Source of the DNA: Defluviitaleaceae bacterium
Lineage (GTDB): Bacteria > Bacillota > Clostridia > Lachnospirales > UBA5962
NCBI GenBank assembly: GCA_009779915.1
Contig: WRBA01000013.1
Location: 1-64,000 of the forward strand
Reading direction: 5' to 3'
DNA: 64,000 nt
Positions 1-64,000 of this stretch are shown here, piece after piece. Both the position numbers and the translations under genes were made by a program. How positions within the stretch are numbered: the first letter of the stretch is position 1; each line of letters begins with the position of its first letter. The notes beneath the pieces were generated by a model that made no database searches, was not told where the DNA came from, and saw only the letters and a list, made by a program, of their open reading frames with translations.

Positions 1-18
1 AAAATGTACGAGTTTCGG

Positions 19-86
19 GGCGTTCATAAACTTTAAAACAGCAAAATGAGCAAGCTCATTTAGTGCTTTAAAATTTATTCACTATA
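19..86 (-). repeat. Intergenic repeat, copy 1 (related to 19507-19602)
   Basis: This segment begins GGCGTTCATAAA and ends ATTCACTATA. The reverse complement of 19508-19569 has the same two ends about 62 bp apart, with a similar AT-rich interior containing TTTAAAA and AAATT blocks. Two anchored ends at similar spacing argue against chance. The outer part of this copy may extend past the window start. No coding capacity is seen. Confidence 0.5.
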
Positions 87-227
87 GCAAAATTTGAGGA
101 CAACGGTGGGCACCCAGCCCACCGGGACGCTTGGGCGAGCAGTTCCAAATATGAACCCAAAGGGGTTCGTATTTGGAACGACCAGCCCTAGGACGAAAAT
201 GAAGATTAATCGAATTTTTTGCGCTAT
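81..227. repeat. Foldback element A with conserved arms and palindromic tip
   Basis: The left arm (about 81-141) and right arm (about 180-227) can pair imperfectly around a long tip hairpin at 142-179. The outer 10 bases of the tip stem pair perfectly, followed by a GAACCC/GGGTTC inner stem. A second small hairpin, GGTGGGC/GCCCACC at 105-123, sits on the left arm. The arm blocks at 125-142 and 181-189 recur on the minus strand at 49116-49175 around an unrelated tip. There is no T-run after the tip, so a simple terminator is not the obvious reading. Confidence 0.45.
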
Positions 228-270
228 GGGCGCGCAAGGTTCGACTATCCTTGACCTATGATGAAGTTGT

Positions 271-411
271 ATGAATTATATTTCAGATAAAGCCGCCTAT
301 TACAGCGAAACCTATGAGGCGGTGGCAAGCTCCTAGCCCTACGAAAGAGGCAGTGGTGAGGAACTTATGGAGGCTATTGAAGAGCGGCTAAAAGCTTTTC
401 ACTATAATTAA
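271..411 (+). pseudogene. Possible short gene remnant with an internal TAG
   Basis: Starting at the ATG, 46 codons read in one frame with a single TAG at codon 22 and a terminal TAA at 409-411. The translated text is protein-like, rich in Glu, Ala and Tyr, with a segment reading YERGSGEELMEAIEERLKAF. I do not recognise a family. It could be a decayed gene end or a chance open stretch. It lies immediately upstream of the SIS-domain gene and its ribosome binding site. Confidence 0.2.
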
Positions 412-429
412 ATTACAAGGAGTGATAAA

Positions 430-1161
430 ATGAATTCTTTAGACAAATACTTGGAATTCATAGTAGAGAAATTAAATGAAATCAAAGGCACTCAAAGAGA
501 CAATATAGAAAAAGCGGCAAATTTAGTAGCCGAATCCTGCAAGGCTGACGGAAGATTTTATGTTTTCGGCTCAGGTCATTCTCATATGGTTGCGGAGGAT
601 ATTTATATACGAGCCGGAGGGCTTGCTTATGTGAAAGCTATACTCCCGCCGGAGCTTATGCTGCATCAAATGCCTAATAAAAGTACTTATCTTGAGCGGC
701 TCGAAGGGTATTCGGAGGCGATTTTAAGGCTTTACAAGGTTGATAGTAAAGATACATTGATGGTTATATCCAACTCAGGCCGCAATAATGTACCTGTTGA
801 AATGTGCCTTGCGGCTAAGGCGGCCGGGGCTAAGGTTATTGCCATGACTTCACTTAAACATGCGGGCAGCTCAACTTCCCGCCATAAAAGCGGCAAGAGA
901 ATTCATGAAATAGCTGATGTTGTAATAGACAATATGGCTGAGGCGGGAGATGCCGGATTTTATATAGACGGCTTTGATACACCTTTAGGACCCACATCGG
1001 ACTTTGCAGGGACGGCAATAGCTCAGGCAATTATTGTTTCCGCTGTTGAAAATCTTGTGAAAAGCGGAATAACGCCTCCGGTATTTAAAAGCTCAAATGT
1101 TGATGGAGCGGACAAATACAACGACGATTTGTTTGATAAATATTACGGTTATTTTAAATAG
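430..1161 (+). CDS. SIS (sugar isomerase) domain protein
   Basis: 243 residues, one SIS fold like the UPF0309/phosphoheptose-isomerase-like group that binds phosphosugars. Visible features are the early FGSGHSH loop (about residues 46-52), the ISNSGRN phosphosugar-binding motif (about 113-119), and the VIAMTS strand after it. Length is normal for the family. The ATG has AAGGAG seven bases upstream. It is followed by a nucleotidyltransferase and two creatininase-family genes in the same direction, suggesting a catabolic or sugar-conversion unit. The exact substrate cannot be told from sequence. Confidence 0.85.
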   Translation: MNSLDKYLEFIVEKLNEIKGTQRDNIEKAANLVAESCKADGRFYVFGSGHSHMVAEDIYIRAGGLAYVKAILPPELMLHQMPNKSTYLERLEGYSEAILRLYKVDSKDTLMVISNSGRNNVPVEMCLAAKAAGAKVIAMTSLKHAGSSTSRHKSGKRIHEIADVVIDNMAEAGDAGFYIDGFDTPLGPTSDFAGTAIAQAIIVSAVENLVKSGITPPVFKSSNVDGADKYNDDLFDKYYGYFK

Positions 1162-1163
1162 TA

Positions 1164-1254
1164 GTGCTAACGACATTGAGAAAAGTGATTTGACAAGTGC
1201 GGCGAAAAATGCGAGGATAAAGCATTTTTCGTAAAATCAATGGGATTTTAGCAC
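1164..1254 (+). terminator. Nested hairpin after the SIS gene
   Basis: Three nested stems fill the gap. The outer is GTGCTAA/TTAGCAC (1164-1170 with 1248-1254), the middle is TGATTT/AAATCA, and the inner is CGAAAAATGC/GCATTTTTCG with a nine-base loop. The element starts two bases after the stop codon. There is no clean T-run after the outer stem, so it may be a terminator, a processing site or a small foldback element like others in this window. Confidence 0.45.
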
Positions 1255-1309
1255 GATGTTAAATCACTATTTCGAAAGTCGTTTGCTATACAAAAACAGG
1301 AGGAGGCTT

Positions 1310-2668
1310 ATGAGAGCTGTAATTATGTGCGGCGGTGAAGGGGCTAAAATATGGCCTTATAATAGGTTTTGGCAAAAAGCTTGCCTTCCCGTTGGCAATA
1401 TTTCGAATATACTTAGGATTGTTTCACAGCTAAAAAGCCAGGGGATAAGTGATATCTGGGTCTTGAGCAGGTATATGGAGGCACAGATTCGCTATATCCT
1501 TCGTGAGAGCGAAGGTGTGACAATTGTAAATAGTGCCCCTGATGTTTGTAAAGCCTTATCTGCTCTATGTGAGGGTCAAGATGATATAATAGTGTATTAT
1601 GGGGACGTTTATGTACATGATGAGGACTTTAACGCCCTTTTAGAAAATTACAAAGGACAGGGCAATTCGGTTCTGCTTAAGTCTCTTGACTCACAATATA
1701 AATCTCTTGACTATATTTGTGCTGATGAGAAGGATGGGCAAGTTAAAGCCTTTTACGGTCATCCACGGGGAAATTATGCAAACTCCAAAGTGGCAGGGGT
1801 TTTTGTGCTGGACAAAGAGGCTTTAAGTTATAATGCCTTCAACCCTAATATTTTTATGAATGTATGTGTAGGCAATATGCCAGGTAAGGAGTTTTATTTT
1901 GAGCAGAGCTTGCAGTTGGCTCTTGAGGCAGGTGTTTCTCTAGGCTCGGTATTTACTGCTTATAACTACGCTGATATGGACTTTCCGTGGGATATAATGG
2001 CGGCAAATGCATATTTTTGTACTGATGTAGTTGGCAAACTTGAAAAAGATGATATTGGTGAGGGTTCTTCTATAAGCGAGAAGGCTGAGGTGAAAGGCTT
2101 TGTCCGTATGGGTAAAAACAGCTCAATAGGGACTAGGGTTGTTATAGAAGGCAATTGTATTATAGGCGATGGAGTAGTTATAGACAACGGCGCAATTATA
2201 GGGGAAAACTGTGTTATTGGGGATAACTCCACTATTACAAATTACTGTAAGCTTTCGCCAAACACAGTTATTGGAGCCAAAAACCGCATAGGATTTACCG
2301 CTGAAGTTACAGGGGTGACATTTGATAGTGTATCAGCTATACACAATTGTGAAATTTATGGCGTAATTGGCAGAAATACTGATATTGCGGCGGGCTGTAC
2401 TATGGGTATTTTGCGCTTCGATGATATGGATAATCCTGTAAAAGCCCCTTTGAAGAAATATGCCGGCAAGTACACTAACGGCATTTTTATAGGTGATTAT
2501 ACGAGAACTGGGGTTGTAAATATTTTCTCCCCAGGGGTTAAAATAGGCTCAAACTCGGCGTTAGGACCAGGGCTTATTGTGTCAAAAGATATAGCTGAAA
2601 ACAAAATGGTTTTGGTGGAGCAGCAGACGAGTGAAATAGACTGGGGCTCCAAACGATACGGCTGGTGA
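1310..2668 (+). CDS. Sugar-nucleotidyltransferase with left-handed beta-helix tail
   Basis: 452 residues from the ATG that follows AGGAGG by four bases; a longer in-frame start at 1256 has no such site. The N-terminal half (about 1-230) resembles NTP_transferase enzymes, though the usual GGxGTRLxP loop is altered to CGGEGAKIWPYNR. The C-terminal half (about 255-440) has hexapeptide repeats typical of a left-handed beta-helix (IGxxxxI, VIGDG, IIGEN). This arrangement is found in glucose-1-phosphate and mannose-1-phosphate nucleotidyltransferases. The altered loop makes activity uncertain; it may be regulatory. It overlaps or abuts the next gene. Confidence 0.75.
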   Translation: MRAVIMCGGEGAKIWPYNRFWQKACLPVGNISNILRIVSQLKSQGISDIWVLSRYMEAQIRYILRESEGVTIVNSAPDVCKALSALCEGQDDIIVYYGDVYVHDEDFNALLENYKGQGNSVLLKSLDSQYKSLDYICADEKDGQVKAFYGHPRGNYANSKVAGVFVLDKEALSYNAFNPNIFMNVCVGNMPGKEFYFEQSLQLALEAGVSLGSVFTAYNYADMDFPWDIMAANAYFCTDVVGKLEKDDIGEGSSISEKAEVKGFVRMGKNSSIGTRVVIEGNCIIGDGVVIDNGAIIGENCVIGDNSTITNYCKLSPNTVIGAKNRIGFTAEVTGVTFDSVSAIHNCEIYGVIGRNTDIAAGCTMGILRFDDMDNPVKAPLKKYAGKYTNGIFIGDYTRTGVVNIFSPGVKIGSNSALGPGLIVSKDIAENKMVLVEQQTSEIDWGSKRYGW

Positions 2669-2688
2669 TTGTGATTGGTGATAATAAT

Positions 2689-3474
2689 ATGAAAAAAGTC
2701 TATGATGAGAAATTTGTAAATGCTAATGTCTCCAAAGAGAATCCTTTAGGAGAAGTGCGCTGTGAATACTTGAGACCGGGGCAGCTTTTGTATATTTTAG
2801 ATAAATTCCCTGTGGCATATCAGCCAATCGGCACATTGGAGTGGCACGGAAGGCATAATCCTTTGGGCTGTGATGCTATAAAGGCGCAAAAGCTTTGTGA
2901 AGCTTCGGCTAAAATAACCGGTGGGGTTGTTATGCCCGCAATTTATTTTTCTACCGATGGATATAAAAATGCCGGAAACGGCATAGGACTTGGGATGGAT
3001 GCATTTGCAGGTACAATGCTGCCAGGTTCCTTTTATAAAGCTGATAACGAACTTATGAAGAATTTAATGCTGAGTGCCTGCAATAATTATCTCCAAAGGG
3101 GCTTTAAGCTTGTGGTTATGGTTTCAGGTCATAATCCGCGGGCGCAGCAGTATCTTATGGATGAAGTGTGCTATATAATGAAAACTGATGATGGAAGAGA
3201 GCCTGTTTGCTTTACTATGGAGTATATGGTTTTAGACATAAATGACCCCCGCCGCCACACAGACCATGCGGGATATTATGAAACCAGTATGATGCTTAAT
3301 CTTGTACCTGAATATGTAAATATAGCTGCCAATGACTCTTGTGCGATAGAGAATTTAGGAGTTATGACAGATAAGCCGGTTAAAGAGGCTTCTAAAGCCG
3401 AAGGAGAAATATGTCTAAGATCGCAAACAGAAGGGCTTGTTAAGTTTGTTAAGGAAAAATATGCAAAATTATAG
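2689..3474 (+). CDS. Creatininase-family amidohydrolase (1)
   Basis: 261 residues from the ATG at 2689, which has GGTGAT a few bases upstream. A GTG at 2665 in the same frame would overlap the previous stop by four bases and is a fair alternative. The creatininase fold is shown by the TLEWHGRHNPLGCD segment (metal ligands Glu51, His53, Asp62 by family precedent), a VSGHNPR block, and DHAGYYETS carrying the second ligand Glu. The family hydrolyses cyclic or linear amides with divalent metals, and creatinine is only one known substrate. A second family member follows after a terminator. Confidence 0.8.
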   Translation: MKKVYDEKFVNANVSKENPLGEVRCEYLRPGQLLYILDKFPVAYQPIGTLEWHGRHNPLGCDAIKAQKLCEASAKITGGVVMPAIYFSTDGYKNAGNGIGLGMDAFAGTMLPGSFYKADNELMKNLMLSACNNYLQRGFKLVVMVSGHNPRAQQYLMDEVCYIMKTDDGREPVCFTMEYMVLDINDPRRHTDHAGYYETSMMLNLVPEYVNIAANDSCAIENLGVMTDKPVKEASKAEGEICLRSQTEGLVKFVKEKYAKL

Positions 3475-3526
3475 CTTTAGAATGCGCCAGCCCTCAGGAA
3501 TTAACAATGTAAAATAGTATGACATC

Positions 3527-3563
3527 AATCTGCTCTGTGTCTTGACAGGGCGGATTTTATTTG
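3527..3563 (+). terminator. Rho-independent terminator after creatininase 1
   Basis: A 12-bp stem (3527-3538 with 3545-3556, including G-T pairs) closes a six-base loop and is followed by a T-rich run (TTATTTGG). It separates the first creatininase gene from the second, so the second plus selA-selB may have their own promoter. Confidence 0.75.
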
Positions 3564-3618
3564 GTAATTTTAAGCATAAGGAAAGCGCAAAGTCAAACTA
3601 CATAATGGGGGTGCTAAT

Positions 3619-4374
3619 ATGAAATTGGAGAATATGACCTGGCCGCAGGTCGCGGAGTATTTTAAATCGAAAGATACGGTTGTAATAACGGTTGGAAGTA
3701 TTGAAAATCACGGAACCCATCTTTGCCTTGGTACGGATTATCTTGTTGCGGACAAATTAGCTGAAATGGTTGAGAAAAAATCAGATGTGCTCTTCACTCC
3801 TTCAATGCCTTTTGGAAATGCCGATCATCATATGGCTTTTCCCGGAACTATTACTTTAGGTGAAGAAGGGCTTTATGTAGTTATCAGGAGTATAGTTGAG
3901 AGCCTTTTTGTCCATGGTGCCAGAAGATTTGTATTTTTAAACGGTCACGGCGGCAATATTAACGGACTTCAAAAAGTTGGGGCTGAATTAAATCGTATAG
4001 GTGGTATCGCGGCAGTGTTAAATTGGTGGATGATAGCACCGGCTCTTAACCCGGCTTGGGCCGGAGGTCACGCAAGTGCTCAGGAGACATCGGCTATTAT
4101 GGCAATTAATGAGGATTGGGTGGACTTAGGCACTTTGGAGGAGTTTAGATTTAATCCGGTATCGGAAAACTTGCCTGCTGACAGCTTAAGCACAGTAAAA
4201 TTTAAAGGAGTAAGTATTCCCGTGGCAAGGAGTGTAGATAAAGTTACAAGCCCGGGCTGGTGCGGTCCAGACAGTCCGAAAGATGCGACTGTTAAATGGG
4301 GCAATGAAATGCTTGAGACTGTGGCGGATTTTATTACTGATTTTATTAAAGAATTTGAGAAAGCGCAGATATAA
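3619..4374 (+). CDS. Creatininase-family amidohydrolase (2)
   Basis: 251 residues, near the usual 240-260 of the family. Metal-binding features are clear: GSIENHGTHLCLGTD (Glu29, His31, Asp40), LNGHGGN (central His), and GHASAQETS (Glu). The start is an ATG with GGGGGTG upstream. It ends only two bases before selA, so it is probably co-transcribed with the selenocysteine genes. In organisms that ferment creatinine this family opens the ring to creatine on the route to sarcosine and glycine; whether that is its job here is inference from context only. Confidence 0.85.
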   Translation: MKLENMTWPQVAEYFKSKDTVVITVGSIENHGTHLCLGTDYLVADKLAEMVEKKSDVLFTPSMPFGNADHHMAFPGTITLGEEGLYVVIRSIVESLFVHGARRFVFLNGHGGNINGLQKVGAELNRIGGIAAVLNWWMIAPALNPAWAGGHASAQETSAIMAINEDWVDLGTLEEFRFNPVSENLPADSLSTVKFKGVSIPVARSVDKVTSPGWCGPDSPKDATVKWGNEMLETVADFITDFIKEFEKAQI

Positions 4375-4376
4375 TT

Positions 4377-5765
4377 ATGATTGATAAAAACGATTTACTT
4401 AAAAAACTCCCTAAAATGGATGAACTTATTTTAGATGAGCGGATTGCAAAAGCCATTGCAGATTATGGCAGAAACGCAACCCTTGAGGCTTTGCGTACTT
4501 CAATTGACAAGGTACGGGCTGGAATTCTTTCAGGTATCCATAAAGAGCCTGATGCGGTACAAATTATAGAGGATGCTTTAAAGCTTGCAAAGACCAACTC
4601 TCGTATGAATTTACGTAAAGTTATAAACGCAACAGGGACTATACTACACACAAACCTTGGTCGTGCAAGGCTTTCTGAGAGTGCCTGTAAGGCAGTTTGC
4701 GAAATTGCTAAAAACTATTCCAACCTGGAGTACAATGTGGAAGAAGGTCGGCGTGGAGAGCGGTATGACGCGGTGTCCGAACTGCTTCGAGAGCTTACAG
4801 GAGCAGAAGATTCCTTGGTGGTTAATAATAACGCCGCTGCGGTTCTCCTTGCGCTTAGTGCTTTGGCGAAGGATAAGCGTGTTATAGTTTCCCGCGGGGA
4901 GCAGGTTGAAATAGGCGGTATGTTTCGTGTGCCTGAGATAATGAATCAAAGCGGCAGTATTTTAGTGGAGGTGGGATGTACCAATAAAACCCATTATGCT
5001 GACTATGAAGCCGTGCTGGATGAAAACAGTGTACTTTTAAAAGTTCACACCAGTAATTATAAGATTATTGGTTTTACAGAGGAAGTGCCCTTGAAAGAAT
5101 TGGTTGAGCTTGGTAAAAAATACGAAACTCCTGTCATATACGATTTAGGCAGCGGAAGTTTTATTGATTTTTCTCTTTATGGCATTCAAGGAGAGCCTAC
5201 GGTTAAAAAAGTTGCAGCTGACGGGGCGGATGTAATCACTTTTAGCGGAGACAAGCTTTTAGGAGGACCTCAAGCGGGAATTATATTGGGTTCTAAGAAA
5301 TATATCGATATTATGAAAAAACACCCGCTGACCCGCGCTTTTAGGATAGATAAAATGACTATTGCCGCTTTGGAAGCCACTTTGCGTGAGTATTTGGAGG
5401 AGGATAGGGCAATTAAAAACATTCCGGTGCTAAACCAAATTACTGCCGATATGGCTGAGCTTCATGATAAGGCGAAGAGGCTTTTTGAAAAGGTAGAAAA
5501 GGCAGGTTCAAATGCTGATATGACCATAACAGAAGACAAAGCAACAATAGGCGGAGGCTCGATGCCGGGGCAGTTTATTGACACCTATTGTGTGGAAATA
5601 AAGCCATACAATTTAAGTGTTAACGATATGGAAAGCAGGCTTCGTAAGCTGGATGTTCCTATTATTGCGCGGATTGCTAATGATGCGCTTATTTTAGACG
5701 TACTTACTGTTGATGAAGCTGATTTTGAATATATAGCTCGTAGTATATATGAGGTAATTTCATGA
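4377..5765 (+). CDS. selA: L-seryl-tRNA(Sec) selenium transferase
   Basis: 462 residues, the usual bacterial SelA length. It is the PLP enzyme that converts seryl-tRNA(Sec) to selenocysteinyl-tRNA(Sec) using selenophosphate. The N-terminal tRNA-binding part precedes a fold-type I aminotransferase-like domain with the RKVINATGTILHTNLGRA signature (about 80-97). The PLP lysine is K293 in FSGDKLLGGPQ. It overlaps selB by four bases and lies beside tRNA-Sec and two selenoprotein genes, which fixes the assignment. The selD gene for selenophosphate synthesis is not in this window. Confidence 0.97.
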   Translation: MIDKNDLLKKLPKMDELILDERIAKAIADYGRNATLEALRTSIDKVRAGILSGIHKEPDAVQIIEDALKLAKTNSRMNLRKVINATGTILHTNLGRARLSESACKAVCEIAKNYSNLEYNVEEGRRGERYDAVSELLRELTGAEDSLVVNNNAAAVLLALSALAKDKRVIVSRGEQVEIGGMFRVPEIMNQSGSILVEVGCTNKTHYADYEAVLDENSVLLKVHTSNYKIIGFTEEVPLKELVELGKKYETPVIYDLGSGSFIDFSLYGIQGEPTVKKVAADGADVITFSGDKLLGGPQAGIILGSKKYIDIMKKHPLTRAFRIDKMTIAALEATLREYLEEDRAIKNIPVLNQITADMAELHDKAKRLFEKVEKAGSNADMTITEDKATIGGGSMPGQFIDTYCVEIKPYNLSVNDMESRLRKLDVPIIARIANDALILDVLTVDEADFEYIARSIYEVIS

Positions 5766-7672
5766 ATAATAACGTAATTATAGGTACTGCCGGGCATGTT
5801 GATCACGGCAAAACCAGCCTTATAAAAGCCCTTACAGGGATTGATACCGACAGACTAAAAGAGGAGAAAAAAAGAGGAATAACCATAGAGCTTGGCTTTG
5901 CCTATCTGGATTTTGGAGATGGGATGAAGGTAGGTATAGTTGATGTACCCGGACATGAGAAATTTGTAAAAAATATGCTTGCCGGAGCCGGAGGTATAGA
6001 CATAGCTATTTTAGTGGTTGCGGCTAATGAAGGGGTTATGCCTCAGACCATTGAGCATTTTGGGATTTTAAAGCTTTTGAATATTAAAAAGGGCGTTATA
6101 GTCATAACAAAGACTGATATGGTAGATGATGCTTGGCTTGCCATGATTAAAGAAGATGTGAGCAAGCTGGTTTTGGGCAGTACCCTTGAGGGTGCGGCTG
6201 TACTTGAAACATCTGTGCATAATAATAAGGGGCTTGATGAGCTTAAAGCACACCTCTATGACCTTGTGAAGGATGCATCCAGCGATGGTTTGGAAAGCCC
6301 TGCAAGACTGCCTGTTGACAGGGTGTTTTCCATAGACGGTTTTGGCACAGTTGTAACAGGTACACTTATTGAGGGGGTTTTAAACAAAGGGGACTCCCTC
6401 GAGATTTACCCTTATGGGCATATGAGCAAAGTCCGTAATATTCAAGTACATGACGAGGACGCGGATACAGCTTATGCCGGGCAGCGGGTTGCCATAAATC
6501 TTGCGGGTGTAAGGAAAGATATGATAGAGCGGGGCGCGGTAGTCGCGCAGCCTAAAAGTATGGTAAATACTTATATGCTTGACGTGTTCTTGCAAGTGCT
6601 GCCGGAATGCGGCCGGACTGTAAAAAATAACAGCCGTGTTCATTTATACCACGGGACGAGAGATATATTGTGCAAAATAATACTTTTGGATAAGGATGAG
6701 CTTTCTCCCGGGGAAGCGGGTTTTGCCCAGCTTCGCCTAGAGGAAGAAGGGGCTTTTAAATACGGTGACCGTTTTATTGTACGGTTTTACTCTCCTCTTG
6801 AAACCATTGGCGGCGGCATGATTTTAGATGTAAAACCTCGAAAGCATTCGAGGTACAAAAAAGATGAGCTTGTAAAAAATCTTGGATTGATTAAAGATGG
6901 CAGTATTAAAGAGCGGATTTACGCCATTCTTTCAGATAGGGCAAGGCAAATGCCGCAAATTTCTCAAATGGCTGTTTTGGCTAATGTTGGCGGGTCAGAC
7001 ATAGAGAAAGCCTTAGATAAATTGAGCGGAGAAGGCAAAATTGTTTGCTTTGAAAGCAATGACAGCAAGTGGATTACAACTATGCTACATTATAAATCCA
7101 TTTGTGATAAATCGAATACAATACTCCAAAATTTTCACAAAAACAACGCTTATAAAAAGGGCATGAATATTGAGGAGTATAAGAATAAAGCCTTTGCAGG
7201 GGTTGTTGATTACGCGTTAAATCCATTAATTGATATTATGATTAAAGATAAGAAAATCAAATCAGAGCAGCTTTTAATATCCGCTTACGAGTTTAAGATA
7301 AAGACTGATAATGTCTATAACGAGCTGTCAGCTAAAATAGAAAAAGTCTATAAAGACGCAGGCGTTTTGGTACCTAATAAAGACGATGTTCTCAAAATCT
7401 TTAATGACAAAAACAAGCAAAAAGTAATGGAATCTATGATTAGCGAAGGTATATTAGTTATGGTGGATAAGCAGCTTTTATTTCACAAAGATATATTCGA
7501 GGACTGTATTGGGAAGATTAAAGATTTTATCAGCCAAAATGGTGAAATTACTCTTGCCCAGTACCGCGATATGATTGGTGCATCAAGAAAATATGCCGTT
7601 GCAATACTGGAATATTGTGATACGAAGAAAATAACCAAAAAAATTGGTGACAGCCGGGTTCTTTATCGGTAA
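5762..7672 (+). CDS. selB: Selenocysteine-specific elongation factor SelB
   Basis: 636 residues. SelB delivers Sec-tRNA to the ribosome at UGA codons marked by a SECIS hairpin. The N-terminal GTPase domain shows [13 protein letters not shown] (G1), DVPGHEKF (G3) and TKTD (G4). Beta-barrel domains follow, then a lysine-rich C-terminal region expected to hold the winged-helix repeats that bind SECIS RNA. The start overlaps selA by four bases, so the two are translationally coupled. The C-terminal part is more divergent than the G domain, as is normal for the family. Confidence 0.97.
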
Positions 7673-7691
7673 ATTTTACGGCAATGACTTG

Positions 7692-7720
7692 TTGACAAGC
7701 CCTTTTTCTTGTGATAATAT
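7692..7720 (+). promoter_or_regulatory. Sigma-A promoter for tRNA-Sec
   Basis: TTGACA (7692-7697) and TAATAT (7715-7720) are separated by exactly 17 bp, a near-ideal housekeeping promoter. It starts just after selB and sits about 34 bp upstream of the mature tRNA-Sec 5' end. No other promoter is evident before the glycine riboswitch, so it may also drive the grd operon. Confidence 0.8.
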
Positions 7721-7753
7721 TTATGGGAATGGAAAGTGAAAGTAGGTTTTTAT

Positions 7754-7851
7754 GGGAGTAGATGGGTGGCTGGTGTGCCCTCCGGTCTTCAAAACCGGTA
7801 ATAGCGGTTTAGACCCGCTTAGGTGGGTTCGATTCCCACATACTCCCGCCA
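7754..7851 (+). tRNA. selC: tRNA-Sec (anticodon TCA)
   Basis: A 98-base tRNA with encoded CCA. Anticodon TCA sits in a CCGGT/ACCGG stem and reads UGA. It has the long variable arm typical of tRNA-Sec (AGCGG/CCGCT stem). The T stem is GTGGG/CCCAC around TTCGATT. The acceptor GGGAGTA pairs with TACTCCC; the eighth acceptor position characteristic of bacterial tRNA-Sec is a G-A mismatch here. The G discriminator is the base expected for tRNA-Sec. It lies between selB and the glycine riboswitch. Confidence 0.96.
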
Positions 7852-7879
7852 AAGTATTAATTTAATAGTGGATGACGGT

Positions 7880-7995
7880 TGCGTGAGAGACTGATTTTTC
7901 AGCGCCGAAGGGTTCAAGCATTCCGGTGTGCCGATCGGATTGCGAAAATCTCAGGCAAAAGAATCGCAATCTGACAGCCTCTGAAGGTATAGCCG
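7880..7995 (+). promoter_or_regulatory. Glycine riboswitch (single clear aptamer)
   Basis: The conserved core is readable: TGAGAGACTGA, then GCGCCGAAGGGTTCAAGC, then AATCTCAGGCAAAAGAA, then a closing CCTCTGAAGG. These match the conserved blocks of glycine (gcvT-type) aptamers. One aptamer is clear; the following bases could form the ghost-aptamer helix of singlet types. It stands 28 bases after tRNA-Sec and ahead of a terminator and grdX. Glycine is the substrate of the downstream reductase, so the logic fits glycine-induced expression. Confidence 0.93.
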
Positions 7996-8006
7996 ACAGA
8001 GTTAGC

Positions 8007-8049
8007 GGCGTCATATGTGTTGTAAAACATTATATGGACGCCATTTTTG
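8007..8049 (+). terminator. Expression-platform terminator of the glycine riboswitch
   Basis: GGCGTCATAT (8007-8016) pairs with ATATGGACGCC (8032-8042, one bulged G) and is followed by ATTTTTGTT. It sits between the aptamer and the grdX start, as expected for transcription control. Glycine binding presumably favours an antiterminated state, which would be an ON switch as in other glycine-degradation operons; that direction is inferred. Confidence 0.85.
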
Positions 8050-8082
8050 TTAGGAAATATGTATTGGAAGTAGGTAATATAA

Positions 8083-8457
8083 ATGGGCTTTGTGGTAATT
8101 ACTAATAACACAATGCTAAAAGATAAATACGACGGTGAGTTTGATGTTTTGTATCACAATGTATCTCTTCGTGAAATATTTGTAATTGTCCGCGATAAAG
8201 TACATGCCGGGCATGAAATTTTGACTCACCCTATGTCAGGGAGTGTTAAACCCAACGAAACTCCATTTAAAACCGTATTTATAACCAAGGAAAAGGGTAA
8301 GTTAAATATGGATTCCGTAAGCCTTATAGAAGGGGCAATAGCTACTTGTGATAAATTCGTAAATAGAGATATTGATTACGGCAGCAAAACAGAGGATTTT
8401 CAGCTAATAGACTTATCTTTGGCCGAATCGGCACTTGCTTCTCTTAGAGCTTTTTAA
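8083..8457 (+). CDS. grdX: GrdX family protein
   Basis: 124 residues, a small protein routinely found as the first gene of glycine/sarcosine/betaine reductase operons; its biochemical role is not established. The sequence opens with a VVITNN strand and contains the LTHPMSGSVKPNETPFKT segment typical of the family. The ATG follows a weak purine-rich site (GGAAGTAGG). It is the first gene after the riboswitch and is followed at 56 bases by grdE. Confidence 0.88.
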   Translation: MGFVVITNNTMLKDKYDGEFDVLYHNVSLREIFVIVRDKVHAGHEILTHPMSGSVKPNETPFKTVFITKEKGKLNMDSVSLIEGAIATCDKFVNRDIDYGSKTEDFQLIDLSLAESALASLRAF

Positions 8458-8513
8458 CAACGGCAATACTTACCCCTAGAGGGTTAATTCATAAATCAAA
8501 GGAGGTATTTGTT

Positions 8514-9818
8514 TTGAAACTAGAACTCGGGTACATTTTCATTAAAGATATCCAGTTTGGCAATGTTTCAAAAGTTGAGGGTGGGGTTCTTTATGTAAAT
8601 AAAGATGAACTCAAAAAACTTGTTATGGAAGATACTGTTATCGCTTCTGTGGATTTTGACATTGCAAAGCCAGGTGAAAGTGTACGTATTACACCAGTGA
8701 AAGATGTTATTGAACCAAGGGTAAAAGTTGAGGGTACCGGCGCAATGTTCCCCGGTATGCTTAACAAAGTCGAAACAGTTGGCAACGGTAAAACTCATGT
8801 ACTTAAAGGTGCTGCTGTTGTTACATGCGGTAAAATCGTTGGCTTCCAAGAAGGTATTATTGATATGTCCGGTGAAGGCGCGAAATATACACCTTTCTCT
8901 GAGACATTAAACCTTGTTATGGTTGCTGATCCTGTAGAAGGCACAAAACAACATGACCATGAAAAAGCTATCCGTATGGCTGGTCTTAAAGTTGCTGCTT
9001 ATATTGGCGAACTTGGCAAAAATGTAAAAGCTGATGAATACCACACATTTGAAACTCCTAACATGGTTGAAGGTATGAAACTTTATCCAAACCTTCCGCG
9101 TGTTGCTTATGTACTGATGCTTCAAACTCAAGGGCTTCTTCATGATACCTATGTTTACGGTGTTGATATGAAGCAGTCTATCTCTACCTTGATTTATCCG
9201 ACAGAAATTATGGACGGCGCTATCCTTAGCGGCAACTGTGTTTCTGCTTGTGATAAAAACACAACTTATCACCATCAAAACAATCCTGTAGTTCATGATA
9301 TGTTTGATGCTCATGGTAAAACTATCAATTTTGTAGGCGTTATCATCACTAATGAAAATGTTTATTTGATGGATAAAGAGCGTTCTTCTGACTGGTCAGC
9401 TAAAATGGCTGCTATGCTAGGTCTTGACGGCGTTATTATTTCTCAGGAAGGTTTTGGAAATCCTGATACCGACCTTATTATGAACTGTAAAAAAATTGAA
9501 GCTAAAGGCATTAAAACTGTTATAATCACTGACGAGTATGCCGGTCGTGACGGAAAGAGCCAGTCTCTTGCCGATGCTGATGTGGCTGCAAACGCAGTTG
9601 TAACAGGCGGAAATGCTAATGAAGTTATTGTTCTTGGATCGATGAAGAAAATTATCGGTAAAGCTGATACTACTGTTGTAAACACAATTGCAGGAGGCTT
9701 CGGTTCTGACCCTGTACATGGTGCCAGCTTAAAAGATGACGGCAGTATAATTGTTGAAATTCAAGCTATCACAGGGGCAACTAACGAACTTGGCTTCAAT
9801 AAAATGAGCGCGAGATAA
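8514..9818 (+). CDS. grdE: Glycine reductase component B, alpha/beta precursor (GrdE)
   Basis: 434 residues. GrdE is a proprotein cleaved to two subunits; the new N-terminus becomes a pyruvoyl group that forms a Schiff base with glycine. The cleavage site is readable as LSGNCVSACDKN, with Cys242 as the residue that turns into pyruvoyl by family precedent. The start is TTG with GGAGG eight bases upstream, and the N-terminal MKLELGYIFIKDIQFG fits the family. It partners with selenoprotein GrdB encoded 21 bases downstream. Cytoplasmic. Confidence 0.96.
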   Translation: MKLELGYIFIKDIQFGNVSKVEGGVLYVNKDELKKLVMEDTVIASVDFDIAKPGESVRITPVKDVIEPRVKVEGTGAMFPGMLNKVETVGNGKTHVLKGAAVVTCGKIVGFQEGIIDMSGEGAKYTPFSETLNLVMVADPVEGTKQHDHEKAIRMAGLKVAAYIGELGKNVKADEYHTFETPNMVEGMKLYPNLPRVAYVLMLQTQGLLHDTYVYGVDMKQSISTLIYPTEIMDGAILSGNCVSACDKNTTYHHQNNPVVHDMFDAHGKTINFVGVIITNENVYLMDKERSSDWSAKMAAMLGLDGVIISQEGFGNPDTDLIMNCKKIEAKGIKTVIITDEYAGRDGKSQSLADADVAANAVVTGGNANEVIVLGSMKKIIGKADTTVVNTIAGGFGSDPVHGASLKDDGSIIVEIQAITGATNELGFNKMSAR

Positions 9819-9839
9819 TAGGAGAGGAGGAAAATTACT

Positions 9840-11144
9840 TTGGGAAAAATTAAAGTTGTACACTATGTAAATCAATTTGCAGCCGGTATAGGCGGCGAAG
9901 AAATGGCGCATGTTACTCCTGAGCTTAGGGATGGCACTGTAGGCTCTGGTCAGGCTTTTAATATGGCTTTTGGCGAAGAAGCTGAAATCGTTGCCACTGT
10001 TGTTTGCGGCGATAACTATTTTAGTGAAAACCTTGATAAAGCTAAAGCTGAAGTTTTAGATATGATTAAATCCAAATCTCCCGATGTTGTTATAGCCGGT
10101 CCTGCGTTTAATGCTGGTCGTTATGGTTTCGCTTGCGGTACTGTAGCTGAGGCTGTTGAGGTTGAGCTTGGTGTTCCTGCTTTCACAGGTATGTTTGAAG
10201 AAAACGCAGGCGTTGAATTTAAAGGTAAAGTTGTTATAGTTCCCACTAAAAACTCTGCCGCCGGTATGAGAGATGCGGTTGCTAAAATGGCTCCTTTGGC
10301 TATTAAATTGGGCAAAGGCGAAAAACTTGGTCCAGCTTTTATGGAAGGTTATATGCCAGGTATCCGCGTAAACTTCTTTGACAATGAAAGAGGTTCTAAG
10401 CGTGCGGTTGATATGCTTGTTAAAAAACTTAAAGGCGAAGAGTTTGTAACCGAATATCCGATGCCTGATTTTGACAGGGTTGAGCCTAATCCTGCTGTTA
10501 AAGATTTATCTAAAGCTAAAGTTGCCCTTGTTACATCAGGCGGTATCGTACCTAAAGGTAATCCTGACCGTATCGAGTCTTCTTCCGCTTCTAAATACGG
10601 CGAGTATGTTATCGACGGCGTTATGGATTTAACAGAAGCTACTTACGAAACTGCTCACGGCGGATATGACCCTGTTTATGCTAATTTAGACGCCGACAGA
10701 GTTCTTCCTGTTGATGTTATGAGAGATTACGAAAAAGAAGGCAAAATCGGCTCTCTTCACGGAAAATTCTATACAACTACAGGTAACGGTACATCTGTAG
10801 CTAACTCTAAAGCTTATTCCGCTGAATTTGCCGCTAAACTTAAGGCTGACGGAGTTGATGCCGTTATCCTTACCTCCACCTGAGGTACCTGTACTCGTTG
10901 CGGTGCAACGATGGTTAAAGAAATTGAGCGCGCAGGCATACCTGTAGTTCATATTTGTACAGTAGTACCGATTTCTCTTACAGTTGGCGCGAATAGAATA
11001 GTCCCCGCTATTGCTATTCCTCATCCGCTGGGTAACCCTTCTCTTGGTAAAGACGAAGAGAAGACCCTCAGAAGAAGTCTTCTTGACAAAGCCCTTAAAG
11101 CGCTTTCTACGGAAGTTTCAGGGCAGACTGTTTTTGAGAATTAA
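9840..11144 (+). CDS. grdB: Glycine reductase component B gamma subunit, selenoprotein GrdB
   Basis: 434 residues including selenocysteine at codon 348 (TGA at 10881-10883). The frame stays open past the TGA to a TAA at 11144. The local motif is T-S-T-U-G-T-C-T-R-C-G, with U plus two cysteines in the UxxCxxC pattern of GrdB. The selenolate attacks the activated substrate to give Se-carboxymethyl product for GrdA. The start is TTG after GGAGAGGAGG. A hairpin lies 11 bases after the TGA (see SECIS entry). A naive annotation would end the gene at 10883 and call a separate 77-codon piece. Confidence 0.96.
10881..10911 (+). promoter_or_regulatory. SECIS-like hairpin behind the grdB UGA
   Basis: TCGTTGC (10895-10901) pairs perfectly with GCAACGA (10905-10911) around a GGT loop, starting 11 bases after the TGA. 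Bacterial SECIS elements are short hairpins inside the coding sequence at this distance, with a G in the apical loop that SelB reads. Position and shape fit; SelB binding is inferred. Confidence 0.7.
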
Positions 11145-11282
11145 TATGTACGTGCATAAGCAGAAACCCGAAGGGTTTCTATAAGCAGGCATAACGAGAT
11201 TTTTTGAGCAGAAACTATTAAGCGAAGATTAAGTTGGACAGCGAAAAAAATCGAGTCGAAGTTATGATTCAACTTATAGTAC
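11145..11282 (+). repeat. Foldback element between grdB and trxB
   Basis: The left arm from GTAC at 11148 and the right arm ending at GTAC (11279-11282) share blocks in inverted order: GTAC, ATAAG, CATAAC, GATTTTTT and GCAG/GCTG. A perfect side hairpin, AGAAACCC/GGGTTTCT, sits on the left arm (about 11161-11179). The element begins directly after the grdB stop codon. It is non-coding and could be a foldback mobile element or an RNA processing structure within the operon. Confidence 0.5.
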
Positions 11283-11283
11283 T

Positions 11284-11318
11284 GACTGCCTTGCCGATAT
11301 TCGGCAAGGCGGTCTTTA
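11284..11318 (+). terminator. Strong hairpin, possible attenuator before trxB
   Basis: A 14-bp stem (11284-11297 with 11301-11314, one G-T pair) has a three-base loop and is followed by TTTA. It resembles an intrinsic terminator with a short T-run, so it may only partly stop transcription and lower trxB-trxA expression relative to grdB. Confidence 0.65.
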
Positions 11319-11352
11319 TCGGTTATATCATTATGAGATTGAGGGGAATAAA

Positions 11353-12294
11353 ATGAGCAAAGTATATGACCTTATTATTATAGGTGCCGGTCCGGCCGGT
11401 CTTTCAGCCGGTTTATACGGCGGCAGAGCCCGTGTAGACACTTTGGTAATCGAAAAAGCTAAAGACGGCGGTCAAATTGCCACGACGGACGAGATAGAAA
11501 ACTATCCGGGCGGCTTAGAAGAAGACAGCGGTCCAGCTCTTATTGCCAGAATGACTGAGCAGGTTAAAAAGTTTGGTGCTGAGAGAGTTTCTGATACGAT
11601 TACCAAGGTAGAGCTTCAAGGGGATGTTAAAAAAGTTTACGGTGAAAAAGGTGAATATCACGCGAAAGCGGTTATAATTGCTACCGGTGCCGTGCCAAGG
11701 CTTTTAGGCGTTCCCGGTGAGAAAGAGTATACGGGCAAAGGCGTTTCCTACTGTGCAACTTGTGACGCTGCATTCTTTGAAGATTTTGAGGTTTATGTAG
11801 TAGGCGCAGGAGACTCCGCTGTTGAAGAGGCTATGTTTATCACCCGTTACGCGAGGAAAGTTACACTTCTTGTTCGCGGCGGTGAGCTTACAGCGGCTAA
11901 GAGTATCCAGCAAAAAGCATTTAAAAATGAAAAGCTTGACTTTTTGTGGAATACTCAAGTAACCGAAATTAAAGGCGAAGATGGTATGATGTCAAGTATA
12001 GTAATAGAAAATTCCGAGACCAAAGAACGCAGAGAAATATTTGCTGATGAAGAAGACGGCGTTTTCGGTTTATTCGTATTTATAGGTTTTATTCCGCTTA
12101 CAGGGCTTTTTGAAGGTCAGGTTGAAATGGACCGCGGATATGTAATTGCTGATGATAATATGAGAACTAATATTCCCGGCGTATATGTTGCCGGTGACTG
12201 TAGGGTGAAAATGCTTCGCCAGGTAGTTACCGCATGTGCTGATGGTGCTATTGCCGCAACTCATGCTGAAAAATATCTTGAATCACTTGAGTAA
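11353..12294 (+). CDS. trxB: Thioredoxin reductase-like flavoprotein of the glycine reductase operon
   Basis: 313 residues, the length of low-molecular-weight thioredoxin reductases. FAD site GAGPAGLSAG (11-20), redox pair C134-A-T-C137, and C-terminal FAD motif YVAGDCR are present. The glycine-rich loop GAGDSAVEEA is kept in the NAD(P)H domain. However, the HRRxxxR stretch that binds the NADPH 2'-phosphate is replaced by LVRGGELTAAKSI. It may therefore not use NADPH and could be a ferredoxin-linked type known in clostridia. It supplies electrons to TrxA, which re-reduces GrdA. ATG start with GAGGGGAA upstream. Confidence 0.93.
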   Translation: MSKVYDLIIIGAGPAGLSAGLYGGRARVDTLVIEKAKDGGQIATTDEIENYPGGLEEDSGPALIARMTEQVKKFGAERVSDTITKVELQGDVKKVYGEKGEYHAKAVIIATGAVPRLLGVPGEKEYTGKGVSYCATCDAAFFEDFEVYVVGAGDSAVEEAMFITRYARKVTLLVRGGELTAAKSIQQKAFKNEKLDFLWNTQVTEIKGEDGMMSSIVIENSETKERREIFADEEDGVFGLFVFIGFIPLTGLFEGQVEMDRGYVIADDNMRTNIPGVYVAGDCRVKMLRQVVTACADGAIAATHAEKYLESLE

Positions 12295-12318
12295 AAACTT
12301 TTGAAGGAGGTCACTCAA

Positions 12319-12636
12319 ATGTTAGAAGTTGGAAAAGAAAATTTTGATGTTGAAGTATTGGAAGCTTCAGGCAAAATACTTGTAGATTTCTACGGCGAAG
12401 GCTGCGAGCCTTGTAAAGCCCTTATGCCTTTTGTTCATGAAATGGCTGAAAAATACGGTGACAAAATTAAATTTGTAGCTTTAAATACTACAAAAGCAAG
12501 AAGACTTGCTATCTCTCAAAAAGTTATGGGTCTTCCTGTTATAGCTGTTTATGAAAACGGTCAAAAACTTAAAGAGTTAGTTAAAGAAGAATGTACTGAA
12601 GCTGCTATTGAAGAGCTTATAAACGCTCACATTTAA
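12319..12636 (+). CDS. trxA: Thioredoxin of the glycine reductase operon
   Basis: 105 residues from the ATG eight bases after GGAGGT; an upstream in-frame TTG lacks a site of its own. Thioredoxin fold with active site G-C-E-P-C-K in place of the usual W-C-G-P-C-K, a variation known in thioredoxins tied to selenoprotein A of amino-acid-fermenting clostridia. The cis-proline region reads MGLPVIAVYENG. Twenty-four bases after trxB, so co-transcribed. Role: reduce the selenide-sulfide of GrdA after each turnover. Confidence 0.93.
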   Translation: MLEVGKENFDVEVLEASGKILVDFYGEGCEPCKALMPFVHEMAEKYGDKIKFVALNTTKARRLAISQKVMGLPVIAVYENGQKLKELVKEECTEAAIEELINAHI

Positions 12637-12639
12637 ATG

Positions 12640-12813
12640 TCGTAAAAATGGCAAAGCCATTTTTACGAGTTTACTGAAGGAATGAATCAGCTTGCACACT
12701 GAAGTGTGCGGGCAGCTGATTCTCCTCAGGCGGGCAAAGCCCGCCCTGTGGATTGAATTCAGGAAACTCTTTGTTTCCCGAACCCTTCCGCTGGTTGGAG
12801 GGTCTATTCAATC
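12640..12813 (+). other. Chain of perfect hairpins between trxA and grdA
   Basis: Four stems follow in line. H1 at 12640-12668 has 13 bp with loop AAA. H2 at 12684-12722 joins GAATCAGCT/AGCTGATTC with an inner GCACAC/GTGTGC. H3 at 12729-12745 is GGCGGGC/GCCCGCC with loop AAA. H4 at 12751-12813 is a three-way shape closed by GATTGAAT/ATTCAATC with two inner hairpins. Almost every base is in a stem. No reading frame is convincing. It probably controls grdA messenger level or stability, or is a cluster of mobile palindromes. Confidence 0.65.
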
Positions 12814-12877
12814 ATTACAAGGTTATTTTGGCGTATTATGCCTTAATAATAGAAAGAAAACGAAAGGAGTAGCCGCA

Positions 12878-13348
12878 ATGAGCATTTTAAAGGGTAAAAA
12901 AGTTATCGTTATTGGCGATCGCGACGGTATTCCCGGCCCAGCCATTGATGAATGCGTTAAAACAGCTGGCGGCGAAGTAGTATTCTCTTCAACGGAATGC
13001 TTCGTCTGAACGGCCGCCGGTGCTATGGACCTGGAAAATCAAAAGAGGGTTAAAGAATTCGCGGAACAACTTGGAGCTGAGAATATAGTAGTAGTTCTCG
13101 GTGCCGCAGAAGGTGAAGCAGCAGGACTTGCCGCTGAAACCGTTACCGCTGGTGACCCTACTTTTGCAGGACCATTAACAGGAGTCCAGTTGGGACTCAA
13201 AGTATATCACATATGTGAAGAAGAAATGAAATCAGAAGTTGATGCAGCAGTTTATGAAGAGCAAATTTCCATGATGGAAATGGTTTTGGACGTGGATGAT
13301 ATCGCTAATGAAATGCAAGCTATCAGAAACGAACATACAAAGTTCTAA
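12878..13348 (+). CDS. grdA: Glycine/sarcosine/betaine reductase selenoprotein A (GrdA)
   Basis: 156 residues with selenocysteine at codon 44 (TGA at 13007-13009). The context [13 protein letters not shown] matches the family. The ATG follows AAAGGAG. GrdA takes the carboxymethyl group from GrdB as a selenoether and passes an acetyl group to GrdC/GrdD, being oxidised to a selenide-sulfide in the process. The frame before the TGA and the frame after it are continuous through 13348. A clear SECIS hairpin is not as obvious here as in grdB. Confidence 0.97.
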
Positions 13349-13367
13349 ATTGAGCCAAACACTTTTG

Positions 13368-13410
13368 AAATGGTGGTGCGGCATTTGTCCGTACCACCAT
13401 TTTAAGATTT
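13368..13410 (+). terminator. Terminator or attenuator after grdA
   Basis: A 14-bp stem (13368-13381 with 13389-13402, one G-T pair) with a seven-base loop is followed by TTAAGATTTT. It lies 20 bases after the grdA stop and would make grdA messenger more abundant than grdC-grdD, as suits a small carrier protein. grdC then needs read-through or its own promoter. Confidence 0.75.
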
Positions 13411-13430
13411 TAGGTCGATTAAATAGGATA

Positions 13431-13566
13431 AAAGCTATAGTCAAGCTACTTTAAAAGAGTCCCGGTAAAACCAGAATTTTTTCTGCAGGGCAAAGAGGTG
13501 GCGACGACGTTTGCCCAAAGGCAAGTTTTACTGGACGGTTTTAGAGTGGCTTGGCTATATAGGCTT
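13431..13566 (+). repeat. Foldback element between grdA and grdC
   Basis: The arms pair over most of their length: AAGCTATAG/CTATATAGGCTT, CAAGC/GCTTG, ACTTTAAAA/TTTTAGAGT, CCGGTAAAAC/GTTTTACTGG and GGGCAAA/TTTGCCC at the tip. A small side hairpin (CAGAA/TTCTG) lies on the left arm. The tip contains TGGCGACGACG, also present in the tip of the element at 24655-24824. The open frame running through it into grdC has no supported start upstream of 13600, so this is non-coding. Confidence 0.5.
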
Positions 13567-13599
13567 AACATAAAATTTTTTACGGAGGTAATCGGACTT

Positions 13600-15126
13600 A
13601 TGAACTGTGTAGTTAAAGGTAGTGCGTACACCCTTGTTAATGCCCCTGATATGCTATTGCATAACGGCACCACACAAACAACGGAAATGATTGTAAACCC
13701 TGAGAGTGATTATTTAAAGCAATTACCCAAACATTTGAGGAAATTTGAGGATGTAGTTAATTATTTACCAAACCAAGTTTATATTGGCAATAAAACACCG
13801 GAAGACCTTGCAGGAGTAGAGCTTCCTTGGTATAACAAGCCTGTTGCCGGTGCGGATAGATTCGGCAAATTAGGCGAAATTATGCCTCAGGATGAGTTTT
13901 ACTTGCTTATGCAGGCAATGGATGTCTTTGACCTTGTTAAACTTGAGAAAAATTTTGTGAATAAAGTAAAGCCGGCTTTTGAAAAGCACCCGCTTATGGA
14001 CGCGGAGATGGTTGCCCGCGTTAAAGAAGGCGTAGATAAGTCAGAGATTGAGAAATTCGTAAACGAAGAACATGCGGAAGCCCTGTATCAAGACAATGAG
14101 CTTATTGGCTATGTTAAAAAAGCCCATGATATTGATGTTAATCTTTCAGCGCATGTTATTCATGAAAATCTTGTTTCAAAAGCTACTTGTGTTTTATCTA
14201 TGCTTCATTTGGTTAAAACATCCGGCATAAATAAAAATGAAGTAGATTATGTTATCGACTGCTCAGAGGAAGCTTGCGGCGATATGAACCAAAGAGGCGG
14301 CGGCAACTTTGCTAAAGCAGCGGCTGAAATGACTGGCTTTATGAAAGCAACCGGCTCTGACGTTCGCGGTTTCTGTGCGGCTCCCGTTCACGCGATTACT
14401 ATAGCGGCGTCTTTAGTGGCGGCGGGTACATTTAAAAACGTTGTTGTTGCGGCCGGCGGCTCTACCGCTAAGCTTGGTATGAACGGTAAAGATGCTGTTA
14501 AAAGAGATACCCCTCTTATTGAGGACGTACTTGGCGGCTTCGCTGTTCTCATTTCCGAGGACGACGGCAAAAGTCCAATTATTAACCTTGAGATTGTTGG
14601 GCGTCATATGGTAGGCACAGGTTCTGCGCCTCAAGCGGTTATTTCCTCACTTGTGGCTGACCCGCTTTCAAATGCAGGGCTTAAATTAACTGATATTGAT
14701 AAATACTCCGCTGAAATGCATAACCCTGATATTCCAGGTATCGGCGATGTTCCGCTGCAAAACTATAAAATGATTGCAGCTTTAGCTGTTAAACAAGGGG
14801 ATATTGAAAAATCAGACCTTGCAGCTTTCCCTGTTAAGCACGGTATGAACGGCTGGGCACCTACACAAGGGCATATCCCTTCAGGGGTTCCTTTTGTTGG
14901 TTTTGCGAGAGAAGATATTATGTCAGGCAAGATTAAAAATGCTATGATAGTAGGCAAAGGCAGCCTTTTCCTTGGTCGTATGACTAATCTTTTTGACGGC
15001 GTTTCCTTTATTATGGAGACTAACAAAGGCGAGGGTGCCAAAGGCAGCGGTGTTTCCGAAGAAGAAGTTAAACAACTTATTGCTAAGGCTATGAAAGAAT
15101 TTGCCTCGAGTCTGATGTCTGAATAG
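13600..15126 (+). CDS. grdC: Glycine reductase component C, beta subunit (GrdC)
   Basis: 508 residues from the ATG nine bases after ACGGAGG; upstream in-frame codons run through a foldback element and are rejected. GrdC is related to ketoacyl-ACP synthase (thiolase-fold) enzymes and, with GrdD, turns the acyl-selenoprotein A intermediate into acetyl phosphate. Family features include the N-terminal hydrophobic MNCVVKGSAYTLVNAPDM and a CSEEACGDMNQRGGGN block around the expected thiolase cysteine region. GrdD starts 10 bases downstream. Confidence 0.95.
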   Translation: MNCVVKGSAYTLVNAPDMLLHNGTTQTTEMIVNPESDYLKQLPKHLRKFEDVVNYLPNQVYIGNKTPEDLAGVELPWYNKPVAGADRFGKLGEIMPQDEFYLLMQAMDVFDLVKLEKNFVNKVKPAFEKHPLMDAEMVARVKEGVDKSEIEKFVNEEHAEALYQDNELIGYVKKAHDIDVNLSAHVIHENLVSKATCVLSMLHLVKTSGINKNEVDYVIDCSEEACGDMNQRGGGNFAKAAAEMTGFMKATGSDVRGFCAAPVHAITIAASLVAAGTFKNVVVAAGGSTAKLGMNGKDAVKRDTPLIEDVLGGFAVLISEDDGKSPIINLEIVGRHMVGTGSAPQAVISSLVADPLSNAGLKLTDIDKYSAEMHNPDIPGIGDVPLQNYKMIAALAVKQGDIEKSDLAAFPVKHGMNGWAPTQGHIPSGVPFVGFAREDIMSGKIKNAMIVGKGSLFLGRMTNLFDGVSFIMETNKGEGAKGSGVSEEEVKQLIAKAMKEFASSLMSE

Positions 15127-15136
15127 GGGTGAGAAA

Positions 15137-16300
15137 ATGTCTAACAATGTGGAAAAAACAATCGCAAAAATATTTAATGAAGTAGCCGATGGGCTTATGA
15201 CCGGTCAAATGGGTAAATTGCCTAAAATAGCCCTGACAGGTCTCGGCTCAGAGCATGGAGAGAAAGAGCTTTTGGATGCAGCACTTATTGCCGCTAAAAG
15301 CCCTATTGATGTTAATTTTATAGGTACTATGGACGCTCCCGGCTTAACTGCTCATAAAGTTGCAAGTGAAGAGGAATGTCATAAAAAAATGGATGCGCTG
15401 CTTGCTTCAGGGGAAGTTGATGCGGCTGTTACAATGCATTATCCTTTCCCAATTGGGGTATCTACTGTAGGCAGGGTAAATACTCCAGGCACAGGTAAGG
15501 AGATATTTATAGCAACAACAACCGGCACATCTTCAACAGACAGAGTAGAGGCTATGGTGAAAAACACTTTATATGGCATCATTACAGCTAAAGCTTGCGG
15601 CATTAAAAACCCTACCGTTGGCATTATTAACATTGATGGTGCTCAGCAAACTTTTAACAATTTAAAAACCCTTAAAGAAAACGGCTACGATATAAACTTT
15701 GCTGAGTCTAAACGTTCCGACGGCGGTTGTATATTCCGCGGCAACGATATCCTTACAGGTGCGGCGGATGTTGTGGTTTGCGACTCACTCACAGGGAATT
15801 TGATTATTAAAATGTTATCTTCCTTTACAACCGGCGGCAGCTATGAAAGTGTTGGATACGGCTATGGCCCAGGTGTTGGCAAAGGTTATGATAAAATAGT
15901 TATGATAGCGTCTCGTGCCTCCGGTGCCCCTGTTGTTGCCGGTGCTATCAAATTTGCCGCTGACCTTGTAAATGGCGGTTATCATAAGGTTCTTACTGAT
16001 GAGTTTAAAAAAGCTGAAAAAGCCGGACTTGGAGATGTTCTTGCCAAAATTAAAGCGGCAAATGCTAAATCTGCGCCGTCTGACGCAGAAGAAGTTAAAG
16101 CTCCCCCTAAAGAAGTCGTTACGGCTGAAATCGCAGGTATCGAAATTATGGAGCTTGATGATGCGGTTGCAAGTCTTTGGAAAGCGGCAATTTATGCCGA
16201 AAGCGGCATGGGCTGTACAGGTCCGATAGTCCTTGTATCCGAGGCTAATAAGGATAAAGCTTTTGAAATATTAGTGAAAGCCGGATTTGTTAGTGCTTAG
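15137..16300 (+). CDS. grdD: Glycine reductase component C, alpha subunit (GrdD)
   Basis: 387 residues. GrdD has a PlsX-like phosphoacyltransferase fold and carries out the phosphate-dependent release of acetyl phosphate. The C-terminal AESGMGCTGPI contains Cys360, which corresponds to the catalytic cysteine reported for this subunit in Eubacterium acidaminophilum (there Cys359). A low-complexity Lys/Ala/Pro linker at about 300-325 separates the core from this C-terminal segment. The ATG follows GGGGTGAG. It is the last gene of the operon, followed by a strong terminator. Confidence 0.95.
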   Translation: MSNNVEKTIAKIFNEVADGLMTGQMGKLPKIALTGLGSEHGEKELLDAALIAAKSPIDVNFIGTMDAPGLTAHKVASEEECHKKMDALLASGEVDAAVTMHYPFPIGVSTVGRVNTPGTGKEIFIATTTGTSSTDRVEAMVKNTLYGIITAKACGIKNPTVGIINIDGAQQTFNNLKTLKENGYDINFAESKRSDGGCIFRGNDILTGAADVVVCDSLTGNLIIKMLSSFTTGGSYESVGYGYGPGVGKGYDKIVMIASRASGAPVVAGAIKFAADLVNGGYHKVLTDEFKKAEKAGLGDVLAKIKAANAKSAPSDAEEVKAPPKEVVTAEIAGIEIMELDDAVASLWKAAIYAESGMGCTGPIVLVSEANKDKAFEILVKAGFVSA

Positions 16301-16313
16301 TGTTTGTATTTAG

Positions 16314-16360
16314 GAACCTGTACTTGATATAATTGTATCAGGTGCAGGTTCTGTTATTTT
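16314..16360 (+). terminator. Terminator at the end of the grd operon
   Basis: A 16-bp stem (16314-16329 with 16336-16351, three G-T pairs) closes a six-base loop and is followed by TGTTATTTT. It begins 13 bases after the grdD stop codon. Confidence 0.88.
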
Positions 16361-16464
16361 AAAAGAAGAGAGTATGGAAATTTGGACATATACGATAAAA
16401 ACCGCCAGAAAATCGGGGAAACTGCTGTGCGCGGCGCAGAGAAAGGTTAAACAACAATGAGTTT

Positions 16465-16545
16465 CACTTTGCCTCATTTCACTATACATACAGATGCCTT
16501 TTGTGATGATACAAAAAGGTATAGTTGAACTTTGTTTTGGGCTGA
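16465..16545 (+). repeat. Small foldback upstream of the asparaginase gene
   Basis: CCTTTTGT and ACAAAAAGG form a hairpin around GATGAT, flanked by TTTCACTATAC on the left and GTATAGTTGAA on the right, which also pair. The TATAG-type ends resemble those of other foldbacks here (19507-19602, 57041-57242). The remaining bases of the gap 16361-16595 show nothing else clear. Confidence 0.35.
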
Positions 16546-16595
16546 TTAAAAGACGGCACACACTTACTCATGATGAATGACAGGGGGTTCGCAAT

Positions 16596-17651
16596 ATGAA
16601 AAAAAAGATATTAGTAGTAGAAACCGGAGGCACATTCGCCACAAGCTCTGTAAATAGTGTACGTACCCTTGAAAATTACGATTCAGGTAAGACCATTTAT
16701 GATTATGAAATTGTTAAGGAGAAATCCTTATACTATAATATTGAATTTGAAAAGATAAGACCTATATTTACCTTAAGCGAGAATATGACCTTTGAGCTTT
16801 TAAATAAGCTCTTAAAAGCCCTTTATGAAATCGATTACTCTAAATATATAGGCGTAATTATAAGTCATGGTACGGATACCCTTGCTTATACGGCGAATAT
16901 ATTGAGCATGTTATTTTCTCACAAAGGGATACCTTTTATAATGGTATCAAGCAATCACCCGCTGAACCATCCCTTAGCTAATGGTGTTGATAATTTTGCC
17001 GCGGCACTTGATTTTATTAACTGTGTCAAAATCCAAGGAGTTTTCGTAATATATAAAGACCATGAAGGGGTTTTTGAAATTCATCTTGGCTCACGCATTA
17101 AGCAAATGAATCAAATAATAGATTCTTACGAAAGTTTTAAGAATGTAAATTTTGGGAAACTTATGGAAGGTAAATTCGTTCATAATAATGATGAGAAAAA
17201 TCCGACAATTGACGACATAAACACTGTCGTTGACCCTAAATCTGCAAAAGGTATCGAGCTTACAAAAACCGTGATGATAATTTATCCTTATGTAGGGCTT
17301 AGGTTTGATTTGTTTAATATAAATGAGGCATTATCAGCGGTTGTTTACGGTGTTTATCATTCGGGAACTTTTTGTGCCCCTGAATTTGATTCACATAATT
17401 CCATAAACCGGCTGGTGGAGAAGCTTAAAAAATATGATATACCCCTTTATATTTCCGAAATAAGCTCAGGCTCGGACAAATACGCATCTACGGAAAGTTT
17501 AAAAAATGACGATATCATAAATATAGCCTATGATACTTCTATTGAAAATTTGTATTCAAAAGTGGCTATTGCCTTTGATTTGTTTGAGGATGCCGGATTA
17601 AGAAATGATTATATTAAGAATTCGAATATATTTTTTGAAAAAGTGGTATAA
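16596..17651 (+). CDS. Asparaginase-family amidohydrolase
   Basis: 351 residues, bacterial asparaginase family. The first catalytic threonine motif ETGGTFAT (about residues 9-16) and the second motif ISHGTDTLAYTA (about 89-100) are intact, so the protein should be catalytically competent. It hydrolyses asparagine (or a related amide) to aspartate and ammonia in the cytoplasm; no signal peptide is seen. It has AGGGGG upstream of the ATG. Expression with amino-acid fermentation genes would make sense, but a terminator separates it from the grd operon. Confidence 0.88.
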   Translation: MKKKILVVETGGTFATSSVNSVRTLENYDSGKTIYDYEIVKEKSLYYNIEFEKIRPIFTLSENMTFELLNKLLKALYEIDYSKYIGVIISHGTDTLAYTANILSMLFSHKGIPFIMVSSNHPLNHPLANGVDNFAAALDFINCVKIQGVFVIYKDHEGVFEIHLGSRIKQMNQIIDSYESFKNVNFGKLMEGKFVHNNDEKNPTIDDINTVVDPKSAKGIELTKTVMIIYPYVGLRFDLFNINEALSAVVYGVYHSGTFCAPEFDSHNSINRLVEKLKKYDIPLYISEISSGSDKYASTESLKNDDIINIAYDTSIENLYSKVAIAFDLFEDAGLRNDYIKNSNIFFEKVV

Positions 17652-17707
17652 ATTATAGTTTTGTGCTATACTGTGAACATAAAAGGAAATAATTGGGAGG
17701 TGCTTTG

Positions 17708-19363
17708 ATGCCACAGCCGCAAAAAAATAAGAACAAAAAAATAAAAAAGACTAAAAAAAGCTGGAAAACAGCTATGTTTTTAGGGCTTGTTGTTTTGATG
17801 TCAGCAGTCGGCATTACCGTTGCCGCGGCTTTAGGTGCACCTGCAATGATTGTCGATATGATGAATCCGCCGCCGCCACCTGTTATGGAAGTTGTTGAAA
17901 CATATACTATAGCGGATAATGTATATATTGATGGTATTAGGGTTACAGGGCTTACTCAGGACGAAGCACTTCAACTGCTTAATCGCGAGATAAGGGATGT
18001 GGAGCTTACTGAAGAGATTAACCTAGTACATAATGACTACATATTTACATATACATTGGCTGATTTTAATGCTAGCCATGATTTTCAAGCGGCTATAGAT
18101 TTTGCTTATTCCATAGGTCGTGGTAGAGAGAGCTCAGGAATAGTTGAGCTTGAATCCGCTTTTTATTTCGATTCGGACGCAGTTTCTGATATTATGGCAA
18201 GGTTAGTGAATGAACTTAACAGAGAATCCAGAGATGCCTCAATGTTTCGTGAAAACGGTGAATTTATAATTACGCCTGAAATTGTGGGCTTTGAAGTTAA
18301 TCAGCATAGGCTTGTGGATGATTTGGTAAATGCTGTTAGGGCTCGCCGGAGTACTGATATTGTTATAGAAGTTTTGGAGAGTGTACCTGAGCTTACGGAA
18401 GTGATATTTGAAAGATCCACTGATAAATTAGGGACATTTTACACTATTATAACAGGCAATGATCCAGGGCGTAATCAAAATTTATACAATGCTTCATCTA
18501 AAATCAATAATTACATAGTACTTCCCGGCGAAGTGTTTTCCACTAACAGGGCTTTTGGCGCAATGACTTATGAAAATGGTTATCGCCTTGCTCCCGTAAT
18601 AGTAAATGGTGAGCTTGTACCTGGTATGGGAGGCGGAATTTGCCAAATCTCTACGAATTTGTACATAGCTGTTGTATTTGCTGAGCTAAGGATTGTTGAG
18701 AGGCTTAATCACTCTATGAGGGTAGGCTACGCCGATTACGGATGGGATGCTACCTTAGCAGGGGATATTATTGACCTAAGATTTGAAAATGACACGGATT
18801 ACCCTATACTGATAGAAGCATATATTTATGAAAATAGAGCTTATGTACATATTTTTGGGCATGAAAGCCGTGCGCCCGGTCGCAGGCTTGAACTTTTCAG
18901 CAGAGTTATAGAGCGTATACCGGCACCGGAAGATACTATAATTGAGGATAGTACAATGGAGCCGGGTGAGAGGCGTGTTGTAAGTCCCGCACGAGGCGGT
19001 GTAGTTGCTGAGCTTATAAAAATAGTTTTTGACGGAGACATGGAGCTGTACAGGGAAAGAGTGAATACAAGCAGATACAGAGCTAGAGGGGCTATAGTTC
19101 GTGTTGGTCCGGGGTACGAAGGGAAGCCTTTGCCGGAAGAATCCTATGAGGTTAATCCTGACGAGGGAACTGACGCTGTTTTAGATTCTCCTTATATAAT
19201 AAGCGGCGGTACGCCCACTGCTCCTGATGTATTACCTGAAGTACCGCCATTATCACCGGAATCTCCGGCACGAAACCAGGAACCGCGCCAGTACAGACCG
19301 CCGGATTTTAACCCATTGCCTCCAATAATTGAGGATGACGATAGACCGCCGGTAATTGAATAG
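17708..19363 (+). CDS. VanW family protein, membrane anchored
   Basis: 551 residues from the ATG eight bases after GGGAGGTG. A Lys-rich cytoplasmic tail (1-24) precedes a single membrane segment (about 26-48). The middle (about 60-240) looks like paired YoaR/PG_binding_4-type domains (ITGLTQDEALQLL). The VanW domain follows with GMGGGICQISTNLY (about 310-323) and a LNHSMRVGYADYGWDAT block. The C-terminus is Pro/Glu-rich and disordered. The family is common in Gram-positive envelopes and acts at the wall; its reaction is unknown. Despite the name, vancomycin resistance is not implied. Confidence 0.88.
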   Translation: MPQPQKNKNKKIKKTKKSWKTAMFLGLVVLMSAVGITVAAALGAPAMIVDMMNPPPPPVMEVVETYTIADNVYIDGIRVTGLTQDEALQLLNREIRDVELTEEINLVHNDYIFTYTLADFNASHDFQAAIDFAYSIGRGRESSGIVELESAFYFDSDAVSDIMARLVNELNRESRDASMFRENGEFIITPEIVGFEVNQHRLVDDLVNAVRARRSTDIVIEVLESVPELTEVIFERSTDKLGTFYTIITGNDPGRNQNLYNASSKINNYIVLPGEVFSTNRAFGAMTYENGYRLAPVIVNGELVPGMGGGICQISTNLYIAVVFAELRIVERLNHSMRVGYADYGWDATLAGDIIDLRFENDTDYPILIEAYIYENRAYVHIFGHESRAPGRRLELFSRVIERIPAPEDTIIEDSTMEPGERRVVSPARGGVVAELIKIVFDGDMELYRERVNTSRYRARGAIVRVGPGYEGKPLPEESYEVNPDEGTDAVLDSPYIISGGTPTAPDVLPEVPPLSPESPARNQEPRQYRPPDFNPLPPIIEDDDRPPVIE

Positions 19364-19379
19364 GATATCATAACTAAGT

Positions 19380-19418
19380 ATGCCCACCGGTTGACATAAT
19401 CGGTGGGCATGGTTTATT
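19380..19418 (+). terminator. Terminator after the VanW gene
   Basis: ATGCCCACCG (19380-19389) pairs perfectly with CGGTGGGCAT (19401-19410), followed by GGTTTATTAT. The T-run is weak but the stem is strong and placed 16 bases after the stop codon. Confidence 0.65.
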
Positions 19419-19506
19419 ATATGAACATAGTGAAGTGTTTTTACAGGTAAATTTAACAGATGCCGGAGAGAAAGTCGAGTCAAAACAGTGGTTGTAGTCT
19501 AATTAT

Positions 19507-19602
19507 GTATAGTGAATCAATTTGAAAATACACGCCATAGGGTGCAGTGTTTTTAAATTTATGAACGCCTTTAAAGTGGTTTTTTAAGTTGAACAGCTAT
19601 AC
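19507..19602. repeat. Foldback repeat, copy 2, flush with a stop codon
   Basis: Ends are GTATAG and CTATAC, with further inverted similarity inward (TGAATCAATTTGAAAA against TTTTTTAAGTTGAACAG). The internal part 19508-19569 matches the window-start repeat at 19-86 in reverse orientation. The right end touches the minus-strand stop codon at 19603-19605. No reading frame is seen inside. Confidence 0.5.
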
Positions 19603-20046
19603 TTATTCAGCCTCAGCAGTTGCTTGGGTAAGTGCTTTATCAATTGCCGATAAAAGTACTTGACCTGTTATTAGCCTATCTTCCGGTACTGTAACTGCTA
19701 AGTTTTGGTTTTCTAATATACTTGCTTGTAATATTTCCATTGTGGGCTTAAATAGCGGATAAAAAACTTGCTGATCCTCAGGCAGGTCTATGAAACCTAC
19801 GTTTACTATCCTATCTTCGCTCACAACTACCTCAATCTCTACGGTGCCTGTGCTAAGCTGTAAACTAACATTATATGCGCCCGGTGTGAAAGATGCTCTG
19901 GCGGTGCTTTCTTGCTCGTAATTTCCACTTCCTCTGGAAGCGAATAAATTAATTAAAAGTATCACAATGGCGATACCTGCAATGACGAAAAGCAGGGTTT
20001 TAATTATTTCGCCTAAATGCAAGGCCATTATTCTGGTTCCCCTCAT
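19603..20046 (-). CDS. Membrane-anchored small protein, FMN-binding-domain-like
   Basis: 147 residues. A membrane segment lies at about 14-34 (TLLFVIAGIAIVILLINLFA), with the rest outside the cell. The extracytoplasmic part (about 50-147) resembles the FMN-binding repeat found in RnfG and related proteins (GTVEIEVVVSEDRIVNVGF, then a TLEI-like helix and a final helix). The usual SGAT flavinylation motif is not seen, so flavin attachment is doubtful. The chosen ATG has AGGAGG seven bases upstream; a second ATG six codons in is possible. It is divergent from addB. Confidence 0.6.
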   Translation of the reverse strand: MRGTRIMALHLGEIIKTLLFVIAGIAIVILLINLFASRGSGNYEQESTARASFTPGAYNVSLQLSTGTVEIEVVVSEDRIVNVGFIDLPEDQQVFYPLFKPTMEILQASILENQNLAVTVPEDRLITGQVLLSAIDKALTQATAEAE

Positions 20047-20146
20047 TTTTGGTCCTCCTTAAAGAGTTTATTTACGTATGTTACATCTTATTAGACAATG
20101 CAGGTTTTTAGAACCTTGATAAAAAGCAAAAAGAGAAGGATATACA

Positions 20147-23100
20147 ATGGCTCTTAGATTTATATTTGGTACGGCTGGTTCCGGCAAAACTACATATTGT
20201 ACAGAAGATATTATAAACTTGGCAAATTTGGGCAAATCACCTCTTTATTACATTGTGCCTGAACAATATACATTAGAGGCGGAAAAAAATCTTGTTGCGA
20301 AATTCGCAGCTAAATCTGTGATAAAAGCTCAAGTTTTAAGCTTTGAGCGTTTAAGTTATCATGTCCTTAGCGAAACGGGGGCAAAACAGGGTGGCATTTT
20401 AGACTCTGTAGGAAAAAGCATGGTAATAAGAAAAGTGTTGTATGATACTCTGCCAAAGCTAAAATATTACAACAAAACTCCTATCAGCCCGGGGTTCGTA
20501 AAAAATATATCTCATACAATTAAAGAATTGTATCAATATGAAAAAACAGGGGAAAGCTTAGAAGTTTCAGGAATGGTAAGTATCAACCAAGCCAATAAAT
20601 TTGAGGATATAGGGCTTGTTTTTAATGCTTATAAAGATTTTGTTGGGAAAGGGTATATATCAAGCGATACAACTCTTGATACTTTAAATGACCATATTTA
20701 TAAAAGCAAGCTTTTTCATAATGCCGTAATTTGGATAGATAATTTTACAGGGTTCACTCCTCAGGAATATCGTGTCATAGGAAATTTACTGCAATTGGCA
20801 GCACAAGTTAATATATGCGTAAATATAGACAGTGATGTTATGAACTATGCCAATATATCCTATGAAGATATTTATTTTGAGTCTAAATTTCTTGTAAATA
20901 AGCTGGCTGCTATTGCTAAAGAGCAAAGGGTAGAGGTGATTGCGGCTGTATTTCTTGAAGGTTCCCACCGCTTCAAAAACTCCCCTGAACTTAAATGGAT
21001 TCTTGATAATTATATGGATGTAAATCCCGAAGCGTTTTCTAATAAAAACGAGAGGGTTTTGATAAATTCATTTCCGAACAAATATTTAGAGACAAAGGCT
21101 GTAGCGGATAATATTATACGTCTTGTACGGGATAAAGGGTTTAAATTCTCCGAAATAGCTGTTTTGCCGGGAGATATGGAAGGCTATACCCCCATACTTC
21201 AAAATACATTTGAACGCTATAATATACCATATTTTATTGATTTGCGTATAGGTATTTTATTTCATCCTTTAACTGAATTTATACGCGCTTTATTTGAAAT
21301 TACTATGAAAAATTGGTCTCACGAAAGCGTTTTTAGACTGCTGAAAACTAATTTACTGGAATTTTCAGAGGATGAAATTGATATATTGGAAAATTATGTA
21401 ATAGAGTATGGGATTAGAGGCGGCAAATGGAAGTATGACGAATGGAAATATGGCTTTTCCCAAAACAGTCCTTACGACAAGGACTCAATACATGCTGTTA
21501 AAGAGGCAGTTTATAGTACAATAAGCGAATTTAGCGGCAAATACACCCCCAAAAGCAAAGTTAGACCATTGGATATTTGTACAGCTATTTATAAATTTTT
21601 ACTCGGACTTAAAATTCCGGACAAGCTAACAAAACTTGCTATGGACTCGGCAAAGGACGGGGATATGTATTTATACCGCATTCACGCAGGCATTTGGAAT
21701 GTTCATATGTCTGTTCTTGAAAAAATAGCGGAAATTTTTGACCCGGTCGATGAAAATATGTATGATACCCAAATGACTTTTACTGAATTTGCGGAAATAC
21801 TGTTTATGGGGCTTTCTTCCTGTGATATGGGAATTATACCTCCTTCTCAAGATCAAGTTATAGTGGGGGATATTTACAGAAGCAGATTAAGTGATATAAA
21901 GGCTTTATTTATAATAGGCATGACTTCTGATATGGTTCCTAAAAAGCCTGAAAATGAAGGTCTTTTAGATGATAATGACAAAGTATTTTTAGAAAAATCC
22001 GGCATAGAGCTTGGAGTAAGCTCAGATAAACAAATATATATTAACAGCCACAGAATATTTGGGGTATTGACTAAAGCCAGCGATTGTTTGTTTTTATACT
22101 ATCCTGAGAGAGATTTTGGAGGCAAACAAAATACGCCATCTTCCATACTTTGGAAAATAAGGAAGCTTTTTACATTTGATGAGGAAAGTGTAGAGGATAA
22201 TATAATTGACTACATTACTGTACCTAAGTCCATGCTTGAAAAATTAGGCGAAGATATTTTGCCGGAACTTGACATGGCGTTAACTAATTGGTATTTGGAA
22301 AGTAGTATCTATGGCAGTCAAATGAGAAAGTCTTTAAAGGGGACGACGAGTATAAACCTCCTCTCATATGAAGTTTTAAGCTCTTTGTACAAAAAAGATA
22401 TAGTAACTAGCGTTTCGAGGCTTGAAAGATATGTTGAATGTCCTTTTTCCTATTTCCTAAGGTACAATTTAAGGGTAAAAGAAAGAGCGGATTATAAAGT
22501 TAGAAATGTTGATTTAGGCAATGTTTTTCATGATACGCTGGAATCTTTTGACGCTTATTTAAGGGAGAACAATGTAGATTGGGAAAATTTGAATTACAGC
22601 AATATAGACAAAGTTGTAGAGGAATTATTTGTAAATTTTGACGATAATAGTAAATCCGATATATTTTCATATGACGCTAAATCGGGATATATACTTGAGC
22701 AGGTTAAAAAAATTTCAAAGAGATCTATTTGGGCTTTAGGTACTCATTTAAAATCCGGTGACTTTAAGCCTTATGGAGCGGAAATTGATTTTAACTCCGG
22801 TACTGGGATAACTGTAGATATTAATAATTTTTATAGATTTATACTGACAGGGCGAATTGACAGAGTCGATTTGATGGAGAAAAATGGCAAAACTTACGTA
22901 AAAATAATAGATTATAAATCCGGCTCTAAAAAGTTTGATCCTACGGATATTTATTATGGGCGGCAGTTACAGCTTCTTACATATATGGGTGCTTTGGCAC
23001 AGGAAGGGGATAAAATTCTTGATATACCTGTAAAACCAAATCCTGGCGGGCTGTTTTATTTCAAATTTGATGACCCGGTGGTTAAGTATAGTGAAAATAC

Positions 23101-23500
23101 TACAGATACTGATATATACAATGATGTATTTAGTAAGTTTAAAATGACAGGGCTGCTTATTAACGACAAAGAGGTTATAGAAGGCGTTGATAAAAATATT
23201 ACCAAAAGCTCACAGGTGATTTCCGTCAATTTGAATAAAGAAGGGGAGTATATAAGCCGCTCGGATACTCTTGTTTCTAAAGAGGGCTTCGAGGAATTAA
23301 TCCATTTTGCCCAGAAAAAAACAGGAGAAATAGGCAAGAAAATAATATCCGGCAATATTGAAGTGAGACCATATAAGAGAGGAATGCAGACAGGCTGTGA
23401 TTACTGCCCTTATATATCTATATGCGGTTTTGGTGATAAAAGCAGAGGCGGGCAGTATAACAATTTCCGTAAAATAAAAAGCTTAGGGGATTTAAAATGA
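20147..23500 (+). CDS. addB: ATP-dependent helicase/nuclease subunit B (AddB)
   Basis: 1117 residues, the usual AddB size. AddAB processes double-strand breaks for RecA-dependent repair. The N-terminal Walker A reads GTAGSGKTTY. The C-terminal nuclease has VECPFSYFLRYNL and, further on, IDYKSGSKKFD with the nuclease Asp and Lys. The final CDYCPYISIC contributes cysteines of the iron-sulfur cluster characteristic of AddB. ATG start with AGAAGG upstream. Its partner AddA, usually adjacent, is not downstream here; the next gene overlaps by four bases and is a YcaQ-like protein. Confidence 0.92.
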   Translation: MALRFIFGTAGSGKTTYCTEDIINLANLGKSPLYYIVPEQYTLEAEKNLVAKFAAKSVIKAQVLSFERLSYHVLSETGAKQGGILDSVGKSMVIRKVLYDTLPKLKYYNKTPISPGFVKNISHTIKELYQYEKTGESLEVSGMVSINQANKFEDIGLVFNAYKDFVGKGYISSDTTLDTLNDHIYKSKLFHNAVIWIDNFTGFTPQEYRVIGNLLQLAAQVNICVNIDSDVMNYANISYEDIYFESKFLVNKLAAIAKEQRVEVIAAVFLEGSHRFKNSPELKWILDNYMDVNPEAFSNKNERVLINSFPNKYLETKAVADNIIRLVRDKGFKFSEIAVLPGDMEGYTPILQNTFERYNIPYFIDLRIGILFHPLTEFIRALFEITMKNWSHESVFRLLKTNLLEFSEDEIDILENYVIEYGIRGGKWKYDEWKYGFSQNSPYDKDSIHAVKEAVYSTISEFSGKYTPKSKVRPLDICTAIYKFLLGLKIPDKLTKLAMDSAKDGDMYLYRIHAGIWNVHMSVLEKIAEIFDPVDENMYDTQMTFTEFAEILFMGLSSCDMGIIPPSQDQVIVGDIYRSRLSDIKALFIIGMTSDMVPKKPENEGLLDDNDKVFLEKSGIELGVSSDKQIYINSHRIFGVLTKASDCLFLYYPERDFGGKQNTPSSILWKIRKLFTFDEESVEDNIIDYITVPKSMLEKLGEDILPELDMALTNWYLESSIYGSQMRKSLKGTTSINLLSYEVLSSLYKKDIVTSVSRLERYVECPFSYFLRYNLRVKERADYKVRNVDLGNVFHDTLESFDAYLRENNVDWENLNYSNIDKVVEELFVNFDDNSKSDIFSYDAKSGYILEQVKKISKRSIWALGTHLKSGDFKPYGAEIDFNSGTGITVDINNFYRFILTGRIDRVDLMEKNGKTYVKIIDYKSGSKKFDPTDIYYGRQLQLLTYMGALAQEGDKILDIPVKPNPGGLFYFKFDDPVVKYSENTTDTDIYNDVFSKFKMTGLLINDKEVIEGVDKNITKSSQVISVNLNKEGEYISRSDTLVSKEGFEELIHFAQKKTGEIGKKIISGNIEVRPYKRGMQTGCDYCPYISICGFGDKSRGGQYNNFRKIKSLGDLK

Positions 23501-24657
23501 AGCTTAATTTATCCAAAGATACAGCCAAAAAATTTATGCTCTATAAAAACGGTCTTATTGAGGATTACAAATTTGCCGGAAAAGAAGGGGTGTTTGACTA
23601 TATACGCCAGGTATCCGTTCTTCAGTATGACCCGGTAGATGTTTGCGGCAAAAGTCCTGAAATACTCTTAAACTCAAGGGTGAAGGGGTTTAATAAGGAT
23701 ATGCTTTATGAACTGCTGTATAAGGATAGGTTGGTTTTTGATTATCATGATAAGCAAATGTCTATCTTGCTCACCTCTGAGTGGAAGTATTTTGATAGGA
23801 CAAGGCAGCGGTTTTTTAATAATACCTCAAATAAAGAGGGTATTGAGGAGTTTTCGGAGTATATTACAAGTCTTATACGAGAAAAAGGGGTACTTTCGTC
23901 GAGAGATATCCCGTCTGATACTAAACTGGACTGGTATTGGGGTAAGACCAGTGCCCACAGAGCTGCCCTTGAAGCTCTCTATTTAAGCGGCAAACTTGTA
24001 ATAAGCAATAAATCTAATACTATTAAATATTACGATTTTGCTGAAAAAATTATCCCTGAAAAATACTATTTTATGGAGGAGCCTAATGTCTCGGACACAG
24101 AGCATTTTAAATGGCGGATAAAAAGGCGTATAGGCGCTCTCGGGCTTTTATGGAATCGGCCGTCGGATGCGTTTTTAGGTATAAGCGGATTAAATGCTGC
24201 TAATAGGAGGCTTGCTTTTAATGAGCTTATAAACGGCAGGGAAATAAAAGAAGTATATATAGAAAATATTAAAGACCCTTTTTATTTACTTGCCGAGGAT
24301 ATACCTATGCTTGAATATGTGTCCGGCAATGGTGACTTAAAGCCAAGATGCGAACTTTTAGCCCCTTTAGATAATTTTATATGGGATAGAAAGCTGGTAG
24401 AGGCAATATGGGGCTTTAAATACCGCTGGGAAATATATACCCCTGAGGCTAAGCGTGAGTACGGCTACTATGTTTTACCTGTAATATACGGTACGGAGTT
24501 TTTAGGCAGGGTGGAGCTTAAACGTGACTCAAAGAAAAAAATAATGCTTAAGAAAAATTTTTGGCAGGAGAAGGGCACAAAAATCACCAAGACTACGATA
24601 AATGCCTTGGAAAAAGCTATCGATAAGCTTGCTGTAATGAATGGGGTTAAGTACTAG
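23497..24657 (+). CDS. Winged-helix DNA glycosylase-like protein (YcaQ/HTH_42 family)
   Basis: 386 residues, close to the family's 390-410. The family, named from E. coli YcaQ (AlkX), is built of winged-helix modules and unhooks DNA interstrand crosslinks. Recognisable parts are LQYDPVDVCGKSPEILLNSRVKGF (shown here only in part: LQYDPVDVCG), a DWYWGKTSAHRAALEAL segment, and LLAPLDNFIWDRKL near the C-terminus. The QHQ-type motif of the E. coli enzyme is not obvious. It overlaps addB by four bases, so both are probably one DNA-repair transcript. Its TAG stop lies inside the following foldback. Confidence 0.8.
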   Translation: MKLNLSKDTAKKFMLYKNGLIEDYKFAGKEGVFDYIRQVSVLQYDPVDVCGKSPEILLNSRVKGFNKDMLYELLYKDRLVFDYHDKQMSILLTSEWKYFDRTRQRFFNNTSNKEGIEEFSEYITSLIREKGVLSSRDIPSDTKLDWYWGKTSAHRAALEALYLSGKLVISNKSNTIKYYDFAEKIIPEKYYFMEEPNVSDTEHFKWRIKRRIGALGLLWNRPSDAFLGISGLNAANRRLAFNELINGREIKEVYIENIKDPFYLLAEDIPMLEYVSGNGDLKPRCELLAPLDNFIWDRKLVEAIWGFKYRWEIYTPEAKREYGYYVLPVIYGTEFLGRVELKRDSKKKIMLKKNFWQEKGTKITKTTINALEKAIDKLAVMNGVKY

Positions 24658-24824
24658 AGGGTGTGGACACAGTTATTGCATGTAGTGTTTCGAGCCTGAT
24701 TTTCTGCCAACTGAGGAAATGGCGACGACGCATACTGGAAGTAGTAAGCAAGGAGCCATTGACGAAAAGTGGCAGAGTAATCAGCCGAAAAGCTACGTGT
24801 AAGAAACTGTGTCCACGCTCTCTA
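24655..24824. repeat. Stop-to-stop foldback of 170 bp
   Basis: The left end (24655-24674) pairs over 20 bases with the right end (24805-24824), with only two G-T positions. Inner arms continue to pair: GCATGTAG/CTACGTGT, CTGATT/AATCAG, CTGCCA/TGGCAG and ATGGC/GCCAT. The outermost TAG on each arm is the stop codon of each convergent gene. It may act as a bidirectional terminator, or be a foldback element whose insertion supplied both stops. Short open frames inside are not convincing. Confidence 0.6.
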
Positions 24825-25814
24825 AGCATTGAAGTATTTGCCTTGAGCAAATAAAGCAGGGGTACCTCCAGTGAGGTAAAAGCAAGCTCCTCGTTTTTTG
24901 CATATATTTCCGCTTTTAATAAGGTCGAACATACCGTCAAGGGCTTTTGCGTTGTAGGTTACCTCAGCGAAAAAGCCTTCTTTTTGTGCAAGTAAGGCGG
25001 AGGCTTGTATTGCTTCTTTTGTTGGTTTTGCATAGCCTTCTCCAAGATAATTATCGTAGAAAACAGAGATATCCTTAGGATTTGCAGGAGGAGTTAAATC
25101 AAGAGTTTTACAAAGCCCCTCATAAATATTAGTCATAATATTATCGAAGATATCCCTCTTATACTCTGCGCTGATTAAATGAACCCTGAAGGATTTGCCG
25201 AATAAAGCAAGACCGTATAATAAACCTACAGAAGTGGGACCCCCTGAAGCGCTTATAACTATGTCATATAAATCAATATTTTCCCGCTCTGCCTGACTTA
25301 CAAGTTCCAAGGCGGCGGCTACATAACCTAAAGCACCTATTACCGGATCACCGATTATATAAGGAATCTCTCCTTGTTTAGTTAAGTTATCCGCGTAATC
25401 TTTTGCAAAGCGCGCCCTTTCGTATTCATCAACATTGCCGCAATAAATGGTTTCGACACTTAAAATATGATTTAACAAAGGATTTCCGACGCGGTTAGCC
25501 TCAACCTCGGTTTTTTCACCATTATGTATAATAACACATTTTATTCCAAGTTTAGCACAGGCAGCTGCAGTCAGGCGGCATTGATTTGATACGGGCAGCC
25601 CGGCAACGATAACCGTGGAGGCTTTTTGCGAAACAGCCTCACCCAGCCAAAACTCAAGGCATCTAAGCTTATTGCCTCCCATGCCAAGTTCCATTACATC
25701 ATCTCTTTTAAAATAAAGCTCCTGCCCGCCTAAATAATCACCTAAATTCTTGGTTAAAGTTAACGGGGTTTCCTTATCCAAAAGTCTAATACGAGGTATT
25801 TTTGAAAAAAGCAT
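24822..25814 (-). CDS. PLP-dependent D-cysteine desulfhydrase / ACC deaminase-like
   Basis: 330 residues from the ATG seven bases after AGGAGG; an in-frame extension upstream is not supported. Fold-type II PLP enzyme of the DcyD/ACC-deaminase group. Signature parts are KRDDVMELGMGGNKLRCLEF (PLP lysine in GGNKLR, about residue 52), VSNQCRLTAA, and a SASGGPTSVGLLYG phosphate-binding loop. Members release ammonia and pyruvate from D-cysteine or break down related amino acids. Exact substrate is not decidable from sequence. It converges on the YcaQ-like gene. Confidence 0.82.
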   Translation of the reverse strand: MLFSKIPRIRLLDKETPLTLTKNLGDYLGGQELYFKRDDVMELGMGGNKLRCLEFWLGEAVSQKASTVIVAGLPVSNQCRLTAAACAKLGIKCVIIHNGEKTEVEANRVGNPLLNHILSVETIYCGNVDEYERARFAKDYADNLTKQGEIPYIIGDPVIGALGYVAAALELVSQAERENIDLYDIVISASGGPTSVGLLYGLALFGKSFRVHLISAEYKRDIFDNIMTNIYEGLCKTLDLTPPANPKDISVFYDNYLGEGYAKPTKEAIQASALLAQKEGFFAEVTYNAKALDGMFDLIKSGNICKKRGACFYLTGGTPALFAQGKYFNA

Positions 25815-25988
25815 GAGATAACCTCCTATGTAAAGTTTATTCTCGCGAAGCAGTGAGCGAGGTAGTTCACTTGTGTAGATAATACCATATATGAAAGGAA
25901 AGGGGAAGGATTTTGGCAGCCACAATTGTTTTTGTAGAAATGCCAACAAACCTATGGTATAATTTCTACATAAAAGGGAGGTAAGTAA

Positions 25989-26483
25989 ATGTTTGATTTG
26001 ACAGGGTTTCTCACGCCATTGGCTCCATTAGTGATTATTGCATTTCTGTTCTTATATGTGAAGAAAAATGTTATAGGGGAGCAAAAGCCTCTCAAACACG
26101 AAGGTGTAATTATGGTGATAGAAAGTGATGGTCGTTTTATGAGCGGGCTGACCAGCAGGAGGGTATGGACCTATGCTTTATCACGTGTAGGCGCACCAAC
26201 GCTGTCCGCAAATGTGTATATAGGCAATGTTTTATCACAACAGGGCAGACAGGCGAAGATCGCGCTTAATGGTGAATGGAAAAGGCTTGACGAGAACACG
26301 ATTACAGGGGAGCTATTTGTTTCCACACATGGTGCAGGTGCGCGCAAAGAGTGGGTGCTTAAAGTCGGGGAGGAACTGCCCCTTTCTCAAGTCCATAGGG
26401 CTGTTATGAACTCCGGCACCAGATACATAAAAATTGTACATTTATATATACCTGAAGATGCGGAAACAAGCAATGATATCTAA
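25989..26483 (+). CDS. Small membrane-anchored protein, unknown (1)
   Basis: 164 residues. One hydrophobic segment near the N-terminus (about 7-24, FLTPLAPLVIIAFLFLYV) is followed by a basic and mixed soluble part of about 135 residues. I do not recognise a family. The ATG has GGGAGG eight bases upstream, and a TATAAT-like box lies at 25958-25963. The next gene has the same layout (one N-terminal membrane helix, about 120 soluble residues with beta-strand-like pattern). The two stand directly before a sodium:solute symporter. Confidence 0.7.
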   Translation: MFDLTGFLTPLAPLVIIAFLFLYVKKNVIGEQKPLKHEGVIMVIESDGRFMSGLTSRRVWTYALSRVGAPTLSANVYIGNVLSQQGRQAKIALNGEWKRLDENTITGELFVSTHGAGARKEWVLKVGEELPLSQVHRAVMNSGTRYIKIVHLYIPEDAETSNDI

Positions 26484-26503
26484 AAACCTTTTAGGAGGGC
26501 TTA

Positions 26504-26953
26504 ATGGGCTACTTATTTGATTTAATACCGTTAATAATGCTTTTTCTTATTATATCCTTTATTGTAACTGCGGTTAAGATTATTAGAGTCAGAGGGATTC
26601 TCGCAAAACGCAGGTATGAAGGGTTTAAAATAGTTGTAGATGTAGGCGATGTTCAGTTTCCCATAGGCAAAGAGGTGTATGTATTTGCCCCGGATAACAG
26701 CAAAGGCAGACCGATGGTTGCTCAAATCCCATTGGGAGTTGTGGAGGAGCAAAGCGGCTCACAGGTAAGAATTTCTTTACTCGGAAGCTTTGAGTGGGTT
26801 GACGGTGACAATATTAGGGAATTGATAAAGGATGGGTTTCCTTCTAGGATTTATAGGGTTGGAGAAGTTTTGCCTATATCTTTTCAGTTTAAGGTGCCTA
26901 TGAGACAGTCTACTGTAAATAATACTAATATTGTAAATTTGCTGCAGCCCTAA
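26504..26953 (+). CDS. Small membrane-anchored protein, unknown (2)
   Basis: 149 residues with a membrane segment at about 5-27 (FDLIPLIMLFLIISFIVTAV). The soluble part contains strand-like stretches such as FKIVVDVGDVQFPIGKEV and GSQVRISLLGSFEWVDGDNI. It echoes the preceding protein in its N-terminal architecture and in an E-W-x-(K/V) x-x-D-x-N-x-I segment (GEWKRLDENTI against FEWVDGDNI), so the two may be diverged paralogues. AGGAGGGC precedes the ATG. Function unknown; possible accessory subunits for the transporter that follows. Confidence 0.7.
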   Translation: MGYLFDLIPLIMLFLIISFIVTAVKIIRVRGILAKRRYEGFKIVVDVGDVQFPIGKEVYVFAPDNSKGRPMVAQIPLGVVEEQSGSQVRISLLGSFEWVDGDNIRELIKDGFPSRIYRVGEVLPISFQFKVPMRQSTVNNTNIVNLLQP

Positions 26954-26985
26954 ACGTAGAAAAATATATAGAAAAGAGTATATCA

Positions 26986-28389
26986 ATGGGACTAATATTA
27001 CCTCATATCATAGGTGCTGCTTTAACACTTGGTGTTTTTATAATTGTCGGCATATTTTCAGGGAAATGGATAAAAGGCTCGGCGGATTTTTCCGGAGGCG
27101 GGAAAAAAGCAGGGACCGTCCTTGTTGTAGGTACTATAACCGGTACCTTGGTTGGGGGTTCCTCAACTGTAGGCACAGCGCAGCTTGCTTTTAACTTCGG
27201 CTTATCCGCTTGGTGGTTTACTTTAGGGGGAGGCATTGCCTGCCTTGTTTTAGGGCTTTTATTTGTAAAACCCTTTCGTGCCTCAGGCTGCGATACTATA
27301 CAGCAAATAATAAGTAAAGAGTATGGGGCTACGGCTGGTGTAATCACAGCGGTTTCAGGTACTCTTGGTATGCTTTTAAATATTATATCACAATTGCTTT
27401 CTTTCAATGCCCTTGTACTGTCATCTGCGCCGATAAATCCGGCGTTAAGCGCATTTATCGGAATAGGGCTTATGGTATGTTATGTTGCTTTTGGCGGCAT
27501 TTTAGGTACAGGGATATTGGGTATTGTAAAGCTTCTCCTTCTTTATTTTACTGCAATTGCTGGCGGGTTTTTGGCACTTAATCTATCAGGGGGCTTTGGG
27601 GTTTTATATAACGCTCTTCCTTCCGGTGTGTTTTTTAATCTATTTGCCCGCGGTGTAGGAATTGACGCCGGTGCGGGCTTTTCATTGGTACTTGGGGTTT
27701 TATCCACACAGACTTATATGCAGGCAGTACTTGCCACAAAGACTGATAAAGCTGCTGTAAAAGGTGCGTTGTTTAGCGGGGTGTTAATACCGCCTATTGG
27801 CGCAGGGGGCATATTAATCGGTCAATATATGCGTGCTGTTCATCCATACCTCAATCCGGCACTGGCTTTTCCTGTGTTTATAATTGAAAATTTTCACCCT
27901 CTGGCTGCAGGGGTTGCATTGGCAACGCTGCTTATAGCTGTAGTGGGAACAGGTGCCGGGCTTGCTTTAGGGGTTGCAAGTATTTTGACAAATAATATTT
28001 ACCTTAAATTTATCAATAAAAGCCCATCGGATAAGCGGAAATTGTGGATTATGCGGCTATTGCTCATTTTGCCGCTAAGTATAGCCCTTGTGATTACGGT
28101 TGCCAATTTGGACTCGGTTATATTGGCTTGGGGCTTTATGTCAATGGCACTTAGAGGGGCAGTGTTGTTTATCCCTATGTGTGCCGCGCTTACGCTCAAA
28201 ACTAGAGTAAGCTCGCACTATATTATTGCTTCAAGTATTGCAGGGCTTGGGGCAATGATAGTTGGGCATATGTTAAATATATCAGCAGTCTTTGACCCAT
28301 TGTTTATTGGGGTTTTCGCAAGTGGGTTAACTGTGGGAATAGGTGTTTTTGTGAAATCTTTTAAAGATAGAAGGAGGCATATTGGGTGA
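26986..28389 (+). CDS. Sodium:solute symporter family transporter
   Basis: 467 residues, strongly hydrophobic with about 12 predicted membrane helices. The N-terminal GTITGTLVGGSSTVGTAQLA is typical of the SSS family region that binds Na+. A GVLSTQTYMQAVLATKT segment and a KxPS-rich cytoplasmic loop also fit. Cargo is not decidable; SSS proteins carry sugars, amino acids, or carboxylates. ATG start with a poor site (AAAAGAG). It overlaps the following small coiled-coil gene by four bases, so co-translation is likely. Confidence 0.85.
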   Translation: MGLILPHIIGAALTLGVFIIVGIFSGKWIKGSADFSGGGKKAGTVLVVGTITGTLVGGSSTVGTAQLAFNFGLSAWWFTLGGGIACLVLGLLFVKPFRASGCDTIQQIISKEYGATAGVITAVSGTLGMLLNIISQLLSFNALVLSSAPINPALSAFIGIGLMVCYVAFGGILGTGILGIVKLLLLYFTAIAGGFLALNLSGGFGVLYNALPSGVFFNLFARGVGIDAGAGFSLVLGVLSTQTYMQAVLATKTDKAAVKGALFSGVLIPPIGAGGILIGQYMRAVHPYLNPALAFPVFIIENFHPLAAGVALATLLIAVVGTGAGLALGVASILTNNIYLKFINKSPSDKRKLWIMRLLLILPLSIALVITVANLDSVILAWGFMSMALRGAVLFIPMCAALTLKTRVSSHYIIASSIAGLGAMIVGHMLNISAVFDPLFIGVFASGLTVGIGVFVKSFKDRRRHIG

Positions 28390-28643
28390 AAAATCAAAAC
28401 GATATGATGGGTTTTGTGTGGCTTTTAAATACAGTAGGCACAAGTATGGCACCGCTGCAAGGCTTGTGTGCTGAATTTTTGAATAAACAGGATGAATTTA
28501 ATAAGCTTAAGCAGGAAATTGGCAAAAACGAAGCCATGAGCCAGTATATGGAAAAGGAAATCAAGCTAAGTATAGATTGCCTGATAGATTTGAATGAAAA
28601 GCTTACAGAGGTGATTAATGTGCTGCAAAAGGGGGATGTGTAA
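28386..28643 (+). CDS. Small helical protein, unknown
   Basis: 85 residues, starting GTG in a four-base overlap with the symporter gene. The sequence is mostly helical, with a coiled-coil-like stretch at about 35-80 (heptad-like Leu/Ile spacing, Lys/Glu rich). No known domain is recognised. It is followed with one-base overlap by the CoA-transferase alpha gene, so it is embedded in this operon. Position and overlaps on both sides support it being real. Confidence 0.65.
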   Translation: MKNQNDMMGFVWLLNTVGTSMAPLQGLCAEFLNKQDEFNKLKQEIGKNEAMSQYMEKEIKLSIDCLIDLNEKLTEVINVLQKGDV

Positions 28644-29746
28644 TGAATGATAAAATTATGAGTGCCAAGGAAGCAGTTGAAAGGTTTATAAAGCCCGGAT
28701 GCCATATAGCTTTTGGAGGTTTTACCATACTGCGCCGCCCCATGACTATTGCCAGGGAAATAGTACGCCAGGATATTGGTGATTTATTTGTAACGATGAA
28801 CGGCGGCACTCTTGTTGAGGAAATGCTTGCGGGAGCAGGCTTAATCAAATGGCTGGAGAGTACTTATTTAGGGCTTGAGGGTGGTATGCCTGTTGCTTAT
28901 GCCATCCGTAAATGTATCGAAGAAGGGGTTATTGAGCTTGTGGAGGATTATTCCAACTGGTCTTTTGCTCAGCGCACTTTAGCAGGTAGGCTTGGACTGC
29001 CTTTTATGCCTTGTATGGGGGATTTGGGAAGTGACTTAATAGAATATGACACCTTTGGCAAAGCAGGGCTTAGGCAGGCAAATGAGGACGGCACACCTAA
29101 GCACTTTGGCATACCTCCCGCAAAATACCACATTATAGATGACCCTTTTGATGGTTTTGGGCTTAGACCGAGCTATTTTAGATCAGGAGAAGACTCTACG
29201 GGAAATAAGACTAATTTTTATAGAACAGGACGCAAATCCGCCAAATATACAGGTGAAGAAGGGGTGAAAGTCCTCCTTGTGCCGCCTTTAAAGCCTGAAG
29301 TGTCGGTTATACGGGCACAAAGGGCAGCGATTGATGGTACAGTCCGTATTGAAGGGCTTATAGGACCGGATTTTGATCAAGGGCTATGCGGCAAAACTCT
29401 GATTGTAGAATGTGAGCGTATTTGCCCTGCGGATGAACTTAGGATGGCGCCGGAGCATAACCAAATCGCCGCACATTTTGTGGATGCCATTGTTATGCAG
29501 CCTTACGGCGGTTATCCAACGGCTGTGCCTAATTATTATGATTACGATTACTCATGGTTTCGCAAGTATACAGAGGCGGTTAATAAAGGGAGCCTGGAGG
29601 ATGTTAAGGCTTTTTGGCTAGACCATGTAAATAGCGTGGATGATTGGGATTATTTGGAGAAAAATGTAGGATATGATAAGCTGTTTAGCCTTCGCGCTGA
29701 CCATAATTACCATTATAACCCTAATTTGGACAGGTTTGCTAAATAG
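28643..29746 (+). CDS. CoA-transferase subunit A (glutaconate-type)
   Basis: 367 residues, longer than typical GctA (about 320). Family I CoA-transferase alpha subunit, with KPGCHIAFGGFTI near the N-terminus, the CoA-binding region GMPVAYAIRKCIEEGVIE, and a C-terminal DHNYHYNPN. It pairs with a beta subunit that holds the catalytic glutamate; here that gene is 1.5 kb downstream at 31289, an unusual gap. Together they move CoA between acids in fermentation. The substrate cannot be set from sequence. Confidence 0.85.
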   Translation: MNDKIMSAKEAVERFIKPGCHIAFGGFTILRRPMTIAREIVRQDIGDLFVTMNGGTLVEEMLAGAGLIKWLESTYLGLEGGMPVAYAIRKCIEEGVIELVEDYSNWSFAQRTLAGRLGLPFMPCMGDLGSDLIEYDTFGKAGLRQANEDGTPKHFGIPPAKYHIIDDPFDGFGLRPSYFRSGEDSTGNKTNFYRTGRKSAKYTGEEGVKVLLVPPLKPEVSVIRAQRAAIDGTVRIEGLIGPDFDQGLCGKTLIVECERICPADELRMAPEHNQIAAHFVDAIVMQPYGGYPTAVPNYYDYDYSWFRKYTEAVNKGSLEDVKAFWLDHVNSVDDWDYLEKNVGYDKLFSLRADHNYHYNPNLDRFAK

Positions 29747-29760
29747 ATTGGAGATGGATT

Positions 29761-30546
29761 ATGAAAGATCCAATTAAAATGATCGTTGTTGATTTGGACG
29801 GCACGCTGCTTAGAGATGATAAGACAATATCAGAGCGTACAAAATCTGTACTTGGAAGGTGCAAAGAACTGGATATAAAGATTGTGTATGCAACAGGTCG
29901 TTCCGGAAGTTTTAGGGATTTACAGGATTTAATAGATGTAGATTTTTTAAACAGCGGCATTTTTGATGGAAGAATTAATATGAACGGTGCTATTGCAAGG
30001 GTTGGTGGGGAAATTGTATATAGCAGCTTGATTCCTTGTCAAATTGCCAGACCGTTGCTTATGGCTTGTGATAAGCGAGGGCTTAAAATCTCATCACAAA
30101 TAGGCAGTATGCACTATACCAATTTCATTTTAGAAGGCTTGTGGTCGCACCTTACAAATTTTGAGGCAGTTGATTTTTCAAAGCACGATAAGGATGCTGA
30201 AAAGATATTTTCAGTCTTAAATTCGGAGGAGGACAGATTGTTTATAGAAAAACACTGCCCCGCTGATTGTTGGCTGACCGTATCTCGTGATGGTTTGGCG
30301 TTTGTAATGCATAAAGATGCGACTAAAGCAAGGGCGGTGGCACATCTTGCGAACATATGGGGGATTGACGGTTCAGAAATACTTGCTTTTGGTGATGATT
30401 TAAATGATGCAGATATGCTGTCCTACGTTGGGGTAGGTGTGGCAATGGATAACGCGCTGGATAGGGTTAAGAATGCTGCCGATTTTACTTGTTTAAGCAA
30501 TGAGGAAGATGGTATTGCAGAGTGGATAATGGGGAATTTGTTGTGA
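29761..30546 (+). CDS. HAD hydrolase, Cof subfamily (IIB)
   Basis: 261 residues. HAD motif I is VVDLDGTLLRDD (nucleophile Asp at about 11 with the second Asp two residues on), motif II is YATGRS, and motif IV is FGDDLNDADML. The IIB-type cap lies between them. Family members dephosphorylate sugar phosphates, PLP or similar metabolites; specificity unknown. The ATG has GGAGATG upstream and lies 14 bases after the CoA-transferase alpha gene. Confidence 0.9.
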   Translation: MKDPIKMIVVDLDGTLLRDDKTISERTKSVLGRCKELDIKIVYATGRSGSFRDLQDLIDVDFLNSGIFDGRINMNGAIARVGGEIVYSSLIPCQIARPLLMACDKRGLKISSQIGSMHYTNFILEGLWSHLTNFEAVDFSKHDKDAEKIFSVLNSEEDRLFIEKHCPADCWLTVSRDGLAFVMHKDATKARAVAHLANIWGIDGSEILAFGDDLNDADMLSYVGVGVAMDNALDRVKNAADFTCLSNEEDGIAEWIMGNLL

Positions 30547-30585
30547 GATTTATAATGTTAACAAAAAGCAGGAGGTACAATCAGA

Positions 30586-30978
30586 ATGAATGGCAAAACT
30601 GACTATTGGTTAGAGCTTTGTGACGACGATTTAATAACTGCTAAAGCCATGCTTGATGCGGGGCGGTTTTTGTAGATGGGATTTATTTGTCACCTTGTTG
30701 CTGAAAAAGCACTAAAAGCAGTGATTGCAGATAAAAAAGATGAAATACCGCCAAAGATTCATGATTTAAAAGCCCTTGCTAAATACGGTGGCATTATGAG
30801 CAGTTTGTCAGAAACGTAACTTGGTTTATTGGAGCAATTAAATCCGATTCAAATTGAGGCAAGATATCCGGAGTATAAGGATAAAATATCAACAACACTT
30901 ACTTTTGAGAGATGTCAAAAAATTTATGAGGACACGGAGGGGTTTTTATGCTGGATAAAGCAACAGCTAGGCAAATAG
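30586..30978 (+). pseudogene. HEPN-domain gene broken by two stop codons
   Basis: Read in one frame from the ATG after GGAGG, 130 codons carry two stops: TAG at 30673-30675 and TAA at 30817-30819. The translation otherwise keeps a HEPN domain (PF05168 type): YWLELCDDDLITAKAMLDAG, then GFICHLVAEKALKAVIADK, then IHDLKALAKYGG. The TAG falls where relatives usually have Tyr, between L and MGF. It overlaps the downstream MNT gene by 31 bases, as in MNT/HEPN pairs. In such pairs HEPN is the toxin RNase and MNT the antitoxin. Confidence 0.82.
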
Positions 30979-31271
30979 CCCAAAAATATGCCGACGTGGT
31001 TTATGAAACTCTTAGCCCTATAGCAATAATTCTTTTTGGCTCCTATGTAAATGGAAATTTTCATGAATTTAGTGATATAGATATTGCTGTTGTTTTTGAT
31101 GGGTATCAAGGTGATTGGTATGATACAGCTGTTTTACTACAACGGTTAAGACGTGGAATAGACGATGATACTCCAGCCGGTATTGAGCCGCATATGCTCG
31201 ATATAGCAAGTGATAGAAGCGGCTTTTTGGAGTATGTTAGGAAAAATGGTGAGGTTATTTATGGGGCGTGA
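30948..31271 (+). CDS. Minimal nucleotidyltransferase (MNT-type, MntA-like)
   Basis: 107 residues. The polymerase-beta-type motif is LFGSYVNGNFHEFSDIDIAV (about 27-46), with GS at the start and the D-x-D pair intact. In MNT/HEPN systems this protein neutralises HEPN, in known cases by AMPylating it. ATG start eight bases after GGAGGGG. Here the active motif looks intact while the partner HEPN frame is broken, so the remaining gene may be free of its original task. It is followed after 17 bases by the CoA-transferase beta gene. Confidence 0.85.
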   Translation: MLDKATARQIAQKYADVVYETLSPIAIILFGSYVNGNFHEFSDIDIAVVFDGYQGDWYDTAVLLQRLRRGIDDDTPAGIEPHMLDIASDRSGFLEYVRKNGEVIYGA

Positions 31272-31288
31272 TAAGGAGGGAAGAGCCA

Positions 31289-32137
31289 ATGAACTACCAA
31301 CAATACCTTGACAAATACAGCCTTAAGGCTGAGGAATATACTTATATGGAAATGCTTGCAAGTGCCGTCTCTCACGAGATAGAGGATAGTGCCTTTGCTT
31401 TTGTAGGTACAGGTTTGCCGCTCCTTGCGGCTTGTTTGGCACAGCAAACCCACGCAAAAAATATAACTATCATACTTGAAGCGGGAACGGTGGGTCCTCA
31501 AATTGAGCATTTGCCATTGTCAATTGCTGACCCTCGCGCCGCCTATAAAGCAAGCACTCTAAGCACTTTGGTGGATGCTTTTGGCACAATAGCCTCCAGA
31601 GGATATTGTACTATTGGTGTCCTTGGTGCGGCGGAATGTGATATGTATGGCAATTTAAATTCGACTGCTATGGGTTCATACTGGGCTTCGGGCGTATCTG
31701 ATACGGGCAAAGGTCCTGATGTGCGCTTTACAGGAAGCGGCGGGGCAAACAGTATAGCTTCTTTGGCTGATAAAGTCATTGTCATGATGGTGCATGAAAA
31801 GCGGCGTTTTCCTGAGCGGGTGAGCTATTTAACAACTCCCGCGGGGATGCGAGGCGGGGAAGGGGAGACACGTTTCGATTATGGCCTGTTCCGCGGGGGC
31901 AATGTAGTGGTTATATCAGATTTATGTAAAATGCGCCCGGATCCTGAGACCGGAATTTTGTATGTTGCGGAAATATTTCCGGGAGCAGAAGAAGCTGAAA
32001 TTAAGGAGAACACAGGATGGGATATTGATACGTCCCGCGCCGTTAAAGCAGAGGAGCCGACTTCATCTGAGCTTGAGCTTTTAAGGATGAAAGTAGACCC
32101 ATCACGTTTATATTTAGGGCGGGCAAAAAAGAAATAA
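31289..32137 (+). CDS. CoA-transferase subunit B (glutaconate-type)
   Basis: 282 residues from the ATG seven bases after AAGGAGGG. Family I CoA-transferase beta subunit. Recognisable parts are FVGTGLPLLAACLAQQTHA and IILEAGTVGP, with the catalytic Glu in the latter by family position. GSGGANSIASLADKVIVMM and a YLTTPAGMRGGEG block follow. It should pair with the alpha subunit at 28643-29746. The two genes are normally adjacent; here they are separated by a HAD phosphatase and the MNT/HEPN module. Confidence 0.85.
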   Translation: MNYQQYLDKYSLKAEEYTYMEMLASAVSHEIEDSAFAFVGTGLPLLAACLAQQTHAKNITIILEAGTVGPQIEHLPLSIADPRAAYKASTLSTLVDAFGTIASRGYCTIGVLGAAECDMYGNLNSTAMGSYWASGVSDTGKGPDVRFTGSGGANSIASLADKVIVMMVHEKRRFPERVSYLTTPAGMRGGEGETRFDYGLFRGGNVVVISDLCKMRPDPETGILYVAEIFPGAEEAEIKENTGWDIDTSRAVKAEEPTSSELELLRMKVDPSRLYLGRAKKK

Positions 32138-32159
32138 TATTTTTTTACTGATAAAAGAC

Positions 32160-32187
32160 TTTACAAAACACGCCATAATAGTATAAA
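32160..32187 (+). promoter_or_regulatory. Sigma-A type promoter before the MFS gene
   Basis: TTTACA (32160-32165) and TATAAA (32182-32187) are 16 bp apart. It sits about 40 bases upstream of the MFS transporter start and follows a T-rich stretch after the CoA-transferase beta gene. Confidence 0.6.
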
Positions 32188-32228
32188 TTTAAAGAAAAAA
32201 GATTGCCAAAACCAGAGGAGATGATTTT

Positions 32229-33428
32229 TTGGATACCACAACAAAGCCTGTAAAACTATGGAGTGCCGGATTTGTATATCTCCTCACAGTGGGTACTATA
32301 AGTGCTATTTCCTTTGGGATGATTGGGCCGCTTATTCCGCCGTATGCCGTTAGTCTCGGTGCTACCTTATCCTTAGCCGGTTTGGTTGCCGGGATATTTT
32401 CTTTTGCGGCGTTAATCGGTCGTCCTTTTGCCAGTGTTATTGGGGACAGGTTTAATAAAAAGCATATGCTTATGACTTTTATGTTTTTAAACGGATTTTC
32501 GACGGTTTTATACGCTTTAGCACCTAATATTACATGGCTTTTGCCAATTCGTATTTTACATGGGCTGATTTTTTCTGTCAGCGGTACTATTAATTTTTCC
32601 CTGGGGGCTGAATATATACCGAGAGAGCGATTAGGGGAAGGGATTGGTTTTATCGGTATAACTATGATAATAGGTATGGCTATAGGACCTAATATAGGCA
32701 TCTTTATTTTAGAGCGTTTTTCTTATCAAGTATGCTTTATACTAAGCGGATCAGGTATTATGCTTGCCAGTACGTTACTATTTGCCCTTAAATATAAGTA
32801 CAACCCTCCGCCCGGTCGCGGGATGGGTTTTGGTAAATTGCGCTTTAATGACCTTATAGCTGTTGAACTTATGCCGAATGTTATTTTTGCCGCTCTTTTA
32901 TCTATAGGAACAGGACTTGCAAGCTCATACATGATCATATTTGGCAGTGAGCGGGGGATTGGCAATATTGGATTGTATTTTGTTGTTCATGCAATAGTAG
33001 TATTGATAACCCGCCCGATGATAGGCAGGATGACTGATAGGAAAGGCGTTGCTTATGCAATTTTACCCGGATATATACTTGCCGCAGCGGCAATGATTAT
33101 AATAGGAGCATCTTATTCCCTTGTTCCAATTTTATTTGCGGCAGCTTTATTTGCAATAGGGGCTGGAGGCTCTTTCCCCGCAATACAGACAGACTGCCTT
33201 AAACGCCTTGATATAAGCCGCCGTACCGTTGCTACAGGCACATATTTAATTGGCTTTGATATAGGTATGACTATAGGGCAAATAATGGGCGGTGTGGTAT
33301 CGGATGCCTTTAATTTCCGTACAGCATTTACAGGGGCGGGAAGCTTGATGTTTATGGGGTTTGTATGTTATTTCCTTTACAACAAAAAGACACAAAAAGA
33401 AAAGGCGGTTACCGGATCTGACATTTAG
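32229..33428 (+). CDS. MFS transporter
   Basis: 399 residues with about 12 hydrophobic helices. The loop 2-3 motif of the major facilitator family is visible as GDRFNKKHMLM (about 75-85), and the matching second-half loop as GRMTDRKGVAYAI (about 258-270). A single polypeptide without a soluble domain, consistent with an efflux or uptake carrier. TTG start with AGGAGAT upstream. Substrate unknown. It ends 12 bases before the DUF3784-type gene. Confidence 0.85.
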   Translation: MDTTTKPVKLWSAGFVYLLTVGTISAISFGMIGPLIPPYAVSLGATLSLAGLVAGIFSFAALIGRPFASVIGDRFNKKHMLMTFMFLNGFSTVLYALAPNITWLLPIRILHGLIFSVSGTINFSLGAEYIPRERLGEGIGFIGITMIIGMAIGPNIGIFILERFSYQVCFILSGSGIMLASTLLFALKYKYNPPPGRGMGFGKLRFNDLIAVELMPNVIFAALLSIGTGLASSYMIIFGSERGIGNIGLYFVVHAIVVLITRPMIGRMTDRKGVAYAILPGYILAAAAMIIIGASYSLVPILFAAALFAIGAGGSFPAIQTDCLKRLDISRRTVATGTYLIGFDIGMTIGQIMGGVVSDAFNFRTAFTGAGSLMFMGFVCYFLYNKKTQKEKAVTGSDI

Positions 33429-33440
33429 GAGGGATATTTT

Positions 33441-34163
33441 ATGGCAGTCTTAATTATGATGGGTGTTTGTGCCTTTCCGCTTCTTATTATGGGTTTGTTT
33501 TTACGGCGTGGAAGAGGGCTTATGCTTATTTCGGGCTATAGTGCGCTGCCCAAAGCGGCAAAAGATCGAATAGATAAAATATGGCTTGGAAGAGCAGCAG
33601 GAAATATGCTTATAAGAATGTCAATTGAATTGGTTCTTATGGGTGTTGCAATATATTTAGAAATCGGGATTTTCTTTGTAGCAATCTTTGCTTTGCTTAT
33701 GGTGGATGCATGTTTTTCATCAATTAGGATATATAGCGTATTTCCAAGGACAAGAAAATCTGTTTGGGGCATGAGGATATTAATTGTAACATCTGTGGCA
33801 ACAATAATTGGTGTAGGGATATTGTTTTATTTTGGGGAGCGAGAGCCGAATATAACCGTAGGCTACAATAGTGTAAGGATAGACGGTATGTATGGTGTGG
33901 AAATTGACTTTGCAGCAATAAGGGAAATCACTCTTATAGAAAGCCCTATGAGAGACATTGGGGCGGGAATGCGGCAAAATGGTTTCAATCTCGGAACGAC
34001 TTTAAAAGGCAATTTTACCAGAGGGCGTTTGTTTGTTGACTCGGACTCATCACCGACTATACGGATTGAACTCTCCCCTCAAAATATTTATATAAGCTTT
34101 AGAGACAGTGGAAGAACGAGATCTCTTTATACAGAATTGACAGGAGCGATACAATTTGATTAG
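33441..34163 (+). CDS. DUF3784-like membrane protein with C-terminal PH-like part
   Basis: 240 residues. The first about 95 residues resemble DUF3784: two hydrophobic helices around GRGLMLISGYSALPKAAKDR, a segment typical of that family. A third helix lies at about 110-133. The remainder (about 140-240) looks like a small beta-rich domain of the bacterial PH type (VGYNSVRIDGMYGVEIDF). Function unknown. GGAGGG precedes the ATG. Its last eight bases overlap the next gene's TTG start. Confidence 0.7.
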   Translation: MAVLIMMGVCAFPLLIMGLFLRRGRGLMLISGYSALPKAAKDRIDKIWLGRAAGNMLIRMSIELVLMGVAIYLEIGIFFVAIFALLMVDACFSSIRIYSVFPRTRKSVWGMRILIVTSVATIIGVGILFYFGEREPNITVGYNSVRIDGMYGVEIDFAAIREITLIESPMRDIGAGMRQNGFNLGTTLKGNFTRGRLFVDSDSSPTIRIELSPQNIYISFRDSGRTRSLYTELTGAIQFD

Positions 34164-34476
34164 CCCTGATTTTTACGAACAAATTTACGATGTGGTTGAA
34201 GCCATACCGGCGGGAAAAGTTGCTTCCTATGGGCAAATTGCACGAGCACTTGGAAGACCGCAAAATTCAAGGGCTGTAGGCTATGCTATGAAAATATCAC
34301 CTCATGATAGGAAGCTGCCTTGTCATAGAGTCGTAGCCCATAACGGAAAGCTGGCACCAAGCTATATATTTGGTGATAAACAGCATCAAAAAAATATGCT
34401 TTTAGACGAGGGTGTGGAGTTTAGCGGAGATGGCTTTCAGATAAATATGAAAAAATGCAGATGGCAAGAATTATAG
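34156..34476 (+). CDS. Short methylguanine-DNA methyltransferase (Ogt C-terminal domain type)
   Basis: 106 residues, only the DNA-binding/active-site domain. The acceptor motif PCHRVV is intact with the cysteine that would take the alkyl group, and the recognition-helix region is GQIARALGRPQNSRAVGYAM. Full-size Ogt has an additional N-terminal domain that is absent here. The intact Cys argues for a repair enzyme rather than an alkyltransferase-like protein, which usually lacks it. TTG start eight bases inside the upstream gene, with AGGAG upstream. Confidence 0.88.
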   Translation: MISPDFYEQIYDVVEAIPAGKVASYGQIARALGRPQNSRAVGYAMKISPHDRKLPCHRVVAHNGKLAPSYIFGDKQHQKNMLLDEGVEFSGDGFQINMKKCRWQEL

Positions 34477-34540
34477 CCAATAGACCTATTATGGCTTTTG
34501 TTAATTTTTTATGAATTTTCCACATATTTGGCTCTATACT

Positions 34541-34549
34541 TGTTATAAT
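34541..34549 (+). promoter_or_regulatory. Extended -10 promoter before ftsH
   Basis: TGTTATAAT contains a perfect TATAAT (34544-34549) preceded by TG with one intervening base, an extended -10 element. The -35 region is weak (CACATA at 34521 with 17-bp spacing). It is 37 bases upstream of the ftsH GTG start. Confidence 0.5.
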
Positions 34550-34585
34550 TGAAACAATTAGCAATATACACAAAGGAGGAGTGGC

Positions 34586-36628
34586 GTGGAAAACAAAAAT
34601 AATAAAAACAATAAATCTGGAAGTCCTAAAGATGGGAATTTTAATATATTCAATCTTATGGTAATAGGGCTTATTTGTACTGTTATCATACAGCTGGTTA
34701 TAGGCAATTTAGGAGGCAGTACAAGGGTTGAGATAAGTTTTAATGCTTTTCTTGACCTGATTCACGGCGGATATGTTCAGAGGGTTGAAGTTCAAAGCGA
34801 CAGGTATTTAATATCTCTTCGTGAAGATGTGGATATGGAGTCCGTTGAACAGATAATCGGTACAGAAGAAGCAGACTATGAGGCGGAAGGGGAAAGCGGT
34901 AATGTTTTATTCCCTATACCGGGTATTCCAAGACCAAGACCGGCTCCCAATCGCGAAGGGGAAATAATATATTACACCGGAGCCCTCCATTTTCCTGAGA
35001 TGGTGGAGCTTTTGTATGCACAGGATATTGAATTTATAAGGCATGCTGTTGACCAAGGGTTTCTAATGCCTTTTATAACTAATTGGGTTTTGCCTATTGC
35101 TTTCTTTTACCTGATATTTAGCCTTATAATGCGTAATATGTCCAAGCGTATGGGCGGCGGCGGAATTATGGGAGTAGGCAAGTCAAATGCCAAGCTTTAT
35201 AATCTTGAAAAAGCGACAGGCATTACATTTAATGATGTTGCGGGGCAGGAAGAGGCAAAGGAGTCTTTAAGCGAGATAATAGACTATCTTCATAATCCGG
35301 AAAAATATGTTGCTATAGGGGCAAAACAGCCCAGGGGGGCTCTTTTGGTTGGTCCACCCGGGACTGGGAAGACTTTGCTCGCCAAAGCTGTAGCAGGAGA
35401 GGCAAAAGTGCCGTTTTTCTCCCTGACAGGATCGGAATTTGTCGAAATGTATGTGGGGGTTGGTGCTTCGAGGGTAAGAGATTTATTTAAGCAAGCCAAT
35501 ACAAATGCCCCTTGCATAATATTTATAGATGAGATTGACGCTGTAGGTAAAAGCCGGGACAATCAGTACGGCACAAACGATGAGAGAGAGCAGACCCTAA
35601 ACCAGCTTTTATCGGAGATGGATGGCTTTGATACCTCAAAAGGCTTGGTGGTACTTGCCGCTACAAACAGACCGGAGTCCCTGGATAAAGCACTCCTTCG
35701 TCCTGGGCGTTTTGACAGGAGAGTAATAGTCGAAAAGCCCGATTTAATAGGCAGGGAAGCCATATTGAAGGTTCACGCAAAGAAGGTACAGTTAGATGAT
35801 GATGTAGATTTGAAGAGAATCGCAATGGCAACAAGCGGTGCAGCCGGTGCGGATCTTGCCAATATGATAAACGAAGGGGCACTTAGAGCTGTTAGGGAAA
35901 ACCGCAAAAAAGTTAAACAGGAAGACCTTATGGAAGCTGTTGAAGTCGTAATGGCAGGCAAAGAGAAAAAGGACCGGGTGCTTACGAAGAAAGAGAAGCG
36001 AATTGTAGCCTTCCATGAAATAGGTCACGCCCTTACAATGGCATTGCAGAAAAACACCATACCGGTACAAAAAATCACCATCGTACCAAGGACAATGGGT
36101 AGTTTAGGTTATGTTATGTATGTACCTGAGGAAGAGACTTATTTGACTACAAAGGAAGAGATAGTATCCCGCATAGTCTCGGCTCTTGGTGGCAGGGCAG
36201 CGGAGGATATTGAGTTTAACACCGCCACAACAGGCGCGTTCAATGATATAGAGCGTGCCACGGCAATGGCTAGGAGTATGGTTAGCCAATTTGGCATGAG
36301 TGAGCATTTTGGAGTAATGGGGCTTGAAAGTGTTGAAAGCAGGTATTTGGACGGACGGCCTGTTGCTACCTGCGCGCCTGAAACGGAAGCCATAAGAGAT
36401 AGAGAAGTTAAGAAAATTCTTGACGAATGTTATGCCAAAGCCAAAAATTTACTCCTTGAAAACAGGCTTGTTATGGAGACTTTGGCAGACCATCTTTTTG
36501 AGAAAGAAAATATAACCGGCGATGAGTTTTTGGAGCTTTTAAAAGAAAACAAGCCGGATTTTGTTGTGAAGAAGGATGAAGAGAAAGATACGGAAGCGAA
36601 AGTGAAGGGAGAAGATTTAGTTGATTGA
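34586..36628 (+). CDS. ftsH: ATP-dependent zinc metalloprotease FtsH
   Basis: 680 residues. Membrane-bound AAA+ protease for quality control of membrane and some cytosolic proteins. Two membrane helices (about 21-43 and 166-190) flank an extracytoplasmic domain. The AAA module has Walker A GPPGTGKT (about 256), Walker B IIFIDEID, and SRH residues near RPGRFDR. The zinc site HEIGH (about 477-481) is intact. An acidic C-terminal tail ends the protein. GTG start with AAGGAGGAG upstream. It overlaps serS by eight bases, which is an unusual neighbour for ftsH. Confidence 0.97.
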
Positions 36629-37901
36629 TATTAAACTAATTAGAAACGAGCCTGAATTAGTTAGGGAAAATATTCGCAAAAAATTCCAAGAGGACAAGCT
36701 GCCTTTGGTAGATAAAGCAATAGAGCTTGACATTAAATATCGCGAGGCTATAGCTGAGGCGGATTCTCTTCGCAATCTTCGCAATACAAAAAGTAAAATG
36801 ATAGGCAATCTTATGGCTAAAGGGGAAAAAGAGGGTGCAGAGGCGATAAAACAGGAGGTAAACGATATCAGCCCGCGCCTTGAAGCCATAAAAGCCTTGG
36901 AAAATGAGCTTTCCGAAAAAGTTAGGGAAGTTATGATGAATATACCCAATATAATGGATGAGTCTGTGCCACTGGGTAAAGATGACAGCGAAAATGTTGA
37001 AGTAGCGCGGTATGGTGAGGCTCATGTACCCGGTTTTGAGATTCCTTACCATATTGACATAATGGAGAAGCTTAACGGCATTGACCTTGACAGCGCAAGG
37101 CGAGTAGGGGGCAGCGGCTTTTATTATTTTAAAGGGGATGTGGCAAGGCTCCACTCGGCACTTCTTTCCTATGCAAGAGATTTTATGATTGATAAGGGAT
37201 TTACTTACTATATTCCCCCATTTATGATACGAAGCTCTGTTGTCACAGGGGTTATGAGCTTTGAAGAAATGGATAATATGATGTATAAAATCGAAGGGGA
37301 AGATTTATATCTCATAGGCACCAGCGAACACTCAATGATAGGCAAATTTATAGATACGATTATAAAGCCTGATGAGATGCCTCAGGCTCTCACCAGCTAT
37401 TCACCATGTTTTCGCAAAGAAGTGGGGGCTCACGGTATCGAGGAGCGGGGGGTTTACCGCGTTCATCAGTTTGAAAAGCAGGAAATGATTGTAGTTTGTG
37501 AGCCTGAGGAAAGTGCCGAATGGTTTGATAAAATGTATAAATATACAATTGAGTTTTTTAGAAGCCTTAATATACCTGTAAGAGCACTGGAGTGCTGCAG
37601 CGGTGATTTAGCTGACTTAAAAGTAAAAAGTATTGATGTTGAAGCTTGGTCGCCCAGACAACAGAAATATTTTGAAGTAGGCAGCTGCTCTAACCTTGGA
37701 GAGGCTCAATCAAGACGTTTGGGTATACGAATTAAAGGGGAGAAGGGGAATTATTTCCCTCACACCCTTAATAATACGGTGGTTACGCCTCCAAGGGCTC
37801 TTATAACTTTCCTTGAGAATAATTTGAACGAGGACGGCTCTGTTAATTTACCTGACAAATTACGACAATATATGGGAGGTAAGGATAAAATTCTAATTTA
37901 A
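36621..37901 (+). CDS. serS: Seryl-tRNA synthetase
   Basis: 426 residues. The N-terminal antiparallel coiled-coil arm (about 30-100) binds the long variable arm of tRNA-Ser and tRNA-Sec. The class II core shows TSEHSMIGKF, FRKEVGAHG...RGVYRVHQF and a C-terminal LNNTVVTPPRALITFLENN motif. It charges tRNA-Ser and also puts serine on tRNA-Sec, the first step in making selenocysteine for GrdA and GrdB. TTG start overlapping ftsH by eight bases. Confidence 0.96.
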   Translation: MIDIKLIRNEPELVRENIRKKFQEDKLPLVDKAIELDIKYREAIAEADSLRNLRNTKSKMIGNLMAKGEKEGAEAIKQEVNDISPRLEAIKALENELSEKVREVMMNIPNIMDESVPLGKDDSENVEVARYGEAHVPGFEIPYHIDIMEKLNGIDLDSARRVGGSGFYYFKGDVARLHSALLSYARDFMIDKGFTYYIPPFMIRSSVVTGVMSFEEMDNMMYKIEGEDLYLIGTSEHSMIGKFIDTIIKPDEMPQALTSYSPCFRKEVGAHGIEERGVYRVHQFEKQEMIVVCEPEESAEWFDKMYKYTIEFFRSLNIPVRALECCSGDLADLKVKSIDVEAWSPRQQKYFEVGSCSNLGEAQSRRLGIRIKGEKGNYFPHTLNNTVVTPPRALITFLENNLNEDGSVNLPDKLRQYMGGKDKILI

Positions 37902-37956
37902 GATTGTACGGCTGCCGATAAACATATATGGTAATTTTACAGGGAGGTATGTTATT

Positions 37957-40900
37957 TTGAAAAGACTGTTTAGTGCGCTGTTGGCATTTATATTTGTTTT
38001 TAGTACGCCTGTTGTTGGGCATGCTGCAACGGATTTATTAGGTCATTGGGCAAGACCCCAGATGGAAGCTTTTATGGGTCGTGGCTTGATTCAAGGATTT
38101 CCTGATGGGACAGTGCGGCCGGATCATCCTATTACCAGGGCAGAGTTTTATACCTTGGCGAACAGAGCGTTCGGGTTTTCACAAGTGGCACCTATAAATT
38201 TCATTGATGTCAGCAGTGGTGCTTGGTATTTTACGGAAATATCAAGGGCTCAGGCGGCAGGATACATACTTGGCGGGATGGAAGCGTTTCCGAACAGACA
38301 TGTAACCCGTGAAGAAGCGGCAATGATTACATCCCGTATTTTAGGGCTTGCCCCTTTCGAGGCGGGAGCTGCACAATTTGCCGACAATCATACAATAGAG
38401 AACAGACCTTACGTAGGCGCGGTTGCCCTTGCCGGTCTTATGCGCGGGTTTCCCGACGGAACTTTTAGACCTCATGCAACTATAACAAGAGCTGAGGCGG
38501 TAGCTGTTTTAACAGGAGCGATGGGCAGAGTCGGTATAAATTTACCGGGTGTGTCACAAGCACAGCAAACGCCTTTAATGCAGCTTGAAAGCGCAATCCC
38601 CGCAAGTGTTTTCGGGCAGGACTTGTCACCGGGCTGGCCTCCAAGCCAGCCTTGGAATCAAGGTCCTGTTTGGGGTCCGACAGGACCGAATCAAGGTCCG
38701 GGTCCATGGACTCCGGGTCCCGGTTGGCCGGGATGGAACCAAGGTCCAGGCTGGGGTCCCGGTCAAGGAGAGAGGCTTACTGTTCGTGTTGTAAATGATT
38801 ATAACGGCGAAGCTGTAAGAGATGCTTATGTAGAGATTTCAGCCATGAATTTTAATGTAAGGCGGACTATAGTAAGCGCTCGCACAAACTCCAGCGGTGA
38901 AATTTCCTTCTGGCTGCCTTCAGGGTTATTAGGCGGCGACCTGGTTAGGATAATTGTTTCGGCAAGCGGCTTTAATGGTGAAACAAGAGAGATAAGAGTA
39001 AGCAATTTACAACGCACAACGATTTTTTGGCTTTTACCTTCGGGTGGTGGAACCGGTGGGGGGGGCGGCGGTACTACGCCTACTTTTGTTCCTGTAACCA
39101 ATATAACGGGAGTGCCGACTACCGCAACAGCAGGGACACCTCTTGTCCTTACAGGTACGGTGGTTCCGTCAAATGCCACAAATCAGACTATTTCATGGGC
39201 TATTTCGAGTGCCGGAACCTCAACGGGAGCGTCAACCAGTGTTAATACCCTTAATCCCGGTACATCAGCAGGTACGCTTACTCTTAGAGCGACTATAACA
39301 AACGGCTTAACTGCTACAACACCTTATATACAATACTTTCCTATTACGATAAATCTGCCGGGCGGCGGAGGGGTCACTCCCCCATCGGCACCTACAGGAG
39401 TTACTGTAACGGCAGCCGGTAATGCTGCTACGGTTATCCAAGGGGGTACATTGCAATTTAATGCAGTGGTTGCCCCGGCAACAGCACTCCAAGATGTTAA
39501 TTGGACTGTTGCACCGAGTCCTGCAGGGGTAAGTATAAACGCGAACGGTTTATTGAGTGTAGCTTCAACAGTTTCTGACGGTACAAGTTTGACTATTACG
39601 GCTACAACAACTGCACCGGGGGCTTCGTTTAGTGACTCAGCGACGGTTACGGTAGCTGCGCCAGCAGGATTAACTCTTAGCCCGACCAGTATTACAATTG
39701 ACGATACGAATACTTCCCAAACTACAAATGTAACAGGCATGTCAGGGATTATTGCGTACAGCACTAGCACTCTGCCTGCCGGCTTTATTGTTACAGTTAA
39801 TCAAGGCACGGGGGTTGTAACCGTCTCACATCCGCGCCCACTTCCTGGCGGGACGGCTGTTATAGGTACATATACATTGGACATAACCCGCGGCGGGGAA
39901 ACGGAAACACTTACAATTGATGTAAATATTACACCTCTTGCGGCAGGTAGTTTAAATATTAATATTACACCGAATCTTGCTAATATGGTAATTCAGCCGG
40001 GTACAACTTTGCAATTTAGTGCAGCGGTTCTTCCGGCAGGGGCTCCCCAAAATGTTATATGGAGTGTAGCCGGTGACCCTGGTGCCGCTATAAATCCAAC
40101 AACCGGTTTATTGGATGTGGCGTCGACAGTGCCAAGGGGTACAACGCTTACGGTTACAGCGGCATTGGGAGCAGCATCCAGCGATGTAGATATAGAAACA
40201 TTTATGCCGGTAGTATGGTTTGATGGTATACCGCCGCTAAGCAGCGGAACATTGACAGCTGTTTCAGGGACAAACCTTACTTTGCCGACTATGGTAGAAC
40301 TTGCAGACGGCACGATTGAGCCGCGGGTTTTTAACTGGGGTTTTGTTACAGCAGTCCCTTGGGCAAATATAGTAGGGGGCAATGTTTTAACTACTACAGG
40401 CACAGGCACCCTTCAAATTAGACCAACACCGCCTTTGCCGGACAGTATAATAATTAATGCAACATTTTCTCCAGGTGTTTCGCCAACTTGGGGTACTGTA
40501 GGAGCATGGGGATCATCTTTTAGCGTTACGGTAAATCCTGCAAGTCCCGGACCTGTGGCGGGGGTACATACTACGCCAAATGTTAATCAGACCATAGGAG
40601 TGGGAGATACACTTCCTATAACCGCAATTATTACTCCGGCAAGTGCGTTAAACCAAACCGTAGTGTGGTCAAGCACTAATAATTCAGTTGCTACGGTAAC
40701 CTCTACCGGCTCCAATGCTGCCCTTGGGCAAAACTTTGCTAATATTGTTGGGGTGAGTCCCGGCACGGTTACTATTGGCGTAACGACTGATGACGGCAGC
40801 TTTACAGCTCAAATACAAGTGACTGTAACCTCAGGACCGGCAGTTACAAGTGTACGCGTAACACCGCCGGCATTAGCTGCATCACCAGGCACTCAAGTAG

Positions 40901-41964
40901 ATGTTCAAGTAGGCGGTACACAGCAATTTAGTGCCCATTTGACATATGTAAATAACCCAGCTCCACTGACTGTAACATGGACGGTTACAGGAGGTATAGC
41001 GGGGACTAGTATTAACCCAACTACCGGATTATTAACCATAGCCCCAGGTGAAACGGCTTCAACCCTTACGGTTAGAGCGACTTCTAACCATACGCCAGCT
41101 GTATGGGGTGAGTCAGTGGTAAATGTGACACCACCGGCAACCGTTACAGGGGTTACGGTAACACCTAACCCGGTAAATGTTCCGATAGGCGGCACACAAA
41201 CCTTTACAGCAGTTGTAACAGGTACCAATAATCCGCCTCAGACTGTAACTTGGGGTGTTAGCGGTCAAGCTTCGGCAGGCACTACTATTAACACAACAAC
41301 AGGGGAATTAACTGTAGCCGCTAATGAGACCGCAACGACACTTACAATTACAGCAGCCTCGACACATACTCCGGCTCAAAATGGTACGGCAATGGTTAAT
41401 GTTACACTTGTGCCTGTGACACATATTACACCGGTCTTTAATATGGCAAAACAGTCAGGTGTGGATCATGATTTATCATTTAACATGGTACATCCTTCAA
41501 ATGCCACTAATAGTACTATTGTATGGAGTGTTGTTTCAAGTGCAGGTGCTACTGCCACTAACGCAACCATTACGGGCAGCATTTTGCAAACTAATGCCGG
41601 AACATCAGGCACAGTAACCGTTAGGGCAGCTATTGCAGATGGATTAGCTTTATCTACGCCATTTACTCAAGACTTTATTATTGAAGTGGTTGATGCTGCT
41701 CCGATATTTGTAACCGGTGTAACGATTACCGGCGGTAATCGGACGATAGCAGTGAACGGTACTGTAAGCCTGGCTCCATCTTTAACATTCGCACCTCCAA
41801 CTGCATCAAACCGGCATGTTACATGGAGCAGCAGTGATGTTGGTATAGCCAATGTATTTCCTAACGGCAATGTTATTGGAGTTAGTGCAGGTACGGCAAC
41901 TATTACGGCTAGGACTGTATGCGGAGGTCACACTGCTACTATACAAGTTGTAGTGAATCCATAA
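37957..41964 (+). CDS. SLH-domain surface protein with Big-type repeats
   Basis: 1335 residues, secreted. Signal peptide MKRLFSALLAFIFVFSTPVV with cleavage near GHAA. Three SLH domains (about 28-75, 80-130, 145-195) carry the ITRAEF / VTREEAA / ITRAEAV motifs for anchoring to wall polymers. A Trp/Pro/Gly-rich linker follows (about 225-270) with repeated GPGW-type units. Next is a carboxypeptidase-regulatory-like domain (270-345), then a series of bacterial Ig-like (Big_2) repeats to the end (VTGVTVTP... starts, ATITA ends). TTG start after GGGAGGT. Large Thr/Ala-rich composition suggests an S-layer-associated or adhesive protein. Confidence 0.92.
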   Translation: MKRLFSALLAFIFVFSTPVVGHAATDLLGHWARPQMEAFMGRGLIQGFPDGTVRPDHPITRAEFYTLANRAFGFSQVAPINFIDVSSGAWYFTEISRAQAAGYILGGMEAFPNRHVTREEAAMITSRILGLAPFEAGAAQFADNHTIENRPYVGAVALAGLMRGFPDGTFRPHATITRAEAVAVLTGAMGRVGINLPGVSQAQQTPLMQLESAIPASVFGQDLSPGWPPSQPWNQGPVWGPTGPNQGPGPWTPGPGWPGWNQGPGWGPGQGERLTVRVVNDYNGEAVRDAYVEISAMNFNVRRTIVSARTNSSGEISFWLPSGLLGGDLVRIIVSASGFNGETREIRVSNLQRTTIFWLLPSGGGTGGGGGGTTPTFVPVTNITGVPTTATAGTPLVLTGTVVPSNATNQTISWAISSAGTSTGASTSVNTLNPGTSAGTLTLRATITNGLTATTPYIQYFPITINLPGGGGVTPPSAPTGVTVTAAGNAATVIQGGTLQFNAVVAPATALQDVNWTVAPSPAGVSINANGLLSVASTVSDGTSLTITATTTAPGASFSDSATVTVAAPAGLTLSPTSITIDDTNTSQTTNVTGMSGIIAYSTSTLPAGFIVTVNQGTGVVTVSHPRPLPGGTAVIGTYTLDITRGGETETLTIDVNITPLAAGSLNINITPNLANMVIQPGTTLQFSAAVLPAGAPQNVIWSVAGDPGAAINPTTGLLDVASTVPRGTTLTVTAALGAASSDVDIETFMPVVWFDGIPPLSSGTLTAVSGTNLTLPTMVELADGTIEPRVFNWGFVTAVPWANIVGGNVLTTTGTGTLQIRPTPPLPDSIIINATFSPGVSPTWGTVGAWGSSFSVTVNPASPGPVAGVHTTPNVNQTIGVGDTLPITAIITPASALNQTVVWSSTNNSVATVTSTGSNAALGQNFANIVGVSPGTVTIGVTTDDGSFTAQIQVTVTSGPAVTSVRVTPPALAASPGTQVDVQVGGTQQFSAHLTYVNNPAPLTVTWTVTGGIAGTSINPTTGLLTIAPGETASTLTVRATSNHTPAVWGESVVNVTPPATVTGVTVTPNPVNVPIGGTQTFTAVVTGTNNPPQTVTWGVSGQASAGTTINTTTGELTVAANETATTLTITAASTHTPAQNGTAMVNVTLVPVTHITPVFNMAKQSGVDHDLSFNMVHPSNATNSTIVWSVVSSAGATATNATITGSILQTNAGTSGTVTVRAAIADGLALSTPFTQDFIIEVVDAAPIFVTGVTITGGNRTIAVNGTVSLAPSLTFAPPTASNRHVTWSSSDVGIANVFPNGNVIGVSAGTATITARTVCGGHTATIQVVVNP

Positions 41965-42008
41965 AATACCATTTAGTAATATAACTAACTATATAAAAGC
42001 GTAGATAA

Positions 42009-42034
42009 GACCCCTTTTCATAGGGGTCTCCCTT
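42009..42034 (+). terminator. Terminator after the SLH gene
   Basis: GACCCC (42009-42014) and GGGGTC (42023-42028) form a stem with an eight-base loop, followed by TCCCTTTA. The T-run is modest. Confidence 0.55.
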
Positions 42035-42150
42035 TATGCCGTCTCCCATAAACTAACATGTTAAAATTTATGAAAATCGTTAGCTTTTTTGATCTGCGTA
42101 TGTTATCATTTACAGGTATTTGACTTTTTAAGTGTAAGGAGTTGAGTTGT

Positions 42151-42660
42151 TTGAAAAAAGCAATTTGGTCTAGGATAAGTTTGGACGAAGCTGATAAAGA
42201 GCTTTCAGTTTTATTTTATGAATGTGTAGGGGATTTACTTAAAACTGATATGATAAATGAACTTGATAATTTTAGTCAGCATAAAGGCACAAGCCGGCTG
42301 CAGCATAGTATAAATGTAGCTTATTACAGCTTTTTAATTTGTTATAAACTAGGGCTTGATTATAAATCCGCAGCAAGAGCAGGGCTTTTACACGACTTAT
42401 TTTTATACGATTGGCGGGAAGAAAATAATTCAGCCAAAGAACATATTTCAGCACACCCTAAAGCAGCCCTTGAAAACGCAAGGAAAATAACAAATCTAAC
42501 CAAAATAGAAGAAGACGCTATACTGCGCCATATGTGGCCTATGACAATAGTACCCCCTAGGTTTAGAGAGAGCCATATAGTTTCTTTTGTTGATAAACTT
42601 TGCACCTGTGCTGAGGTCATTGATAAATTTGGTGAGATATATTTAGCAGGACAAAATTAA
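42151..42660 (+). CDS. HD-domain phosphohydrolase
   Basis: 169 residues. HD motif in AARAGLLHDLFLYDW (about 73-87), with an upstream His in LQHSINVAYYSF and a later Asp in IVSFVDKLCTCAEV. The layout matches small HD hydrolases that act on nucleotides or phosphate esters. TTG at 42151 is chosen because AAGGAG lies ten bases before it; the TTG at 42142 is too close to that site. Substrate unknown. A long perfect hairpin follows directly. Confidence 0.82.
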   Translation: MKKAIWSRISLDEADKELSVLFYECVGDLLKTDMINELDNFSQHKGTSRLQHSINVAYYSFLICYKLGLDYKSAARAGLLHDLFLYDWREENNSAKEHISAHPKAALENARKITNLTKIEEDAILRHMWPMTIVPPRFRESHIVSFVDKLCTCAEVIDKFGEIYLAGQN

Positions 42661-42661
42661 T

Positions 42662-42712
42662 AGTTCATAAAAATGCGGTCTTTGCTTTGCAAAGACCGCA
42701 TTTTTATGAACT
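42662..42712. terminator. Perfect 24-bp hairpin between convergent genes
   Basis: 42662-42685 pairs perfectly with 42689-42712 around a TTT loop, starting one base after the HD gene's stop. The arm contains an A5/T5 tract, so it can terminate transcription in either direction between this gene and the minus-strand MerR gene. The following bases (42720-42750) share short blocks with the trxA-grdA gap (GAATGAAT, CCTGTGG). Confidence 0.8.
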
Positions 42713-42759
42713 GCTGGTAGAATGAATTGACTGCAAGCCAAAGGCATCCTGTGGGTACC

Positions 42760-43584
42760 TTAATATTTACCTTGTTTTTTAACTGCCAACTGTAATTCAA
42801 TCTCAATTTGGCTGTCCTGATTGGTTAAATCATGAAGTGCCATACCACGGACGCCTCCTATAACTTCATAGGCATTTTCCTCTAACCATATACCCAATTT
42901 CTCCATTGCTTCTCCATAATTCATATATGAACCGGAAAACTTTATTGTTGCCGCAAGGGGTATAAGCTCAAGCTCTTTGTATACAAAATTGCCTGTGTTT
43001 TTTCCAAGTTCAGCTACAGGGATGGATATTTCAATCTCCACATCACTTTCCTTATACTCATCATCTAAATATGCAGAATAAGCCCCTTCGCCCGTTTTTA
43101 TGGGAATATTATTATCTGCAATAAATTGATAGAGTTTTCCCCATAAAAATTCCTCCTTGCTGTAATCGGCGATTACCTCTCTAAGAGAAATCACATTAAC
43201 CGCAGGCAATGCTTTAAGTTCCACATCATACACCATATTATCATCTCCTTTTAATAATTGTTCACTCATATCTCTAAGCCGCTTAAGCTGTTCCTGCTTC
43301 TCTAAAACCGCGGCATGAGTTTCTTTAATCTTTTTTTGCAGAGCTTCATTTATTAACTGGGTGCTGTCATAATTGGGAAGTATATCGGCAATTTCGCTAA
43401 TAGAAAAACCCATATCCCTAAGTTTTGTAATTTTATTTAATAAAGGTATTTGCTTCATACTGTAAAAGCGGTAGCTGCTAAATTTGTCTATTTTATCAGG
43501 TGTTAACAGCCCGCATTTTTCATAATGCCGCAGCATTCGCGGCGATACCCGGACAAGCTTTGAAAACACACCGATTTTGAACAT
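42760..43584 (-). CDS. MerR-family regulator with GyrI-like effector domain
   Basis: 274 residues. The N-terminal helix-turn-helix (about 1-70) reads GVFSKLVRVSPRMLRHYEKC, typical of MerR. A coiled-coil follows (about 75-110), then a GyrI/AraC-effector-like domain (about 120-270) that binds small ligands. Start ATG with AGGAGGTG upstream. The upstream region holds a -35/-10 pair with a 19-bp spacer, the layout MerR proteins act on, so autoregulation is likely. It resembles multidrug-sensing BmrR-type proteins; ligand unknown. Confidence 0.88.
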   Translation of the reverse strand: MFKIGVFSKLVRVSPRMLRHYEKCGLLTPDKIDKFSSYRFYSMKQIPLLNKITKLRDMGFSISEIADILPNYDSTQLINEALQKKIKETHAAVLEKQEQLKRLRDMSEQLLKGDDNMVYDVELKALPAVNVISLREVIADYSKEEFLWGKLYQFIADNNIPIKTGEGAYSAYLDDEYKESDVEIEISIPVAELGKNTGNFVYKELELIPLAATIKFSGSYMNYGEAMEKLGIWLEENAYEVIGGVRGMALHDLTNQDSQIEIELQLAVKKQGKY

Positions 43585-43656
43585 TTGACACCTCCTGATA
43601 ATTTGACATACTGATTTAACTTATGAAAAACTCACAAGTAAACTAGCTATAATCAG

Positions 43657-43687
43657 ATTATAAACCCTAACATTGTGACAAAGTCAA
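43657..43687 (-). promoter_or_regulatory. Long-spacer promoter of the MerR gene
   Basis: On the minus strand, TTGACT (43687-43682) and TATAAT (43662-43657) are 19 bp apart, longer than the normal 17. Elongated spacers are the hallmark of MerR-regulated promoters, so this is probably the regulator's own target. Confidence 0.6.
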
Positions 43688-43721
43688 TAGATGAGTTTAT
43701 GAAATATTTTTATAAAAAATA

Positions 43722-43751
43722 TTGACAGAGATGAGCATTTAGTGTTAATAT
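43722..43751 (+). promoter_or_regulatory. Promoter of tRNA-Gly
   Basis: TTGACA (43722-43727) and TAATAT (43746-43751) lie 18 bp apart. The box is 32 bp upstream of the tRNA-Gly 5' end. Confidence 0.7.
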
Positions 43752-43782
43752 AATATTCGGTGATTATTTACACCTAAAACAC

Positions 43783-43854
43783 GCGCGAATGGCTCAGTGG
43801 TAGAGCATCGCCTTGCCAAGGCGAGGGCCGGGAGTTCGAATCTCCTTTCGCGCT
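43783..43854 (+). tRNA. tRNA-Gly (anticodon GCC)
   Basis: 72 bases without encoded CCA. Acceptor GCGCGAA pairs with TTCGCGC. The anticodon arm is TCGCC-TTGCCAA-GGCGA, giving anticodon GCC. The T arm reads CGGGAGTTCGAATCTCCTTT with a short stem. A T-run follows directly after the discriminator and may serve as part of its terminator. Confidence 0.95.
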
Positions 43855-43905
43855 TTTTTTATGCCCATTTGCTTTCCTATTAAGGGGATATATTTGAGGT
43901 GCATC

Positions 43906-45633
43906 TTGAGTATCAATATTCTTCTATGTGCGATTAACGCAAAGTTCATTCACTCATCTTTGGCACTGCGGTCTCTTTATGCAAATGCTACGGAATACGC
44001 TTCTTATATTGATATGCTGGAATTTAGCATAAACAATTCATCGGATTTTATAATTAAAGAACTTTACTCTAAATCCCCACAAGTTCTGTGTTTTTCTTGT
44101 TATATTTGGAATATTGGACTTGTAAAAGAAATTGCTGGTATTATTAAAAAAATTTCTCCAGAAATTAAAATAGTTATGGGAGGTCCCGAGGTTAGCTTCC
44201 CGCCTTTTGAGATATTGGGGGAGTTTGCGGATATTATTGTCCTTGGAGAGGGAGAAGGCGTATTTAACGAGCTTTGCGAGTATTTTATAAAGGGTATGCC
44301 TGAAATTTCAAAGATAAAAGGGATTGCTTATTATTGGGAGAGAGGGATTACCGTCAATGAGCTAAGCCCTTTGCCTGATCTGAACTCTTTAGTATTTCCT
44401 TATAAAAATTTAGACGGCCTTACAAATAAAATCATCTATTATGAATCTTCCAGGGGTTGTCCATTTAGCTGTGCCTATTGTATTTCATCTATTACCAGAA
44501 GTGTACGTTTTTTGGATATAGATATAACCAAGGAGCATATAAATTTCTTTTTGAAAAATAAAGTTAAGCTAATAAAATTTGTTGACCGCACATTTAACTG
44601 TGATGCTGAGAGGGCTTTGGAAATATGGAAATATATAATAGCTAACGATAACAATCTTTCAAGTTTTCATTTTGAAATAGGGGCTGACTTGCTGATAGAG
44701 GAGCATATCGACCTTCTAAGAGAGGCGCGCCCGGGGCTTATACAATTTGAGATGGGGGTGCAATCAACAAATCCTAATACCCTTAAAGAGATTTGCCGAG
44801 CCTCTGATATGGAAAAACTCTATGAGAATGTGGCGAAAATAAAAGCCTTAGATAATATACACCTCCACCTTGATTTGATTGCAGGGCTTCCCTTTGAGAG
44901 TTTTAATTCTTTCAAAAAATCATTTAATGACTGCTTTGACCTGCGCCCCGATATGCTTCAATTAGGTTTTTTAAAGCTTTTAAAAGGCTCAGATTTGAGG
45001 CTAAGTGCTGATAAATATGGCATAAAATACAGGGATAGTGCCCCCTATGAAGTTCTTTTTACAAATCATATAAATTTTCATGAGCTTATTAAATTGAAAG
45101 ATGTGGAGCATATACTTGAAATTTATTATAACAGCGGTATTTTTATAGCTACATTAGAGTATGCCTTAAAAATATTTGATACTGCTTTTGATTTCTTCTA
45201 TAATTTTTCTGTTTTTTGGAATAAAGAAGGGTTCCACAAAATGCCCCATTCTAGACAAAAGCATTATGAAATTTTATTTCAATACTTTTCAGGATTAGAA
45301 AGGGCAGATATACCGTTTATCAAAGATTTGCTTAAATTTGATATGTTTATGAATGAAAATGTTAAAAATTTGCCTTATTGGCTTCCTAAAACGGATTATA
45401 CGCCTATTATAGGGCAAATCACCGGATTTTTTGCAAATGAAAATAACAGAGAAATGTATTTTTCTAAGTTATCAGAGTATTCTCCCAAGCAGCTTAGCCG
45501 CATATGCCATATTGAGAGGTTTAATTACAATATCTTAGATTGGATTAATTTTGGTAAGAAAGAGTTTTCTCCTAATTACTGCCTTTTTGTATATGAAAAA
45601 TTAAAAACGAAAGTTTATACTATAGATTTATAG
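43906..45633 (+). CDS. B12-binding-domain radical SAM protein (DUF4080 type)
   Basis: 575 residues from the TTG five bases after GAGGTG; the frame is open further upstream but into tRNA-Gly, so longer starts are rejected. The N-terminal part (about 1-135) is a Rossmann-like cobalamin-binding domain (VMGGPEVSFPPFEIL). The radical SAM core has CPFSCAYC (about 184-191) for the 4Fe-4S cluster. The C-terminal 250 residues match DUF4080 in layout. Reaction unknown; related proteins alkylate or rearrange unactivated carbons. Followed by nth after 11 bases. Confidence 0.87.
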   Translation: MSINILLCAINAKFIHSSLALRSLYANATEYASYIDMLEFSINNSSDFIIKELYSKSPQVLCFSCYIWNIGLVKEIAGIIKKISPEIKIVMGGPEVSFPPFEILGEFADIIVLGEGEGVFNELCEYFIKGMPEISKIKGIAYYWERGITVNELSPLPDLNSLVFPYKNLDGLTNKIIYYESSRGCPFSCAYCISSITRSVRFLDIDITKEHINFFLKNKVKLIKFVDRTFNCDAERALEIWKYIIANDNNLSSFHFEIGADLLIEEHIDLLREARPGLIQFEMGVQSTNPNTLKEICRASDMEKLYENVAKIKALDNIHLHLDLIAGLPFESFNSFKKSFNDCFDLRPDMLQLGFLKLLKGSDLRLSADKYGIKYRDSAPYEVLFTNHINFHELIKLKDVEHILEIYYNSGIFIATLEYALKIFDTAFDFFYNFSVFWNKEGFHKMPHSRQKHYEILFQYFSGLERADIPFIKDLLKFDMFMNENVKNLPYWLPKTDYTPIIGQITGFFANENNREMYFSKLSEYSPKQLSRICHIERFNYNILDWINFGKKEFSPNYCLFVYEKLKTKVYTIDL

Positions 45634-45644
45634 GGAGGTAAAAT

Positions 45645-46283
45645 ATGACCACAAAAGAGCGGGTAAAAGGCGTGTTAGAGCTATTAGACATACATTATCC
45701 ACAAAATGATAAATGTTATTTAGACTATGGAAAGCCTTATGAGCTGATGATTGCAACCATATTAAGTGCCCAATGTACTGACGATAGGGTTAATATAGTT
45801 ACGGCGTCTTTATTTAAAAAATATCCATCTCTTGAAGCTTTTGCCTTTGCTGATGTATCTGAAATGGAAAAGGACGTAAAAAGCACCGGATTTTACAGAA
45901 ATAAGGCGAAAAATATAATTGAAGCCAGCAGAGCGGTATTAGAAATACATAACAGTGAAATGCCTTCGGATATTGATATGCTTACTAAACTTGCCGGAGT
46001 AGGGAGAAAAACAGCAAATGTAATCCGCTCAAATATTTTCCGGATACCAAGTGTTGTAGTGGATACTCATGTTAAGCGAATATCCCATAAGCTTGGCTTT
46101 ACAAAAAACACTGATCCGGAAAAAATAGAGCAGGACTTAATGAAAATACTGCCAAAAGCCCATTGGATAAGGTATAATACCCAAATAATTGCTCATGGCA
46201 GGGCTATATGCAAAGCTCCAACAGCAAAGTGTGAACTGTGCTTTATGACAAGTTTTTGTAAGTTTTATGCAAAAAGCAATTGA
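45645..46283 (+). CDS. nth: Endonuclease III
   Basis: 212 residues, standard length. Base-excision-repair glycosylase/AP lyase for oxidised pyrimidines. The helix-hairpin-helix with catalytic Lys reads LAGVGRKTANVI (about 111-122), and the catalytic Asp is in VVDTHVKR. The C-terminal cluster ligands follow C-x6-C-x2-C-x5-C (CKAPTAKCELCFMTSFC). GGGAGGT lies before the ATG. Confidence 0.96.
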   Translation: MTTKERVKGVLELLDIHYPQNDKCYLDYGKPYELMIATILSAQCTDDRVNIVTASLFKKYPSLEAFAFADVSEMEKDVKSTGFYRNKAKNIIEASRAVLEIHNSEMPSDIDMLTKLAGVGRKTANVIRSNIFRIPSVVVDTHVKRISHKLGFTKNTDPEKIEQDLMKILPKAHWIRYNTQIIAHGRAICKAPTAKCELCFMTSFCKFYAKSN

Positions 46284-46341
46284 ATTGGAATGAGAATTTA
46301 TGGTATAGTTACCTCAATGGGTTGATTAAGATTTAATTTTA

Positions 46342-46444
46342 AAAGCCCGATAGCTGAATTTATACTTAAATTCAACTAAAATAGTAAAATTTTTGTTACT
46401 ATTTTGTTCGGATTTCAGTATATTGTATTTGGCTATCGGGCTTT
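46342..46444 (+). other. Structured leader upstream of rtcB
   Basis: A 13-bp perfect stem (46342-46354 with 46432-46444) encloses two perfect hairpins: TGAATTT/AAATTCA (46355-46374) and AAAATAGTAA/TTACTATTTT (46378-46405). This three-way shape ends 19 bases before the rtcB start. It is outside any gene and may be an RNA regulatory leader, a substrate of the RNA-repair protein, or a foldback mobile element. Confidence 0.55.
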
Positions 46445-46463
46445 GCTTATAGGAGTTGATTAT

Positions 46464-47696
46464 ATGTTTGTCATAACAAACGAAAATACAAAAGCCCCAA
46501 TAAAAGTATGGCTGGAAGATGAAAGTAAAATTGAAGGATCATGTTTAGAGCAGGCATACAACCTCTCACAATTACCTTTTTTGCATAAATGGGTGGCACT
46601 TATGCCGGACACTCATACAGGGATGGGGATGCCTATAGGCGGTGTTATAGCCGCCGATGGCGTAGTTATACCTAATGCCGTTGGAGTTGATATCGGCTGT
46701 GGTATGGGGTTTGTAGGGACGGATATTAAAATTGCTGATATAAAAGATATTGCAACAGGCAATGGTAGTTTTATTCAGTCTGTAGTGGGAGATATACTGC
46801 GAAATATCCCCCTTGGATTTAATCGGCATAAAAAACCACAGAGTTGTATGACTTTAGATACTGCAAAAAGCGAAATTGATAAATATGCGCGTAATCCTGA
46901 GCTAATCAGCGAAATTGAAACAGGGTATTTTCAAATAGGTACTTTAGGGGGTGGCAATCATTTTATCGAGCTGCAAGAAGATGATGAAGGCTGCTTAGGG
47001 ATTATGGTTCATTCCGGCAGCCGTCATTTTGGGAAGAAAGTGTGCGATTTATTCCACAGCAAAGCGCGGGAGATGAACCAAAAGATGCATTCCGGCGTAC
47101 CCGACCATTACCGTCTTGCCTTTTTACCGACAGATACACTTGAAGGAGCGCAGTATATAAACTGGATGAATTTGGCATTGGATTTTGCGGCAGAAAACAG
47201 GGAAAAAATGATGTTTGCCGTAAAAGAAATACTTGATAAGCATATGATAAAACTCACAGATATACAATATTCTTATATGGAGGAAATAAATGCTCATCAC
47301 AATTACGCCGCTCTTGAAAATCACTATGGGAAAAGTGTTTGGGTTCACCGCAAAGGTGCCATTAGAGCAAGGGCAGGGGAGCTTGGCATAATTCCGGGTG
47401 CTATGGGTTCCTACAGCTATATTGTGGAAGGGCTGGGTAATGATATGAGCTTTCACTCTTCCTCCCATGGTGCCGGAAGAGAGTATTCAAGGACAGGGGC
47501 GATGGAAACTTTCTCTACTGAGGAAGTTATGCTTGATTTAAAGGAGCGAGGGGTTATCCTTGGCAAGCATAATAAAAAGGATGTTGCGGAGGAAAGCCGC
47601 TTTGCCTATAAAGATATAAATGTAGTAATGGAAAATCAAAAAGACTTAGCAAAGCCTGTTAAACGCTTGAAAACGCTGGGGGTTGTTAAGGGGTAA
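46464..47696 (+). CDS. rtcB: RtcB-family RNA ligase/repair protein
   Basis: 410 residues from the ATG seven bases after AGGAG; an upstream extension runs into the structured leader and is rejected. RtcB joins 2',3'-cyclic phosphate or 3'-phosphate RNA ends to 5'-OH ends using GTP and Mn2+. Metal-ligand motifs are present: GVDIGCGMGF with the Cys, LGGGNHFIE, VHSGSRHFG, and SSSHGAGR with the His expected to carry GMP. The length matches the shorter RtcB group. Substrates are unknown in bacteria of this kind. Confidence 0.92.
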   Translation: MFVITNENTKAPIKVWLEDESKIEGSCLEQAYNLSQLPFLHKWVALMPDTHTGMGMPIGGVIAADGVVIPNAVGVDIGCGMGFVGTDIKIADIKDIATGNGSFIQSVVGDILRNIPLGFNRHKKPQSCMTLDTAKSEIDKYARNPELISEIETGYFQIGTLGGGNHFIELQEDDEGCLGIMVHSGSRHFGKKVCDLFHSKAREMNQKMHSGVPDHYRLAFLPTDTLEGAQYINWMNLALDFAAENREKMMFAVKEILDKHMIKLTDIQYSYMEEINAHHNYAALENHYGKSVWVHRKGAIRARAGELGIIPGAMGSYSYIVEGLGNDMSFHSSSHGAGREYSRTGAMETFSTEEVMLDLKERGVILGKHNKKDVAEESRFAYKDINVVMENQKDLAKPVKRLKTLGVVKG

Positions 47697-47736
47697 GAAA
47701 TAAAACAATACAACAATGTCCGAGGAGGCTGGAGTT

Positions 47737-49107
47737 GTGAAACGAATAATATTGCTGCTTATATTAATTGTGGTGGGACTTAGTGCCTGCTCAGCGGTAC
47801 CTCAGGGAGGGTACGGCGCAGGGGACGCTGCTGCTCAAATTGCGCCCTATGAGGCTGATGAATATGATGCGGAATATCCGGACGAAGAGTACGAAACCGG
47901 TGAGGAGTATGAGGAGGAAGTCCTCACAAGCTTCGAAGACGATGCATTAATCTTTATAGAATTTGTTGAGAGGGCGCATCCAATATTTGTAATTCCTGAA
48001 ATGCTTTCAGAGGATTATTACGATATACGTGAGGAGTTTATAAGAGCCGCACAGGAAGCGGAGAATCAAGGTGACTTTAATTTTGCCATACAACGGTTTA
48101 TAAGAGTGCTTAGGGATGGGCATATGACGCTTTTTGGATTTAGTATGCTTAGTGCTGATTTTATCGATACCCCACTTATCGGGCGGGATAATAGGCTGTT
48201 TTTACTTGATGAGGGCATAGCCGGTTCCGAGGTTGTGGAAATAGGCGGGATACCGACGCAAACAGTCCTTAATTTTATTGATGAATATTTTTATTACGAA
48301 AATGAAGCAACACGAAACCAAACCCATGCCATAATGTCAAGAGGTGTCCAGCTTTTACAAAGAGCCGGAGCGGAAATAGCGCAGGGCACCGTAGCTTTGA
48401 CCCTTTTTGACGGCAGCGAAACTTACGAAATCCACCCAATGGCTGTGGAGGCTAATGGATGGCATTTAAGGGGCGTACCTCAAGTGGATTATATTATTAA
48501 CTATGGTATGATTACCGATGATGTTTTCTTGATAGATTTGCGTGCATTTATAATTGATCCTGAAATCGCTCGTGCCGAGGACGCAATACGCCAAGCTATT
48601 GATGACGGAGTACGAAACTTTATTTTTGATGTTAGAAATAACGGCGGCGGTAATTCGGATGTAGGTATGCGGCTGCTTAGAGCAATGGGGGTTACTCCTC
48701 CCGGCTTTGGCTCTGTTACCAGAGTAAGAAGTGCCCTTAACCCTGACCAGCCTGATACGGCAAGCCGTATTCCGGGCAGCACTATAGCCACACGCAACCC
48801 TAATGAAGTTACTATTGCCGTACTTACAAATGTAAACACCTTTAGCTCCGCCAGATGGGTATCAACTTGGGTGCAGGATGGGGGATTAGGGGTAATTATT
48901 GGTGAGCCTGGCGCAAACTCGCCTACGGCATTCGGCAATATGACCACGCGTATTACTTTGCCTCATTCGGATATGCAAATGCCTTCATCGGCAAACTTAT
49001 GGCTCCGCCCGGATGCTGATGCTGACCAAAATACCGTTTGGCCGGATATTTATGTGCCTTCTCATGAGGCGATGGAAGCGGCTTTGGAGTTTTTTGTAAA
49101 CCGGTAA
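47737..49107 (+). CDS. Lipoprotein with S41-type (CtpA/tricorn) protease domain (1)
   Basis: 456 residues from the GTG eight bases after GAGGAGG. A lipoprotein signal reads LLILIVVGLSACS with the lipobox cysteine at about 19. An acidic Glu/Asp/Tyr-rich linker (about 35-70) leads to the peptidase part. The S41 signature FDVRNNGGGNSDVG (about 302-315) and the nucleophile region NVNTFSSARW are present. It probably works outside the membrane on peptides or wall proteins. A related gene follows after a short spacer, so the pair may be a tandem duplication. Confidence 0.82.
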   Translation: MKRIILLLILIVVGLSACSAVPQGGYGAGDAAAQIAPYEADEYDAEYPDEEYETGEEYEEEVLTSFEDDALIFIEFVERAHPIFVIPEMLSEDYYDIREEFIRAAQEAENQGDFNFAIQRFIRVLRDGHMTLFGFSMLSADFIDTPLIGRDNRLFLLDEGIAGSEVVEIGGIPTQTVLNFIDEYFYYENEATRNQTHAIMSRGVQLLQRAGAEIAQGTVALTLFDGSETYEIHPMAVEANGWHLRGVPQVDYIINYGMITDDVFLIDLRAFIIDPEIARAEDAIRQAIDDGVRNFIFDVRNNGGGNSDVGMRLLRAMGVTPPGFGSVTRVRSALNPDQPDTASRIPGSTIATRNPNEVTIAVLTNVNTFSSARWVSTWVQDGGLGVIIGEPGANSPTAFGNMTTRITLPHSDMQMPSSANLWLRPDADADQNTVWPDIYVPSHEAMEAALEFFVNR

Positions 49108-49115
49108 CCCTTGAC

Positions 49116-49175
49116 AGGGCTGGTTAGTGTCATATAAGAATACCGCTTATATGACACCTGCTCGCCCAAGCATCC
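49116..49175 (-). repeat. Foldback repeat B (same arms as element A, different tip)
   Basis: On the minus strand this reads a block starting GGATGCTTGGGCGAGCAG, then a perfect 12-bp hairpin (49146-49157 with 49127-49138), then TAACCAGCCCT. The two arm blocks match element A at 125-142 (17 of 18 bases) and 181-189 (9 of 9), but the hairpin between them is unrelated in sequence. It fills the gap between two S41-type genes. Confidence 0.65.
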
Positions 49176-49188
49176 TGGAGGTTTGATT

Positions 49189-50661
49189 ATGAATAAGATA
49201 CGATTTGTAATTTTTGCTGTTACGCTGGCACTGATTTTTACCGCTTGCGGTGCCGTTTATGAGGAAGAGTATGACGCAAGTGATGATATTACATATGATG
49301 AAATATATGGGAATGCAAAAGAGCCTGTGGAGGAAGTGTATCTAGCCCGGAAAGAGCTTTTCTTGGAAGATATCGACTATTTACTATATGCCCTTGAGAA
49401 CAACTTCGCTCTTTTTGATGTGGCGTACTGGGCTCATGGCATGGATATAAGGCAAAGTATCGACAATATACGAGCTGATGTATTTGCAAACCCTAATATG
49501 GATGTGGATGGGCTTTTTGCCGCTATCCATAGGGAAACCTCTACTTTTGGTCATATAGGTCATTTAAGAGTTGTTTTTCCCTTTGTTCATCTTGAGAATT
49601 ATAGGAATCCAAATCCTGGGGCGGCCATATTCAGAGAGGAAAATGTGCTGAGTTTTTACGAACCAAGGCATCCTATTGGGTCTGTTGATAGTCATATGAT
49701 GGCGGATATAATGATGGGTACTGGGGAGGTCATTTTCCAAAATCAATTGGAGCAATTTGCCTTGTTTGGGGAAAGGGAGTTGTCCGAAAAAATAGCCTAT
49801 GCCAAAGCTGCCGGTGATTATGATGAGGCAATGGCTTTGATGGTTCAAGCTTTTGATATTATAGGTGATATCCCAATTGTTTACACTAGGATTATTGAAG
49901 AGGGTTATATAGCCTATTTAACTATAAACTCCTTTGGGCGGGCACTTGACACAGAAGAGGGACGCGAAATAATATTTAGTTTTTATGAAGAAATTGAGGA
50001 ATTTGGGCATCTTATAATTGACCTTAGAAGAAATGAAGGAGGCCGTTGGGATTTTTTCCGTGAAAATATAATAAGACCAAATATTACGGAGAGGATTTCG
50101 CTATATGGCTTTGCATTTATACAAAGCGGGGAATATAATGAGGGACATTTGGAAGATTTTCGCAGAGGCCGTGGAATAGGTTTTTTCGGCATGGCTCCTG
50201 ACCCTTTAGATCAATTATGGTCTGTGGCTGAGATAATTGAAAATTACGACTTGCCGGATATAAATATGGCGGATATGGAGCGTATGGATTATGGTCGCCG
50301 TTTAATATTGGCCTTAACACCAATGCGTAGTGGGAGCGAGCAGCCGGAGCCTGCCTTTGGGGGTAAAATATGGCTTTTGACCGGTCCAATTACAGCTTCA
50401 GCCGGGGAGATTGCTACCAGGATTTCAATGGAGGCAGGCTTTGCTACTCATGTTGGGGAGCTTAGTGGAGGGAATTATGGCGGACCACGTACCTTTGTTG
50501 TGCTGCCCAATACCGGTATAATGATAATGTTTGACTCATTTTATATAACGGATAGTACCGGCAGACCATTTGAAGCAGGAACAATACCTCACCACTTTAA
50601 CAGGGAAGGGATGGACGCCCTGGAGACGACCCTTGCGCTGATTGCTGAAGGGGAGTATTAG
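49189..50661 (+). CDS. Lipoprotein with S41-type protease domain (2)
   Basis: 490 residues from the ATG eight bases after GGAGG. A lipobox is visible at FTAC (about 20-23). The S41 domain is shown by LIIDLRRNEGGRWDFF (about 281-296) and GPITASAGEIATRI (about 400-413), which contains the catalytic-serine region. Architecture is like the preceding protein but sequence similarity is low outside the motifs. Probably membrane anchored on the outer face. Substrate unknown. Confidence 0.82.
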   Translation: MNKIRFVIFAVTLALIFTACGAVYEEEYDASDDITYDEIYGNAKEPVEEVYLARKELFLEDIDYLLYALENNFALFDVAYWAHGMDIRQSIDNIRADVFANPNMDVDGLFAAIHRETSTFGHIGHLRVVFPFVHLENYRNPNPGAAIFREENVLSFYEPRHPIGSVDSHMMADIMMGTGEVIFQNQLEQFALFGERELSEKIAYAKAAGDYDEAMALMVQAFDIIGDIPIVYTRIIEEGYIAYLTINSFGRALDTEEGREIIFSFYEEIEEFGHLIIDLRRNEGGRWDFFRENIIRPNITERISLYGFAFIQSGEYNEGHLEDFRRGRGIGFFGMAPDPLDQLWSVAEIIENYDLPDINMADMERMDYGRRLILALTPMRSGSEQPEPAFGGKIWLLTGPITASAGEIATRISMEAGFATHVGELSGGNYGGPRTFVVLPNTGIMIMFDSFYITDSTGRPFEAGTIPHHFNREGMDALETTLALIAEGEY

Positions 50662-50672
50662 GAAATAAAAAC

Positions 50673-50700
50673 GCCCGGATATCAAAGGGGATATCCGGGC
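50673..50700 (-). terminator. Terminator of the minus-strand M20 gene
   Basis: GCCCGGATATC (50673-50683) and GATATCCGGGC (50690-50700) pair perfectly around AAAGGG. Read on the minus strand the stem is followed by GTTTTTATTT, a good U-tract. It lies between the convergent S41 and M20 genes and may stop both transcripts. Confidence 0.85.
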
Positions 50701-50718
50701 ATAAGTATTTCCACGGCA

Positions 50719-52029
50719 CTAAAGTTTACACCAGTCTTTTAAATACTCTTCCTTCGTAAGTGACGGCTTAAAATTCTTCTTAATTTCCAAAGCTTTTTCC
50801 GCATTGTTGTAAAGAAGGTCTATAGCAGTCATTGCAAGGATTTTAGCAGGGGCGATATAAGCCACTTCCTTATCATCTATTTCATAATTTTTGCTGTGAC
50901 CTACACCTTTAGCACCGTTGAAATAGGAGTGGAGAGAAGGCATAAGCTGGGAAATATCCCCTTGATCTGTTGAGCCGGTGCCGGCCGGTCTTTCATATTG
51001 GGAGTACTCTTCTCCAACTACTTCTTTCATATTTTCAAAAGCGATATCCATAAGCTCATGATTAGGAACAGGAGGCAAATAGCCCGGAAGGTCTTTGATT
51101 ACAACCTCAGCACCTATAGCGTCAGCACCGGCTTTAAGGGCACGGTCAACTTTCATACAAGCATCTTGAATGGCTTCCAAATTAGCCCCGCGGACATAAG
51201 TTTCAATCCTAACATCTTCAGGTATTACATTAACTAAGTCGCCGCCCTTTGTGATAATTGGATGTACTCTGATTTTATCAGCATCTTTAAAGGTTTCCCT
51301 CTGCATTGCTATGGCTTGAAGCCCTAATGTTGCGGCGTTTAGGGCGTTTACCCCAAGATGAGGCGCACCACCTGAATGGGCTGCCTTGCCTATGTAATTA
51401 ATAAGCTTGCCTGTAAAGCCGTTGCCGCCGCCGCCAACTACGGCTTTCGGATCCCCTTCATTTCTAACACCTGTATGCTGCATAATCATAATATCGATAT
51501 CATCCATTACACCAAGCTTTACAAACTCCTGTTTGCCTCCTAAAAGAGAGATTTTACCTTCCTCTTTCAATTGATTTCTATACTCAATTTCCACATACTC
51601 TTCGGCAGGTACAGCCATGAGGGAGATATCGCCGTCAAGCTCTTCCATAATACCTGTACCTGCAAGTGCGTAGCCAACCCCAACAAGGGAAGCAATCATC
51701 GCGTTATGACCGCAAGAGTGGGCGCCTCCGGTTAATGGGTCGGCACATCTATGTTCCGGTGCCACTACCGCGTCAAGCTCACCCATAACAGACACTTTTG
51801 CCAGAGACTGCTTGCCTTTTAAGGGGGCAATAACACCTGTAACAGCTACACCGTCTTGATACTTAAAACCCATTTCATTAAAAGCCTTTTTAACTTTTTC
51901 AGCAGTTTTAAACTCTTTATAGCCAAGTTCAGGCTCGGCAAAAATAGAGTCGCCTATTTCGATAATTTTGTCCCGGTTCTTGTCAATAGCTTCACATGCT
52001 TTTTTCTTTAACTCTTGTACACTTGACAT
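50719..52029 (-). CDS. M20-family metallopeptidase/amidohydrolase
   Basis: 436 residues. Metal-binding parts of M20 are visible: GGAHSCGHNAMI (about 100-111) with His and the general-base region near PAEEYVEIEY, and a C-terminal GTGSTDQGDISQLMPS. A lid domain lies between. The sequence fits the amidohydrolase branch that includes aminobenzoyl-glutamate hydrolases and aminoacylases, acting on N-acyl amino acids or small peptides. No signal peptide, so cytoplasmic. AGGAGG lies before the ATG. A fit with amino-acid fermentation is plausible. Confidence 0.87.
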   Translation of the reverse strand: MSSVQELKKKACEAIDKNRDKIIEIGDSIFAEPELGYKEFKTAEKVKKAFNEMGFKYQDGVAVTGVIAPLKGKQSLAKVSVMGELDAVVAPEHRCADPLTGGAHSCGHNAMIASLVGVGYALAGTGIMEELDGDISLMAVPAEEYVEIEYRNQLKEEGKISLLGGKQEFVKLGVMDDIDIMIMQHTGVRNEGDPKAVVGGGGNGFTGKLINYIGKAAHSGGAPHLGVNALNAATLGLQAIAMQRETFKDADKIRVHPIITKGGDLVNVIPEDVRIETYVRGANLEAIQDACMKVDRALKAGADAIGAEVVIKDLPGYLPPVPNHELMDIAFENMKEVVGEEYSQYERPAGTGSTDQGDISQLMPSLHSYFNGAKGVGHSKNYEIDDKEVAYIAPAKILAMTAIDLLYNNAEKALEIKKNFKPSLTKEEYLKDWCKL

Positions 52030-52153
52030 AAAAGCCTCCTCTTGTATTTAATAGCCCTTTTGAGGGTTTATCTATCTAAAATAAATAGTCATATTATACA
52101 TATGATACCTGAAAGTTGAGGCAATGGCAACCGTTAAAGATTTTGTGCAGCTC

Positions 52154-53395
52154 CTACTCAAACCTTAACGCCTCAATAGGATCCAATTTAGCAGCCTTCG
52201 ACGCCGGATAAACCCCAAATACAATGCCAATCAGAGCTGATATCATAACAACACCGGCTATTGTTGCAACAGAAATATAAGGATCAAGGGGCATACCTGT
52301 CATTATCGTTGCCCCGAGAGAAAACATCATACCGCCGCCAAAGCCAAACATTATGCCTATTGCACCGCCTATTGCAGTTAATATCACAGCTTCTATAAGA
52401 AACTGGAAAGTAATATTCCAATTGGTTGCGCCAAGGGATTTTCTAATCCCGATTTCTCGTGTCCGCTCCGTAACGGATACAAGCATAATATTCATAACTC
52501 CTATGCCTCCAACAAGAAGGCTTATAGCGGCAACCACACTCATAAACATTGTGAATATGCCTATTATACCATCAATTTCGGTCAATATATCCATCATTGA
52601 TTGAGCGGAGTATCTTCCTTCCGTACCTCGGTCGAATTCGATTATTCTTATTGCGTTTTCGGAAATTTGAGGTATCCTATCTATATCAGCCACTTGTATG
52701 GAGATATTGTTTACTGTTCTGGCACCACCGTTGTAGCGGGATTGTACAAGAGTAATGGGAACATAGAAATCCCTTGTATTAGAAAAAACAGCACTCATAG
52801 CAGTCATAGGGGTTGACTCAATAACACCTATTATCGTAAGGGTTAAGCCTCCCCCCCAGTCGCTAATATCTATAGTTTCACCTACTACATTTGCACGCCC
52901 AAAGATTAAAAGGGCATCATCCTCATTTATTACCGCAACTTGAGCATTAGCAAGCAAATCTTGCGGGACTAAAGGTCTTCCATATACAAATACGGAATTA
53001 TTCATCCGAAAATAAGCATCATCCCTGCCTGTAAGGCGTGCGTTGTTCATTTCTCCGTCAATACGCTCAATCCCCTCCCAAAAGTTGAAGGAAATACTTG
53101 CTGTAACATCCAGCAAGTCAGCATATTGCCTAAGAGTCTCCACATCGTCCAGGGTAAGTAAATCGTGGGTTTCTATTCTATGCTGCCCATCTCTTGTTGT
53201 AGTGCTTATGGTTACTACGTCAATGCCCATTGCTTCAAATTCCCTATTTATGCTGACTCGGTAGCCTTCGCCGACACTTACTATCATCATAACCGAGCCA
53301 ATGCCCACTATTATACCAAACATAGTAAGTACAGAGCGCATTTTAGAGCCCATAATACTTTGGAGAGAGGACAAAATACATTCAAATACATTCAT
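52154..53395 (-). CDS. ABC transporter permease, MacB type (1)
   Basis: 413 residues. N-terminal helix (about 17-39), a large extracytoplasmic MacB-PCD domain (about 45-280), and three C-terminal helices with the FtsX-type motif TERTREIGIRKSLGAT (about 312-327). It is one of two permeases encoded next to a matching ATPase and an adaptor. In this Gram-positive layout the complex exports drugs, peptides or lipids rather than working with an outer-membrane channel. It has a GAGGAGAAAAAAC site before the ATG. Confidence 0.9.
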   Translation of the reverse strand: MNVFECILSSLQSIMGSKMRSVLTMFGIIVGIGSVMMIVSVGEGYRVSINREFEAMGIDVVTISTTTRDGQHRIETHDLLTLDDVETLRQYADLLDVTASISFNFWEGIERIDGEMNNARLTGRDDAYFRMNNSVFVYGRPLVPQDLLANAQVAVINEDDALLIFGRANVVGETIDISDWGGGLTLTIIGVIESTPMTAMSAVFSNTRDFYVPITLVQSRYNGGARTVNNISIQVADIDRIPQISENAIRIIEFDRGTEGRYSAQSMMDILTEIDGIIGIFTMFMSVVAAISLLVGGIGVMNIMLVSVTERTREIGIRKSLGATNWNITFQFLIEAVILTAIGGAIGIMFGFGGGMMFSLGATIMTGMPLDPYISVATIAGVVMISALIGIVFGVYPASKAAKLDPIEALRFE

Positions 53396-53409
53396 TGTTT
53401 TTTCTCCTC

Positions 53410-54645
53410 CTATTCATATCTAAGTGCTTCTATAGGGTTAAGTTTCGCAGCCTTAGAAGCCGGATAAACGCCAAATATTAGCCCAATAGCTGTAGAAACC
53501 ACAAAAGCAATCCCGACATTCGTAGGAGCTATAACCGGATTTACCTCCGAACCCATACCGTAAGATATGATTTCAGCGGCAAAGCCCGCAAGGAAAAAGC
53601 CTAAAGTTATGCCTATACTGCCGCCGATTAAAGTGAGAGTAACAGCTTCAAGTATAAATTGTGCTTTTATATTACCCTCAGTTGCGCCAAGGGATTTTCG
53701 TATACCAATTTCACGAGTACGCTCTTTTACAGTTACAAGCATAATATTCATAACGCCAACGCCCCCTACAAAGAGGCTTATGCCGGCAACAAAAGCAACA
53801 AAAGCCGTAACAGCCACAAATACAGTATCAATAAGCTCAAAACCAGCTTCCATACTCATGGCGAAGTAATAGTCCTCCGTGCCGCGGCGTATGTCAAGTA
53901 AAGTAGTTATAGTCTGTGCCATTTGAACGGTATCAGCGTATGGTGCCACGGAAGCACCTACAAAATCTATTGTATCCTCGTTACCTAAAATATCAGTAAG
54001 GGTGGTTAAAGGTATTACAGCAAGACCCCGGGTGAGGGGAGAACCCATTGCCATACCTGCTTCCATTGCACCCTGTTCAATTTCACCTTCCAAAACACCT
54101 ATAACGGTAAACCTTTCAGTGCCGCCCCAATATTCAAGCTCAAGGGTTTCACCTATAACATTTAAAAAGCCAAATACCTCAAAAGCCGTTTGAGGAGTTA
54201 TTACAGCAACATGTAAATGATTTTCAACATCCATATGGTCGATAAAACGCCCCAACTGGATATTGACCCGCTCTATTACATTGTAGTTGCCATCAAGCCC
54301 CGCTATAGAGCTTCTTCTAACTCTGCCATCACGCCTTGTAAGCTCAAAGCCCCAAGTTTCGGTTATCATAGTTATTTCCTCTACACCGTCAAGTCTTAGG
54401 ATAGCATCGGCATCGTCAAAGGTAAGGCGGTATTCAAAGCCGCCGGACTGCTGGAATATTTGTATAACTCTTCTGTCAATATTGTCAAGAGCGTCAAAAA
54501 TAGTGACTCTAACCCCATCACCTACAGAAGTAATCATAATAACAGAGCCAATGCCTATTATAATCCCAAGCATAGTAAGTACAGAGCGCATTTTATGGCT
54601 ATATACGCTTCTAAGAGCGGAAATTATACTTTCTGAAATACTCAT
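53410..54645 (-). CDS. ABC transporter permease, MacB type (2)
   Basis: 411 residues with the same plan as its neighbour, including ERTREIGIRKSLGAT in the C-terminal membrane domain and a PASKAAKLNPIEALRYE ending. The two permeases differ in the extracytoplasmic domain, suggesting a heterodimer. Start codon overlaps the ATPase stop region by one base, so the genes are tightly coupled. Confidence 0.9.
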   Translation of the reverse strand: MSISESIISALRSVYSHKMRSVLTMLGIIIGIGSVIMITSVGDGVRVTIFDALDNIDRRVIQIFQQSGGFEYRLTFDDADAILRLDGVEEITMITETWGFELTRRDGRVRRSSIAGLDGNYNVIERVNIQLGRFIDHMDVENHLHVAVITPQTAFEVFGFLNVIGETLELEYWGGTERFTVIGVLEGEIEQGAMEAGMAMGSPLTRGLAVIPLTTLTDILGNEDTIDFVGASVAPYADTVQMAQTITTLLDIRRGTEDYYFAMSMEAGFELIDTVFVAVTAFVAFVAGISLFVGGVGVMNIMLVTVKERTREIGIRKSLGATEGNIKAQFILEAVTLTLIGGSIGITLGFFLAGFAAEIISYGMGSEVNPVIAPTNVGIAFVVSTAIGLIFGVYPASKAAKLNPIEALRYE

Positions 54646-55352
54646 TATGAAACCTCCCCGGCTTTTAAGGGGTTTTCAACTATCTCATCAGACATTATAC
54701 CGCCATCTTTAAAGGTTATTATGCGCCTGCCATGCATAGCTATATCCATCTCATGAGTAACCATGAGTATAGTTGCACCTTCCGCGTTAAGCTGCTGGAA
54801 TATATTCATAATTTCCGCACTAACAGTGGAGTCCAAGTTCCCCGTAGGCTCGTCGGCAAGTAAAATCGCAGGAGAATTAACCAAAGCCCGCGCTATAGCA
54901 ACCCTCTGACGCTGACCACCGGAAAGCTCGTTAGGTCTGTGTTTTGCCCGCTCCGTAAGCCCTACACGTTCAAGGGCAATATTTGCCGCCTCCCGCCTCC
55001 TGGCTGCACTAACGCCTGCATAAATCATAGGCAGCTCCACATTTTGAAGGGATGTAAGTTTAGGCAAAAGATTAAATGATTGAAATACAAAGCCAATCTT
55101 TTTATTTCTAATAAGAGCTAAAGTGTTGGATTTAAGCCCCGCAACATTCTCTCCGTCTAAAAAATATTCCCCTGCTGTTATTGAGTCAAGGCAGCCAAGT
55201 ATATTCATAAGAGTTGATTTACCTGAGCCGGAAGCCCCCATAACAGATACAAATTCCTTCTCGGTAACACCAAAATTAACTCCCTTGAGAGCTTCAACTT
55301 CTATTTCACCGTTTTTATAGACCTTTCGCAGGTCTTTAACTTCTATTATCAT
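54645..55352 (-). CDS. ABC transporter ATP-binding protein, MacB/LolD type
   Basis: 235 residues. Walker A GASGSGKST (about 40-48), Q-loop FVFQSFNLLP, signature LSGGQRQRVAIARAL (about 142-156), and Walker B ILLADEPTGNLD. It powers the two adjacent permeases. A 162-bp foldback lies between this gene's start and the upstream adaptor gene's stop. Confidence 0.95.
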   Translation of the reverse strand: MIIEVKDLRKVYKNGEIEVEALKGVNFGVTEKEFVSVMGASGSGKSTLMNILGCLDSITAGEYFLDGENVAGLKSNTLALIRNKKIGFVFQSFNLLPKLTSLQNVELPMIYAGVSAARRREAANIALERVGLTERAKHRPNELSGGQRQRVAIARALVNSPAILLADEPTGNLDSTVSAEIMNIFQQLNAEGATILMVTHEMDIAMHGRRIITFKDGGIMSDEIVENPLKAGEVS

Positions 55353-55369
55353 TTAGCATAAACCCCCTT

Positions 55370-55531
55370 ATACCAACTTGCATTCTATTTTGCGCTAAGT
55401 AGCGCAGTAGTTTTGTTCGAGTGCAAGAAGGAAGGTTCCGCTCATACCCAAAGGTACGAGCGGGTTCTTCTGACACAGCAATCGGACAAAAATACAAGTT
55501 AGTTAGTGTGTAATAGATTGCAAGTTGGTAT
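55370..55531. repeat. Foldback element inside the exporter operon
   Basis: The end at 55370-55389 matches the inverted end at 55512-55531 at 19 of 20 bases. Inner arms continue to pair imperfectly to the middle (near TACC/GGTA around CAAA at about 55457). A separate perfect hairpin GCGCT/AGCGC sits on the left arm. The right end meets the stop codon of the adaptor gene. It is non-coding and looks like a MITE or foldback. Confidence 0.62.
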
Positions 55532-56958
55532 TAGGCTTCAATATCAGCCGGATTAAGAGGATTGATTATCATGCCCTCATACATATCCAAGGTAGGCTGG
55601 GAGACTATAACTTCCCCTTCATAAATACCTATAGCTTCAACTGTCATATCCGCATAGAGTCCAAGGGTTATAACGCGCTGCTCAAGGGCATTGTCATATC
55701 TTACAACAAATACAAATGTATCGCCGTCACGGTCGCGCATTGTGGCTAAAATTGGCACGACAACGATATTTTCTTTAACTTCCAAAGTAATTCTTCCATC
55801 CAATGAAAAGCCGGGTCGCAATACATCAGCCTCAGCACTTGGATGCACTTTTACTTCAATAGGAATAACACGTTCCATACCATTTGCTGTTTGCCGCTGC
55901 TCAGCTATAGAGCCTATTCGGGTAATTTCACCATAAACTGATAATCTGCCAAGTACCGCACCGGTTATCTCCACATCCTGCCCGATGGCAAGCCCTGCTG
56001 CATTTCTCTCATTAACATCCATACGTACCACAAAATTTTCAACATCCGAAATTTCTATAATCGGTCTATCAGCAATAATAGTCTCGCCTCTTGATACGCT
56101 AAGCATAGTAATAGTACCGCTCATAGGGGCTATAACTTCAAGGCTAAAATCCTCAAGCTCTCTCCTTGCGTCGTTCAGCCTCATTCGGGCTTGCTCAACA
56201 GAAATTTGACGCTGAGCTATTAAGTTTTGCACCTCTTGCATATCAGTTCTTGTGCGAGTCTCTGAATATAGACTTTCTCTATGGGAAAGAGTTTGTCTAA
56301 GAGCGTCTAATGACAACTCATTCCGGGCAAGGGAGTTTTCAAAATTTTCAAATTCATCTCTTAAATCTCTGAGCGCCCGCTCAAGATTATCAAGGGTATC
56401 TTGGCTGACAGCACCAAGCTCAAATAAAGCCCGGTTAGAGTCATAGATCCTTTGCTGATCAGCTATTCTGGTCTGCAGACGCTCTAAATCCCTTCGCTGG
56501 GTCTCTATAGTCGTTTCAAGGTTTACTATATCCTGTTCCGTCTGCATAACTGCAAGGCGGGAGCTTTCTATAGTGGTTTCCCCGGCAGGCATTCTCGAAT
56601 CCGCAAGGTTAATTTCAGCACTCCGAAGTGCAAGCTCTGCCTCACGGACACGGTTTTCAAGCCTTTCCAAGCTTCTTTCGGTGAAGCGTAAAAGAACATC
56701 ACCTTCTCTGACCATATCGTTTCTCTCTATGTAAACATACTCAATTTCCGCCAGAGCATTGGAAAAAATTGTCTCTGTATTTAAAAGCGCGACTTCACCC
56801 CTTGAAGTTACCGTATTTACAATTGTATCTCTCACAATACTCTCAACGGCAATATGGCTTGTGGCAGCATTTGCGGCACCTGCTGCACTTACAACAAAAA
56901 TCACCGCTGCCACAAGGGCTATGACAACAACTACTGCAATAATTCTTTTCTTTTTCAT
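55531..56958 (-). CDS. HlyD/RND-type periplasmic-adaptor-like subunit
   Basis: 475 residues. N-terminal membrane helix (about 5-27) then a lipoyl/barrel-sandwich half, a long coiled-coil hairpin (about 100-255, rich in Arg/Glu/Leu), the second half-motif VIAPMSGTITMLSVSRGE, and a beta-barrel. It is the adaptor that, in Gram-positive exporters, links the permease complex outward and is membrane anchored. It is the first gene of the minus-strand exporter operon. GGAGG lies before the ATG. Confidence 0.9.
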   Translation of the reverse strand: MKKKRIIAVVVVIALVAAVIFVVSAAGAANAATSHIAVESIVRDTIVNTVTSRGEVALLNTETIFSNALAEIEYVYIERNDMVREGDVLLRFTERSLERLENRVREAELALRSAEINLADSRMPAGETTIESSRLAVMQTEQDIVNLETTIETQRRDLERLQTRIADQQRIYDSNRALFELGAVSQDTLDNLERALRDLRDEFENFENSLARNELSLDALRQTLSHRESLYSETRTRTDMQEVQNLIAQRQISVEQARMRLNDARRELEDFSLEVIAPMSGTITMLSVSRGETIIADRPIIEISDVENFVVRMDVNERNAAGLAIGQDVEITGAVLGRLSVYGEITRIGSIAEQRQTANGMERVIPIEVKVHPSAEADVLRPGFSLDGRITLEVKENIVVVPILATMRDRDGDTFVFVVRYDNALEQRVITLGLYADMTVEAIGIYEGEVIVSQPTLDMYEGMIINPLNPADIEA

Positions 56959-57040
56959 AAATATCCTCCAAATGTTTAATAAAGCATAAAATGGATTGCC
57001 TCCACTAAATATACGAAAGAATTTTAGTATAGTTTAGTGT

Positions 57041-57242
57041 TATAGTAAAATAACCCTCAAGCAGTAAAAAAACGTGTTATTTCGTTGCATCTTATTATTC
57101 GCTGCCCATTAAAGCTTCGCTTTGATGGGTTCCCGCTTGTTGAAACCTCGGCGCACCTTAGGGTACGGCGAGAATCTGCCTCTTCAATCTACAAAAAAAT
57201 CCCTGCGTTTTTCTGTTACTGTTTTGAGGTCGTTTTACTATA
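57041..57242. repeat. Foldback element with TATAGTAAAA ends
   Basis: Left end TATAGTAAAA (57041-57050) and right end TTTTACTATA (57233-57242) are perfect inverted repeats, and similarity continues inward (ACCCTCAA/TTGAGGT, CAGTAA/TTACTG, AAAAACG/CGTTTTT). A near-perfect hairpin CCCATTAAAGC/GCTTTGATGGG is on the left arm, and a tip hairpin is near 57165. The gap 56959-57310 holds little else except an AGTATA box for the adaptor gene's promoter (minus strand). It is probably a MITE-like element, with TA at the ends. Confidence 0.6.
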
Positions 57243-57310
57243 GATTGTAAATATTTTATGATTTAATCTTATACAGTATACAACTTATATCTACCATATA
57301 CAATCGCTTT

Positions 57311-57676
57311 TTATTCCTTAGGCTCTTTCTTAAAAAATTCGTAAGTTCCCATTAAAAGCAAGAATCCGCCGAAAAATCTCCGTAATAAATCAGGGTTCAT
57401 ATTAACCGCAATAATAGACCCTAAAACAGCACCTGCAAGACCGAATAAAATTAGTTTTTTAACCGGCTGCTTTTCTATATTTCCCTTTTTAAAATGAGAA
57501 ATTAAGGCAACTATTGCCGTAGGTATAAAATATATTAAATTTACATTTTGAGCCTGCTGCTGTTCCAGTCCATAAACAATTGTAAGAGCCGGAATGAGTA
57601 TAGTGCCGCCTCCTATGCCCATTCCGCTTACAATACCTGATACAAGCCCTATTAAAATATATATTATATAATTCAA
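57311..57676 (-). CDS. Half-length TSUP (TauE/SafE) membrane protein (1)
   Basis: 121 residues with four hydrophobic helices, half of a normal TSUP permease (about 250). It has the family's VSGMGIGGGTILIPAL motif near the N-terminus and overlaps the next gene's stop by four bases. Two half-size TSUP proteins in tandem probably assemble to a full transporter for sulfite, sulfonates or related anions. Confidence 0.85.
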   Translation of the reverse strand: MNYIIYILIGLVSGIVSGMGIGGGTILIPALTIVYGLEQQQAQNVNLIYFIPTAIVALISHFKKGNIEKQPVKKLILFGLAGAVLGSIIAVNMNPDLLRRFFGGFLLLMGTYEFFKKEPKE

Positions 57677-58023
57677 AATATCATCCTCAAAGCCGCCACA
57701 ATCATAAAGGCTCCAAATATTTTATGGAGCAAATTGCCGGAAATTTTATTAAGCAGCCTTGCCCCTATAAATCCTCCCAAAGCTCCGCCGATTGAAACCC
57801 ACAAAATAACAGCCCAGGGAGCCTTTGCCATATTAAGATAAATAATTGCGCTGACTACTGTTAAAGGCAAAATGACGGCTATTGCAGTGGCATGGGTTTT
57901 GTGTTGATCTATTCCTAAAAGTTTCTGCATTCCGGGAACTATTATACTGCCGCCTCCAGCGCCGAATAAGCCGTTGGCGAGACCGCTTATTATACCTAAC
58001 AAGGCTGTTTTTATATTTTTCAT
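57673..58023 (-). CDS. Half-length TSUP (TauE/SafE) membrane protein (2)
   Basis: 116 residues from the ATG seven bases after AAGGAG; an in-frame extension upstream has no site. The motif ANGLFGAGGGSIIVPGM is visible near the N-terminus. Partner of the overlapping half-length gene. Confidence 0.85.
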   Translation of the reverse strand: MKNIKTALLGIISGLANGLFGAGGGSIIVPGMQKLLGIDQHKTHATAIAVILPLTVVSAIIYLNMAKAPWAVILWVSIGGALGGFIGARLLNKISGNLLHKIFGAFMIVAALRMIF

Positions 58024-58160
58024 AAGCTCACTCCTTATATGCGGATTTATTTTACCCATAACGGAGCCTTGAAATACATACCAAAGAGTGCTACTATAGA
58101 TATTGCTCCCCCAACTAAAATTGGTGAAGCAATAACGAAAAAGTTGGAGGAGTAAATACA

Positions 58161-59480
58161 ATGTCAATATTAAAGGGCAAAACTTTTGCCCATATTACTT
58201 TAGGCTGCAAAGTTAATCTATATGATACCCAAGCAATGGTGGAAATTCTTAAAAATCATAGCTGTAAAGTTGTGGACTTTGACGATAAAGCGGATATTTA
58301 TATCATAAATACATGCACAGTTACTAATTTAGGTGATAAAAAGTCCCGCCAGGCTCTTAGAAAGGCTGTAAAAACTAACCCGGAGGCTGTTGTTGTTGCT
58401 TGTGGCTGTTACAGCCAAATTGATCCTAATGCCGTTAAAAAAATCGAAGGGGTCAGCATACTTATTGGTACACAGGATAGAATGCGGATTGCCGAGTTTA
58501 TTATCAGGTATTTGGAAGGTAGAGAGCAAAAGGATTTTGTAAGTAATATAAGCAATCAAAAGGAATTTGAGGATTTAAGTATAAGCACTATGGATAAAAG
58601 AGCCAGAGTATATATAAAAATACAAGAAGGATGCGATCGATACTGTGCTTATTGTATAATTCCTTATGTCCGCGGTCCGGTAAGGAGCCGTATGCCGGAA
58701 AATGTTATCAGTGAAGCGAAAAGGCTTTCTATGTCCGGTTGTAAAGAAATAGTATTGACCGGTATACATATAGCCAGTTACGGTAAGGATATTAAGGATA
58801 CGAATTTAGTGGATATATTGCATAAGCTTCATGATATAGATGGGATAGAACGCATTAGATTTGGCTCTGTTGACCCCCATGCTGTAACGGAAGAGCTTTT
58901 AGAAACTATGGGTAATTTGCCGAAGCTTTGTGACCATATTCATCTTTCTTTGCAAAGTGGCTGCGATAAAACCTTAAAAGCTATGAATAGAAGGTATAAT
59001 ACAGCCGAGTATAGTGCCACGGTAGAAAAACTGCGCGCTATTATGCCGGATTGCGGCATTACAACGGATGTAATTGTAGGTTTTCCGGGAGAATCTGAAG
59101 AGGATTTTAATGAAAGTTTAAATTTTGCCAAATTAATAGGCTTTTCCGGGATTCATGTGTTTCCGTATTCTCCTAAAACCGGCACAAAAGCCGCGGCAAT
59201 GGAAAATCAAATCCCTTCACAGATAAAAAATTTAAGGGCGAAGCAAATGGGGGAGCTTGGTTTGGATATGGCGCAAGATTTTACGAAAAAGTTTGAAAAC
59301 ACTAAACTTAAAGTGTTATTTGAACAAAAAATCGGCAACAATATATACGAAGGGCATTCTTCCAATTATATAACCTTTCGACAAGAATCAACCATTGACA
59401 TTGAGAATTGTATTTTAGAAACCACAGCTTCTTATATAAAAGAGGGCTGTTTATATGGAAAAAATCTAAAACTTAATTAA
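58161..59480 (+). CDS. mtaB: tRNA t6A37 methylthiotransferase MtaB
   Basis: 439 residues. Radical SAM enzyme converting t6A37 to ms2t6A in tRNA-Lys. The N-terminal UPF0004 domain has three cysteines (GCKVN, NTCTVT, CGCYSQ), the radical SAM core has CDRYCAYC (about 155-162), and a TRAM-like tail follows. Start ATG after GGAGGAG. It is divergent from the TSUP pair. Confidence 0.94.
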   Translation: MSILKGKTFAHITLGCKVNLYDTQAMVEILKNHSCKVVDFDDKADIYIINTCTVTNLGDKKSRQALRKAVKTNPEAVVVACGCYSQIDPNAVKKIEGVSILIGTQDRMRIAEFIIRYLEGREQKDFVSNISNQKEFEDLSISTMDKRARVYIKIQEGCDRYCAYCIIPYVRGPVRSRMPENVISEAKRLSMSGCKEIVLTGIHIASYGKDIKDTNLVDILHKLHDIDGIERIRFGSVDPHAVTEELLETMGNLPKLCDHIHLSLQSGCDKTLKAMNRRYNTAEYSATVEKLRAIMPDCGITTDVIVGFPGESEEDFNESLNFAKLIGFSGIHVFPYSPKTGTKAAAMENQIPSQIKNLRAKQMGELGLDMAQDFTKKFENTKLKVLFEQKIGNNIYEGHSSNYITFRQESTIDIENCILETTASYIKEGCLYGKNLKLN

Positions 59481-59554
59481 ATTGTAATTGTATTATGTTT
59501 GTAAGTGTATTATGATTAGTTATGAAGTATATGTTCGATTGGTTGGTTGATATT

Positions 59555-59818
59555 ATGAAAAAACTTTCTGACACCCAAAAATTTATAGATTTTGAATCGA
59601 AGTCCAAATCCTTTGCAGGGGAGATTTTTAAGGAAGTTTACTTTGCTCTTTCTGAAAAGGGTTATAATCCTGTGAACCAAATTGTAGGCTACATTTTATC
59701 CGGCGATCCAACGTATATTACCAGCCATAAAAATGCCAGGGTACTTATTGGCAAGCTGGAGCGGGATGAACTTTTAGAAGAGCTTGTAACCTTCTATTTG
59801 GACAACAATGTGCTTTAG
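59555..59818 (+). CDS. ireB: IreB family regulatory phosphoprotein
   Basis: 87 residues from the ATG of [10 protein letters not shown]; an upstream ATG in the same frame (59522) has no better site. IreB is a small Firmicute protein phosphorylated by the IreK/PrkC kinase. [29 protein letters not shown] is the family signature region (quoted here only as [17 protein letters not shown]). The order ireB-ruvX-DUF1292 is conserved in Firmicutes. Confidence 0.9.
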
Positions 59819-59820
59819 TA

Positions 59821-60246
59821 ATGAGTATACTTGGGCTTGATTATGGTGATAAAAATATTGGTGTAGCTACAAGCTGCCCTAATTTAGTTACTGCACTTGG
59901 CGTGGAAACTATTAGGCGCACTTCACGGGACAGCTTTAAAAAACCCATTTTAAGACTTAGGGAAATTATGAGGGAGCGGGGTACGGCATGCTTAATTCTT
60001 GGTTACCCTAAGAATATGGATGGAAGCGAAGGTTCTCGCTGCGAAAAAACTTTGGAATTTAAGGACAGGCTTCAGAGAAATTTTAAAAGCTTGGAGATTG
60101 TATTGTGGGATGAGAGGCTGTCAAGTTTATCAGCCGAGAGAGCCATGCGCGAGATGGGATTTTCTAAAAAAGCAATAAATTCAAGGGTAGATGAGACTGC
60201 TGCTATACTAATACTTCAAGGGTATTTAGATTATATAAATAAATAG
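59821..60246 (+). CDS. ruvX: Holliday junction resolvase-like RuvX/YqgF
   Basis: 141 residues. RNase H-like fold with catalytic Asp in ILGLDYGDKNIGVA (N-terminus), Glu in the LWDERLSS segment (about 97-104), and Asp in SRVDETAAILILQ. The family acts in 16S rRNA maturation and possibly DNA junction cleavage. Starts two bases after the ireB stop. Confidence 0.94.
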   Translation: MSILGLDYGDKNIGVATSCPNLVTALGVETIRRTSRDSFKKPILRLREIMRERGTACLILGYPKNMDGSEGSRCEKTLEFKDRLQRNFKSLEIVLWDERLSSLSAERAMREMGFSKKAINSRVDETAAILILQGYLDYINK

Positions 60247-60257
60247 GAAGGTGCATT

Positions 60258-60569
60258 TTGGATAAACTTGACGATTTACTTGAATTTGAAGATGAAGATA
60301 TCATTATAGTAATAACAGATGGAGACGGTAATGAACATGAATATATAGTTATCGATGCCATTTCTCATAAAGACTGTAATTATATGCTTGTAACTCCTGT
60401 AACTTATGAAGAGGAAGAGGATAGTGACACTTTCGAAGCAAGCATAATTAAAGAAACCGGAGAAGAAGGCGACGAAGTATTTTATTCCCTTGTTGATGAT
60501 GACAATGAATTTAACGAGGTTGCTGCTTTATTTATGGAAAATGACAGCGACTACGGTATAGAAATATAG
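60258..60569 (+). CDS. DUF1292 protein
   Basis: 103 residues, very acidic (Asp/Glu-rich). The core IIIVITDGDGNEHEYIVIDAI and YMLVTPVTYEEEED match DUF1292, the third member of the conserved ireB-ruvX cluster. Function unknown. The likely start is the TTG at 60258 after AGGAAGG. Confidence 0.88.
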   Translation: MDKLDDLLEFEDEDIIIVITDGDGNEHEYIVIDAISHKDCNYMLVTPVTYEEEEDSDTFEASIIKETGEEGDEVFYSLVDDDNEFNEVAALFMENDSDYGIEI

Positions 60570-60726
60570 CATATTTTCAAGATGTTGAACAGTTATGTCA
60601 TTAGCTTCATTACAGCCTGTGATATATTTTTGCATAGGCTTATTTCTTTGTGTGGATTTTTAGCACAGCATTAGGCTGTCTATATATACATATAAAAAAT
60701 TTATAATAACCTACGGAGGTGTAATT

Positions 60727-62397
60727 TTGGCTGCAAAAAAACCTAGGCTTAAGGTTGTATCCCTTGGCGGCTTACAAGAGATTGGAAAGAATATGACCGT
60801 TTTCGAATGCGGGAACGAGATTATAATCATAGACTGTGGTGTAGCTTTCCCGCAGGATGAAATGCTGGGTATCGACCTTGTTATTCCTGATTTTACTTAT
60901 TTGCAACGAAACAAAAATAAAATTAAAGCTTTGCTTCTAACTCATGGTCATGAGGATCATATAGGTTCGATACCTTATTTTCTTAGAGAGTTTGACGTGC
61001 CAATTTATGGCACTAAGCTAACTTTAGGGCTTTTAGAAAATAAACTCAAAGAGCACCGCCTTACCCCATCTTTAAATGTTGTTGAGCCGGGTGAACAGCT
61101 AAAATTAAAGAATTTTAAAATTGAATTTATACCTGTTACTCACTCAATAGCCGACGCGGTGGCTATGGCTATATGGACCCCTATCGGGCTTGTTGTTCAT
61201 ACAGGGGATTTTAAAATTGACTATACCCCTATCCATGGTGATCCTATTGATTTATCTCGTTTTGCGGAGCTTGGCAAAGAAGGGGTAAAGCTTTTGTTAT
61301 GCGAAAGTACCAATGTGGAAAGCCCCGGTTATAGTATGAGCGAGCGTACTGTAGGGCAAATTTTTCAACGGATTTTTGATGAGAGCAATAATCAGCGTAT
61401 TATGGTAGCGACTTTTGCCTCAAATATCCACCGGCTGCAGCAAATTATTAATGCCGCGCTTAAGCATAACAGAAAAACGGCTGTAGTCGGCAGAAGTATG
61501 GAAAATGCCGTTAGAACGGCTTCGGAGCTTGGCTATTTAAAAATACCCAAAAACTCTATGATTGATATATCGGAGATTAACAAATACACGGATAAGCAAT
61601 TGGTAATTATAACAACAGGCAGTCAAGGTGAACCCATGGCAGCCCTGTCGAGGATGGCCAGCGGTGAACATCGCCAAGTTGAAATTAAGCCAAATGACAA
61701 AGTTATAATTTCCGCCTCGGTAATACCTGGAAACGAAAAAACTATCGGCAGAGTAATTAACGACCTAATGCGCCTTGGTGCTGAAGTTATTTATGAAGGA
61801 CCTACGGCGGATATCCATGTTTCCGGTCATGCTAAAATAGAGGAGCTTAAGCTTATCCATGCGCTATTAAAGCCTAAATACCTCATGCCTATACATGGTG
61901 AATATAAGCATCTTAAGCTTCATAAAGATTTGGCTGTTATGATGGGCATGAATAAAAAGAATGTTTTTGTTATGAATATTGGTGATGTACTCGAGCTTAC
62001 TGATAAATTCGCAAAAATGGAGGGGAGTGTACCTGCAGGGCAGGTGTTTGTTGATGGTATTGGAGTTGGAGATGTAGGAAATGTTGTGCTGCGAGATCGG
62101 AAAATCCTGTCTCAAGACGGGCTTATAATTGTGGTCGTAACAATGGAGCGCCAGAGTTCGGCTATAATAGCAGGACCTGATATTATTTCCCGCGGTTTCG
62201 TATATGTGAAAGAGTCGGAAGATCTTATGGACGAAGCCCGTAACATTACTATGAATGCCCTTGAAAAGTGCGAAAAAAACCATATTTCAGATTGGTCTTA
62301 TATTAAAAATTTGATTAGAGATACACTTAAGGAATTTGTGTGGCATAAAACCAAAAGAAGACCTATGATACTTACTATTATTCAAAATGTGGATTAA
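60727..62397 (+). CDS. rnj: Ribonuclease J
   Basis: 556 residues. Metallo-beta-lactamase fold RNase with endo- and 5'-exonuclease activity, central to mRNA decay and rRNA processing in Firmicutes. The zinc motif LTHGHEDHIG (about 76-85) is intact, a second His is in VTHSIADAV, and the beta-CASP and C-terminal domains follow, including the MPIHGEYKHL segment. TTG start with GGAGG seven bases upstream. Confidence 0.96.
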   Translation: MAAKKPRLKVVSLGGLQEIGKNMTVFECGNEIIIIDCGVAFPQDEMLGIDLVIPDFTYLQRNKNKIKALLLTHGHEDHIGSIPYFLREFDVPIYGTKLTLGLLENKLKEHRLTPSLNVVEPGEQLKLKNFKIEFIPVTHSIADAVAMAIWTPIGLVVHTGDFKIDYTPIHGDPIDLSRFAELGKEGVKLLLCESTNVESPGYSMSERTVGQIFQRIFDESNNQRIMVATFASNIHRLQQIINAALKHNRKTAVVGRSMENAVRTASELGYLKIPKNSMIDISEINKYTDKQLVIITTGSQGEPMAALSRMASGEHRQVEIKPNDKVIISASVIPGNEKTIGRVINDLMRLGAEVIYEGPTADIHVSGHAKIEELKLIHALLKPKYLMPIHGEYKHLKLHKDLAVMMGMNKKNVFVMNIGDVLELTDKFAKMEGSVPAGQVFVDGIGVGDVGNVVLRDRKILSQDGLIIVVVTMERQSSAIIAGPDIISRGFVYVKESEDLMDEARNITMNALEKCEKNHISDWSYIKNLIRDTLKEFVWHKTKRRPMILTIIQNVD

Positions 62398-62469
62398 TGG
62401 TGCTTTGCGTCGGCGAGCACTTGCGTTCATGCTTCATAAAACCATACTCGGAAATAAACACAACCCATC

Positions 62470-62620
62470 ATTGAATACAAGTATATTTCAAGCAATGGTC
62501 TGCTGATTGTGGCAGTTAATGAAAAAGCGCAGCCGTTACCGTCAGAGAGACTTCTTTATTGACGCCAGGAAGAGGAACTGGATATTAATGACGGGAATAT
62601 CAATGATTAGGAAAATTAAT
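62470..62620 (+). pseudogene. Possible decayed coding remnant after the RNase J gene
   Basis: Two overlapping frames give protein-like strings interrupted by stops, such as SNGLLIVAVNEKAQPLPSER and MKKRSRYRQRDFFIDARKRN. They do not join into a single frame. No family is recognised. The gap 62398-63023 also has a small hairpin at 62401-62421, a terminator at 62646, and AT-rich sequence to about 62960. Confidence 0.2.
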
Positions 62621-62645
62621 AGCTACTTCCAATATTTTTAAAGAA

Positions 62646-62682
62646 CCGCCGCAGAATTTGATATGCGGCGGCTTTTCATTTG
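62646..62682 (+). terminator. Rho-independent terminator downstream of RNase J
   Basis: CCGCCGCA (62646-62653) pairs with TGCGGCGG (62664-62671) and is followed by CTTTTCATTTGTTT. A further hairpin GAAATCCT/AGGATTTC at 62966-62992 lies just ahead of the NHL gene and may be part of its leader. Confidence 0.82.
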
Positions 62683-63023
62683 TTTATTCATAATCAATAC
62701 CACCGAAAATATCTTTACTTGTACTTGCATAGCTGATATGTTACAATTATAAAAGTCTCAGATACTTAATATAGGTTATAAAATGCAATATATTGCTTTG
62801 GAAATTTATGTAAAAAAAATATTGTTTTGCAAAAAAAATGCTTGAAATCAAGGGCAGAACCCTAATTGTGCAGAATCTTATGTGTTTTAAAATAAAGTGA
62901 TAGTTTTTCTTCCTACGGTAAATAAAATATGTCTATATATATAGGATATAATATGCACATAAAAAGAAATCCTAAGCAATGTGAAGGATTTCTACAGAAT
63001 TTTAAAAGAGAGGGCAGATCAAA

Positions 63024-64000
63024 GTGCACAAAAAGAAAATTATTATTGCTATCGTGTTAGCGCTGCTACTGTCAGGGCTGGTAGTGCATTTTGCTTTTTC
63101 CCCCTTCGATACTGACCCTGAAGAGTATGTAATTGGCATAGCTGAGGCTGTTTCTGTAACTGCTGTTAAATACTTTGACGGTATTTCAGATCCCCAGAGG
63201 ATTTTCGATGAGCTTTATTACCCTATTGGCATTGCCGTCATGGATTCATATTTAGTCGTTGCAGACTCTATGTGCGATCGTGTACAAATTTTGGATGGGC
63301 AGTATAATGAGCGCATAGGTGCGCCGGGGCGCTTCGGTCTATCTTATGGCAATTCCGGTGCCTTTATAGATGGGTTTCGCGAGTATGCTATGTTTATGAA
63401 ACCTGCCGGTGTTTTTGCTGCTCATAATGGGGATATTATCATCAGTGATTCCGGAAATCACGCTATTCGCAAAATAACAGGTGCATTCGTAATTACTATT
63501 GCGGGCAACGGTATCAGTGGGTTTAGGGATGGGGTTGAAACTCAGGCTCAATTTAACCAGCCTCGTGCTGCCGTTATGTGCGCGGATGGTTTTATATATG
63601 TGGCTGATACCCTAAATCATGTTTTACGCCGTATAGACCCAAATGGGTATGTAAGTCTTTTTGCAGGTGCTCCAGGTGAAAGCGGTTTTAATGACGGCTC
63701 TTTGGCGGAAGCTAGGTTTTTTCAGCCGTCCGGTCTTTATCTTACGGAAGCCGGAGTCTTATATGTAGCTGATTCCGCGAATCATGCGATCCGCAGGATA
63801 GACGGCGGCATGGTAAGCACTGTTGCAGGGCAGCCCGGCGAGGCTGTTAGGTTTTCAGACTATTTTGAAGGCGGGTATATAGATGGATCAAATAACGAAG
63901 CCCGGTTTAATTTCCCCAGAGATGTTGCTTTGCTGGCGGATGGCTCTATATTGGTAGCGGATAGTCTAAATCATGCAATCCGTATGATTACGGCTGAATA
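63024..64000 (+). CDS. NHL-repeat protein, 3' end cut by the window
   Basis: 325 codons without a stop to the window end. GTG start after GAGAGGG. An N-terminal membrane segment (about 5-24, IIIAIVLALLLSGLVVHFAF) suggests secretion or a membrane anchor. Several NHL-type beta-propeller blades follow, with repeated units such as VADSLNHAIRMI, ISDSGNHAIRKI and VADTLNHVLRRI, each paired with an AGxxGxxGFxDG turn. Such proteins bind proteins or carbohydrate outside the cell; the role here is unknown. More blades, or another domain, are likely beyond the window. Confidence 0.88.
   Translation, partial: MHKKKIIIAIVLALLLSGLVVHFAFSPFDTDPEEYVIGIAEAVSVTAVKYFDGISDPQRIFDELYYPIGIAVMDSYLVVADSMCDRVQILDGQYNERIGAPGRFGLSYGNSGAFIDGFREYAMFMKPAGVFAAHNGDIIISDSGNHAIRKITGAFVITIAGNGISGFRDGVETQAQFNQPRAAVMCADGFIYVADTLNHVLRRIDPNGYVSLFAGAPGESGFNDGSLAEARFFQPSGLYLTEAGVLYVADSANHAIRRIDGGMVSTVAGQPGEAVRFSDYFEGGYIDGSNNEARFNFPRDVALLADGSILVADSLNHAIRMITAE

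Follow-up and report, generated by a model that had tools for sequence, protein, structure and literature searches.

Bacterial transcripts can carry both a tRNA and an mRNA, as with tRNA-tufB in E. coli, where the tRNA is excised from the 5' portion of an RNA that also codes for protein. The gene for tRNA-Sec (selC) is known from selA-selB-selC operons, in which it is grouped with genes of the selenocysteine machinery and with neighbouring selenoprotein genes (PMC1794560), and it can also be embedded in or overlap selB, an arrangement that has been proposed to balance tRNA-Sec against its partner gene (PMC13188914). Glycine riboswitches are likewise known to precede grd operons, and in C. difficile glycine induces grd (PMC11477304). 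Also described are singlet type-1 glycine riboswitches, which have one aptamer with a ghost aptamer on its 3' side and of which those surveyed mostly control the glycine cleavage system (PMC6944388). Here we describe a locus that combines these parts, with tRNA-Sec placed between a promoter and a glycine riboswitch. The combination, conserved in one family, appears undescribed: we found no account of a tRNA-Sec gene in this position in the literature searched, most subscription papers lying outside that search.

The DNA analysed, which we call the window, is a stretch of 64,000 nt comprising positions 1-64,000 of the forward strand of contig WRBA01000013.1 from a Defluviitaleaceae bacterium (assembly GCA_009779915.1). 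Its plus strand carries, in order, selA, selB, a promoter, tRNA-Sec, a glycine riboswitch, a ghost-aptamer hairpin, a terminator and grdX-grdE-grdB-trxB-trxA-grdA-grdC-grdD. The two protein genes upstream code for L-seryl-tRNA(Sec) selenium transferase (selA, 4377..5765; NCBIfam TIGR00474, 596 bits) and for the selenocysteine-specific elongation factor (selB, 5762..7672; NCBIfam TIGR00475, 372 bits). Downstream, the NCBIfam models together with Rfam SECIS_4 give a glycine reductase operon: grdX (8083..8457; NF038093, 117 bits); a grdE-type gene for the reductase component B alpha subunit (8514..9818); grdB (9840..11144; TIGR01917, 694 bits), a selenoprotein gene with an in-frame TGA just 5' of 10884, where a SECIS_4 element begins (RF01990, 10884-10921); the genes for thioredoxin reductase (trxB, 11353..12294; TIGR01292, 359 bits) and thioredoxin (trxA, 12301..12636; NF047697, 153 bits); a second selenoprotein gene, grdA, with a TGA read as Sec (12875..13348, the 5' end being approximate; NF040748, 276 bits); grdC (13606..15126; NF040746, 778 bits); and grdD (15137..16300; NF040747, 563 bits). 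The grdE-type gene has its best match in NF040793, at 623.9 bits, short of the 780 bits set as exception cut-off for the sarcosine form, and its protein is 68-77% identical to the best 80 public homologues. The grouping of tRNA-Sec with genes of the selenocysteine machinery and with adjacent selenoprotein genes recalls the selA-selB-selC operons; unlike those, for which the available part of the source mentions neither a riboswitch nor a terminator separating tRNA-Sec from the selenoprotein genes (PMC1794560), the window has both.

The tRNA-Sec gene occupies 7754-7851 and has the anticodon TCA (ARAGORN), scoring 66.5 bits with RF01852 against a gathering score of 47. It is followed by an AU-rich linker at 7852..7871, which runs for 20 nt from the CCA to the riboswitch, and by the aptamer of the glycine riboswitch at 7872-7976 (RF00504, 51.6 bits against a gathering score of 32, E 1e-7), whose P1 helix pairs 7877-7883 with 7965-7971. 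A search of the whole assembly returned a single tRNA-Sec passing the 1e-9 threshold and a single glycine riboswitch. The conserved core of the riboswitch, GAGAG, CGCCGAAGG and CUCAGGCAAAAG, is common to an alignment of 31 sequences, and the window riboswitch scores 88.3 bits against a covariance model made for this analysis, which includes the window sequence. An initial sequence-only reading of this DNA had put 28 bases between tRNA and riboswitch; the gap proved shorter, at 20 nt from 7851 to the Rfam start at 7872, or roughly 25 nt if counted to where P1 pairing begins, the figure of 28 reflecting the choice of riboswitch start.

On the 3' side of the aptamer, a hairpin of the form CTCTG...CAGAG at 7979..8001 takes the place of a second aptamer and is, as a sequence pattern, common to the window and the loci L009 and L013, which belong to two further genomes of the family, G001 (L009 and L092) and G003 (L013). 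By this pattern the riboswitch can be classed as a putative singlet type-1 element, with a single aptamer and a 3' ghost aptamer as in the published definition (PMC6944388); unlike the surveyed members of that type, it would control grd. The second aptamer is reduced to the short hairpin in the window, L009 and L013, and the grd riboswitches of L014, L015, L032 and L041 have a long second-aptamer-like part. An intrinsic terminator then follows at 8007..8048 (stem 8007-8042, about -15 kcal/mol, then TTTTT at 8044-8048), as in riboswitches that attenuate transcription. When tRNA and riboswitch were folded jointly, they were predicted to form separate, largely independent domains with 1.7-2.5 expected cross pairs, so that co-transcription should disturb neither fold.

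The promoter lies at 7692-7720, its -35 box 19 nt beyond the end of selB, with a predicted start near 7727. The first reading had called it a strong promoter of the form TTGACA-17-TAATAT, and this was borne out: it matches the sigma-A consensus at 10 of 12 positions in a plain consensus scan, has a TG before the -10 box, and reaches a matrix score of 9.1; when the 100 nt preceding the tRNA were shuffled 1000 times with dinucleotides preserved, no shuffle attained this score (mean 4.1). The matrix is an approximation based on the known sigma-A consensus, and the plain scan agrees with it. As that reading had also noted, no second promoter is visible between tRNA and riboswitch, the best site able to start transcription between tRNA and aptamer scoring 2.3 (p 0.37), at the level of chance; from the CCA to grdX of the window, no promoter scored above 3.4. 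The scan found no terminator in the linker either, and the first terminator after tRNA-Sec is the riboswitch's own. By sequence, then, the locus has the make-up of a co-transcribed tRNA-mRNA unit, with a promoter upstream of the tRNA and neither promoter nor terminator between the parts. At 7688-7712 of the window, the -35 box and spacer are overlapped by inverted repeats (CTTG-CAAG and ACAAG-CTTGT), for which inspection by eye showed no counterpart in G001 or G003; they may be an operator or a product of chance.

Among the seven genomes in our family set, a glycine riboswitch scores above threshold in three, and in each of these it lies 16-29 nt after the single tRNA-Sec gene. The order of promoter, tRNA-Sec, 16-29-nt linker and riboswitch was found in all three same-family genera that have both elements, namely those of the window, G001 and G003; the layout is seen in these three genomes only, and all are related. 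All three promoters have a perfect TTGACA as -35 box, a 17-nt spacer and a TG before the -10 box, which reads TAATAT in the window, TACCAT in G001 and TATCAT in G003, and their scores range from 9.1 to 11.2; at each locus, none of 1000 shuffles did equally well. Sites in the three linkers score 2.3-3.5 (p 0.18-0.40), none of them above chance. From selA to grdD the gene order of G001 is that of the window, with some 580 nt between selB and the tRNA. G003 has no selAB at the locus and its upstream ORFs lie on the opposite strand; its upstream neighbours having changed, the block from promoter through tRNA and riboswitch to grdX is kept there without the neighbours that it has in the window. Another member of the family, G005 (L011 and L093), has a tRNA-Sec gene and no glycine riboswitch; its tRNA is followed at 44 nt by a terminator and beyond that by selB. 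Between the riboswitch terminator and grdX, G001 has a candidate second promoter (TTGTTA-17-TATACT, score 7.2, L092:6562-6590), of which the window has no counterpart and which, judged from its sequence, could bypass the riboswitch in G001.

As a control set we used eighty grdE loci from public genomes, most of them with an upstream glycine riboswitch. Among 60 riboswitch copies that are not tightly linked to tRNA-Sec, the best promoter mostly stands 0-106 nt before the aptamer, with a few outliers at 195-220 nt. At the three linked loci it stands 120, 138 and 147 nt before the aptamer, or 22, 40 and 49 nt once the 98 nt of the tRNA are subtracted. The distance from promoter to aptamer exceeds that of other such riboswitches by about one tRNA length, and the simplest picture is of a tRNA-Sec gene placed within the usual promoter-to-aptamer interval. 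A terminator scan of 97 tRNA-Sec entries, a few of them duplicates, found a terminator within 80 nt downstream in 53, including that of G005 (44 nt); at the three linked loci no terminator precedes that of the riboswitch, which lies 191-204 nt beyond the tRNA. Since many other tRNA-Sec entries also have no terminator by this simple scan, its absence alone is weak evidence. Taken together, promoters, linkers, terminators and distances in the three genera support the shared tRNA-Sec/riboswitch transcript suggested at the outset from the window's sequence.

Equally tight linkage of tRNA-Sec and riboswitch was found nowhere outside the family in non-exhaustive samples of 392 genomes of the order and 391 of the class, in 80 tRNA-Sec neighbourhoods scanned with the glycine riboswitch model, or with a phylum-wide pattern applied to a sample that did not contain G001 and G003; in this outside-family survey, part of the listed tRNA-Sec loci were judged from coordinates only or left out. 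L061 and L065, where tRNA-Sec lies about 90-200 nt before a riboswitch, were rejected as the same layout because promoter-like sites (7.4 and 7.0) lie between; their detection indicates that the scan can find such a promoter when one is present. L042, alike in motif, was set aside too, since the model finds no riboswitch there and a separate terminator follows its tRNA. Other orders of sel and grd genes were seen, namely tRNA-Sec, selB, riboswitch and grdX in L094 (genome G016) and selA, tRNA-Sec, selB and riboswitch in L021, where homology to proteins of the window, judged by eye, gave the gene names. The selenocysteine machinery repeatedly adjoins the glycine reductase operon.

Could these loci hold two transcription units instead, with tRNA-Sec made from the 7692-7720 promoter and riboswitch and grd from a weak or non-sigma-A promoter in the 3' half of the tRNA or in the linker? 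Elsewhere, most tRNA-Sec genes are indeed directly preceded by their own promoter-like site, and L061 and L065 show that a second promoter-like site (7.4 and 7.0) can lie between tRNA-Sec and riboswitch. Neither the window nor G001 nor G003, however, has a linker site above chance; the -35 box of such a promoter would have to sit within the tRNA, and no terminator parts tRNA from riboswitch, all of which makes two units distinctly unlikely. We hold it very unlikely that the main source of the RNA is read-through from selA-selB, in one long operon of selA, selB, tRNA-Sec, riboswitch and grd to which the 7692 promoter would contribute little. Operons of selA, selB and selC are known from other bacteria (PMC1794560), and only 19 nt separate selB from the -35 box, a gap in which the scan lists no terminator; yet the strong promoter is kept in G003, which has no selAB at the locus, and in G001, where selB and tRNA are about 580 nt apart. 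Read-through of this kind likewise leaves tRNA and riboswitch on one transcript.

We therefore think it quite probable that the glycine reductase transcription unit begins with the tRNA-Sec gene. RNA polymerase would start near 7727 at a single housekeeping-type promoter and make a precursor consisting of tRNA-Sec, the AU-rich linker and the riboswitch. If glycine is absent, it would stop at the riboswitch terminator (about 8048), which would also terminate tRNA-Sec; if glycine is present, it would continue into grdX-E-B-trxBA-grdA-C-D, where the products of grdA and grdB need selenocysteine. The locus resembles the grd riboswitch of C. difficile in ligand class and target operon, and glycine raises grd transcription there (PMC11477304); it is from this same operon that we infer the glycine-ON direction for the window. 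Simple folding of truncated window leaders did not show a clear pair for glycine-ON switching (an antiterminator); it suggested that the 5' arm of the terminator can pair with ATGACG in the leader, a predicted pairing that, taken alone, would not point to glycine-ON. Given the anatomy of the locus, and given that C. difficile induces grd in response to glycine (PMC11477304), every transcript should carry the tRNA and only those made with glycine should go on into grd.

As the shared promoter lies upstream of the tRNA, each grd mRNA that starts from it would be accompanied by at least one tRNA-Sec. This would be a one-way insurance, with no grd mRNA from the promoter lacking tRNA-Sec and with tRNA-Sec possible without grd, and the supply of tRNA-Sec for the rest of the cell would be independent of glycine; the linkage by itself does not make tRNA-Sec glycine-responsive. 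The arrangement differs from known ones in several respects. The sources on the C. difficile grd leader mention no tRNA gene there, whereas here tRNA-Sec lies between promoter and aptamer; selC within selB has another partner and geometry and is without ligand control; and, unlike E. coli tRNA-tufB, the window would have a metabolite-gated terminator between tRNA and mRNA.

How the tRNA would be released from such a precursor bears on its 3' end. In bacteria studied, an encoded CCA acts as an RNase Z anti-determinant and blocks the enzyme. The CCA is encoded in 93 of the 95 tRNA-Sec genes examined, that of the window among them, and in none of 12 sampled genes for other tRNAs of the window genome (including 43783-43854 of the window and L002-L008). 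The tRNA-Sec of G005, which is not linked to a riboswitch, is also without an encoded CCA. Genes for RNase Z and RNase Y were found in the assembly, which is 94% complete, and one for RNase PH was not. Because the CCA is encoded, RNase Z is unlikely to cut the 3' end and is not favoured despite the presence of its gene. The 5' end would probably be freed by RNase P, and for the 3' end an endonuclease cut in the AU-rich linker (by RNase Y, for example) followed by trimming is the more likely route and a better guess than RNase Z. Processing of the tRNA may also be linked to release of the riboswitch leader, as the first reading proposed.

It is possible, though we doubt it, that the shared transcript is a passive leftover of sel and grd clustering and has no selective value, a question of the meaning of the sharing and not of its existence, so that this view and our preferred one overlap. 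In its favour, sel genes adjoin grd in various orders at other loci (L094 and L021); against it, the linker stays at 16-29 nt, with no promoter or terminator, across three genera in which upstream genes and sequence have changed. We regard as rather unlikely a further step, a mutual influence between the state of the riboswitch and the maturation of tRNA-Sec: either short terminated and long read-through precursors would be processed unequally, so that glycine tunes the supply of mature tRNA-Sec, or removal of the tRNA would alter riboswitch folding or grd mRNA stability. If true, a shared precursor would here put the expansion of the genetic code under metabolite-linked control.

In this organism, an operon that makes two selenoproteins seems to begin with the sole tRNA-Sec gene, placed upstream of a metabolite-gated terminator that would double as the terminator of the tRNA. 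Such a layout would be a simple way of guaranteeing tRNA-Sec before a main demand for it begins. It offers a testable case of tRNA maturation in an RNA where a structured riboswitch comes next, and of how an expanded genetic code may be balanced with one of its main users.
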